In this document: piece after piece, positions 1 to 37,147 of the stretch
How the letters are laid out: each line of letters begins with the position of its first letter
How positions within the stretch are numbered: position 1 is the first letter of the stretch
Origin: Planctomycetota bacterium
Lineage (GTDB): Bacteria; Planctomycetota; Phycisphaerae; SM23-33
Direction of reading: 5' to 3'
DNA: 37,147 bases
NCBI GenBank assembly: GCA_024275995.1
Contig: JAJRYB010000012.1
Span: 1-37,147, forward strand
Program-made: the position numbers and the translations under genes
Notes under the pieces: generated by a model
Databases searched by the model: none
The model's input: only the letters and a program-made list of their open reading frames with translations
Told to the model about the DNA's origin: nothing

Positions 1-192
1 CCATGAAATAGGCCTTGTATCACAACGTGGGGGGGGTGTCCAGCCACTCGCGCCTCATGCTGTGAGGGACTCTGAATATATTTTTTAAAACATTTTACCA
101 TTTCCTTTGAATTCTCAAGCTCCCAAGCGCATTTGTATGTCGCGATTAACGCCGCCGGATTGAATGCTGAACCAGGTTAAGGAGGCCGGGTT
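1..192. other. Upstream intergenic region, no gene seen
   Basis: No credible coding region is visible. The stretch has a G-run near position 30 and an AT-rich part around 75-115 that could hold the promoter of the following isomerase gene, but I could not pick a convincing -35/-10 pair. A strong ribosome binding site (AAGGAGG) lies at about 179-185, just before the ATG at 193. Confidence 0.5.
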
Positions 193-1044
193 ATGAAGAT
201 AGGTGTTATGGTTGAATCTTTTCGGGCCGGTCTGCGTGGCGGGCTTCAGGCCGCCTGCGAAGTCGGGGCCGATGGCGTGCAGTTATACGCCACCAGCGGC
301 GAAAGCCATCCCGAGAACATGGATGCCGCGGCGCGAGCAGAGCTTAAGAGTCTCATCGCCGATATGGGTCTGGAGCTGGCGGCCGTGTGCGGCGACTTCG
401 GTGGGCACGGGTTTTCCGTAGCCCAGGACAACCCGAAGCGCATCGAAGATTCCAGGAAAGTCGTAGACCTGGCCGTGGAACTGGGCTGCAACGTCGTGAC
501 AACGCACATCGGCGTTGTTCCGGATGATTCCTCGCACCCGCGATATGCGGTAATGCTGGATGCCTGCGGCGAGTTGGCACGCTACGGTGAATCGACCGGG
601 GCGACCTTCGCCATCGAAACCGGACCGGAGCCCGCAGCCGTGCTTCGCAGATTCCTGGACGATATCAATGTTCCCGAAGGACTCGGCGTCAACTTCGATC
701 CTGCCAATCTCGTCATGGTCTGCCGGGATGATATTCCCATGGCGGTTAACCTGCTCGGTCCGTATATCGTCCATACACATGCCAAGGACGGAGTGAACCT
801 GAAACCCGTTGACGCCGAAGCACTTTACGGGGCGTTCGCCGGCGAAGCGACGGAGGGTTTCGATTGGCGGGAATACATCCGGGAAGTGCCTCTGGGTGAA
901 GGCGACGTAGACTTTGAAACATACTTGCCGGCCTTGCGGAAGACCGGTTTTGATGGATACCTGACGATCGAGCGCGAGGCGGGCGACAGTCCGCGCAAAG
1001 ACATCGGGCAGGCTGTGAAATTTCTGAGAGAGCTTCTCGTATAG
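193..1044 (+). CDS. Sugar phosphate isomerase/epimerase (xylose isomerase-like TIM barrel)
   Basis: This 283-residue protein belongs to the AP-endonuclease-2/xylose-isomerase-like TIM-barrel family, which interconverts keto and aldo sugars or epimerises them using a divalent metal in the cytoplasm. The likely metal ligands are visible: Glu142 (IETGPEP), Asp169 (NFDPANL), His194/His196 (HTHAKDG) and Glu260 (LTIERE). His105 probably also lies in the active site. Length is normal for the family. The start is set by a strong AAGGAGG 7-8 bases upstream. The next gene, a Gfo/Idh/MocA dehydrogenase, begins about 20 bases after the stop, so the two are probably cotranscribed and act on the same sugar or polyol (for example inositol-like) pathway. 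The exact substrate cannot be told from sequence, and no transporter or regulator sits next to the pair. Confidence 0.88.
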   Translation: MKIGVMVESFRAGLRGGLQAACEVGADGVQLYATSGESHPENMDAAARAELKSLIADMGLELAAVCGDFGGHGFSVAQDNPKRIEDSRKVVDLAVELGCNVVTTHIGVVPDDSSHPRYAVMLDACGELARYGESTGATFAIETGPEPAAVLRRFLDDINVPEGLGVNFDPANLVMVCRDDIPMAVNLLGPYIVHTHAKDGVNLKPVDAEALYGAFAGEATEGFDWREYIREVPLGEGDVDFETYLPALRKTGFDGYLTIEREAGDSPRKDIGQAVKFLRELLV

Positions 1045-1065
1045 GAAATGAAGGAAAAAAACATT

Positions 1066-2124
1066 ATGGCTGACAAGCTGAAGGTCGGAATCATCGGCAT
1101 CGGCGCCATCGGGGCTATCCATGCCGACGCTTACCGGGCAACGGGCGAGGCGGACCTCGTAGCAATTTGCGACGTGAATGCCGATCGGCTCGCATCCGAG
1201 GGCGAGCGTCTGGGTGTGAAACATCGGCTGAGTGATTACCGGGATCTGCTGAAAGTGGACGTGGATGCCGTGAGCGTGTGCGTAGGCAACGCACTGCACA
1301 GGGAGGTGGCAATCGCGTCGCTGGAGGCCGGTAAACACGTGCTGCTTGAAAAGCCCATGGCGCTCAACGCCACGGAAGCGGTCGATATTCAGGCGACGGC
1401 TGAAAAATCATCGGGCGTTCTTCAGATCGCCATGTGCAGACGGCAGCAGCCGCAATCCCAGGTGCTCCGTGATTACATCGCCAAAGGCCTGCTCGGCGAG
1501 ATATATCATATGCGGGCGGTGTTGGTGCGCCGTCGCGGAATCCCCGGACTGGGCGGGTGGTTCACGACGAAAGCCCTCTCCGGCGGCGGACCGATGATCG
1601 ACCTGGGCGTGCATTGGTTCGACCTGTCGATGTGGCTGAGCGGACACTGGAACCCAACCAGCGTCAGTGCCAGAACGTATGCCAAGTTCGGCCCGAAGAT
1701 GGCCGATTATACCTACGTCAGCATGTGGGCGGGTCCGCCGAAGTTTGACGGAACGTGCGATGTGGAAGACTACTCGACCGGTTTCGTGCGCTTCGGCGAA
1801 AAGGCGACGATGAGTTTCGAGATCGCCTGGGCGGCGAATACCGAGACCGAATCCTTCGTCGAGGTCCTTGGCGATAAGGGCGGCGCGAGGCTTTTCGCCG
1901 GGGATCTCCGTATCTACACGGAGCAGAACGGCCGGCTGGTTGACGTCGAGCCAAAGTTCGACGAGAGTGCGAACCATTATGAAGTGCAGGCACAGAAATT
2001 TATCGCCGCATGCCGTGGCGAGCGAGAACCCGCCGCCACGGGCTCCCAGGGTGTGACCGTCATGAAACTCATCGACGCTATTTATGCTTCCAGCAACGCC
2101 GGCGCGGAGGTGGAGATAAAGTAA
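1066..2124 (+). CDS. Gfo/Idh/MocA-family NAD(P)-dependent oxidoreductase
   Basis: This 352-residue protein is a Gfo/Idh/MocA-type dehydrogenase, which oxidises or reduces a hydroxyl or keto group of a sugar or inositol with NAD(P). The N-terminal Rossmann fold has the glycine motif GIGAIGAIHA (residues 11-20), followed by the family motif EKP (95-97) that holds the lysine near the nicotinamide. The C-terminal domain carries GGGPMIDLGVHWFD with Asp179 and His183, the usual catalytic pair. An in-frame ATG exists at 1048, but the start at 1066 is preferred because the AAGGAAA just before it is well placed and the Rossmann strand then begins at the normal distance. It follows the isomerase gene closely, so the two probably form one operon. 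The substrate is unknown. Confidence 0.9.
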   Translation: MADKLKVGIIGIGAIGAIHADAYRATGEADLVAICDVNADRLASEGERLGVKHRLSDYRDLLKVDVDAVSVCVGNALHREVAIASLEAGKHVLLEKPMALNATEAVDIQATAEKSSGVLQIAMCRRQQPQSQVLRDYIAKGLLGEIYHMRAVLVRRRGIPGLGGWFTTKALSGGGPMIDLGVHWFDLSMWLSGHWNPTSVSARTYAKFGPKMADYTYVSMWAGPPKFDGTCDVEDYSTGFVRFGEKATMSFEIAWAANTETESFVEVLGDKGGARLFAGDLRIYTEQNGRLVDVEPKFDESANHYEVQAQKFIAACRGEREPAATGSQGVTVMKLIDAIYASSNAGAEVEIK

Positions 2125-2178
2125 AAACGCGTGCGGCGCGATCGATGCCCTTGAAACCTTCGTCCGTGTCGAGGACTG
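2125..2178. other. Short gap at the junction of host genes and phage-like block
   Basis: Fifty-four bases separate the convergent stops of the dehydrogenase and the last gene of the phage-like block. I see no tRNA end, integrase or obvious attachment repeat here, and no match to the other boundary near 16.7-16.96 kb. Confidence 0.4.
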
Positions 2179-2400
2179 TTATTCGCTCCGGCCGGACCAG
2201 GAGTCCCTGTCCACCTCCGCTTCGATCTTGCCGTAACCCAGCGCTGCCAGGAGCAGCGTGAGAAGGGCGGCCATGCGCGTAGCCGCGGTGACGAAGGCGG
2301 ATTCGTGTTCCGGATAAAAGAGGGCGACGACGGCGGCGATCTGCACCGCTATGGCTGTGAGAAACTTGCGGGACGAAAGACGCTGAAGGAATGAACGCAT
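2179..2400 (-). CDS. Small two-helix membrane protein, holin-like
   Basis: A 73-residue protein with two hydrophobic segments (about residues 12-28 and 44-58) separated by a short charged turn, and a charged C-terminal tail. This layout, and its place at the 3' end of a phage structural operon, resembles class II holins, which open the inner membrane during lysis. Recognition rests on topology and context, not on a family motif. The start at 2400 is chosen over an upstream ATG because AGGAG lies at the right distance before it. No endolysin gene is next to it. It could also be a packaging-unrelated small membrane protein. Confidence 0.55.
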   Translation of the reverse strand: MRSFLQRLSSRKFLTAIAVQIAAVVALFYPEHESAFVTAATRMAALLTLLLAALGYGKIEAEVDRDSWSGRSE

Positions 2401-2404
2401 GTGT

Positions 2405-2505
2405 ATTCTCCTGTTTTTTTTTGAGATCTGCAATTTGATATTTGAGATTTAATACATGCCTGCGGCAGGCGGGTCCGAGATTTGAAATTTGAAATTTCGG
2501 GTTTG
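2405..2505. repeat. Dispersed ATTTGAAATTT-type AT-rich repeat
   Basis: Runs of GATTTGAAATTTGAAATTTC and relatives surround a CCTGCGGCAGG palindrome near 2459-2469. The same word family recurs at 28035-28048, 36335-36395 and 36698-36728, so it is a host-wide dispersed repeat. Here it lies between two phage-like genes. Confidence 0.6.
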
Positions 2506-2763
2506 TTACATCGTCAGCAATGCCGCCACGACGGGACCGGCCAAATCGAGCAGGCGGTTAAGCAGATCGAGTTCATTGCGTCCAGCGTGGTATGCCGAAA
2601 CCGCCTGTCGAAACTCATCGCTCTGGCGAATGGAAGTGGCGGCGCGTTCGGTCAGCGTAATGCGGTCGATCACGGTAGAGAGTGACGGATGTTCTCTCGC
2701 CCATACGTCGAAGGTCTGCTGAACGGCGCGAACGATCATCTGCTGGACCATTTCATCGGGCAT
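2506..2763 (-). CDS. Small helical hypothetical protein of the phage-like block
   Basis: An 85-residue, mostly helical protein with no recognised domain. The C-terminus (DLAGPVVAALLTM) is hydrophobic and could be a membrane-associating helix. An in-frame ATG lies further upstream at 2814, but the start at 2763 is preferred because AGGAGA sits about 9 bases before it and because it avoids overlap with the preceding lipoprotein gene. It belongs to the run of small genes that ends the phage-like operon. Function unknown. Confidence 0.55.
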   Translation of the reverse strand: MPDEMVQQMIVRAVQQTFDVWAREHPSLSTVIDRITLTERAATSIRQSDEFRQAVSAYHAGRNELDLLNRLLDLAGPVVAALLTM

Positions 2764-2800
2764 TGCTGTGTCTCCTGTTTCTTGTGAAGTTTTCGATGCG

Positions 2801-3307
2801 CTACTTGCGGTCATCCGTTTTGACGATCGCCTGCTGGACGGAAAGAAGGTGCTGCCTGATGCGCTCTGTCACGTTGAGTTGGCGAATGACAAGTTCCGAG
2901 GCCATCTCCAACGATTCGTCGGCCGCCTTGAGATTGTCCAGGCGCTTGGCGTGGGCCGCCTCCGCGGAGCGAACCTGCTCCGCGATTAGCCCGCGAGCGG
3001 CGGTGTAACCCTTTCTCGCAGAAATTACCCATTCGCCCGTCAGTGTAAGGCTCTTGCCCTGGGCGTCCTTGATCTGTCCAGCAGCCACCAGGCGAACGTC
3101 GTTGTCAAACGCATGGTCCAGCGCATTGGCTTGTGCGTGAAGGTTGCGGACGATCTCATCGTGCTGGGCGATCTGCCCTTCCCTGGCGCCGGAGATCGCC
3201 TTGCGCGCTACGGTGATCAGTTGCAACGTACTCGCCGGGGCGGTGCAACCCGATAGAAACAACGACAGCGGAAGGATTATCGAAGCATATTTACCGAGTG
3301 TTGACAT
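2801..3307 (-). CDS. Predicted lipoprotein, spanin-like position
   Basis: A 168-residue protein with a clear lipoprotein signal: a short basic N-terminus, the hydrophobic stretch IILPLSLFL and the lipobox LSGC, with the lipidated cysteine near residue 21. The mature part is predicted to be largely helical with several charged heptad-like stretches. In phage lysis cassettes an outer-membrane lipoprotein often acts as o-spanin, and here it directly follows a small one-helix membrane protein that could be a partner. That role is inferred from context only, and the protein is longer than typical o-spanins. The start at 3307 has AGGAG upstream and overlaps the end of the preceding gene by 17 bases, suggesting coupled translation. 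Confidence 0.72.
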   Translation of the reverse strand: MSTLGKYASIILPLSLFLSGCTAPASTLQLITVARKAISGAREGQIAQHDEIVRNLHAQANALDHAFDNDVRLVAAGQIKDAQGKSLTLTGEWVISARKGYTAARGLIAEQVRSAEAAHAKRLDNLKAADESLEMASELVIRQLNVTERIRQHLLSVQQAIVKTDDRK

Positions 3308-3560
3308 GATGAAGCTCCTGTCGGAAATCTTTGACAGCGTCACAGAGTTCCCGTTGAATTTCGTTGAATCTCGTCATCGCGGTCGTGTTCTGTTCGACAA
3401 CGTGCGTGAGCTTGCTGAGGCGTTCTTCATCGCGCATGATCCGCCCGTGCGCATCGCCCAGTTGTTCTTCACGAAGCCGGCTGAGCTTGCGCTCCCACAG
3501 CCACATCGCCCCCATAAGCCCGGCCGCGCCGAAGCTCGCAAGATCCGCAATAAGCGCCAT
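3291..3560 (-). CDS. Small membrane-anchored coiled-coil protein, UviB/BhlA or i-spanin-like
   Basis: An 89-residue protein with one N-terminal transmembrane helix (about residues 5-22) and a long charged helix that looks like a coiled coil (24-85). This matches the layout of BhlA/UviB holin-like proteins and of inner-membrane spanins. The ATG at 3560 lies 21 bases after the previous gene and the end overlaps the lipoprotein start. The reading frame is open well upstream, but that extension runs antiparallel through a neighbouring gene in another frame and has Arg-rich, low-complexity composition, so it is rejected. Function is inferred from topology and position. Confidence 0.6.
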   Translation of the reverse strand: MALIADLASFGAAGLMGAMWLWERKLSRLREEQLGDAHGRIMRDEERLSKLTHVVEQNTTAMTRFNEIQRELCDAVKDFRQELHHVNTR

Positions 3561-3580
3561 TGTTCCCACGTCTACACCTT

Positions 3581-4627
3581 TCAATTCGGCGGGCTGTCCA
3601 GATCGAACTCGACGATGGCCCGTCCTGTAATGCCGATCGTCTCCGTACCCGTGTCGCTTCTTTGGACCAGGAAATTCTGTTCCGCGCCGTCGATCATCGT
3701 CTGCAATGCATTCGTGACGGACGATCCGGACAATGTGCCCGCCGTGCCTGCGGTAAGGGTTGTTGAACCGATGAACTCGGCGTCGTCGGCGCCCGACGCG
3801 CCTGGCACGCTCCATGTGAGCGATGCGCCCGGGGCATATTCGTTCCAGGTCGGCAAGTCCTGATCGAAATCCAGCGGGCGCAGGCAGCGATAAACGCCCA
3901 CTTCGCAATCGCTGTCCGCTGTCAGCTCGATGAAACTTCCGGGGCGAACCGTGACGTTCGTCAGCCCTTTCGCTGGCTCCTCGCCGGTTCGAAGAATCGC
4001 GAAACCCAGGCTTCGAAGCTCGTTCATACCGTTGTTCGCGATCGCCTCGCCAATCCAGGGCGTCTCCGGCAGGACGGAAAATATGCCGGCTGAAAAATAA
4101 ATCGGTAGTTCCCATCGACCTCGCCGCATCCATTCGACGGACTGGCGAAGCTCATTCACATGCACCGCGCGGATATGATCCTGTCCGGCCAGAAGGTCCA
4201 CGTCAGTCCAGTCGGAGGTGCCATTGAGCTTTTGAAAGAGGCCCACTTGACCTTCCTGGACGCCCCCTGTTCCTGTGACGATTATTTTGCCCTCGTCGCT
4301 ATCCTGCTCCGGCCACAGCCAGGCCATCGCTTCGGGCGTGGGGGGCGATCCGCCCATCGAGCCTGTAGCGGGGGAAACAAGCCGGTCCGTCACGATGTAA
4401 CGAAAGTTGTCCGTCGGGTCGGAAGCGGTCGGCGCGAATGTTTCGATACTTACAAACGCGCCGCCTTGAAGTTCTTCGGAAAAGTCCTCCGGCGTGCGAT
4501 ACGTCAGAAGACTTCGGCGGGCCAGGGCCGTTTCGATCTCCATCGCGTCAGATAATTTGACGCGGTGAACGCCGCCTTCGAGGCGGCCCTGCGCGTTTGC
4601 ATTGATCCAGGTGGCTGCGTACGTCAT
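3581..4627 (-). CDS. Phage tail-associated hypothetical protein
   Basis: A 348-residue protein without a recognised family. It is rich in beta-forming, Gly/Thr/Ser segments, particularly the last 120 residues, typical of phage tail-tip or fibre proteins. A central stretch (about 120-200) has a mixed helical pattern. It sits in the tail half of the phage-like operon, 5 bases after a 185-residue gene and followed by the small membrane genes. The start at 4627 follows directly from the previous stop. No catalytic motif is seen. Confidence 0.6.
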   Translation of the reverse strand: MTYAATWINANAQGRLEGGVHRVKLSDAMEIETALARRSLLTYRTPEDFSEELQGGAFVSIETFAPTASDPTDNFRYIVTDRLVSPATGSMGGSPPTPEAMAWLWPEQDSDEGKIIVTGTGGVQEGQVGLFQKLNGTSDWTDVDLLAGQDHIRAVHVNELRQSVEWMRRGRWELPIYFSAGIFSVLPETPWIGEAIANNGMNELRSLGFAILRTGEEPAKGLTNVTVRPGSFIELTADSDCEVGVYRCLRPLDFDQDLPTWNEYAPGASLTWSVPGASGADDAEFIGSTTLTAGTAGTLSGSSVTNALQTMIDGAEQNFLVQRSDTGTETIGITGRAIVEFDLDSPPN

Positions 4628-4632
4628 GGCTT

Positions 4633-5190
4633 TCAGTCCAGGTATTTCGCGTAGACGGGATGGTCGAATACGTACCGCCCCACCGGCGGGTCGCCGTTAT
4701 CCATAAGCACCGTCACGATTACGATCGAGTTGAGTTCCACCGCCGCACCCGATCCCAGCGAGAGTTCCGCCAGGTTGTAGGCGGTGACGTCGGAGGCGCC
4801 GCTTTTGTCGGTGAATGTTCCAGCGCCCGTCGCTATCTGCTCTCTGACTGAATACTCGCCGCTACCCTGCGACGAGATGACACGGGCGGGATACGATGTA
4901 GACCGGCTGGGACGGAGGAACACGATCCACCGACCTTCGACGTCCAGGGCTACGGCATCGGTATTTTCCGGAACCTGGCCGAGCGAGTCAGCCGGCTCGG
5001 CGAGATTGGTTACCGTCAGCGTTTCTTCCTCCGGGCAGACAGTCTGTCCGCTCGAGTCGAACTCGATGGGGCTGGCTTCGTAACGGTTGGCCTGGACGAC
5101 TTCCAGCAGACGGACAAGGCGCAGGCCCGGAGAAGACCCCGCCTGCACCAGACGAGAAAGAGCGTCGTGGAATTGCGCGGTTCGTGACAT
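4633..5190 (-). CDS. Hypothetical protein of the phage tail module
   Basis: A 185-residue protein with an N-terminal helical stretch (residues 1-35) followed by beta-rich sequence with many Val, Thr and Ser residues. No domain is recognised. It starts 2 bases after the stop of the large hub-like gene and is followed after 5 bases by the 348-residue gene, so all three are surely cotranscribed and probably assemble in the same tail or adsorption structure. Confidence 0.6.
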   Translation of the reverse strand: MSRTAQFHDALSRLVQAGSSPGLRLVRLLEVVQANRYEASPIEFDSSGQTVCPEEETLTVTNLAEPADSLGQVPENTDAVALDVEGRWIVFLRPSRSTSYPARVISSQGSGEYSVREQIATGAGTFTDKSGASDVTAYNLAELSLGSGAAVELNSIVIVTVLMDNGDPPVGRYVFDHPVYAKYLD

Positions 5191-5192
5191 GA

Positions 5193-6923
5193 TTATCCTC
5201 GTATCGTGAGGGTCGTGCTTTGGATGCGGCCGTATTCGTGTCGAACGGAATGAACGTAAGGCCGCTTATCGAGACTGGACGCCAGCTCGAGCAATCGTCC
5301 ATCCACTCGCTCGACGATGTCGCCCACGTGGTATGAACAGTTGATCCAGCCGAGAGACAGCTTTGCTTCCGTAGCCGATGCAAACGCCTCGGCGCGGCGC
5401 AGAGCGAGGCGATGTAACACGTCAGTATCGTCCTTTTCTACCGCCGGATCGGCACCAATGTTGTGGAAGACGCTCGACTCGCAGACATGCCGGAATTCTC
5501 CGACACCGGGGAACTTGACTACCTCACGGGCAGTGCCCCCGTCGCCCTTGATCGCCACCGTCAGGCGCGTGTCGGCCTGGATGGCGGCGGTCACGCGAAC
5601 TTGAACTTCATGTGCCGCAGCTGCTTCAAAATAGTCGCCGGGCAGCTCGTCGCCTCCGAGATACACCGTGCATTCGTCCCTGGAAACCCAGACCGGCCCT
5701 TCCCACCTGCGCCAGGGCTTGCTCTCGCCGCATCGGTACTCGACAACCGTTCCAAGGCTTCTTCCCGAGATGTCCTGTGAAATACACGGAAGGAATTTTC
5801 GCGGCTGCGATGTCAGGAAGTCCGACGGGCTGATATCGGCGAAACTGAAAAGAGGCGCGCTCCATGGATTTTCGCTGTAGCGGCCGTGCTCGTTCAGGAT
5901 CCATTTCCGATAGACATCCGCGACCGCGGAAAAATCTTCGGAATCGCTGCGAACGAAGTCCCGCCATCGCGACGTTTCCGAGTAGCTGTCCCAGCCCGGA
6001 AAGAGATCGAAAGTGGATTCGTAGAGCTTGGGTTTTCCCATCGCGATGAGACCCTGTCGGGAGGGACGCCGTGCAAAAGTGATCTTCCCGCGATGGAGAT
6101 TGGTTTTCTTGAGATCCAGTTGATTGCCGTTTGGCTGCAGGCGAACGCTGCGACGCTGCCCGCCCCTGCCGGGCCTGAAAAAGACAAGTCCCAGCTTCGT
6201 TCGCGAGGTGCGCAGGTCCAGACCGGCCGAATTCGCGACCTTCATGATTGCCTGGACTATCGACATTCCGCTCAAGTTTTCCGTGCCGAGTGGCATTTCT
6301 TCCGTGAGCGTTTCGAGTTCGGACAACGATGGAACGTGAACGTAGGGGGGTATCGCCGCGGCGAGCAGGTATGCCAGAGCGTCTGCGGCGGACCACAGGC
6401 GTCCTGTTGGCGACGAACTGAACACGCGCGTTGTTCTTTCGTTCAGTTCCACCTGTTCGTCGCTAGCCGGCAAAGAGTCGCTTTCGTTAAATCGAATATC
6501 GGCGTTTTCGACATGCACCAGTGACGAGGACTCCATGTGCCATCGTCCTGACAGGTTGGCATTCAGCAACCGGCAGAGTTGGTGTTCCACTTCCGCCGCG
6601 TATTGCTGATCGGGCCCGACTCGTATGACCTGACGGCTGACGATTCCAGGTAGTTCGATCGCCGCGGGGCGCGGTGCGGGACGGATCAGCACCTTCGTCC
6701 CGACGGGAGGCAGGAAGTTTTTGTCCTCGACTGTTGTTGAACCATCGGGCGACATGTGGCCTTTAACGACAAGCCTCGCACGTGCGAATATCGGTGCCGG
6801 CAGAAACTCCCACTCCGTGACGAGAAGGTCGCGACGTCGCATGCCGTTGACGTAGACACGGGCAGGCCGGCACTTGATGATTGTGGCTTGCTCCGATGGT
6901 GGATTGATTGTCAGCGAGATCAC
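5193..6923 (-). CDS. Phage tail hub/baseplate-like protein
   Basis: A 576-residue protein I read as a tail hub candidate. The N-terminal 250 residues have the beta-rich, alternating pattern of gp27/gp44-like hubs, including a segment about a property of the axis (VGTKVLIRPAP, then PGIVSRQVIRVG). A helical part near 170-250 (SAADALAYLLAAA, SIVQAIMKVANSAGL) resembles the hub motif in which a pseudo-helical element asks for a binding site. The C-terminus (about 490-576) ends in beta strands (HSVRHEYGRIQSTTLTI). The start codon is GTG at 6921-6923, overlapping the stop of the 719-residue gene as GTGA, which indicates translational coupling. The hub assignment rests on pattern and gene order only. 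Confidence 0.5.
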   Translation of the reverse strand: MISLTINPPSEQATIIKCRPARVYVNGMRRRDLLVTEWEFLPAPIFARARLVVKGHMSPDGSTTVEDKNFLPPVGTKVLIRPAPRPAAIELPGIVSRQVIRVGPDQQYAAEVEHQLCRLLNANLSGRWHMESSSLVHVENADIRFNESDSLPASDEQVELNERTTRVFSSSPTGRLWSAADALAYLLAAAIPPYVHVPSLSELETLTEEMPLGTENLSGMSIVQAIMKVANSAGLDLRTSRTKLGLVFFRPGRGGQRRSVRLQPNGNQLDLKKTNLHRGKITFARRPSRQGLIAMGKPKLYESTFDLFPGWDSYSETSRWRDFVRSDSEDFSAVADVYRKWILNEHGRYSENPWSAPLFSFADISPSDFLTSQPRKFLPCISQDISGRSLGTVVEYRCGESKPWRRWEGPVWVSRDECTVYLGGDELPGDYFEAAAAHEVQVRVTAAIQADTRLTVAIKGDGGTAREVVKFPGVGEFRHVCESSVFHNIGADPAVEKDDTDVLHRLALRRAEAFASATEAKLSLGWINCSYHVGDIVERVDGRLLELASSLDKRPYVHSVRHEYGRIQSTTLTIRG

Positions 6924-9079
6924 GACTGGTCTCCTTGCAGAAAGGCGGGTACCGCCGGCGACGTGGGTATCTTTACGGAAACTACCTTACCCAGTGAACT
7001 CGTTTGTCCATTCGCTATGGCCCGGACGGCAATCCTTATCGTGTTGGAGGGCGTCTGGGGGATCGGGAAAGTTACTTCCACGTCGTCGGCGCTTGGGGGT
7101 ACGTCCGATACGACGTAAATGGGTGTTTGAAGGTCAAGTATGCCGCTGCCGGAATCGCTGAATACTTCGAATCCCGCTGGCTGGGAATGACCAGCCGGTG
7201 TCTCGTAGGAGAACCCGACGCGAATGTGGGCGTCCGGAACAATTTCGGCGCTGGTGTCGAAAGGTCTCGCCAGGGGGGCGGGCAGCAGAGCGTCCTCAGT
7301 ATCTGTTTCCAGATGAATGACGACGTGCGTGTTCCGTTCTTCCACGCCCGCTGACGATACCTTTCTAAGCCCAAGGACGTTTCGCAAGCCCGATTCGAGC
7401 GGCAGGTGAAGCTCCATGCTTTCATCTTCTGGTTTCGCGTAGGCGACAGGATTGTTCCAGTCGATATCTTCGACACCGCCAGTACCGAGATAGAAATTGT
7501 ACCCGGCCAGCAGGAATGCAACGGTCATCAGCGGGCTTCCGGCGACGACGGACGTGTGGTCCACCTTCTCGACGGCTGCAAGGGCAGCCTCGGCGAAGGT
7601 AGCGCCGACCCGTAGCAGCTCGCAGAAGGCAGTCTTATCGAAACCCGTCGGCGACGAGTTGGCAAAGCCCGCGCCGGAGGCGTAACCGGCGGCCAGCAGG
7701 CCATACGTGACCCAGTCGCTCACGCTGCGGAGCGTCGCGGTATCGTTCTCGCCGTCGTCCACGACCGTCACACGGCTGCCTGAGGCGTCCAGGTCGGTTA
7801 TTCCCGTAACGCCCAGGACGAAAGCGGCGTTCGGCGTCAACATATCACCGCTTGCCGCCGTAGCGATCCGCAGCTTCTGGCAGTCCACGGACGCCCTGTA
7901 ATCCGCATCGTCGCTGTAGAGGATGTCGGTATCAGGCAAGGCGCTGAGGGTCTCGATCGTGGCTGCGCGGTCTATCAGCGCCTTGGCGTTTGCGAGCGTG
8001 TCGGCGTCGATCCGCGTCGCCAGCCAGAGATTTTCAGCGCGAATTTCGGAGGCGGTCTTTCGCGTCGTCGTTTGATAAAACGGGTTGGCCGTACCGGACG
8101 AGAACGCCGTCCCGAAGTGGTTCAATCTGCTCGTCGCAGAATGTAATTTCCCACTACTCGTGAAAAAGCCTGGGGTTCCATAGCCTATCAAAAAAGCGCA
8201 CGCGCGGGCCTCGATGACCGGTCGGCCATTCAAAAAACTCGTCAGATCGTTTTCGACCTGGCTCTGGAACGTCGCATAATCGGCCAGCGACTCGCTGCTC
8301 GAGGCGTTGGGCAGATAGCAGATGAGCGATCGCGGCGTTTGCAGCTCGGAAATGCAGTAGTCGGCGAATTCCCTTCCGTCGGAGCTGTCCGGCACCAGGA
8401 CGACAGTCCGTCTCGCCTCGACGTAATCGCCGTTCGGCTCGGGCGAGAACGGTTCCACGTCGGCAAGCGAGGTGCCGATCTTGATCTCGTCGAAGTCGCA
8501 GGTAAAGCCGTCGGAGACACCGGACGACGCGCCGATTCTGATGTACGAGGTGCCGTCCAGTGTATCGTAATTGTCCAGCCCGGAAACCGACCCCGCCGAC
8601 AGGCCGTCCACGAACAGCTCTCCCCGCCCGTCGTTTGCCGTCGGCGAGGACGCCCGCACGATATTGGCGACCACGTAGACCCACCGGCCCGTGTCGATCG
8701 CCTGCGAATATGACGTCGAATGATAGCTGCCGGCGTCGTCGCGCAGTTGCAGCCGGAGCTTTCCGTAGTTGGACAGTTTGATAAAGAAATCGTTCAGTGC
8801 GATGCGGCTGATGATAAAGAACATCTCCAACGGCGGCGCCACCGGGACCCGAAGCCAAAAGCCGACGTGGTAACCTTCACCCGGCGAGAGCGTGGCGACG
8901 TCGTTGCGCGTGACGTAGGCCCTGTCCGTGCCGACGACGGTTGTCCGCAGGCCGACGGCGCCGCGTTCGGGGAAGGCCGCATCGGTGGACTGGACGATCG
9001 TCGAGCTTCCGGCCTGGACGACCGCGTCCCACTCGCCGAATGCAGGAACCTCATTGTCGATGTAATGCAGGAGGCTCAT
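6920..9079 (-). CDS. Large tail or adhesion protein with LamG-like and TIGR03790-like regions
   Basis: A 719-residue protein. Residues about 15-215 look like a LamG/concanavalin-type jelly roll: phrases such as YHVGFWLRVPV, RWVYVVANIV, GELFVDGLSAG and FDEIKIG are typical of this sugar- or surface-binding fold. Residues about 225-530 resemble the TIGR03790 family seen in Planctomycetota and Myxococcota: a strand plus nucleotide-like start (RRTVVLVPDSS), FLIGYGTPGF, NPFYQ, LWLATRIDADTLANAKALID, and a closing VGATFAEAALAAVEK followed by VVAGSPLMTV. The last 180 residues are beta-rich. The gene lies among tail genes, so a receptor-binding or fibre role is likely. The start at 9079 has GAGG upstream. 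The TIGR03790 match is by eye and needs a profile search. Confidence 0.65.
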   Translation of the reverse strand: MSLLHYIDNEVPAFGEWDAVVQAGSSTIVQSTDAAFPERGAVGLRTTVVGTDRAYVTRNDVATLSPGEGYHVGFWLRVPVAPPLEMFFIISRIALNDFFIKLSNYGKLRLQLRDDAGSYHSTSYSQAIDTGRWVYVVANIVRASSPTANDGRGELFVDGLSAGSVSGLDNYDTLDGTSYIRIGASSGVSDGFTCDFDEIKIGTSLADVEPFSPEPNGDYVEARRTVVLVPDSSDGREFADYCISELQTPRSLICYLPNASSSESLADYATFQSQVENDLTSFLNGRPVIEARACAFLIGYGTPGFFTSSGKLHSATSRLNHFGTAFSSGTANPFYQTTTRKTASEIRAENLWLATRIDADTLANAKALIDRAATIETLSALPDTDILYSDDADYRASVDCQKLRIATAASGDMLTPNAAFVLGVTGITDLDASGSRVTVVDDGENDTATLRSVSDWVTYGLLAAGYASGAGFANSSPTGFDKTAFCELLRVGATFAEAALAAVEKVDHTSVVAGSPLMTVAFLLAGYNFYLGTGGVEDIDWNNPVAYAKPEDESMELHLPLESGLRNVLGLRKVSSAGVEERNTHVVIHLETDTEDALLPAPLARPFDTSAEIVPDAHIRVGFSYETPAGHSQPAGFEVFSDSGSGILDLQTPIYVVSDVPPSADDVEVTFPIPQTPSNTIRIAVRAIANGQTSSLGKVVSVKIPTSPAVPAFLQGDQS

Positions 9080-9087
9080 GCTTTTAC

Positions 9088-9200
9088 CTCATTCAACGCA
9101 GAGAACGCGGAGAGCGCAGAGTTTTTTGTTTGTGTTTCAGACATCGTCTAGGTTTTTCTCCGCGTGCTCTGCGATCTCTGCGTTGAAACTATTTTTTTGC
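9088..9200. repeat. Inverted pair of TTCAACGCAGAGA-type dispersed repeats
   Basis: TTCAACGCAGAGAACGCGGA begins near 9093 and its inverted relative ends in TCTCTGCGTTGAA near 9187. The two arms are about 30 bases each with some mismatches. When translated, this repeat yields the familiar FNAEIAEHAEK string, seen in many environmental bacterial genomes. It is therefore a dispersed host-type repeat lying between two phage tail genes. Confidence 0.65.
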
Positions 9201-9511
9201 AAAAAATCTTCGGCGATCTCGGCCAGGCGTTTCTCGTCGTCGCCTGGTTCGCCGTGGTTAAGCTGCACGCGGATGGTAGCCGGTAGTCGGGAGTCAGTAG
9301 TCAGTTCAAAAAACCGCGCTGCGTGCGTCGGGAAACGTCGGGTGCGTTCGAGCGTCGCGGCGACCGCAGTCTGTCTGTTTTTCCCGGCTACCGGCTCCGG
9401 GCTACTGACTACGAATCGCCGCCTCTCGTCCCTGGCGAACGGCTTTTTACCACGGAGATCACCGAGGTCACTGAGGTTCTGGTTTTGAAGTTGTGCTTTT
9501 GAACCATTCAT
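9137..9511 (-). CDS. Doubtful 124-residue ORF partly built from repeats
   Basis: An open frame of 124 codons between two tail genes. The middle part (PATIRVQLNHGEPGDDEKRL) looks protein-like, but the last 17 residues (FNAEIAEHAEKNLDDV) are encoded by a dispersed repeat and the ribosome binding site is weak (AGAGAAAAA). The frame also continues open upstream through another repeat. It may be a real small tail gene whose end was overrun by a repeat, or merely an open frame through repeat sequence. I lean slightly against coding. Confidence 0.3.
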   Translation of the reverse strand: MNGSKAQLQNQNLSDLGDLRGKKPFARDERRRFVVSSPEPVAGKNRQTAVAATLERTRRFPTHAARFFELTTDSRLPATIRVQLNHGEPGDDEKRLAEIAEDFLQKNSFNAEIAEHAEKNLDDV

Positions 9512-9552
9512 TTGTTTTTCTCTGTGCTCTCTGTGTCCTCTGTGGTTCAGGT
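9270..9552. repeat. Cluster of dispersed inverted repeats (GTAGTCGGGAG and CTCTGTG types)
   Basis: GGTAGTCGGGAGTCAGTAGT near 9281-9300 has an inverted relative, GGCTCCGGGCTACTGACTAC, near 9392-9411, framing an 80-base core. Further right, ACCACGGAGATCACCGAGG near 9450 faces CTCTGTGTCCTCTGTGGTT near 9530-9548. The same families recur at 28500-28590, 28805-28862 and 36243-36270. Confidence 0.6.
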
Positions 9553-10488
9553 TGTTATCGCCAGTGACTGCGAGTAGATACGCCCGTCGATCTCTGCCAT
9601 GACGTAGAGCGTCTTGGCTCCGCCGGCGTCGATGTTCATGGTCACCAGCCCGGTGGCGTCGGAGATAACCTCGTAATCGGCGTCGGCCTCGATCTCTCTC
9701 ATCTGTTCGCCGGTGGATACGGAGAAATCCGTCTGCGGGTCGGGCTCGGAGAAGTCCGCATCGGCGATCCACGTGCGGATCAGGAATCGCTCGGCGAGGT
9801 TGTTGCCTGCGGCGTCGGCGACCTGAATGTCCATCAAGCCCGTGCCGCCGCCATGATCCGATCCCGCGAAAACTATTTGTGGGATCATGTCCGCCAGGCC
9901 GCTTTCCAGCCCGGCAGCGGCGTGGACATGCAGGGCGTCGGCGTTGGATGTGTCGGTGAGCGTCTCGGCCTCTGCGCCGGTGATGTCGGTGGCGGCGAAA
10001 AACGCCCTTGCCTCGGCATCCGTAACGCCGTAGATGCACGTCCCGCGATAGTCGATCACGTCCCCGCCGTTTGCGACGATCCGCCCGTCGTACGTTCCGC
10101 CGGAGGCTAGGATCATCGCCAGTCGCAGGTGCGGCGTTGCCGACGGCACGGGGAAGCCGGTCGTGTTGACGGTGAGCGTGCCGGAGGCGGTCAGGTAGAT
10201 GTAGTTGGCAGCGTTGTTGGTCAGGGCGTTGCCTGTGGACGGGGCATACTCGATAAGCGTATCGCCGTTGAGGAACTTGCCCGCCCGCACGCCGAAGGTC
10301 AGGTCGCCGTCCTTGAAGACTCGCAGGTCCCCGGCCCGTCGGGCGACGTTCAGCAGCCGCTGGAGCATCTTATAAAAGCTCGTGTAGTAGGGCGATTCAC
10401 CGACGGTGAGGAAGGCGACTTCCTGCTCGGCGTCGGTCGTGCCGGAAAGGTTGTCAAGTTCCGTATCTGTTGGGTAAAGCTCTGTCAT
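9547..10488 (-). CDS. Phage tail fibre-like structural protein
   Basis: A 313-residue protein, beta-rich and full of Gly, Thr, Asp and Ala, with phrases typical of tail fibre shafts and decoration proteins (FGVRAGKFLNGDTLIEYAPS, ANYIYLTASGTLTVNTTGF, GGDVIDYRGT). No enzyme motif is seen. The start at 10488 is chosen over an ATG four codons upstream because GAGGT stands about 6 bases before it. It follows the 244-residue gene with a 10-base gap and is part of the tail module. Its C-terminal end reaches the edge of a repeat cluster. Confidence 0.65.
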   Translation of the reverse strand: MTELYPTDTELDNLSGTTDAEQEVAFLTVGESPYYTSFYKMLQRLLNVARRAGDLRVFKDGDLTFGVRAGKFLNGDTLIEYAPSTGNALTNNAANYIYLTASGTLTVNTTGFPVPSATPHLRLAMILASGGTYDGRIVANGGDVIDYRGTCIYGVTDAEARAFFAATDITGAEAETLTDTSNADALHVHAAAGLESGLADMIPQIVFAGSDHGGGTGLMDIQVADAAGNNLAERFLIRTWIADADFSEPDPQTDFSVSTGEQMREIEADADYEVISDATGLVTMNIDAGGAKTLYVMAEIDGRIYSQSLAITT

Positions 10489-10496
10489 GGTCGACC

Positions 10497-11231
10497 TCAC
10501 TCGATATGAAGGGTTAGCAATCCTGTCTGGGGCTCATAGTTGCTTACGTAAAATGCATCAGGTGGTAAAGGCGGCGGGGCGGAGCGTATGTTCTCCAATT
10601 GCGTTTCGACCTGTGTGCCGTCAGGTGTCGTCACGCGGAATACGATTCGGTGCATTCCCTCTTCCGGAAGTGGAATCGAGGTGGAGATCAAGTCCACCCC
10701 GAAGCCGAACATCCCGGCTCCGAAAGCGCCTTTACCGAGTCCCGGCGCAAGGAAGCCGTCGTATCCCAAAGCGCCCCTTCCGAAGACGTCCTGCCCCCAG
10801 GCGAAGCGAGGCAGAGATTCGGGCCAGGCTGGCATTGACGTAATGGGTTCGGCGTCAAGTTCACCCGTTGCGTGATCGTCGAAGACTTCAAGCCGCGAAC
10901 CCCTTGGATAGGACACTGATCGGAGGATCCATGAGCGGTAAACCCAGCCTGGCCGTCTGAGGGAAATCGGCAGATGATCGGACAGGTCTTCCGTTCGTTT
11001 TGCCGGGTCTACGGCCGTGATCGTCAATTCCGTCGGGCAGTCCGCTGCCTCGACCAGGAACGCTCTTTGATCTGTCGTATCGGTCCACGCGACAAGTGCG
11101 CCGTTGGCGTATAACTGGTGATACATGCCTGGGTTGTGTGACCGGAACGTCACGCACCACAGCCCCGGAACGTCCGGCAGCGGATACGCCAGAAGAGAGT
11201 CGATATTGTCTGTTATCAGGACATTTGTCAT
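10497..11231 (-). CDS. Phage tail protein, glycine-phenylalanine-rich middle
   Basis: A 244-residue protein with no recognised family. Residues about 1-110 are beta-rich with a fibronectin-like or Ig-like feel (LWCVTFRSHNPG, AFLVEAADCPTELTITAVD). Residues about 145-180 hold a Gly/Phe-rich segment with repeated FG.G units (VFGRGALGYDG, GAFGAGMFGFG). The C-terminus is beta-rich again. Its start overlaps the stop of the previous gene as ATGA (11228-11231), showing tight coupling. Tail-tip or fibre-associated role is inferred from context. Confidence 0.6.
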   Translation of the reverse strand: MTNVLITDNIDSLLAYPLPDVPGLWCVTFRSHNPGMYHQLYANGALVAWTDTTDQRAFLVEAADCPTELTITAVDPAKRTEDLSDHLPISLRRPGWVYRSWILRSVSYPRGSRLEVFDDHATGELDAEPITSMPAWPESLPRFAWGQDVFGRGALGYDGFLAPGLGKGAFGAGMFGFGVDLISTSIPLPEEGMHRIVFRVTTPDGTQVETQLENIRSAPPPLPPDAFYVSNYEPQTGLLTLHIE

Positions 11232-11593
11232 GGTAGTTGCCGATATTCGATCTCGTACTCACACCAGAAGCCGCGGGCCTTCCTGATGGGACTTGTCAGG
11301 CGGAAGCTTTCGATTAAGACTTTCTGGAATGTTTGTCCGTGGTTGTCCACCAGCCTGTGCGCGGCGCCGTCGATAAGCTCTTCGATCTGTGCTATCTGCG
11401 CGTAAAGCTCGCTTGCCGAATCAGCTTGCAGCCGACCTGTCTGCGTTACCCGCTGCGGACGCAACCCGAAGTCGAGGACGAGTTCACCGTCGATACCGGG
11501 GAAGCTGCGGCGCACGGTTTCTCTCGTTTGTCCGCCGGGAACGAGTTCGTTTGGTCCGGTTGAGAAAACGTCCTGTCCATCCAGCGTGGTCAT
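11228..11593 (-). CDS. Small phage tail protein, distal-tail-like
   Basis: A 121-residue protein with the pattern RSFPGIDGELVLDFGLRPQRVTQTGRL in its first half, which resembles the N-terminal strand set of distal tail and DNA-circulation-type phage proteins that speak of a rotated or zeroed frame; the second half ends in EYEIEYRQL, a terminal strand pair. It overlaps both neighbours by four bases (ATGA at each end), consistent with obligate coexpression. Family assignment is tentative and rests on motif feel and gene order after the tube-like gene. Confidence 0.5.
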   Translation of the reverse strand: MTTLDGQDVFSTGPNELVPGGQTRETVRRSFPGIDGELVLDFGLRPQRVTQTGRLQADSASELYAQIAQIEELIDGAAHRLVDNHGQTFQKVLIESFRLTSPIRKARGFWCEYEIEYRQLP

Positions 11594-11994
11594 TCCTGTA
11601 CCTCCGCGGCGAAGGGATCGATGGCGCCGCTTTGTGCTTCGGCGGCAAATTTCAGTTCCGCCGTGGCCATTCCGGACTGTTCGTAAGACAGTCGAACATC
11701 TGTGAGGACAGAGCCGACCAATGAAACGATTCTGGCCTGCTGCCCCTCGGCAGAGGCAATCGTGAACGAAAGTGTGGCGATATCGCCCAGTGTCAATGCC
11801 TCTGCGGCGGCTATGTCCCGAATGCGCACTTCCGCGGTCAGGATCGGTCGATCAAGCTGGATGCTGGTGGCGAACGAATCGCTGTCCGCCCCTGTCGCCA
11901 GGGCGCCGGCGTGTCGCGATAGGCGGATCGAAACCGGCAGCGGAAGGGCGGTTTGTCCGAAGGTAGCCGAGATGATTCTTGTATATCGTCCCAT
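11590..11994 (-). CDS. Tail tube-like protein
   Basis: A 134-residue beta-rich protein with helical content limited to short stretches (DIAAAEALTLGD). The ending, with VRLSYEQSGMATAELKFAAE, resembles the last strands of small phage tail tube and gpV/XkdM-like proteins. Its position after the connector and terminator-like genes fits a tail tube. The start at 11994 overlaps the previous stop by one base (TGATG). A short tube subunit with no tape-measure gene nearby is unusual. Confidence 0.45.
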   Translation of the reverse strand: MGRYTRIISATFGQTALPLPVSIRLSRHAGALATGADSDSFATSIQLDRPILTAEVRIRDIAAAEALTLGDIATLSFTIASAEGQQARIVSLVGSVLTDVRLSYEQSGMATAELKFAAEAQSGAIDPFAAEVQE

Positions 11995-12428
11995 CAGAGA
12001 CCTCCCTCAGATTCGAAGTGGCACCTGACGTGGAGCACGGCTTCGATTTCCGGGCGTCGGATGCTTGAATCCACTTCGCAACGGAGTATCTCACTTGCCC
12101 GTCCGAGAGGAAGGTCGCGGCAGCGTCCCCCGCGATACGGATCGTTCAATATCGCCCCGGCCAGTATCGAGCAGACGTCCATGACGCGGGCGACGCCCTG
12201 TCCCGCCGCCGAATGCCGCGCGTGAATTCGGATGCGAACGTTCAGGCGAACCCACGTGGTGGACGGTGAATCGTCACACTGAAATGCCTCCTGGCTTTCG
12301 AGATGAATGCATGCGCGCAAGCTGGCTGTGGAGTTTCCGGCGTCGCCGAGCACAACCAGCGAGAAGACGTCCGTCGATCTCGCCGTCGAGACGAGGTCCT
12401 GGAGTATTTCTGTGCCGATGGCGGTCAT
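11994..12428 (-). CDS. Tail terminator/completion-like protein
   Basis: A 144-residue protein whose arrangement resembles phage tail terminator or minor tail U-like proteins: an N-terminal helix (TEILQDLVSTA), strands (RLNVRIRIHAR), a helix (RVMDVCSILAGAIL), then closing strands (EIEAVLHVRCHFE). It lies directly after the connector gene, the usual site of head-completion and terminator genes, with a 3-base gap. The assignment is from fold pattern and gene order. Confidence 0.5.
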   Translation of the reverse strand: MTAIGTEILQDLVSTARSTDVFSLVVLGDAGNSTASLRACIHLESQEAFQCDDSPSTTWVRLNVRIRIHARHSAAGQGVARVMDVCSILAGAILNDPYRGGRCRDLPLGRASEILRCEVDSSIRRPEIEAVLHVRCHFESEGGL

Positions 12429-12431
12429 TGC

Positions 12432-13085
12432 TCAGACTCTCCTCAATCTCACGTTTCCCAGCGTGCGTGTTTGCTCGGGGACGCCGTCGCCGTCGAGATC
12501 CACTGCCATGCGGAGCTGGACCTGGAGCCGGCGAAATTGATTTGTGTAATATTCCGCCTTGATCCAGTTGGCGTCCCGGGCGGTCGCGTTTTCCGCGCGG
12601 GCAGTGAAAATCGCCGCCAGCGCGCCGTGCGCGATGACAGAGCGGAGCTGGCTCGAATCCACAAAGTCGGCCGAGTCTATTCCTGCCGATTCGGTTACCA
12701 TGCGAAGTCTCTCGGCGAGGTCCTGGTATTTCTGTCGTATCTGGGGAGCAAACGATAGGACGTGGAACTTCAGATCGCTACCGGTCGGCGGCGCCAGGGC
12801 TGTTCCAGCCGGGTCGTTACGCAGCAGGGAAATGGTCAGTGTGGTTGCTGAGTCCACGGCTACTATTTCCCAGGCGCCACCTTCGGAAGGGATGGTCGTG
12901 TACGTCGTGAGGACCATGCCCGGGACAATTTCGACGGCGGCGAAGTCGGCCGAAGCGGAGGTAAATGTCGTGCCGCTTATTGCCCCGTCGTCGCCGGCGA
13001 TGAGTCGCTGACTGGCCGGTCCTTCGTCCAGGAACACGCCTGGTTCGATTCCCAGCAGGTCTCTATCCGTGCACGGTATGCTCAT
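12432..13085 (-). CDS. Head-tail connector/adaptor-like protein
   Basis: A 217-residue protein placed right after the major capsid gene. Its first 100 residues are beta-rich (GAISGTTFTSASADFAAVEI, MVLTTYTTIPSEGGAWEIV) and its second half is helical (QKYQDLAERLRMVTE, SSQLRSVIAHGALAAIFTARA, WIKAEYYTNQFRRLQVQLRM), a helical bundle as in head-completion adaptors that bind under the portal. The ribosome binding site before 13085 is weak (AGAGATG). The 135-base gap upstream holds a large inverted repeat. Confidence 0.5.
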   Translation of the reverse strand: MSIPCTDRDLLGIEPGVFLDEGPASQRLIAGDDGAISGTTFTSASADFAAVEIVPGMVLTTYTTIPSEGGAWEIVAVDSATTLTISLLRNDPAGTALAPPTGSDLKFHVLSFAPQIRQKYQDLAERLRMVTESAGIDSADFVDSSQLRSVIAHGALAAIFTARAENATARDANWIKAEYYTNQFRRLQVQLRMAVDLDGDGVPEQTRTLGNVRLRRV

Positions 13086-13133
13086 CGTTCATCTCTACTT
13101 TCGTGTTCTGTGTCTGCCAGTTTGGTTGTGGGT

Positions 13134-13207
13134 CGCCGGGCCCGTTCCCCGAAAGCCGGCTATGGTCGCATTGTGGCGACCGGAGGAACGGGCCCGGCGC
13201 CCCAGGC
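13134..13207. terminator. Nested GC-rich inverted repeat after the capsid gene
   Basis: CGCCGGGCCCGTTCC (13134-13148) pairs exactly with GGAACGGGCCCGGCG (13185-13199). Inside lies GGTCGC...GCGACC, and just right is GGCGCC-CCA-GGCGCC (13193-13207). It follows the capsid stop in the direction of transcription. No T-run follows, so it is either a transcript-end stabiliser, a weak terminator or a palindromic repeat of the host. Confidence 0.45.
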
Positions 13208-13220
13208 GCCGGGGTTACGG

Positions 13221-14381
13221 TCAAGACACGTCCAGGCTGGTGATCATGCCGTGGGCGTTCTCGTTGCGAAGCTCCAGTGTGTACTCTCCGATGACTTCAC
13301 CGGCTTCATAGTCGCCGGTGGAAGCGAGCGGCTTGTAGTGGAAGCTGCGTCCCGAAAGCCCCAACACGTCCACTCGCGAGCTGTCCAGTAGAAGGACGGA
13401 ATTCGCCGGAACGGATCGGCAGAGAATGACACGGCAGATACCGAAGTCGCTCTCGTAGACGCTCACCAGGTCGCGGAATGACACGTCCTGCGGGCCGAAT
13501 GATCTGCTCGACGTGATGAAGCTGTTGATACGCCGCTTCTGGTAGCCGTTGACGGCGATCGTGTCGATGCGCGCCGAGGATTGCTCCCAGATAGTGCGGA
13601 GCGCCAGGTTCAGTTGTGCCTCGGTGAGGTCGCCGTCGGCAGGGAAGCCGTCGACGTTAGGCTGGAACACGTTCGTCGTCAGTGTCGGGATGACTCCCTT
13701 CATCGTTCGCCGGACGGTTTCGGAACCTTGCGGATTGGTGGCGGGGGAAGCGCCGTTGACGACGGTGCTCTCCAGGTCCCTGAGCAACTCTCGCAGGCGT
13801 TCCTGTTTCTGGTAGTCCAGTTCATCCGAAACGGCGACCTTCCGGACGGCGAGGTCGGACCCGCTGACGCGCACGGCGGCGGTGAAAATCTGAGTCCAGT
13901 TGCCTTTCCGGCTACGGGTGGAGAAACGCGCCGACGGGGCGCTGTCGCCTTCCAGCGCGGCGTTGCCCAGGATATGGAGCACCTGTCCGTCCACGAGGTC
14001 CTCGGGCGTCGTTCCACCGTAGCCGCGAACCACCGTAACGTTCCCCCCGCCGGTATCCACGGCGGATACCAGCATCAGTTCGCCGCTGCCGTCGGGACGG
14101 ACCTGGTCGCCAACGCGGAAACGATCCGCATTGTCAACGTCGAAAGTCGTGTCTGCCGACGGGTCCGTCCAGGTGCCATCGTTGATCGTGTCGGTGTTGG
14201 GTAGAAGCTCGTCTTCCAGCCATTCGTGATATGTGCTCGTCGCCATGCGGGGCGCGTCGCCCAGGTGGTCCAGCAGGGGCGTCTCATATGGAGAGACGAT
14301 ACTGACGATGTCAGAGACGTCCTCTGCGATTTCGGGCAGCTCAGCCCCGGATGCGTATGTGGCTTTTCCTGTAAATGACAT
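13221..14381 (-). CDS. Major capsid protein (SU10/DUF5309-like HK97 fold)
   Basis: A 386-residue protein that looks like the SU10-type major capsid family: the N-terminal region has the family's typical run (ELPEIAEDVSDIVSIVSPYE followed by TPLLDHLGDA), followed by a short beta section for the E-loop area, then the helical spine (LRELLRDLESTVVNGA) and the peripheral region with VNGYQKRRINSFI and FRDLVSVYESDFG. It would form the icosahedral shell. The ATG at 14381 has an ideal AAGGAGAT upstream, so it is preferred to an in-frame ATG further upstream at 14414. It lies immediately after the scaffold gene, the classic order. No separate head maturation protease gene is seen. A hairpin lies just before the ribosome binding site. 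Confidence 0.85.
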   Translation of the reverse strand: MSFTGKATYASGAELPEIAEDVSDIVSIVSPYETPLLDHLGDAPRMATSTYHEWLEDELLPNTDTINDGTWTDPSADTTFDVDNADRFRVGDQVRPDGSGELMLVSAVDTGGGNVTVVRGYGGTTPEDLVDGQVLHILGNAALEGDSAPSARFSTRSRKGNWTQIFTAAVRVSGSDLAVRKVAVSDELDYQKQERLRELLRDLESTVVNGASPATNPQGSETVRRTMKGVIPTLTTNVFQPNVDGFPADGDLTEAQLNLALRTIWEQSSARIDTIAVNGYQKRRINSFITSSRSFGPQDVSFRDLVSVYESDFGICRVILCRSVPANSVLLLDSSRVDVLGLSGRSFHYKPLASTGDYEAGEVIGEYTLELRNENAHGMITSLDVS

Positions 14382-14396
14382 TCTGATCTCCTTGCT

Positions 14397-14428
14397 GCGT
14401 AGTCGGGTCGGCAAAGACCCCGGCTACT
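14397..14428 (-). repeat. Hairpin between scaffold and capsid genes
   Basis: Read on the minus strand, GTAGCCGGGGTC pairs with GACCCGACTAC (one mismatch and one bulge) around a TTTGCC loop, a few bases before the capsid ribosome binding site. It could tune capsid translation or transcript ends, or be a copy of the host GTAGTCGGG-type repeat. Confidence 0.4.
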
Positions 14429-14433
14429 TCCGT

Positions 14434-15003
14434 TCAACAGTTATTTGACAGTGCGATTTCCCGTCGCAGACGCAGATACTCAGCCACATGCCGCCGGTTT
14501 CCCGTTTGGGAGGCTTTTTCGGCTGCCTTGGCCAGGTTCGCCGCCATGGTTACGTTGCGAATGGACGCGGTTCTCGGCGGTAGAGAAGCGTCTTCCTCTT
14601 TGGCGAGAAACGGCTTGTCTACCAACAGCCGCTCTACGCTCTGAGCCAGAGTGTCCGGATCGAGTTCTTCACCCAGATCGACCCTCTTGGAAAGCAGCAG
14701 TGACGCCGCATCCAGGTCAACGACTCCGGCACAGCTCAATATGCGTTCAGCCGACAGGCGGTTCCGGGTAACGGTCAACTGGTGATTCGTTTCGTCCCTT
14801 TGCGCTTCTGCCGCCGCCAACTCATCGCTTTGTGCGTGGAGCTGCGTCTGCAATTCACCGAGCTTCTGCTCGACTTCCTGAATCCTGGTTTCAGCCTGTT
14901 GTGCCCGTCGGCGGTACTTGATGGATTCGCCCACAGGTACGAGTCTTGGCGCGCCGGATTGATCCTGGCTTTCTTCCGGATTCTCAACTTCTGTTTCTGG
15001 CAT
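14434..15003 (-). CDS. Phage scaffolding-like protein
   Basis: A 189-residue protein located between portal and capsid genes, where scaffold genes lie. The N-terminus is acidic and disordered (PETEVENPEESQDQSG), residues about 30-85 form a long predicted coiled coil (RRAQQAETRIQEVEQKLGEL onwards), and the C-terminal part is helical and ends with basic residues (RRHVAEYLRLRREI), the usual capsid-binding end of scaffolds. The ATG at 15003 has AAGGAAA upstream; the open frame extends further but overlaps the portal gene and is not expected to be translated. It probably guides capsid assembly and then leaves the shell. Confidence 0.65.
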   Translation of the reverse strand: MPETEVENPEESQDQSGAPRLVPVGESIKYRRRAQQAETRIQEVEQKLGELQTQLHAQSDELAAAEAQRDETNHQLTVTRNRLSAERILSCAGVVDLDAASLLLSKRVDLGEELDPDTLAQSVERLLVDKPFLAKEEDASLPPRTASIRNVTMAANLAKAAEKASQTGNRRHVAEYLRLRREIALSNNC

Positions 15004-15022
15004 GTAACTTTTCCTTATGTGT

Positions 15023-16696
15023 TCAGATGTTCCGATTTCGGGTATCTTGTGTGGAATATCCGAGCTCGGAGAGCACAGTCTCCTGCGGGACTCCGAGCTG
15101 GATTTTTGTCTGGGCGTTGCGAAGTTGTTCGCTTTCGTCTGTCGGAAGGGGGTTTGACCAGAGCACTTCCGTTCTGCGATCTTCAGGCGCGGTGTGAAGG
15201 ACGCCTGTCCTGGCAAGCCACTCCAGGCATAGTTTGGCGATGGCCTGGAGTCCCCGGCCGTAGGTGAGCCTTTTCTTGGCGGTCCGCATCAACAGGCCGC
15301 TCAGCAGGACTTTCAGCGCGGTCGCACTTGTGAGGTGACCGATGTTGCCCCGGACGAGTCCCGCAGCCAGCGGTGTGACGCCGGAAACCTTGTCCATCGC
15401 CTGGCGCACCTCTTCGATATGAGCATCCTCGCTGGGAGAACCCGTGTCGGTGCCGAATTCCTCGATGCGTGCATCGAGATTCTGCGTAGCCCACATCTGC
15501 CCTGGGCCAACCGGTCGTTCGAGAAAATCGTCAATCCCTTTTCCAAGGTACATCTTGAACGACTGGTAGGTCACACGATTGGCGCGATCGGACAGCCGTG
15601 TGTTAAGTTCGTCCTGGAGCGGAATCAGCGGTTCCACGTCGCTCTGGCCTTCGTAACTGCCCGGCATCGCGAGGTTCTGAACGTGAACGATCGGTATCCT
15701 CCCGAGGGCATTTGGGCCTTCCGCCACAAGTACCCGGTCCTCGTATCGCTGCCACCACGACGGGCCGAAAATTTCCACTACCTCGACGACGGCTTGCGCC
15801 TGGCGATCTTTGCCGAGGTGGAACCAGGCTCGTTTGGACCCGGCGAGCCTGGACGGGCACTTGTGAAAACGCTGGATCCAGTAACGCGTGTGCGTGTACT
15901 CGTTTTCGTCCAGAATGGGCAGAACTCGGGGCGCCTCGATCGTCTCAAGTTGGATTTTGCGGGCCGACGCCAGAACCCGTCGCAATGCGGTTCTAGACCC
16001 AGCGCGGTCCGAGTCCTGCAACCGTTCCGGTTTGAAAGATTTCTTTCCCGAGTCGGAGCCGTCGCCGCTCGCGGTTTCGGGACCGTTTTTAGAAGTGCCC
16101 GGCCGGCTTGGTCCGTCGCCTGGAAGCGCTTCGGTGGAGGGGGCGCTTTGCGGGCGGAAAAGGGAACCGAATCGCTCTGGCTTATAGCCGGCCGGGGTGC
16201 GAAGTGCGATATCAATGAATCCGTATATGGAACCCAACAGGGCGATTTCCTGAAGCAGACCAATGCCGCCGTTGGCATCCAGGATCGTGTCGAGCACCGT
16301 TTCAATAACGCCTGCCACATGAGGATCAGGCGCCAGTGACTTGATGGTGACAGGCTTTCCGAAGAGAAAGTCGACCATCGTGTGGATACGCCACGCAATG
16401 TCGTTCTCGATGACGACTTCTTTTCGTCGCAAGTCCGTCGTTCCGTTGCTGGCGTTGGATCTGAAGATGCCGGTGATACGTGCCGGAAGACCCACCTCCT
16501 GCGCCTGAAAATATGGTCGACTGTTGGAATTCAGTACCCTGGAGGTCGGGCCTTCGATTGGTAGAAGCGGGTTGCGGAAGTAGTCCCATCGTTGCTTGCG
16601 GGACATCGTCGGCTGGGACGATTGCCGATCGATCATGTACGCCAGATACTCGTCAGAAAGTTGCGGGTCTTGGAAGTTCGCCAGGTTGAAAGCCAT
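15023..16696 (-). CDS. Phage portal protein (SPP1 gp6-like)
   Basis: A 557-residue portal protein, which forms the ring at one capsid vertex through which DNA passes. Recognisable features are the WRIHTMVDFLFGKPVTIKS segment (about 102-120), the stem/crown helices with QDELNTRLSDRANRV, and the late segment VTPLAAGLVRGNIGHLTSAT before a long helix with MRTAKKRLTYGRG. Residues about 180-235 are a Ser/Gly/Pro-rich, probably disordered insertion (PSTEALPGDGPSRPG, SGDGSDSGKK) within the wing region. A strong GAGGAGAT precedes the ATG at 16696. It is the first gene of the block; a terminase would normally lie just upstream, but here there is a repeat element and then host purB. Confidence 0.85.
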   Translation of the reverse strand: MAFNLANFQDPQLSDEYLAYMIDRQSSQPTMSRKQRWDYFRNPLLPIEGPTSRVLNSNSRPYFQAQEVGLPARITGIFRSNASNGTTDLRRKEVVIENDIAWRIHTMVDFLFGKPVTIKSLAPDPHVAGVIETVLDTILDANGGIGLLQEIALLGSIYGFIDIALRTPAGYKPERFGSLFRPQSAPSTEALPGDGPSRPGTSKNGPETASGDGSDSGKKSFKPERLQDSDRAGSRTALRRVLASARKIQLETIEAPRVLPILDENEYTHTRYWIQRFHKCPSRLAGSKRAWFHLGKDRQAQAVVEVVEIFGPSWWQRYEDRVLVAEGPNALGRIPIVHVQNLAMPGSYEGQSDVEPLIPLQDELNTRLSDRANRVTYQSFKMYLGKGIDDFLERPVGPGQMWATQNLDARIEEFGTDTGSPSEDAHIEEVRQAMDKVSGVTPLAAGLVRGNIGHLTSATALKVLLSGLLMRTAKKRLTYGRGLQAIAKLCLEWLARTGVLHTAPEDRRTEVLWSNPLPTDESEQLRNAQTKIQLGVPQETVLSELGYSTQDTRNRNI

Positions 16697-16718
16697 CTAT
16701 GTATCTCCTCAACCTAGG

Positions 16719-16875
16719 GCGAATACCCATGTTTGTGTGGACCAAACGGGGAACTTTTCGTGAGCGGGATTTTCTAACTTGTGGCAGGACAAGGAGAAAA
16801 AATTTTGGATTTTTTCCTCCTGTTATGGGGATCGACTGGACTTTTTGGGCGCACAAAATGGGCACGTACTGCGCC
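16719..16875. repeat. About 155 bp dispersed element, copy 1
   Basis: This stretch is a diverged copy of 28644-28798. Both start CGAATACCC, hold two related units about 110 bases apart (here GTTTGTGTGGACCAAACGGG and TTTTTGGGCGCACAAAATGG), and have an AT-rich hairpin in the middle (here AGGAGAAAAAA facing TTTTTTCCTCCT). An open frame of 75 codons on the plus strand is a by-product. It lies at the edge of the phage-like block, before the portal gene. Confidence 0.6.
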
Positions 16876-16963
16876 TATGATTGTCTATGGCCGGAAGATA
16901 TGTTCCCGTTCAACTTTCCAGGGTAATGACATTGTGGCCCAAACCTGCTAAACTCCGGTCCTT

Positions 16964-18394
16964 ATGAGCAATTCAAACAGTTACACAAGCCCGTTGGTCG
17001 AGCGGTATGCCAGTCGCGAAATGCGGGAACTGTTCTCGCCACAGAAAAAGTTCTCCACATGGCGAAGGTTGTGGCTGGCGCTGGCTGAAGCGCAGAAAGA
17101 GTTGGGGCTGGATATAACCGCCGCTCAATTATGCCAGATGGCGGAGCATCTGGATGACGTCGATTTCGCCAGGGCAGGGGAATACGAGCGCCAACTGCGG
17201 CATGACGTCATGGCCCACATCCATGCCTTTGGCGACGTCGCGCCGGACGCAAAACCGATTATTCATCTCGGCGCGACCAGTCAATTTGTCGTGGATAACA
17301 CGGATGCGATCCTGATGCGGGAAGCTATCGGCCTGCTCGTCGGAAAGCTCGTAAACGTAGTCAATGCCCTCGCATCATTCGCGCTGGAACACCGGGATTT
17401 GCCATGCCTGGCGTTTACGCATTTCCAACCGGCCCAGATGACCACGATAGGAAAACGTGCCGCCCTGTGGTGCCGGGATTTCCTGTACGACCTTGATGAT
17501 CTGGAGTATCGACTGGATGGCCTTGAGTTTCGCGGCGTTAAGGGAACTACGGGAACCCAGGCGAGCTACCTTGCATTGTTCGAAGGCGATCACGAGAAAG
17601 TTGAAGCTCTTGATAAGATCGTGGCTGGAAAAATGAGCTTCGAAAAGGTCAGCCGGATTACGGGACAAACGTACAGTCGAAAGATCGACGCCGGCGTGGC
17701 ACAAGTATTGGCGGGAATCGGCGCCACGGTTCACAAGTTTTGTAATGACGTGCGCCTCCTTGCTCATCGAAAGGAGGTCGAAGAACCGTTCGAATCGACG
17801 CAGGTTGGATCGAGTGCCATGGCGTACAAACGCAACCCCATGCGTTGTGAGCGCGCGACCGGACTGGCGAGATTCCTGATGGACGTGGCGTCAAGTCCTC
17901 TGCATACTGCGGCAGAGCAGTGGTTCGAACGCACGCTCGACGATTCCGCAAACAAGCGAATCGTCATTCCGGAGGCTTTCCTGGCTGCCGACGCCATTCT
18001 CGGAATCGTGCTTAACGTTTCACGGGGACTGGTTGTTTATCCCGCCGTCATCGCGGCCAATGCGGCTGCGGAGTTGCCGTTCATGGCGACGGAGAATATT
18101 TTGATGGCGGCGGTAAAGGCTGGGGGCGACCGGCAGGACTTGCACGAGCGGATTCGGCGTCACAGCCAGGCAGCGGCGCAGCAGGTCAAAGAACATGGTC
18201 GTCCGAATGACCTGATCGAACGCCTTAAGGGCGACGAAGGCTTTTCCGGTATCGATATGGATTCGCTTCTCGATCCGGCGTCGTTTACGGGGAGATCCTC
18301 ACAACAGGTCGATGCCTTCCTGGACGAGATGGTCGAACCTGTCCTCAAACGATACGCAGATCGGCTGGGACAAAAAAGCGAGCTGGACGTCTGA
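16964..18394 (+). CDS. purB: Adenylosuccinate lyase
   Basis: A 476-residue fumarase/aspartase superfamily enzyme that catalyses two beta-eliminations in purine synthesis: SAICAR to AICAR and adenylosuccinate to AMP, both releasing fumarate. The signature loop [10 protein letters not shown] is at 283-292, holding the catalytic serine. His153 in THFQPAQ is the likely general acid/base partner, and HLGATSQFV (101-109) holds another active-site piece. The YKRNP version of the loop and the length match the ADSL type found in animals and many bacteria rather than the shorter Bacillus type. The ribosome binding site before the ATG is not obvious. The gene stands alone between the phage-like block and the convergent murD. 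Confidence 0.93.
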
Positions 18395-18399
18395 CGTTG

Positions 18400-18425
18400 C
18401 CGTGGGGCCTCGGGGAAATTACCCC
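18400..18425. terminator. Weak hairpin between convergent purB and murD
   Basis: TGGGG and CCCCA, separated by 14 bases, lie in the 24-base gap between the two convergent stops. The stem is short and there is no long T-run, so this is a weak candidate for a shared end. Confidence 0.2.
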
Positions 18426-19741
18426 ATAACCAGACGCGTAAACTCATTCCCTCTCTGTTCGTAATTCAGGAACATGTCGTAGCTGGCGCAAGCGGGCGAG
18501 AGCAGAACGACGTCGCCGGATTCCGCCAGAGACCTTGCTGCCGAAACCGAGGAACTGAGGCTGTCGGCCTGTTCGATGACGGGGCCTATGTTCCCTGCCG
18601 CCTTGCGCGTCGCCGATGCGATTGCTTCGCCCGTGGCGCCTATGACGATCAGCGCCTTTACCCTTTCGGCAATGACGGCCCCCAAATGGGCGAAGTCCAC
18701 CCCCTTATCGTAGCCTCCGGCGATCAGGATAACCCGGCCCGGATCGAACGCCTCGATCGCTACGATGGCGCCCTCCGGCGTTGTGCACTTCGAATCGTTA
18801 TAGAAAAGTATGCCGTCCTGCTTTGCGAGCAGTTGAAGACGATGGGGCAGGCCCGCAAATTGCCGTAGCGACGATGCTACGACTGACCGGTCAAGGCCGA
18901 ACTCGCGGGCGATACGCCATGCCGCCTGTGCATTCGCCTGGTTGTGGCAGCCGGGCACCGCCAACTCGAACGGTTCGCCAAGCGGGTCGAAAAATGCCGT
19001 TCGTCCGGGTGTTTCATCCTGCCACGCTCTTGTCTCTTCGCACTGAGCGTTGAGAATCAGCAAATCATCGGCACCCTGGTAGCGAAAGATATTTTTCTTG
19101 GCCAGTGCATACGCACCCATGGTTCTGTGCCGGTCCAGATGATTTGGGGTAAGGTTCGTCACGAGGGCGACATGGGGGCTTTTTCGTACGAAGGGGACGT
19201 TCTCAAGCTGAAAGCTCGAAAGCTCCAGGACGACGATGTCCGTCGGGGCGATGTTGTCCAACTTGTCCAGAAGGCACACGCCGATGTTGCCTCCGACGTG
19301 AACGTTAAAGTTGCATGAAAGGGCTGCTCCTGTCATGGCGGTCGTGGTGGATTTGCCTACACTGCCGGTTATCCCGACGATAGGTGCGGCACATCGCTGA
19401 AGGAACAGGTTCGTCTCGCTCGTTCGAGGGACTCCGACGGCGTCGGCTGCGAGCAGGAGAGGATGGTCAGAGGGCATGGCTGGGTTCACAACCAGCAGGT
19501 CCGCATCAAGGAAGTCTTTTTCCTCATGCGAACCGAGATGAAGGACCACGTCAAGGGCGGCGATCTTCGCCAGGGAGTCTTCAAGCTTCTCTGCCGGCGC
19601 CTTGTCGGAAACAGTCACCCGAGCGCCCTGCTCGCACAGCCATTTCGTTACCCCGATCCCGCCGCCGAAGCGACCCAGTCCTACGACGGTCACACGGAGT
19701 CCGGCGAGTGTGGGAATCGAACTGGACGGTTCTGCGTTCAT
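18419..19741 (-). CDS. murD: UDP-N-acetylmuramoyl-L-alanine--D-glutamate ligase
   Basis: A 440-residue Mur ligase that adds D-glutamate to UDP-MurNAc-L-Ala with ATP in cytoplasmic peptidoglycan precursor synthesis. The N-terminal domain starts with a Rossmann-like VTVVGLGRFGGGIG (17-30). The central domain has the P-loop TGSVGKST (125-132). The C-terminal domain has the YNDSKCTTPEGAIVAIEAF motif, the MurD version of the substrate lysine/ADP region. Length is normal. The start at 19741 lies 5 bases after the M16 peptidase stop, so it is cotranscribed with the two peptidases. It is separated from the usual dcw cell wall cluster. Confidence 0.92.
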   Translation of the reverse strand: MNAEPSSSIPTLAGLRVTVVGLGRFGGGIGVTKWLCEQGARVTVSDKAPAEKLEDSLAKIAALDVVLHLGSHEEKDFLDADLLVVNPAMPSDHPLLLAADAVGVPRTSETNLFLQRCAAPIVGITGSVGKSTTTAMTGAALSCNFNVHVGGNIGVCLLDKLDNIAPTDIVVLELSSFQLENVPFVRKSPHVALVTNLTPNHLDRHRTMGAYALAKKNIFRYQGADDLLILNAQCEETRAWQDETPGRTAFFDPLGEPFELAVPGCHNQANAQAAWRIAREFGLDRSVVASSLRQFAGLPHRLQLLAKQDGILFYNDSKCTTPEGAIVAIEAFDPGRVILIAGGYDKGVDFAHLGAVIAERVKALIVIGATGEAIASATRKAAGNIGPVIEQADSLSSSVSAARSLAESGDVVLLSPACASYDMFLNYEQRGNEFTRLVMG

Positions 19742-19746
19742 GGCGA

Positions 19747-20976
19747 TCAGGATAGGCTCTCAAGCGGGCCGAGCCCAAGCACCGTCCTCGCCGACAGATC
19801 GTAACGGCGAGCAACTTCGACGACTTCTTCCGCGGTGACTTGGAGCAGCCTCTCGATGTCGTCCGACAGGGGGACGTATTGTTTCATGTAAACCCACTCG
19901 AAACCGACCGCCGTCAGGCGACCCATCGGTTGTTCTCCCTTGGCCGTTGCGCCGGTCGCGATTTTGTTCTTGGCAGCCTCCAGCTCCGTATCGGTCGGTC
20001 CGGACTCGGCAAAGGTTTGGAATTCGGATGCCGCTATCCGTGTGGCCTCCACAGCCCGGTCCGCATCGGATGAGATAAATGTCAGGAATACCCCTTCGCG
20101 ATCAAAGGGGCTGTATGTCATCGAGGCCTCATCGGCGATCGCCGGGTCCACCAGGGCGTAGTAAAGTCGGCTGCCCGTCGTGTCTCCAACGATTGCCGCC
20201 AGTATCTGGGCTGCGTAGCGGGCGTCGTCCTGGCAGGAGGGGGCCTTGGACATTATCCCGATATGCTCGCGAGATACCTTCCGATCGGTAATGACCGACG
20301 TAGCGCGGGGAGGGTGCGATTCGAAATGTTCCCGTCCGGTGCGCGACGGCGTCCAGGACGAACACAAGTCGGCTATCTGCGCCGCGAAAGCGTCGAAATC
20401 CAGGTTACCTACACCGGCGACTGTAATATTATCGGGAGAGTAACGCCTGTCGAAATAGGCCTGCATGCCCTCCTGTCGTAATGCCTCGATCGATTCCGTG
20501 CTTCCGAGAATGCGGTTGCCCAGAGGATGCCCTTGGAAATGTGCGCTCATGAGTCCATCGTAAACGCGGAACTTCGGCTGATCCTTGTACAGGGCGATTT
20601 CATCCAGGATGACGCCTTTCTCCACGTCGAAGTCCTCTTTACGCAGGGCGGGTCTCATGATGTCGCAGAGCAAATCCACCAGAGGCGCCTGGAACTCGGG
20701 CAGGACGGCGGCGAAGTAGACCGTGTTCTCCTCGTTTGTGAATGCGTTGTAGTTTGCGCCGAGCTCGTCGAATGTGCGATTGACGTCCAGGGCGCTGCGC
20801 CGATGTGTTCCCTTGAACACCATATGCTCGAGGAAATGACTTACGCCCGAAACGTCGGATGTCTCGTCTCGACTGCCCGTACGCACGAAAAACCCAGCCG
20901 CCATCGACGCCGCCGTTGGATTAACCTCCGCGACGATATCCAGGCCGTTATTCAATTGCATGTGTTCGAATTTCAC
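19747..20976 (-). CDS. M16-family zinc metallopeptidase, active subunit
   Basis: A 409-residue M16 (pitrilysin/MPP-like) peptidase of the short, two-domain class that works as a pair. The inverted zinc motif HFLEH is at 47-51 (His47, Glu50, His51), and the downstream third ligand lies in VEKGVILDEI (Glu119 or Glu126), about 75 residues on. The C-terminal domain has the inactive repeat of the fold. It follows the inactive subunit with a 4-base gap and precedes murD. The pair likely degrades or processes peptides; such proteins may be periplasmic or cytoplasmic, and no clear signal peptide is seen here, so a cytoplasmic location is favoured. Confidence 0.9.
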   Translation of the reverse strand: MKFEHMQLNNGLDIVAEVNPTAASMAAGFFVRTGSRDETSDVSGVSHFLEHMVFKGTHRRSALDVNRTFDELGANYNAFTNEENTVYFAAVLPEFQAPLVDLLCDIMRPALRKEDFDVEKGVILDEIALYKDQPKFRVYDGLMSAHFQGHPLGNRILGSTESIEALRQEGMQAYFDRRYSPDNITVAGVGNLDFDAFAAQIADLCSSWTPSRTGREHFESHPPRATSVITDRKVSREHIGIMSKAPSCQDDARYAAQILAAIVGDTTGSRLYYALVDPAIADEASMTYSPFDREGVFLTFISSDADRAVEATRIAASEFQTFAESGPTDTELEAAKNKIATGATAKGEQPMGRLTAVGFEWVYMKQYVPLSDDIERLLQVTAEEVVEVARRYDLSARTVLGLGPLESLS

Positions 20977-20980
20977 GGAT

Positions 20981-22225
20981 TCACTCGCTGATAATGGACG
21001 TATCCAGTGCTTGCGGGCCTAGTGTCAACACGACGAAATCCTTCGCTGGATAATCCCGCAGATATTCCAGAACATCCGTCCGACTTACGCCGTCTATTGC
21101 CTCCGATATTTCCTTCAATCCTCGCAGGCGTCTGAGATGATACCAATCACTTATCATGGATTCTGATCGCGCAGCCGTCGATTCGCCCTGCATTACGAGC
21201 GCACTCTTGAGCTGTGTGCGCGCCCTGTCGAGTTCGTGATCTTCGATTCCCTCTTCCAGGCGGCGGAGTTCCAGTACCGTAACGTCGAACGTCTTCTGCG
21301 CCAGGTCCGGCCGGGTTCCGGCATAGGTGAAAAACCCCGCATGGTCTTTCAGACTGTGATAGCAGCAGGATACGTGATACGCCAGACCCCGTTTCTCGCG
21401 GACCTCCGTAAACAGTCTGCCACTCATACCGCACGATAGTACAGCCTCGGCCATGCGAGCTGAGTAATAGTGATCGTCACATGGTGGCACGGATGGGTGG
21501 GCGAGTGCTATGTGAGTCTGTGCGGATTCTTTCTCTACGTGTGTGACGCCGTTTTGGGCTGGCCTGGTGTTCGCCGGATGAGGAGAGCCGGATGACCAGT
21601 CGCCGAACAACTCGGCGGCAACATCTCGAAATTGTTCCCACTCGAAATTCCCCGCTACTGCGAGGATCGTTCCATCAGGGCTGAAAGAAGCGGCTGCGTG
21701 TTCCCTGATTGTCGTCGGGGTCATTGACTTGAGGGACTCAACCGTACCGTAGATGCATCGCCCCAGTGGAAACGGATAGAACTTCTCATAAAGCAGAAGG
21801 TTGCACTTTCGAGCGGGCTCGTCTTCCAGGGACATCAGATCCTGAAGAACCAATGCCCTCGCCGGTTCAAACGTTGTATCGTCCAAACCGGGACGGCGAA
21901 CGATGTCGGCATAGATTCTGAGAACATCATGCAGATTCCGCCCCAACTGGACGGACGAAAAAAGAACATGCCGGCTACGAACGGACTCGTGGCGCTGGCA
22001 CCCCAAAGCATCGAGCGCGTCGTTAAGCGCCCGGGTATCCCTTTCTCCTGCGCCGCGGAAAGCCCACTCCGTCGTTACATATGCTGCTCCGGAGGCGTCG
22101 TCCGGATCATAGGCAGCCCCTGCGGGTACGGCGATGGCCATGGCTGCGGATGACACGTTCGGCATTTTTTGCCCGAGAAGCGTCATGCCGTTTGAGAGCG
22201 ATTCCTGAAAAAATCTATCTGACAC
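20981..22225 (-). CDS. M16-family peptidase-like, non-catalytic subunit
   Basis: A 414-residue M16-fold protein in which the zinc motif is lost: where the active subunit has HFLEH, this one has AYVTTEWAF (about 48-56). It keeps the general fold (EHAAASFSPDGTILAVAGNF, then YSARMAEAVLSCGMSGRLF and TEVREKRGLAYHVSC). In two-chain M16 peptidases such a partner closes the chamber and helps bind substrate through an Arg/Tyr pair. The catalytic partner gene follows after 4 bases. Both genes sit just downstream of tRNA-Arg on the same strand. The start at 22225 has no strong Shine-Dalgarno sequence but gives the expected N-terminus. Confidence 0.88.
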   Translation of the reverse strand: MSDRFFQESLSNGMTLLGQKMPNVSSAAMAIAVPAGAAYDPDDASGAAYVTTEWAFRGAGERDTRALNDALDALGCQRHESVRSRHVLFSSVQLGRNLHDVLRIYADIVRRPGLDDTTFEPARALVLQDLMSLEDEPARKCNLLLYEKFYPFPLGRCIYGTVESLKSMTPTTIREHAAASFSPDGTILAVAGNFEWEQFRDVAAELFGDWSSGSPHPANTRPAQNGVTHVEKESAQTHIALAHPSVPPCDDHYYSARMAEAVLSCGMSGRLFTEVREKRGLAYHVSCCYHSLKDHAGFFTYAGTRPDLAQKTFDVTVLELRRLEEGIEDHELDRARTQLKSALVMQGESTAARSESMISDWYHLRRLRGLKEISEAIDGVSRTDVLEYLRDYPAKDFVVLTLGPQALDTSIISE

Positions 22226-22327
22226 GCAGCGCCTGCCTTTCGTCCTGCCAATACCCCCGCCACTTCTCGGCGGCCAAAAGCAGGCTATTTTCTTACGCCC
22301 TCGTATTCCTGGTTGCCTTTCGAGACA

Positions 22328-22401
22328 CGCGCCCGGCAGGACTCGAACCTGCGACCTGCGGTTTAGAAGACCGCTGCTCTATCCAACTGAGCTACGGGCG
22401 C
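22328..22401 (-). tRNA. tRNA-Arg (anticodon UCU)
   Basis: Read on the minus strand the 74-base gene folds into a full cloverleaf: the acceptor stem GCGCCCG pairs with CGGGCGC, the D arm contains AGCTCAGTTGGATAGAGC, the anticodon stem GCGGT/ACCGC encloses CTTCTAA with anticodon TCT, and the T arm contains GTTCGAGTC. No CCA is encoded. It decodes AGA/AGG. Confidence 0.96.
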
Positions 22402-22413
22402 AACCTGAGCGTA

Positions 22414-22442
22414 ATTATAATCGCTTCCTCAACGATCATAAG
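22414..22442 (-). promoter_or_regulatory. Candidate promoter of tRNA-Arg
   Basis: A perfect TATAAT (plus-strand 22414-22419) lies 13 bases before the tRNA 5' end, the right place for a -10 box. The -35 region at 17 bases spacing (CTTATG) is poor, so this is only a candidate. Confidence 0.3.
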
Positions 22443-22601
22443 AGGAATCTTGTATTTGCCCAATCCGTGATGATACACTCCCTCCTTGTTTGTCCGGGCC
22501 AGGCGAGCCTTGACGACCTGTCGGTACCAGGCGCGGTATCCAATTGATATTTCCGGAAAGTGCTGATTACGATGTGTGAAGCGGAAGGATCGAGGAGAAA
22601 C

Positions 22602-23813
22602 ATGAAGAAAAGCCTGTTCACAAGTGAATCCGTTACGAAGGGGCATCCGGACAAGGTTTGCGACCAGATTTCGGATGCCATTGTCGATAGCCTGATCGCG
22701 AAAGACCCACATGCGCGCGTGGCCTGCGAGACGCTCGTGACGACCGGGCTGGTTGTTCTGGCCGGCGAGATCACCGTGCATAATCATAAGGCGGAAGAAG
22801 CGCTTCTGGCTGCGGAAGACACGGCCCGCGACGTGATCAAGTCCATTGGATACGATGATCCGTCGACGGGGTTCGATTATCGCGCATGCGCTATCATCAA
22901 GGCGATGCACAGCCAGTCGGTTGACATCTCCCAGGGCGTTACGGCAGGGAAAGGCAAAAGCAAGGAACAGGGCGCCGGCGATCAGGGTTTGATGTTCGGC
23001 TTCGCCTGCAACGAAACCAGAAGCCTTATGCCGCTTCCCATCCAGTTGGCGCATCGTTTAACGGCCGGTCTAAGCGAAGCACGCGAAAGCGGGAAGATCA
23101 AGTGGCTTCGTCCGGACGGAAAAAGCCAGGTCACCATCGCCTACGAAGGCGACAAACCCGTTCGCATAGACACCATCGTCCTGTCCACGCAGCATACCGA
23201 GGACGTGATCAGCACGCGAACAGGCAACATGAGTTCTAAGGCGGAAAAGGAATTGATCGAGAAGGTCATCAAACCTGCCGTCATGGAAGAATGTCCCAGG
23301 ATGTGGAGTAATCACATCAAACTCCACATTAATCCGACCGGGCGTTTCGTCATCGGTGGTCCTCACGGCGATTCGGGTGTGACCGGCAGGAAGATCATAG
23401 TAGACACATACGGTGGAAGGGGAAGCCACGGCGGAGGGGCGTTCAGCGGGAAAGACCCTTCAAAGGTCGACCGTTCCGCCAGCTACATGGCTCGGTACAT
23501 CGCCAAGAACATCGTCGCAGCGAAACTCGCAACGGCCTGCGAGGTGCAGCTTGCATACGCCATTGGCGTGGCGGACCCGGTTAGCGTACTGGTGGATTGT
23601 GAAGGAACCGGCGTTATCGACGAAGAACGGCTGGGAAAAGCTGTCCGGAAAGTCTTTCCTCTCAGGCCCAAAGAGATTATCTCGCACCTGAATCTGTTGC
23701 GCCCGATCTACCGTCAGACTGCATATGACGGACACTTCGGTCGAAAAGGCGCGGCCTTTACCTGGGAAAAGACCGGCAAAACCAAGGAACTTCGTAAAGC
23801 ATGCGGTTTATGA
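22602..23813 (+). CDS. metK: S-adenosylmethionine synthetase
   Basis: A 403-residue methionine adenosyltransferase, which makes SAM from methionine and ATP and releases phosphate and pyrophosphate. Clear motifs are GHPDK (14-18), the GAGDQG loop (124-129), [18 protein letters not shown] (242-259) and the glycine-rich phosphate loop [15 protein letters not shown] (277-291). The length is slightly above the 384 residues of the E. coli enzyme. The start at 22602 is chosen because GAGGAG precedes it closely; an in-frame ATG at 22560 would add 14 residues that look non-family. I looked for a SAM riboswitch upstream and saw none. A hairpin follows the stop. Confidence 0.95.
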
Positions 23814-23843
23814 CCGAATGGTGGAAAAAACACTGGTATTCCG

Positions 23844-23869
23844 GGCCCACGAAGCGTATTCCGTGGGCC
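23844..23869 (+). terminator. Hairpin after metK
   Basis: GGCCCACG (23844-23851) pairs perfectly with CGTGGGCC (23862-23869), followed by TTGGTTATTTC. The 8-base stem with a partly T-rich tail fits an intrinsic terminator between metK and the UroD-family gene. Confidence 0.5.
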
Positions 23870-23912
23870 TTGGTTATTTCACAAAGCAAAAAACGCATAA
23901 CGGAGCGAAACG

Positions 23913-25004
23913 ATGTCGCAATTGAACAGCAGGGAACGGGTCTCACGGTTTCTGAAGCGTCAACCCGTGGATCGTATTCCATCTTCCGAAACTTTCTGGA
24001 CCGAAGCGCAGGTAAAATGGCGAGCCGAGGGACACATTGGCGAGGACGAGGATCCGCAGGACCACTTCGACCTGGACATTCGCAAGTTCTGGCCGTTCGA
24101 GTACGTCTCGAATCTGGAGTTCGGCGAGGAAATCGTCGAGGAAACCGATGAGACGAAGCTCGTTCGCAACGGCAACGGTGCGCTGCTGCGATGGTGGAAG
24201 GACAAAGCCGGCACGCCGGAGCACGTGGATTTCGACGTGAAAGAGCGCGCCACATGGGAAGAGAAAGTCCGCCCGTACCTGGTGGACGAAAGCCTTTACC
24301 GTCGGAGGATCAAGTTCGAAGAGTATCGCCAGGCGAAAGCCGACGCCGAGAAGAAGGAGCGTTTCTTCCTCTGGAGCGGTGTCAACTCGTTCGAGTGCAT
24401 GCACCCGGTCTGCGGGCACGAGTACATGCTCATGGGCATGGCGCTCGATCCGGACTGGGTCAAGGATATGTGCAACGTCTATGCCGAGCTCAATATCAAC
24501 CTGATGGAAATCCTCTTTGCCGAAGAGGGCAGGCCTGACGGGATATGGTTCTACGAGGATATGGGGTTCAAGGAAAAACCGTTCATGTCGCCAACGATGT
24601 ACAAGGACATAGTCTGGCCGGCGCACAAGCGGACGTTCGGTTATGCACACTCGCTTGATCTCCCGGTGATCGTCCACTCCTGCGGATTCGTTGAGGCGTT
24701 GGTGCCGGGTCTAATCGAGGCGGGCATGGACTGCCTCCAGGCGATGGAAGTCAAGGCGGGAATGGACCTGGTGAAGTTGAAAAACGCCTATGGAGAGCAT
24801 ATTTCGTTCATGGGCGGGTTGGACGTGCGTCCCCTGGTCGCCAACGATCTCGATGCGATCCAGGCAGAGTTAGACAAGAAATTGCCCACGGCGATGGCCG
24901 GTGGCGGGTACTGCCTGCATACCGACCACAGTATCCCCGGTCAGGTCGAGTATGAGACGTATAAGTTCTTCCTCGAGCGGGGCCTGGAGATGGGAACCTA
25001 CTGA
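23913..25004 (+). CDS. UroD/MtaA-family protein with zinc-type HxC...C ligands
   Basis: A 363-residue protein of the uroporphyrinogen decarboxylase superfamily. Rather than a true HemE, it resembles the corrinoid methyltransferase branch (MtaA/MtbA/CmuA): His255 and Cys257 in VIVHSCGF and Cys334 in GGYCLHTDHS match the zinc ligand pattern of that branch. Those enzymes move methyl groups between a corrinoid protein and coenzyme M or another thiol. The N-terminus (LNSRERVSRFLKRQPVDRIP) is typical of the superfamily. The gene follows metK after 99 bases and a hairpin. No corrinoid-binding protein or methyltransferase partner is visible in the window, so the substrate is unknown. Many such proteins in Planctomycetota-like genomes are uncharacterised. 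Confidence 0.85.
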   Translation: MSQLNSRERVSRFLKRQPVDRIPSSETFWTEAQVKWRAEGHIGEDEDPQDHFDLDIRKFWPFEYVSNLEFGEEIVEETDETKLVRNGNGALLRWWKDKAGTPEHVDFDVKERATWEEKVRPYLVDESLYRRRIKFEEYRQAKADAEKKERFFLWSGVNSFECMHPVCGHEYMLMGMALDPDWVKDMCNVYAELNINLMEILFAEEGRPDGIWFYEDMGFKEKPFMSPTMYKDIVWPAHKRTFGYAHSLDLPVIVHSCGFVEALVPGLIEAGMDCLQAMEVKAGMDLVKLKNAYGEHISFMGGLDVRPLVANDLDAIQAELDKKLPTAMAGGGYCLHTDHSIPGQVEYETYKFFLERGLEMGTY

Positions 25005-25043
25005 CGGAATCCGACGGGGTTCGGATGGAAACGGATGCATGAA

Positions 25044-25074
25044 AAAAGCCCGCGGCAGATCACCGTGAGCTTTT
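25044..25074. terminator. Bidirectional hairpin terminator
   Basis: AAAAGC (25044-25049) pairs with GCTTTT (25069-25074), and the inner part CGCGG/CACCGTG extends the stem to about 12 pairs with one mismatch. With A-run on one side and T-run on the other it can end both the UroD-family gene and the convergent rpmH. Confidence 0.6.
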
Positions 25075-25102
25075 GCGCTTGGTATCACGGAGGGACGAGA
25101 GG

Positions 25103-25237
25103 CTAGACCACCTGCACTTTTCGGCCGACACGTCGTTTACGGTTGATGAGTTTCCTTCCGTTGGACGTGCGCATGCGAGCGCGAAAACCGATTTTCCTGG
25201 CTCGTTTCCGCTTTGATATTCTGTGTGGGTAATGCAT
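25103..25237 (-). CDS. rpmH: 50S ribosomal protein L34
   Basis: A 44-residue basic protein, the universal bacterial large-subunit protein L34. The translation begins MHYPHRISKRKRARKIGF and continues with the family block of RMRTSNGRKL and NRKRRVGRK, ending in VQVV. The usual first residues are MKRTYQPSKRKR, so the N-terminal tip (HYPHRISKRKR) is a variant. GAGGTG stands about 8 bases before the ATG at 25237. In most bacteria rpmH is followed by rnpA, yidC and often neighbours dnaA; here it stands alone, converging on the UroD-family gene and ending at the shared hairpin. Confidence 0.93.
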   Translation of the reverse strand: MHYPHRISKRKRARKIGFRARMRTSNGRKLINRKRRVGRKVQVV

Positions 25238-25552
25238 CTGGCACCTCATCAAGCCGTGGTAAAAGATTCCGATTCATTGGAAGCCCGACAATGATACGGC
25301 CAGGATCGGCATGTCGCAAGAGGTATTTCACTCGAACTTGGTGAAAGTTTTTGAAAAAACGAGGGGAATTCCTTTGCCGGTTGCCCGAGAAAAGATAGGG
25401 TGCGGATAAAGCGAATACCGCCCATTTGTCGTGTCCGCATGTTTTTGGAACTTTAAGCAGTCGGCGTGATACCCGTATGCCGGAGATCGCCACCGGTTTC
25501 AGCGGCGATCTGCCGAGGGCGGGTTACATGGGCGATTCTAAGGCCAATAAGT
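25238..25552. other. Divergent control region between rpmH and the MFS gene
   Basis: No gene is seen in these 315 bases. It holds the rpmH leader and a good promoter for it (25291-25319). One TGCGGATAA (25401-25409) resembles a DnaA box with one mismatch, but a single one means little. Nothing else clear was found. Confidence 0.5.
25291..25319 (-). promoter_or_regulatory. Candidate rpmH promoter
   Basis: On the minus strand TTGCGA is followed after exactly 17 bases by TATCAT, near the sigma-70 consensus (4 of 6 and 5 of 6 matches). The start would lie near 25284, giving a leader of about 47 bases before the ATG. Confidence 0.5.
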
Positions 25553-27259
25553 ATGTCTTGGCGTAGCAAGACATTCGATGAAGTACCCGCATTGAGCGTC
25601 AGACGGAAAGACCTCCGGAGCGCTTTGCGAATCGTCACGGCTGGGTACATGCTCTTCACTCTCTTCTTCGCATGTACGTCCGGCAGCCACGTCAGAATCT
25701 TCCTGATCATGTTGGGTTTCGACGACCTGACGTTCGGGCTCCTCTCGGCTATACCGTTCGTAGCGACGTTTGTTCAACTGGCAGCGGCAATTCTGATCGA
25801 GAAGCGAGGCCTGAAGAAGCACCAGTTTATTCAGTGCGCCATATGGCATCGAGCGTTGTGGCTGTTTATTGCGGCGATTCCTTTCTTCATTCCCAATTTA
25901 CCGTCGTCAGTCGCCATCGTACTCATGTTGTGCTTTCTGGGTTGCTCGGCGGCACTTGCCTCGCTGGCGATTCCGGCGTGGATGATCTGGATGGGCGACC
26001 TGATCCCAAGGCGGATTCGCGGGCGATATCTCGGGCAGCGTTCCAGGCTTGGCGCCGCCGTTCGCATCCCACTGGTAATCGCCCTGGGAATCATGGTGGA
26101 TGCTTTGCTGGTCCGTAACATCGACGGAAGCGTAACGGAGACGGCGTCGGTCCAGCGGACACTGCTTTGGGTTACTTGTGCCGTTTTTGTCGTCGGAGCG
26201 GTTCTCGGCATGATTGACGTTATGCTCTTTTATCGCATTCGCGAAGTGCTTCCGACTGTTCCAGACAAAGCGCGTAAGCCGGCAATCGATATTCATATTT
26301 CAAAACCGGACAAAGTCGGTATCGCCGGGCGTTTCATATACGCCGGAAGATATGTCCACGAGGTCTGGCGACAGCTTATTATCGATCCTGTCCGGGACCG
26401 GGCGTTCAGGCGTTTTGTTCTGCACGGGGCGACGATCACCTTCGCGCTGACGGTATCGGGATGGTATTTCTGGCGGAACGCCGTCAGGAATCTCGGTTTC
26501 AGTAACCTGGCTACCAACGTTATGTTCCTCGTTTGCGGACCGGTCGCCGGAATGGTTGCGGCAAAAGGTTGGGGGCGACTGATAGACCGATGGGGCCGGC
26601 GCCCCGTGCTTGTCCTGGCGACCTCGATGGTTGTGTTTTCCGTTATGCCGTGGTTCTTTGTGACGCGATACACTCCGGCGCCGGCATTCCTTGTTGACTC
26701 GGCGAATTGGTTGTCCACTACTATCGGATCGTTATTTGGCTATTCCGGTTGGCTAATTGCTCCCGAGGGCGCACCCGTCGGCGCATACCTGATAGGCATC
26801 CTGGCCTGCTGCATCGGAGGCGCGTCCTGGACCGGTGTCGAAATGGCCAGAACCGGCATCGCTTTCGGGTTTGCCGACGGGCACGGTCGCAGCAAATACG
26901 TCGCTGCATCAGGCGCACTGATCAGTATTGGCGGCATACTCGGAGGCATCTGCGGGGGCCTGCTGACCTCATCGCTCAGCCGACTCCGGTTGGACCCGAT
27001 CGTCGTCGGTCCATTCCTGTGGAACCATTGGCACGCGGCTATGGCGGTGTCTCTTCTTGCACGCATGTTGGCGGTCTTCTGGGCGATAGGCATGCCCGAC
27101 CCCGGTTCCGGCAAGGTCAGCGACATGATCCGCCTCATACGTTCCAACGTCTACAACAACGTGCGCACGCGCGTATTCTATATCCAGCGAATCTTTGGCT
27201 GGCGTAACAACAGGCCGAACCGTTGGCCTGACGATCGCGACTCCCGCGGCGATACATAA
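25553..27259 (+). CDS. MFS-type transporter, large
   Basis: A 568-residue integral membrane protein of the major facilitator superfamily, with about 12 hydrophobic helices. Helix 1 is around IVTAGYMLFTLFFACT, helix 2 around FGLLSAIPFVATFVQLAAAI, and the loop after helix 2 (EKRGLKKHQF) is the usual basic A-motif place. A further conserved loop occurs as MGDLIPRRIRGRYLGQRSRLG. A central cytoplasmic loop at about 215-265 contains many charged residues, and RLIDRWGRRPVLVLAT is the second A-like motif. The start at 25553 is preferred to an ATG at 25466 because the extra residues look non-coding and an AAGG lies near it. The substrate is unknown. The next gene starts 40 bases on. Confidence 0.82.
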   Translation: MSWRSKTFDEVPALSVRRKDLRSALRIVTAGYMLFTLFFACTSGSHVRIFLIMLGFDDLTFGLLSAIPFVATFVQLAAAILIEKRGLKKHQFIQCAIWHRALWLFIAAIPFFIPNLPSSVAIVLMLCFLGCSAALASLAIPAWMIWMGDLIPRRIRGRYLGQRSRLGAAVRIPLVIALGIMVDALLVRNIDGSVTETASVQRTLLWVTCAVFVVGAVLGMIDVMLFYRIREVLPTVPDKARKPAIDIHISKPDKVGIAGRFIYAGRYVHEVWRQLIIDPVRDRAFRRFVLHGATITFALTVSGWYFWRNAVRNLGFSNLATNVMFLVCGPVAGMVAAKGWGRLIDRWGRRPVLVLATSMVVFSVMPWFFVTRYTPAPAFLVDSANWLSTTIGSLFGYSGWLIAPEGAPVGAYLIGILACCIGGASWTGVEMARTGIAFGFADGHGRSKYVAASGALISIGGILGGICGGLLTSSLSRLRLDPIVVGPFLWNHWHAAMAVSLLARMLAVFWAIGMPDPGSGKVSDMIRLIRSNVYNNVRTRVFYIQRIFGWRNNRPNRWPDDRDSRGDT

Positions 27260-27298
27260 TCTTTGCCGACCATCGCCGGGGTCGGTAGAATCGCTCGC

Positions 27299-27904
27299 AT
27301 GCCTCGTGAAATCGAAGCCAAGTTCCGTGTCGAAAATTTCTCGTCCGTGCGTCGTTCCCTGAAAAGAATCGGCGCTACGCACATGGAGACGATTCTCCAG
27401 ACGGATTCGTTTTTCGACACGCCGGACGGTTCTCTTCGCTCTGCTGATTGCGGGCTGCGCATCCGGCGGGTTCGTGTTCTCAGGAGCGGCAGTCGCAAAA
27501 GCGACACCCGCCCGCTTGTCACGTACAAAGGCCCGCGCGACCTTGGAGAAAAGACGAAATCCCGTCTGGAGTTCCAGACGCACGTCGATAACATCGAGGC
27601 CATTTTCCGCATCCTCGAAGGGTGCGGAATGAACCTGGCGATGACCATCCAAAAAAAGCGGTCGAGCTACCGGGCAGGCGAGTGTTTCGTGGAACTTGAC
27701 GAACTTCCCCTTATCGGGCGTTTCGTGGAAATCGAGGGCCCGGACGAATCCGCAATCGGGGCGGTTCGACGGGACCTCAGGCTTGGCGACGATCCGATCA
27801 TTGATTCTTACCTGTCGCTTGTCACCGATTTCTGCCGGCTGACAGATAGCGAGTGCCAGGCCGTAACCTTCGATAATTGCAGGAATTGCCAACGCCGGAA
27901 TTGA
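27299..27904 (+). CDS. CYTH-domain protein (class IV adenylate cyclase/triphosphatase-like)
   Basis: A 201-residue CYTH-fold protein. The family signature ExExK is right at the start (EIEAK, residues 4-8). Further basic and acidic residues of the tunnel are seen in LRIRRVRVL, LVTYKGPRD, SRLEFQTHVDN, TIQKKRSSY and ELDELPLIGRFVEIEGP. These proteins bind triphosphate substrates with metal ions inside a beta tunnel; members are CyaB-type cyclases, thiamine triphosphatases or inorganic triphosphatases, and the reaction cannot be told from this sequence. The start at 27299 is chosen because the signature must be at the N-terminus. The C-terminus ends in a Cys/Asn-rich tail (NCRNCQRRN) that is unusual. 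Confidence 0.85.
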   Translation: MPREIEAKFRVENFSSVRRSLKRIGATHMETILQTDSFFDTPDGSLRSADCGLRIRRVRVLRSGSRKSDTRPLVTYKGPRDLGEKTKSRLEFQTHVDNIEAIFRILEGCGMNLAMTIQKKRSSYRAGECFVELDELPLIGRFVEIEGPDESAIGAVRRDLRLGDDPIIDSYLSLVTDFCRLTDSECQAVTFDNCRNCQRRN

Positions 27905-28053
27905 CGCGAATCCGGCAGATTGCGTATGTGTGAGATCTTCCTGACGCGTGCGAAGACCTGCCGCGCGAGAGCTGCCTCCGCGACGCCGTGGTCGCATCCC
28001 GCCAGAGACAGACAAGACTAATCGCCTCTGCTTTTCAATCTGAAATTACACAT

Positions 28054-28142
28054 CGGAGAGGGAGGGATTCGCTTCGCGGCGCCTCGCCTGCTTCGCCGTT
28101 CGGCAGGCTCACGGCAAGCGGTCTTCGGCGTCGAACCCACGG
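28054..28142 (-). pseudogene. Interrupted partial copy of tRNA-Ser 3' end
   Basis: GGAGAGGGAGGGATTCG (28055-28071) and CGAACCCACGG (28132-28142) are the two halves of the tRNA-Ser 3' part found intact at 28229-28255. Between them lie about 60 bases of GC-rich sequence with a GCCTGC...GCAGGC hairpin. No anticodon arm or 5' half is present. Confidence 0.5.
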
Positions 28143-28192
28143 AACGGACGCCCCAGGTCGTCCGTGTGGGTTCTCATCCATCTATCAATATC

Positions 28193-28219
28193 ACAAGGCT
28201 CCGGGGTATCCCCGAAGCC
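28193..28219 (-). terminator. Hairpin after tRNA-Ser
   Basis: AAGGCT, CGGGG and the matching CCCCG, AGCCTT form a stem of about 11 pairs with one mismatch and a 3-base loop. It lies 9 bases beyond the tRNA 3' end. There is no T-run, so its role as terminator is uncertain. Confidence 0.4.
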
Positions 28220-28227
28220 TTGCGGTA

Positions 28228-28314
28228 CGGAGAGGGAGGGATTCGAACCCACGGTACCCTTACGGGCACACGGCATTTCCAATGCCGCCCGATCGGCCAC
28301 TCCGGCACCTCTCC
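28228..28314 (-). tRNA. tRNA-Ser (anticodon GGA)
   Basis: On the minus strand the 87-base gene has acceptor GGAGAGG/CCTCTCC, an anticodon arm GGCAT-TTGGAAA-ATGCC with anticodon GGA, a long variable arm (GTGCCCGTAAGGGTAC) as in class II tRNAs, and a T arm with GGTTCGAATCC. The T stem has one T-T mismatch. No CCA is encoded. It decodes UCC/UCU. Confidence 0.95.
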
Positions 28315-28326
28315 ACGCAAGGGGTT

Positions 28327-28354
28327 ACTATACCAGCATATTGCTCGAGGGCAA
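28327..28354 (-). promoter_or_regulatory. Candidate promoter of tRNA-Ser
   Basis: On the minus strand TTGCCC is followed after 16 bases by TATAGT, whose end lies 12 bases before the tRNA 5' end. Both boxes are near consensus (4 of 6 and 5 of 6). Confidence 0.45.
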
Positions 28355-28498
28355 AGGGTTTGGCCACCCCCCGGCAGCAACGAGCAGGCAGGGGCCGTAC
28401 CAAAGCGTACCGTTTCGTACCACTTTGCAAATCCAGGGACAACCGGGGACAGGCTGGAAAGGGTTTTTCGAGGGGCGAAAATACGTAACGTCTTATTA

Positions 28499-28590
28499 CA
28501 CACAGAGATACAGAGATGCAGAGAAATTAAAAAACGCTTTGCTTTGTTTTTAAACCTCATTTCCCTCTGTTCCTCTGTGTCGGTTTTTCG
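28499..28590. repeat. Inverted pair of CACAGAGA-type repeats
   Basis: ACACAGAGATACAGAGATGC with AGAGAAATTAAAAA faces TTTTTAAACCTCATTTCC and CTCTGTTCCTCTGTGTC, forming an imperfect palindrome of about 85 bases. The same CTCTGTGT word family is found near 9510-9548. Confidence 0.6.
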
Positions 28591-28643
28591 TTCTTTAATT
28601 GTCAAGCAACTTCAGCGCGCGTAGCACGCGCCTCCATACTTGG

Positions 28644-28798
28644 ACGAATACCCGCTTTTGTGCGGCTCGAAATGGGAACTTTCGGAGAAGTGAATTGCGT
28701 AACTCACGGCCCGGCCGGAATAAGAAATTTTATATTTTCTGTCCCGTTTTGGGTGTCAACCGGACCTTTTGTGCGCGCAAAAGGGGAACTTTTTTCGT
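28644..28798. repeat. About 155 bp dispersed element, copy 2
   Basis: Diverged copy of 16719-16875, starting CGAATACCC, with a first unit (TTTTGTGCGGCTCGAAATGG then GAACTTT), an AT-rich middle hairpin (AGAAATTTTATATTTTCT) and a second unit (TTTTGTGCGCGCAAAAGGGG then AACTTTT). The second unit contains the near-palindrome TTTTGTGCGCGCAAAA. Identity with copy 1 is around 60 percent by eye. Confidence 0.6.
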
Positions 28799-28808
28799 AA
28801 TCCGTAGC

Positions 28809-28844
28809 CAGTAGCCCGTATCCAGTAGCAACCACGGGCTACTG
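28809..28844. repeat. CAGTAGCCCGT palindrome downstream of recA
   Basis: CAGTAGCCCGT (28809-28819) and ACGGGCTACTG (28834-28844) are perfect inverted arms with a 14-base loop. It belongs to the GTAGTC/GTAGCC repeat family seen at 9270-9411 and 36243-36270, and lies where a recA terminator would be expected, but no T-run follows on the recA strand. Confidence 0.5.
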
Positions 28845-28909
28845 ACTACCGGTTACCGGCTACAATTTCTGTTCGCGTAGTTCGCGGCGTTTATGTTGTT
28901 CCGCAGCGG

Positions 28910-30043
28910 CTATTCGCTTTTTTCTTCCGCGGGTTCTTTCGCAGCTTCGTCGGATTTCGGTTCGTCCGGTTCGGGCATTACCCTGGCGAGTATCGCCTTG
29001 CGTATTTCCTCCGCGATGTCCGGATTGTCTTTCAGGAAGCGTTTTGCGTTCTCGCGTCCCTGTCCCAGTCGCACATCTCCGCAGCTGAACCACGCGCCCT
29101 GCTTCTGTACGATTTCATGCGTAACGGCCAGGTCCACCAGGTCGCCTTCCGTGCTGATCCCGCTGTTGAACATGATATCGAACTCCGCCGTCTTGAACGG
29201 TGGCGCGACCTTGTTCTTGACCACTCGCACCCGCACGTGGTTTCCGACGGGCTGGTCGCCCTCCTTGATCATACTGACGCGTCGCACGTCCAGTCGGACG
29301 GAGCTGTAGAACTTCAGCGCCCTTCCGCCGGGGGTGGTCTCGGGGTTGCCGAACATTACGCCGATCTTCATTCGTATCTGGTTGATGAATATCACGCAGG
29401 TGCGGCTCTTTGCGATGGCGCCTGTGAGTTTTCGCATCGCCTGGCTCATCAGCCTGGCCTGAAGTCCGACGTGCGTATCGCCCATGTCGCCTTCGATTTC
29501 CGCACGCGGGATCAGGGCGGCGACCGAATCGATCGCTATCACGTCCACGGCATTTGAGCGTATCAGCATTTCGCAGATTTCCAGCGCCTGCTCGCCGGTG
29601 TCCGGCTGGGACACGAGCAGCTCTTCCACGCTCACCCCGAGCCTGCGCGCCCAGGTCGGGTCCAGGGCGTGCTCTGCGTCGATGAACGCCGCAACGCCGC
29701 CTTCTCTCTGCGCGCTGGCGATTATGTTCAACGCCAAAGTCGTCTTTCCGGAACCTTCCGGACCGAACAGCTCGCATATCCGACCCTTGGGAATACCGCG
29801 CCCGCCCAGGGCGATATCCAGGCTCAGTGCGCCGGTGGGAATGCACGCGACTTGCTGGATCATGTCACCCGACAGCCGCATTATGCTTCCGACGCCGAAG
29901 TTCTTCTCGATCTGCTTCATCGCCGCGTCGAGTGCCTGCTCGCGTTTCTTGTCCACCGCTCCGGTCTCCTTCAGCGTGATCGCCTTTTTCGAGGTGTTTT
30001 TCGTACTTGTCTTCACCTTCGTCCTACCTGCTGCATTCGTCAT
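28910..30043 (-). CDS. recA: Recombinase RecA
   Basis: A 377-residue RecA, the ATP-dependent strand exchange protein for recombination and SOS signalling. The Walker A motif GPEGSGKTT is at 94-102, followed by [10 protein letters not shown], the Walker B region [10 protein letters not shown], the L1/L2 region with [14 protein letters not shown] and [20 protein letters not shown]. The N-terminus has about 30 extra Thr/Lys-rich residues ([19 protein letters not shown]) before the normal start of RecA. The C-terminus is acidic ([20 protein letters not shown]-like) as usual. The open frame runs on upstream, but the start at 30043 is fixed by AGGAGAT. A promoter candidate lies close by. Confidence 0.96.
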
Positions 30044-30078
30044 CGTCTTAATCTCCTGTCGACCTGCCGGCCGGGTTG

Positions 30079-30108
30079 ATTTTACCGGCGCGGGAGGGGT
30101 GCTGACAA
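30079..30108 (-). promoter_or_regulatory. Candidate recA promoter
   Basis: On the minus strand TTGTCA (5 of 6) is followed after 18 bases by TAAAAT (5 of 6), about 36 bases before the recA ATG. A second weaker pair, TTGCTG and TACAGT with 17 bases between, lies further up near 30175-30205 and overlaps a CGAAC half-site; no complete LexA box is seen. Confidence 0.45.
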
Positions 30109-30255
30109 TCCCGCAATTTTCCGAATTGCCCGATACATTCGGTGTGTTTCTGCCGAGGCGAAACTGTCCGGGGCGTACTGTAAGGTATTTGTTCGGGTGC
30201 AGCAAGGGAGAAACTTTAAAAATTCCGCGTGTATCTCCGGACACTTCGTTCGCAG

Positions 30256-30822
30256 CTAATTTTGCAACGGCAGATGTGCGAGCGGCGTATAGATCGGACC
30301 GTCGGTCGTAAGTTTGCCGGCGTAGAGGGTTATCGCCTCGGCGCGGCTGGTTCCGAAGCACTCCTCGACAAGGGCACGGGCGGCGGTTCGTACGGCGCCG
30401 GCCTTGCGGGGCGACTTGAGACGCGCGAGAGTAACGTGCGGACGAAAGTCGCGCCCGTCCGGATGGAAACCTATCCGCTTGAGAGCGCCGGTCATCGCGA
30501 CGTGCAGTTCGACCATCCGGCCCGTCGGTTCCTCCACCCCCGCCCAGAGCATCCTCAGGCGCCCCTGCGGCGGCACGGCAAGAACGCCGCGAACGTCGAA
30601 GTCGAACGGTGGCAGTTCGGCGGCGGCGGCTTTGGCGGTTTCGCACACTTCGGCAAGCCTGGTATCGGAAATCTCGCCAAGGAAATTCACCGTGACGTGC
30701 ATGTTCTGAGGCGCGACCCAGCGTGCGGAGTCGCCGGAGGAATCGATCCGCCGGCAGGCGCGCAGCAGCGCGTCGCGCGTGGCGCCGTCGATATCGATAG
30801 CAAGAAACGTTCGTGTAGCCAC
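30256..30822 (-). CDS. thpR: RNA 2',3'-cyclic phosphodiesterase
   Basis: A 188-residue 2H phosphoesterase of the ThpR/LigT family, which opens 2',3'-cyclic phosphate at RNA ends to 2'-phosphate. The two HxTx motifs are intact: HVTV at 42-45 and HVTL at 129-132. The start [12 protein letters not shown] is typical. It begins 4 bases after the PfkB kinase stop, so both are in one transcript, and recA lies 212 bases downstream. It is probably a soluble enzyme; its cellular substrate in bacteria is not well defined. Confidence 0.92.
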
Positions 30823-30826
30823 TTGT

Positions 30827-31732
30827 TCAGAACCCCGTCAGCTCGCGGAACTCGTCAAGTCGCGCGTCGATCTCGGCGCGGGTTATCTCGTAGAAGCGAT
30901 TGAGCGAAAAATCTTCCAGCGCGAAGGCAGCCGTCACCGTTCCATATGCGACGGCGCGTTTCATCGCGGCGGCGTCCGATGCGTCCCGCGAGGCGAGGTA
31001 GCCCATCATCGCGCCGGCAAAGGAATCACCGGCGCCCGTGGGGTCCACCACGTCGGACGTTGAATATCCGGGCAGCGCGTGGACGCGATCGTCCACGAAA
31101 AGAAGGCTTCCGTGTTCGCCCTTCTTCACGATCACGAACCGCTTGACCATCCGGGCGATTTCGAGACCCGCCGCTACGATGTTGGAACCGCCCGTAAGCA
31201 GTTTCGCCTCCGAGTCGTTCAGGACCAGGGCGTCGATACTCGCCATCAGACGCCTGAGCGCGTCCGGCTCGTCGTTAATCCACAGGTCCATCGTGTCGGC
31301 GACGACGAGCTTCGCGCCTCCAAGCCGGCTGAGCAGTTCCAGTTGCAACGCCGGGTGAGTATTGGCCAGGAAAACGTACTCGCTGTCGAGAAAGACATCG
31401 GGGATCGAAGGGGCCGCCTCGCCGAGCACGTTCAGCTCGACCGCGACGGTGTCCCGCTCGTTGACGTCGTCGTGATACTTCCCGTGCCATCGGAACGTTT
31501 TGCTTCCGGGGCGAATTTCAAGTCCAGCCAGGTCGATTTCCGGATTGTCCTCCAGCGGTTTGAGGAACCCCTCCGGACAATCATCGCCGACGACGCCTAC
31601 AAGTCGCACCGGCGTAAAGAAACTTGCGGCGTACGCGAAGTAGATGCTCGATCCACCGAGGGCGTCCACCGCTTTTCCGGCGGGCGATTCCACCGTGTCG
31701 ATTCCGATGCTTCCGGTAACCAGCAGGCTCAT
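30827..31732 (-). CDS. PfkB-family carbohydrate or nucleoside kinase
   Basis: A 301-residue ribokinase-fold kinase that transfers a phosphate from ATP to a sugar or nucleoside. The PfkB signature 2 is clear as DPTGAGDSFAGAMMGYLA (230-247) with catalytic Asp236 in GAGD at 233-236. The N-terminus has VTGSIGIDTV and GGSSIYFAYAASFF (26-39), in place of the first signature. LNDSEAKLLTGG (171-182) is the usual nucleotide-side motif. The substrate is not certain; the lid region differs from classical ribokinase. It lies 6 bases after the stop of the 58-residue ORF and 4 bases before thpR. Confidence 0.9.
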   Translation of the reverse strand: MSLLVTGSIGIDTVESPAGKAVDALGGSSIYFAYAASFFTPVRLVGVVGDDCPEGFLKPLEDNPEIDLAGLEIRPGSKTFRWHGKYHDDVNERDTVAVELNVLGEAAPSIPDVFLDSEYVFLANTHPALQLELLSRLGGAKLVVADTMDLWINDEPDALRRLMASIDALVLNDSEAKLLTGGSNIVAAGLEIARMVKRFVIVKKGEHGSLLFVDDRVHALPGYSTSDVVDPTGAGDSFAGAMMGYLASRDASDAAAMKRAVAYGTVTAAFALEDFSLNRFYEITRAEIDARLDEFRELTGF

Positions 31733-31738
31733 GTTGCG

Positions 31739-31915
31739 TCAAACTCCTAATTCTGCAGGATATTCGGATGCCAAACAAAGTCCATATCGCCTACTAAATT
31801 GTTTGGAAATATCCCAAACATATTCAAAGTTTGGTTCGAGGTTGACAACTTGAAGAAGCTCAATCGCAGAGATCGTTATCTTTCCTATGCCAAGTAAATT
31901 GAAATCCTTACCCAT
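31739..31915 (-). CDS. Small 58-residue hypothetical protein next to hicA
   Basis: An ORF of 58 codons that starts MGKDFNLLGIGKITISAIEL and ends AELGV. A near-perfect GAGGAGA stands 6-8 bases before the ATG at 31915. It fills the space between hicA (33 bases upstream) and the PfkB gene (6 bases downstream). Its GC content is clearly lower than that of its neighbours, suggesting transfer together with the hicBA pair. No family is recognised. It could be an accessory of the toxin-antitoxin module or a passenger. Confidence 0.55.
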   Translation of the reverse strand: MGKDFNLLGIGKITISAIELLQVVNLEPNFEYVWDISKQFSRRYGLCLASEYPAELGV

Positions 31916-31948
31916 ATCTTTCTCCTCGCCGCGAACGTCGCAGTGAGT

Positions 31949-32170
31949 TCACCGAAGGCTGACGAACTTGTCCACCGTCATCCCGGAGGCGCGGATAAGT
32001 GATCGCAGGGTTCCCGGCGATAATTCCCGATGCTGTGGAATGGAGAGGCTTGCAATCATCCCGTGCTTGACCATTACGACGTGACTTCCCCGTTGTCGAA
32101 CCGTCCGCCATCCGGCGCGAGCGAACCGTTTCACCGCCTTCGCACCAGATAGCACCGGAAGAGCGGGCAC
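31949..32170 (-). CDS. hicA: HicA-family mRNA interferase toxin
   Basis: A 73-residue HicA toxin with the small dsRBD-like fold that cleaves mRNA independent of the ribosome. The catalytic His30 is in RQRGSHVVM, and the closing LSPGTLRSLIRASGMTVDKF is typical of the family. The start codon is GTG at 32170, sharing one base with the stop of hicB (TAGTG), which means coupled translation. The antitoxin gene comes first, as in the hicBA order. This is one of two Hic pairs in the window, placed on either side of gltX. Confidence 0.9.
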   Translation of the reverse strand: MPALPVLSGAKAVKRFARAGWRTVRQRGSHVVMVKHGMIASLSIPQHRELSPGTLRSLIRASGMTVDKFVSLR

Positions 32171-32376
32171 TACACCGCCACCTCGATTTCGCGAGTCTCG
32201 ACGGTCAACGGGAGCCCCTCTGCCGCACGAGCCTCAAGGCACAATTCGATCGCCTCGCGAATATTCGCCAGGGCTTCGTCCTCCGTCTTGCCCTGGGAAA
32301 CGCAGCCGGGAATGGACGGGCATTCAGCCACGAGCATTCCGCTTTCATCACGCTCAAGCGTTACGATCAGTTTCAT
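32170..32376 (-). CDS. hicB: HicB-family antitoxin, short form
   Basis: A 68-residue HicB antitoxin of the short UPF0150 type, consisting of the partial RNase H-like domain only: MKLIVTLERDESGMLVAECP, then SIPGCVSQGKTEDEALANI and REAIELCLEAR. It lacks a C-terminal DNA-binding domain. It neutralises the HicA toxin encoded just downstream. The ATG at 32376 is chosen because GAGGTG precedes it; upstream in-frame codons would add a non-family tail. The gene starts 42 bases after the gltX stop, so it may be read with gltX. Confidence 0.9.
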   Translation of the reverse strand: MKLIVTLERDESGMLVAECPSIPGCVSQGKTEDEALANIREAIELCLEARAAEGLPLTVETREIEVAV

Positions 32377-32418
32377 CTTTGCACCTCGATTCACCATAAC
32401 CACGGATTCCGATTCTCA

Positions 32419-33876
32419 TTATACGCCGGAAACGCCTTGCCGCAAGCATCGCTCGATGCGCGTGAGGGTCCGCTCGCGCCCGAGCAGTTCGAGCGTTTCG
32501 CCGATCGGAGGGCTTATCCTCGTGCCGGTAACCGCTACGCGCAGCGGCTGGGCTACCTTGCCCATTCCCAGCGAGCCGGCCTGGCAGTATTCCTTCAGCC
32601 ATTTTTCCAAAGCCTCGGCGGTCCAGTCGACCTCCGCCAGCAGCGGGCGAATGGCGGAGAGAACCGCGTAACCCGCCCCGTCGTTTTTCTCCAGGACCTT
32701 CTTGACGGCCTTCGGATCGAACCCGTAAGAATCGTCGGCTGCGAAAAGCACGCCGCACTTGCCGAGGATGTCGGCGAACGTGCGAAAGCCGCGATTCATC
32801 CGCAGAAGGCGGCGCAGCACGTCCTCGTCATCGGGGAGGTTGGTCTCGTTGAGCGAAAGGTAATCCTTCAAGCCCGCCAGCAGGCGATCGGCGTCCGCTT
32901 CGGCGGCTGCGTCCGTGTTGAAGGCGATCAGCTTGTCGCGATCGAATTTCGCGTTGGACTTTCCGATACCCGACGGGGTGAACGCCTCGACGAGTTCGGC
33001 AAGCGTGTACTTTTCGCGATCGCCGCTTTTCCAACCCAGCAGCGCTATGAAGTTCACGAGCGCCTCGGGCAGGTAGCCGGCTGCGCGAAACGAGTGGACT
33101 TCCACGTCGCCGTCGCGCTTGGAAAGCTTGCGTCCCTGCATATCCATGATCAGCGGCAGGTGGCAGTACCTAGGTTCGTCCATGCCCAGCGCCTCGCGGA
33201 GCAGCACGTGCCTCCAGGTCTGCCCCAAAAACTCCTGTCCGCGGCAGACGTAGTTCACGCCCATCAGCGCGTCGTCCACGACGTTGGCGAGATGATACGT
33301 CGGCCAACCGTCCGCCTTGCGGATGATGAAGTCGTCCATCTGCCCGGCCGGCATCGTAACCTCGCCGAACGCATCGTCGCGGATCGTCACGTCCTTTTGC
33401 GGGCAGGCGAAACGTACGACGACGGGCCTGCCGTCGGCGACGGCTTTTTCGGCGTCGTCGGCCGTCGGGAAACTCTCCGGGCGGACGTATCGGAACGTCT
33501 CTTTGCGCTGCACAGCCTCCTGCCGCATCGCGCCAAGCTCCTCCGGCGTGTCGAAGGCGTAATATGCACTGCCGGCGTCGAGAAGCCGCTGAATGTGTTC
33601 GGTGTAAATTTCCAGCCGTTCGGACTGGCGGTACGGTCCGGAATCGCCGCCGACCTCGATACCTTCGTCCCACTCGATGCCAAGCCAGCGCAGGTCGTCC
33701 ACGATTTTCGCCACGGCAGTTTCGTCGTGACGGGCGCGATCGGTGTCCTCGATCCGCAGCAGGAAGCTCCCGCCGCTCTTGCGTGCGAGCAGGTAGTTGA
33801 AAAGGGCCGTCCTGGCACCCCCCACGTGCAGGTGACCCGTCGGCGAGGGGGCGAATCGTGTCTTGAGCTTGTCCAT
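32419..33876 (-). CDS. gltX: Glutamyl-tRNA synthetase
   Basis: A 485-residue class I aminoacyl-tRNA synthetase that charges tRNA-Glu. The HIGH-type motif reads PSPTGHLHVG (10-19) and the KMSKS-type motif KLSKR (250-254). RIEDTD (41-46) and the editing-free discriminating region fit bacterial GluRS. Separate glnS in the same window means GluRS need not serve tRNA-Gln. The start at 33876 was chosen because AGGAG lies before it (spacing long, about 12 bases) and because the HIGH motif is at the usual distance; an ATG at 33945 would add 23 residues. It is bracketed by two HicAB modules. Confidence 0.95.
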   Translation of the reverse strand: MDKLKTRFAPSPTGHLHVGGARTALFNYLLARKSGGSFLLRIEDTDRARHDETAVAKIVDDLRWLGIEWDEGIEVGGDSGPYRQSERLEIYTEHIQRLLDAGSAYYAFDTPEELGAMRQEAVQRKETFRYVRPESFPTADDAEKAVADGRPVVVRFACPQKDVTIRDDAFGEVTMPAGQMDDFIIRKADGWPTYHLANVVDDALMGVNYVCRGQEFLGQTWRHVLLREALGMDEPRYCHLPLIMDMQGRKLSKRDGDVEVHSFRAAGYLPEALVNFIALLGWKSGDREKYTLAELVEAFTPSGIGKSNAKFDRDKLIAFNTDAAAEADADRLLAGLKDYLSLNETNLPDDEDVLRRLLRMNRGFRTFADILGKCGVLFAADDSYGFDPKAVKKVLEKNDGAGYAVLSAIRPLLAEVDWTAEALEKWLKEYCQAGSLGMGKVAQPLRVAVTGTRISPPIGETLELLGRERTLTRIERCLRQGVSGV

Positions 33877-34062
33877 GTATGAAAAAGTCTCCTGCGCTGG
33901 GGCTGAAAGTGCTAACTTAGTGCCCTTCCGGAGCGTTTGCAACAACCTCCAGGTGGCTCGGATAATTCACACGGTACGGCGGGCTTGTCATGGTCTTGAA
34001 GATATGCAAGAATAAACGTGGTCGGAAGCGAACCGGCCTGAGAAGGTACGAGGAGATGCACG
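33877..34062. other. Divergent region between gltX and second hicB
   Basis: No gene in this 186-base stretch. It must carry promoters for both directions. A candidate for the hicBA side is TTGTCA (33985-33990) and AAGAAT (34008-34013) with 17 bases between. No obvious operator palindrome was found. Confidence 0.4.
33985..34013 (+). promoter_or_regulatory. Candidate promoter for second hicBA pair
   Basis: TTGTCA and AAGAAT with a 17-base spacer, 49 bases before the hicB start. The -35 is 5 of 6 and the -10 is 4 of 6. Confidence 0.3.
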
Positions 34063-34272
34063 ATGGATGAACTCGTGTTTGAAGTGGCGCAGGAAGCGGA
34101 TGGAGGATTCGTAGCCGAAGGGCTTACGGAGAATATCATCACGCAGGCTGACACGTGGGAAGAGCTTCGGAAAAACGTTATCGAGGCGGTCAAGGCGTTC
34201 TACTTCGACTCCAAGGCGCCTGGACGAATACGTCTGCATCTCGTCCGTGACGAGGTTCTCCAGTCCTCGTGA
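34063..34272 (+). CDS. hicB: HicB-like antitoxin, short form
   Basis: A 69-residue protein of the HicB/UPF0150 type: VFEVAQEADGGFVAEGLTEN and TWEELRKNVIEAVKAFYFD. It has only the RNase H-like part. GAGGAG stands about 10 bases before the ATG. Its stop overlaps the hicA start as GTGA. It differs clearly from the hicB at 32170-32376, so the two pairs are distinct rather than a fresh duplication. Confidence 0.85.
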   Translation: MDELVFEVAQEADGGFVAEGLTENIITQADTWEELRKNVIEAVKAFYFDSKAPGRIRLHLVRDEVLQSS

Positions 34273-34514
34273 AACTCCCTCGATACATGTCAGGGCGCCG
34301 CCTGGCCAAGGCGCTGGAGAAGGCCTTCGGCTACAATCGCGTGCATCAGGTAGGCAGCCATATTATCCTCCAAGCCGATACCCCACGACGACATCGTATT
34401 TGTGTCCCCGACCACAAGATACTCCGGATCGGGACGCTTAATGCAGTTCTTCGCTGCGTCTCGGAGGCGCAAGGACTCACCAAGGAAAACATTCTGACGC
34501 AACTATCAAAATAA
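34269..34514 (+). CDS. hicA: HicA-family toxin
   Basis: An 81-residue HicA toxin, longer and of a different subgroup than the pair at 31949-32376. His31 in [10 protein letters not shown] is the probable catalytic residue. [20 protein letters not shown] is the closing helix and strand. The start codon is GTG at 34269, overlapping the hicB stop (GTGA). glnS begins 19 bases after its stop, so part of the glnS transcripts may come from the hicBA promoter. Confidence 0.88.
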
Positions 34515-34533
34515 GTGCCCTCCAAATATCCAC

Positions 34534-36243
34534 ATGACTAATCCTGAACAGACTCAATCACTCGATTTCATCCGCCGGAAGATCGCGGACGACCTGGAAA
34601 GCGGCAAATACGACCGCGTCGTGACGCGGTTCCCCCCCGAGCCGAACGGGTATCTGCACATCGGCCACGCCAAGGCGATCCGGATCAACTATGGTATCGC
34701 CCGCGATTTCGACGGCGAATTCCACCTGCGTTTCGACGATACGAACCCGGTGAAGGAAGAGGCAGAGTTCGTCGAGGCGATAAAGGACGACGTCGCCTGG
34801 CTGGGATGCGATTGGGGTGAGCATCTGTACTTCGCCTCGGACTGCTTCGAGAAGATGTACGCTTGCGCCGTAACGCTGATAAAGGCGTCCCTGGCCTACG
34901 TGGACGACCTTCCAGCCGATCGGATCAGCGCCGATCGCGGAACGCTTACCACTCCCGGCGTGGAAAGCCCCTTCCGCCGACGGTCCGTCGAGGAGAACCT
35001 GGAGCTTTTTGAACGGATGAAGGCAGGCGAGTTTCCCGACGGTTCGCGCGTGCTGCGTGCGAAGATAGACATGTCGCATCCGAACATGAACATGCGCGAC
35101 CCGGTGATGTACCGCATCCTGCACGCCCACCACCCCCACCGCGGCGAGGACTGGTGCATCTACCCGATGTACGATTGGGCGCACGGAATCGAGGATTCCA
35201 TCGAGGGCGTCACGCACTCGCTCTGCTCGCTGGAGTTCGAGAACCACCGCCCGCTCTACGACTGGTTCCTGGACAGGCTGATCGAGCACCATGGCGAACA
35301 CGTCCATAAACCGGAGCAGACGGAGTTCGCGCGTTTCAACCTCACCTATACCGTAATGAGCAAGCGCAAGCTGCGCGAGCTTATCGAAGGCGGATACGTC
35401 AACGGATGGGACGACCCGCGCATGCCGACGCTTTGCGCGCTGAGGCGGCGCGGTTTCACGCCGGAGGCGATCGGCGAATTCCTCGACCGCGTCGGGATAG
35501 CGAAATTCACCGGCACGTCGGAAATATCGCTGCTGGAGCACTGCCTGAGGCGGGACCTGAACAAAAGCTCGCCGCGGGTCATGGCAGTGCTCAGACCGCT
35601 GAAAGTCGTCATTACGAACTATCCCGAGGGGAAAAGCGAAGAGCTGGACGCGATAAATAATCCGGAAGACCCTTCCGCCGGGGTGCGCAAGGTGCCTTTT
35701 TCGCGCGAAATCTACATCGAGCGGGACGACTTCATGGAAGATCCGCCCAGGAAATTCTTCCGTCTCGCGCCCGGCCGCGAGGTCCGCCTGCGATACGCCT
35801 ATTTCATCACCTGCACGGACATTGTGAAGGACGACAGCGGCCAGCCCGTCGAACTGCACTGCACGTACGACCCTGCTACACGCGGCGGCGATGCGCCCGA
35901 CGGCAGGAAGGTCAAGGGCACGCTGCATTGGGTATCCGCCGCCCATGCGATCGACGCCGAGGCCCGCCTGTACGATCACCTGTTCACGCGGGAAGACCCG
36001 TCCGACGTCCCGGAAGGTCACGACTGGAAAGAGAACCTCAACCCCGCCTCGCTGGAGGTTCTCACCGGCTGCAGGCTGGAACCCTCGCTCGCATCTGTCG
36101 AGCCGGGCTATCGCTGCCAGTTCGAACGGCTGGGCTATTTCTGCGCGGATCCGGACTCGACGCCGGGCGCGCCCGTCTTCAACCGCACCGTTACGCTCAG
36201 GGATACCTGGAAAAAGATGCAGAAGATGCAGAAGAAGCAGTAG
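34534..36243 (+). CDS. glnS: Glutaminyl-tRNA synthetase
   Basis: A 569-residue class I synthetase that charges tRNA-Gln directly with glutamine. The HIGH-type motif [15 protein letters not shown] is at 34-48, FDDTNP (67-72) follows, and the KMSKS-type motif reads MSKRKL at 275-280. The C-terminal half holds the two beta-barrel anticodon-binding domains. Length fits the bacterial family. The N-terminus is short and there is no long eukaryote-like extension. The ribosome binding site is not strong, and translation may depend on coupling with the preceding hicA (19 bases upstream). The presence of both gltX and glnS argues that Gln-tRNA is made directly. Confidence 0.95.
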
Positions 36244-36400
36244 CCCGTAGTCGGTAGTCGGTAGTCGGGAGCTTGTCCGGCTTCGGCTACACAGGACTGC
36301 GCCGTGACAAGGAGTTTGCAGATTAAAGCCGGTGGCGTTAATCTGAAATTTCAAATTTTGAGATCTGAGATCTGAGATTTCAAATTTGAGATCAAAAAAA
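36243..36400. repeat. GTAGTCGG tandem and ATTTGAAATTT repeats
   Basis: After the glnS stop come three tandem GTAGTCG units (36247-36269), then from about 36335 a dense run of AATCTGAAATTTCAAATTTT, GAGATCTGAGATCTGAGATT and CAAATTTGAGATC. These are dispersed repeats also found at 2420-2500, 28035 and 36698. Confidence 0.6.
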
Positions 36401-36416
36401 GCAAAGGGGAACACGC

Positions 36417-36935
36417 ATGAAATACAAGCGTTTCGAGGACCTGCCCGTCTGGCAGGCGGGGATGGAACTGGCGGAGCGAATTTTCAAAATGACGGGGGAC
36501 AAGTCCTTTGCGTATCAGGGCGACCTGGCCAACCAGATGCAACGTGCATCGCTGAGCGTCTCCAACAACGTGGCTGAGGGTTTCGAGCGGGGAACGACGA
36601 AGGAACTGCTGAGCTTTTTATATTACTCTCGCGGTTCCTCCGGCGAGGTAAGGTCCATGCTGCTACTGTGCGAGCGCATGGAACGATTCAATCATCTCAA
36701 ATCTGAAATTTCAAATCTCAAATCTCTCGCGGAGAGCTGCTCGCGGCAGTTGCGGGCCTGGGCGGATAATCTGCAAAACTCTCCCATCGCCGGCCAGCGG
36801 CATCTGAACGACGCCGCCCGCCAGCGCGACGAAAGCGAGAAACGCCGCCAGGCATTCGATGCGAAGCTGGAGCGAATCGTGCGGGAAGGTCGCGGCAGTC
36901 AGCCCATCCATCCCCATCACTCGTACTCAAACTGA
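36417..36935 (+). CDS. Four-helix-bundle protein (23S rRNA IVP family-like)
   Basis: A 172-residue protein of the small four-helix-bundle family (TIGR02436, related to the protein encoded in 23S rRNA intervening sequences). The N-terminus FEDLPVWQAGMELAERIFKM and the signature ASLSVSNNVAEGFERGTTKE are characteristic, as is FLYYSRGSSGEVRSMLLL. Function in the cell is unknown. Usual members are about 115-130 residues; here the segment LKSEISNLKSLAES (about 94-107) is encoded by a dispersed AT-rich repeat read in frame and a 60-residue charged tail follows, so the C-terminal third may be a repeat insertion plus extension. AAGGGG lies before the ATG. Confidence 0.85.
   Translation: MKYKRFEDLPVWQAGMELAERIFKMTGDKSFAYQGDLANQMQRASLSVSNNVAEGFERGTTKELLSFLYYSRGSSGEVRSMLLLCERMERFNHLKSEISNLKSLAESCSRQLRAWADNLQNSPIAGQRHLNDAARQRDESEKRRQAFDAKLERIVREGRGSQPIHPHHSYSN
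36698..36728. repeat. Repeat inside the coding sequence
   Basis: AAATCTGAAATTTCAAATCT followed by CAAATCT is a copy of the dispersed repeat, fully inside the four-helix-bundle gene and read without a frame break. Confidence 0.65.
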
Positions 36936-37147
36936 CCGATTATCGAGGCCTGAAAGGCCGCACAGAAATTAGCCGGGGGCGTAAGCCCCCGGATGATAGG
37001 CTGTTAACAACCAAGCCCCGACGGGGCGGCACGAAAGAAACCGACTCTTTACCCCCGGTCGGCTTCTCTGTCACCCCTTCGGAGCTGGTTCCACAACTCC
37101 ATTACCACCGGGGGCTTACGCCCCCGGCCAACCTCTTCCAGCCCTTC
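36936..37147. repeat. Palindromic repeat cluster at the window end
   Basis: CCGGGGGCGTAAGCCCCCGG (36973-36992) and CCGGGGGCTTACGCCCCCGG (37108-37127) are strong palindromes in opposite sense, with GCCCCGACGGGGC (37015-37027) between them. The block looks like a BIME/REP-type intergenic element and continues beyond the window. No gene is seen. Confidence 0.7.

Follow-up and report, generated by a model that had tools for sequence, protein, structure and literature searches.

Few gene transfer agent (GTA) lineages are known, most of them from Alphaproteobacteria. The RcGTA-type GTAs (Rhodogtaviriformidae) combine a compact cluster of tailed-phage structural genes, vertical inheritance and genes at several loci with slow capsid evolution and purifying selection (PMC9662315). 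The locus described here shares these features but has an SU10-type capsid, an SPP1-type portal, a terminase encoded off the cluster and a host in the Planctomycetota, and it is known from genes alone. FpGTA of Faecalibacterium resembles it in having portal, scaffold and capsid genes in one short operon but, unlike the Planctomycetota cluster, keeps the terminase in the operon and is backed by packaging data (PMC12946183). The RcGTA tailspike TspA, a trimeric biofilm-degrading protein, is comparable to the tail protein w10 of our locus as a multidomain protein with an N-terminal beta-sandwich, whereas the body of w10 is instead a TIGR03790 domain (PMC13420450); the position comparable to that of TspA holds beta-helix proteins in other Phycisphaerae. 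The papers that we searched, a set with most subscription papers and preprints outside its scope, contained no GTA of Planctomycetota or Phycisphaerae.

The window, a stretch of 37,147 nucleotides from a 2.64-Mb metagenome-assembled genome (MAG) of 134 contigs, carries a phage-derived cluster of ~14.5 kb with about 16 minus-strand genes between positions 2179 and 16696, w10 among them (Table 1). Gene order is constant across the family, and most of the genes have no recognised function. Profile searches recognised no terminase, integrase or tape measure gene in the cluster of the window, and no sheath gene was recognised there either; w9 matched neither family profiles nor PDB profiles, the latter search being uninformative. 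N-terminal extensions of the portal in two related loci (L028 and L029) were considered as a fused terminase, a reading that we rejected because they have no terminase match and run into purB, which is encoded on the other strand. Beyond the coordinates of w10, the main result is that this cluster belongs to a class-wide, vertically inherited, multi-locus system of phage origin in Planctomycetota.

Table 1. Features of the cluster and its chromosomal anchor, with the domains of w10 (positions in the window).
Feature	Position	Strand	Evidence
Holin-like membrane protein w3, 84 aa	2179..2433	-	weak phrog_297 holin match (E 0.12); hydrophobic stretches
Conserved small protein w4	2506..2814	-	conservation in relatives
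Small lipoprotein-like protein w5, lysis or spanin position	2801..3343	-	sequence; conserved
Conserved cluster protein w7	3581..4627	-	conservation in relatives
Conserved cluster protein w8	4633..5190	-	conservation in relatives
Conserved cluster protein w9, 576 aa, possibly hub or spike	5193..6923	-	conservation in relatives
Tail protein w10 (LamG, TIGR03790 and C-terminal beta-sandwich region)	6920..9079	-	ORF, hmmscan, Pfam, structure model
w10 C-terminal region (residues 527-707), all beta, FN3-like on visual inspection	6959..7501	-	model all beta; C-terminal-only homologues
w10 TIGR03790 domain, residues 212-526, predicted gingipain/C25-like fold, no conserved Cys/His	7502..8446	-	profiles, model, alignment
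w10 N-terminal LamG / concanavalin-A-like jelly roll, residues 1-211	8447..9079	-	Laminin_G_3; whole-model fold search
Conserved small gene that separates w12 from w10; start uncertain	9137..9547	-	frames 38-45% identical in relatives
Fibre-like protein w12, accompanies w10 in other prophages	9547..10500	-	weak long tail fibre profile match (8kec_A, E 0.0088)
Conserved cluster protein w13	10497..11231	-	conservation in relatives
Conserved cluster protein w14	11228..11593	-	conservation in relatives
Conserved cluster protein w15	11590..11994	-	conservation in relatives
Conserved cluster protein w16	11994..12428	-	conservation in relatives
Conserved cluster protein w17, connector position	12432..13085	-	conservation in relatives
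Major capsid protein (MCP), SU10 type	13221..14381	-	PF17236 (E 9e-81)
Head scaffold-like protein; start not certain, the true one being probably downstream of 15216	14434..15216	-	phrog_4708 (E 1e-4); conserved position
Portal protein, SPP1 Gp6-like	15023..16696	-	PF05133 (E 1e-18); phrog_64 (E 9e-26)
purB (adenylosuccinate lyase), anchor next to the cluster, outside the particle	16964..18394	+	Pfam ADSL_C and Lyase_1

A check of the reading frame and its translation placed w10 on the minus strand (9079→6920) with a length of 719 residues, at exactly the coordinates given in the first-pass annotation, which had named no strand; all the motifs listed there (VVLVPDSS, YGTPGF, NPFYQ, TRIDADTLANAKALID, VGATFAEAALAAVEK and VVAGSPLMT) are present in the protein. 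The LamG-like domain proposed at the same time is confirmed by a Laminin_G_3 match to residues 54-201 that scores 38.2 bits (E 2e-9) against a Pfam gathering score of 27.6. Jelly-roll lectin and polysaccharide-lyase folds dominate a fold search with the model of the whole protein, and we took the matches to jelly-roll binding domains as evidence of a lectin fold and of nothing further. The C-terminal region, which has no Pfam FN3 match, is retained even in homologues whose N-terminal part is swapped out. The named relatives come from Planctomycetota MAGs throughout (labelled Phycisphaerae, Phycisphaerales, Planctomycetales or Planctomycetota bacterium), and the genome of the window would accordingly belong to the class Phycisphaerae. 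For w10, tblastn against sequenced phages and plasmids and a single-sequence scan of IMG/VR returned no match, and a scan with a profile identified four viral contigs.

The central domain had been compared to TIGR03790, a family of cellular proteins of Planctomycetota and other groups, for which we found no papers in the literature searched. Taken alone, w10 is a weak member, with 23.9 bits (E 2.6e-5) over residues 232-377 only in hmmscan, below the curated cut-off of 67 bits, and it is the sole match in the host genome. Its orthologues at the same position in equivalent clusters, however, cover nearly the whole profile with 99.5 bits (G046) and 67.9 bits (G058), and an hhalign comparison of 16 phage or cluster copies with 10 cellular TIGR03790 proteins revealed homology across the whole domain (287 columns, 99.1% probability, E 1.3e-18). 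Because the orthologues exceed the cut-off and the two profiles align, we regard the match of w10 as more than chance. The phage and cluster copies nevertheless differ from the cellular proteins in that they are fused to or located behind a LamG domain, lack the GWY motif and the invariant His of the aligned cellular members, which is mostly Phe in their case, and form one clade with 97% bootstrap support; N332, R356, D358, R451 and E497 are among the positions conserved across the two groups. With the His and the GWY motif replaced, the phage and cluster copies are a divergent subfamily rather than core members. The host-derived origin suggested earlier is thereby settled in part: the single clade fits one old capture, in either direction.

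To a suspected likeness of this domain to peptidase C25 the structural model lends support. AlphaFold2 modelled residues 212-526 with a mean pLDDT of 93.3 and a pTM of 0.92, and the best four PDB matches of the model are the gingipains Kgp and RgpB (probability 0.99-1.00, E 2.6e-4 to 3.4e-3), followed by separase at lower probability, so that the domain is predicted to adopt a C25-like, caspase-type fold; a PDB profile search with the domain was uninformative. Fold matches with probabilities of up to 1.00 are what would be expected if the domain were an active peptidase of the C25 type with envelope or tail proteins as its substrates, but we consider this very unlikely, since the Foldseek superposition on the gingipains is partial (TM 0.48-0.54, at 9-12% identity), no Cys or His is invariant among 16-20 homologues, so that the catalytic dyad of C25 is not conserved, and the His that is invariant in cellular members has been replaced. 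Residue conservation therefore led us to drop an active protease as the identity of the domain, and the 'processing' module of the first-pass annotation is unlikely, because a C25 peptidase would need the very Cys and His that are not conserved. For the same reason the domain is probably a pseudo-peptidase used for binding or structure, although it may have an enzymatic activity of another kind. The system would also place the TIGR03790 family in its first defined context and assign it a fold.

We next consider how the cluster is distributed. The portal gene adjoins purB, in divergent orientation, in 11 genomes of 10 genera (G000, G002, G004, G006, G008, G009, G018, G023, G024, G027 and G031), and the cluster lies away from purB in three (G003, G014 and G030); contig ends make the adjacency unscorable in the other genomes. 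The MCP gene is present in 20 of the 35 genomes of the family, at 70-82% identity in nearly all, and in 131 of 298 Phycisphaerae genomes, mostly at 53-82%, and extends to further Planctomycetota classes at ~50% identity. It is nearly always single-copy with an intact ORF, and Rfam revealed no intron in those capsid genes that are interrupted. In a set of 50,697 phage records the nearest MCP has 32% identity, and two IMG/VR contigs encode this MCP at 63-77%, perhaps as chromosomal clusters that were classified as viral. A chronic phage of the Phycisphaerae isolate ZRK32, a 21.9-kb extrachromosomal element, is set apart by its description (PMC10945688). These data bear on the view that the cluster is an ordinary prophage, or a decaying remnant of one, that happens to lie beside purB and carries a typical tail fibre. 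Its genes are plainly derived from a phage, and related pairs of w12 and w10 occur in genuine prophage or viral contigs; we nonetheless judge this view unlikely, as over 100 genomes from many families have the cluster intact and in single copy, and as it occupies the same locus in 10 genera, has its terminase at a separate locus and shows no integrase or replication genes.

That terminase was recovered with phrog_2: of 13 genomes, 10 have a single gene with a strong terminase-like match; PF03237 had suggested that most genomes lack a terminase, but it proved insensitive, and phrog_2 together with a profile of its matches retrieved them. The proteins, which PHROGs labels as terminase large subunit, are orthologous (39-62% identity to the G000 copy) and have intact Walker A (GGGKT), Walker B (CDEVELFD) and nuclease motifs. 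The gene lies on another contig (C49) in the host genome, not adjoining the cluster, ~10 kb to 1 Mb from the cluster in single-contig genomes, and directly upstream of the portal gene in G046, with three small ORFs between them. Among the 298 genomes, 123 encode both MCP and terminase, 7 MCP only (several of these genomes being incomplete), 27 terminase only and 141 neither, giving an odds ratio of 92, a value raised by the common ancestry of the genomes. An alternative is a particle that is domesticated but moves no DNA, such as a bacteriocin-like structure or a protein-delivery capsid. It would agree with the finding that no tape-measure or sheath gene was recognised and with the lack of a terminase in cis in the host genome; it is made improbable by the full set of head genes with a portal and by the co-inheritance of a terminase with intact Walker and nuclease motifs, and retention of capsid, portal and terminase would be unexpected in a bacteriocin.

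Both components were compared with rpoB as a test of vertical inheritance. Terminase and rpoB trees of 25 genomes have 13 of 22 splits in common, with no conflict between well-supported splits, and MCP and rpoB trees of 29 genomes have 9 of 26 in common, with two local, strongly supported conflicts. Distances correlate with those of rpoB at 0.74 for terminase and 0.70 for MCP; within the family the correlation is strong for terminase (0.70) and weak for MCP (r = 0.31). MCP distances are ~0.6 times those of rpoB. Among three congeners, w10 has a dN/dS of 0.21-0.26 against 0.09-0.10 in the case of MCP and portal, indicating that the cluster is kept by selection, with w10 evolving faster than the head genes, as expected for a surface-exposed tip. 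Agreement with rpoB and dN/dS values of ~0.1 also speak against a prophage, and purifying selection on intact genes refutes its remnant version.

By definition, a GTA packages mostly random host DNA, is unable to package its own genome and delivers DNA to other cells; of the further properties by which GTAs are recognised (PMC9662315), we applied those that are visible in genomes. The system has genes homologous to tailed-phage structural genes (portal, scaffold, MCP and TerL); it is fixed in host genomes and, as often in GTAs, distributed over several loci, being purB-adjacent in 10 genera with the terminase elsewhere; and it is inherited vertically with host-congruent trees, weakly so for MCP inside the family. 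The phage tail gene in which the first-pass annotation had placed the domain is accordingly correct as to its phage-structural context but belongs to a vertically inherited GTA-like cluster and not to an ordinary phage. We think it probable that w10 is a modular receptor-binding protein, at the tail tip or in a fibre, of a domesticated phage-derived particle, most likely a GTA; its location in the tail is inferred from gene position and one weak fibre match (w12, 8kec_A). The cluster genes would form the head, connector and tail of the particle. Loading of host DNA would fall to the terminase, encoded elsewhere in the chromosome, and particle release to the lysis-like genes with which the cluster ends. 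The LamG lectin of w10 would bind a surface glycan, the gingipain-like TIGR03790 domain with its missing catalytic dyad would serve as a rigid spacer or as a further surface for binding, w10 would be fixed to the tail by its conserved C-terminal beta region, and the particle would move DNA between cells; glycan binding, DNA packaging and DNA transfer are all read from the genes. On balance, and with only a slight preference, we favour the broader proposal of an ancient, multi-locus GTA lineage, independent of all those described, that is widespread in Phycisphaerae, where much of the class has it, and also present in parts of further Planctomycetota classes, with swappable adhesins, one of them with a dead, gingipain-like TIGR03790 domain as its body, and with serine-recombinase elements that insert in its capsid gene. 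If this is true, a class-wide, slowly evolving capsid and a separately encoded terminase would be a permanent channel through which a major environmental phylum exchanges genes.

The position of w10 itself is variable, and the adhesion role proposed for it from the start is upheld as the best guess. In G021 the C-terminal region of w10 is joined to a DNRLRE domain, in G006 the C-terminal domain alone is left, and in other families beta-helix, NosD-like or LamG proteins occupy the position. Pairs of w12 and w10 are also found with other head genes in unrelated prophages or viral contigs, which fits a receptor-binding module of the w10 type that the particle has in common with phages of its own hosts. 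The TIGR03790 domain of the G008 cluster is nearly identical to that of a prophage in the same genome, a likeness that suggests recent exchange of the domain between cluster and prophage.

The capsid gene of the GTA-like cluster is split in four genomes belonging to four families, by inserts of ~7-12 kb in G180, G038 and G210 and, in G095, by a similar element together with a rearrangement. All four elements encode large serine recombinases that are homologous to one another (48-61% identical), and a head-protease-like protein is common to three of the four; the insertion point lies at about codon 57-60 of the capsid gene in three cases and near codon 320 in the other. These serine-recombinase elements may be parasites of the system or, alternatively, a switch.

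Loci of the interrupted capsid genes and of the HTH gene at the terminase locus
Locus	Genome:contig	Feature
L246	G000:C49	Terminase-locus HTH gene (window's genome)
L271	G180:C1	Interrupted capsid gene
L272	G038:C106	Interrupted capsid gene
L273	G095:C41	Interrupted capsid gene
L274	G210:C103	Interrupted capsid gene

An HTH gene is also found near the terminase gene in G008, G027, G049 and G046 (loci L247, L248, L255 and L266), and the G000 protein carries an S24-peptidase, CI/LexA-like domain. In several genomes the terminase neighbours include an ABC-type ATPase with a GNAT-like part, plus related genes, and we regard the HTH gene and these neighbours as candidate regulators. In G112 (C106, L269), portal, capsid gene, a gene resembling that of the small cluster protein w4, and terminase all lie inside ~6 kb of a reduced-looking cluster, an arrangement that is possibly ancestral or degenerate.

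The cluster's capsid gene is also present on two IMG/VR contigs called viral, with 77% identity on L097 and 63% on L098; both are probably chromosomal clusters mistaken for viruses. G008 harbors a separate prophage (C57, L025/L026) with its own portal and head-protease/capsid fusion; this prophage encodes the fibre-like protein w12 and the tail protein w10, whose TIGR03790 domain is nearly identical to that of the copy in the same genome's GTA-like cluster. On a 54-kb viral contig (IMGVR_UViG_3300035698_024250, L056), a TIGR03790-domain protein without the N-terminal LamG domain is encoded near a terminase gene.
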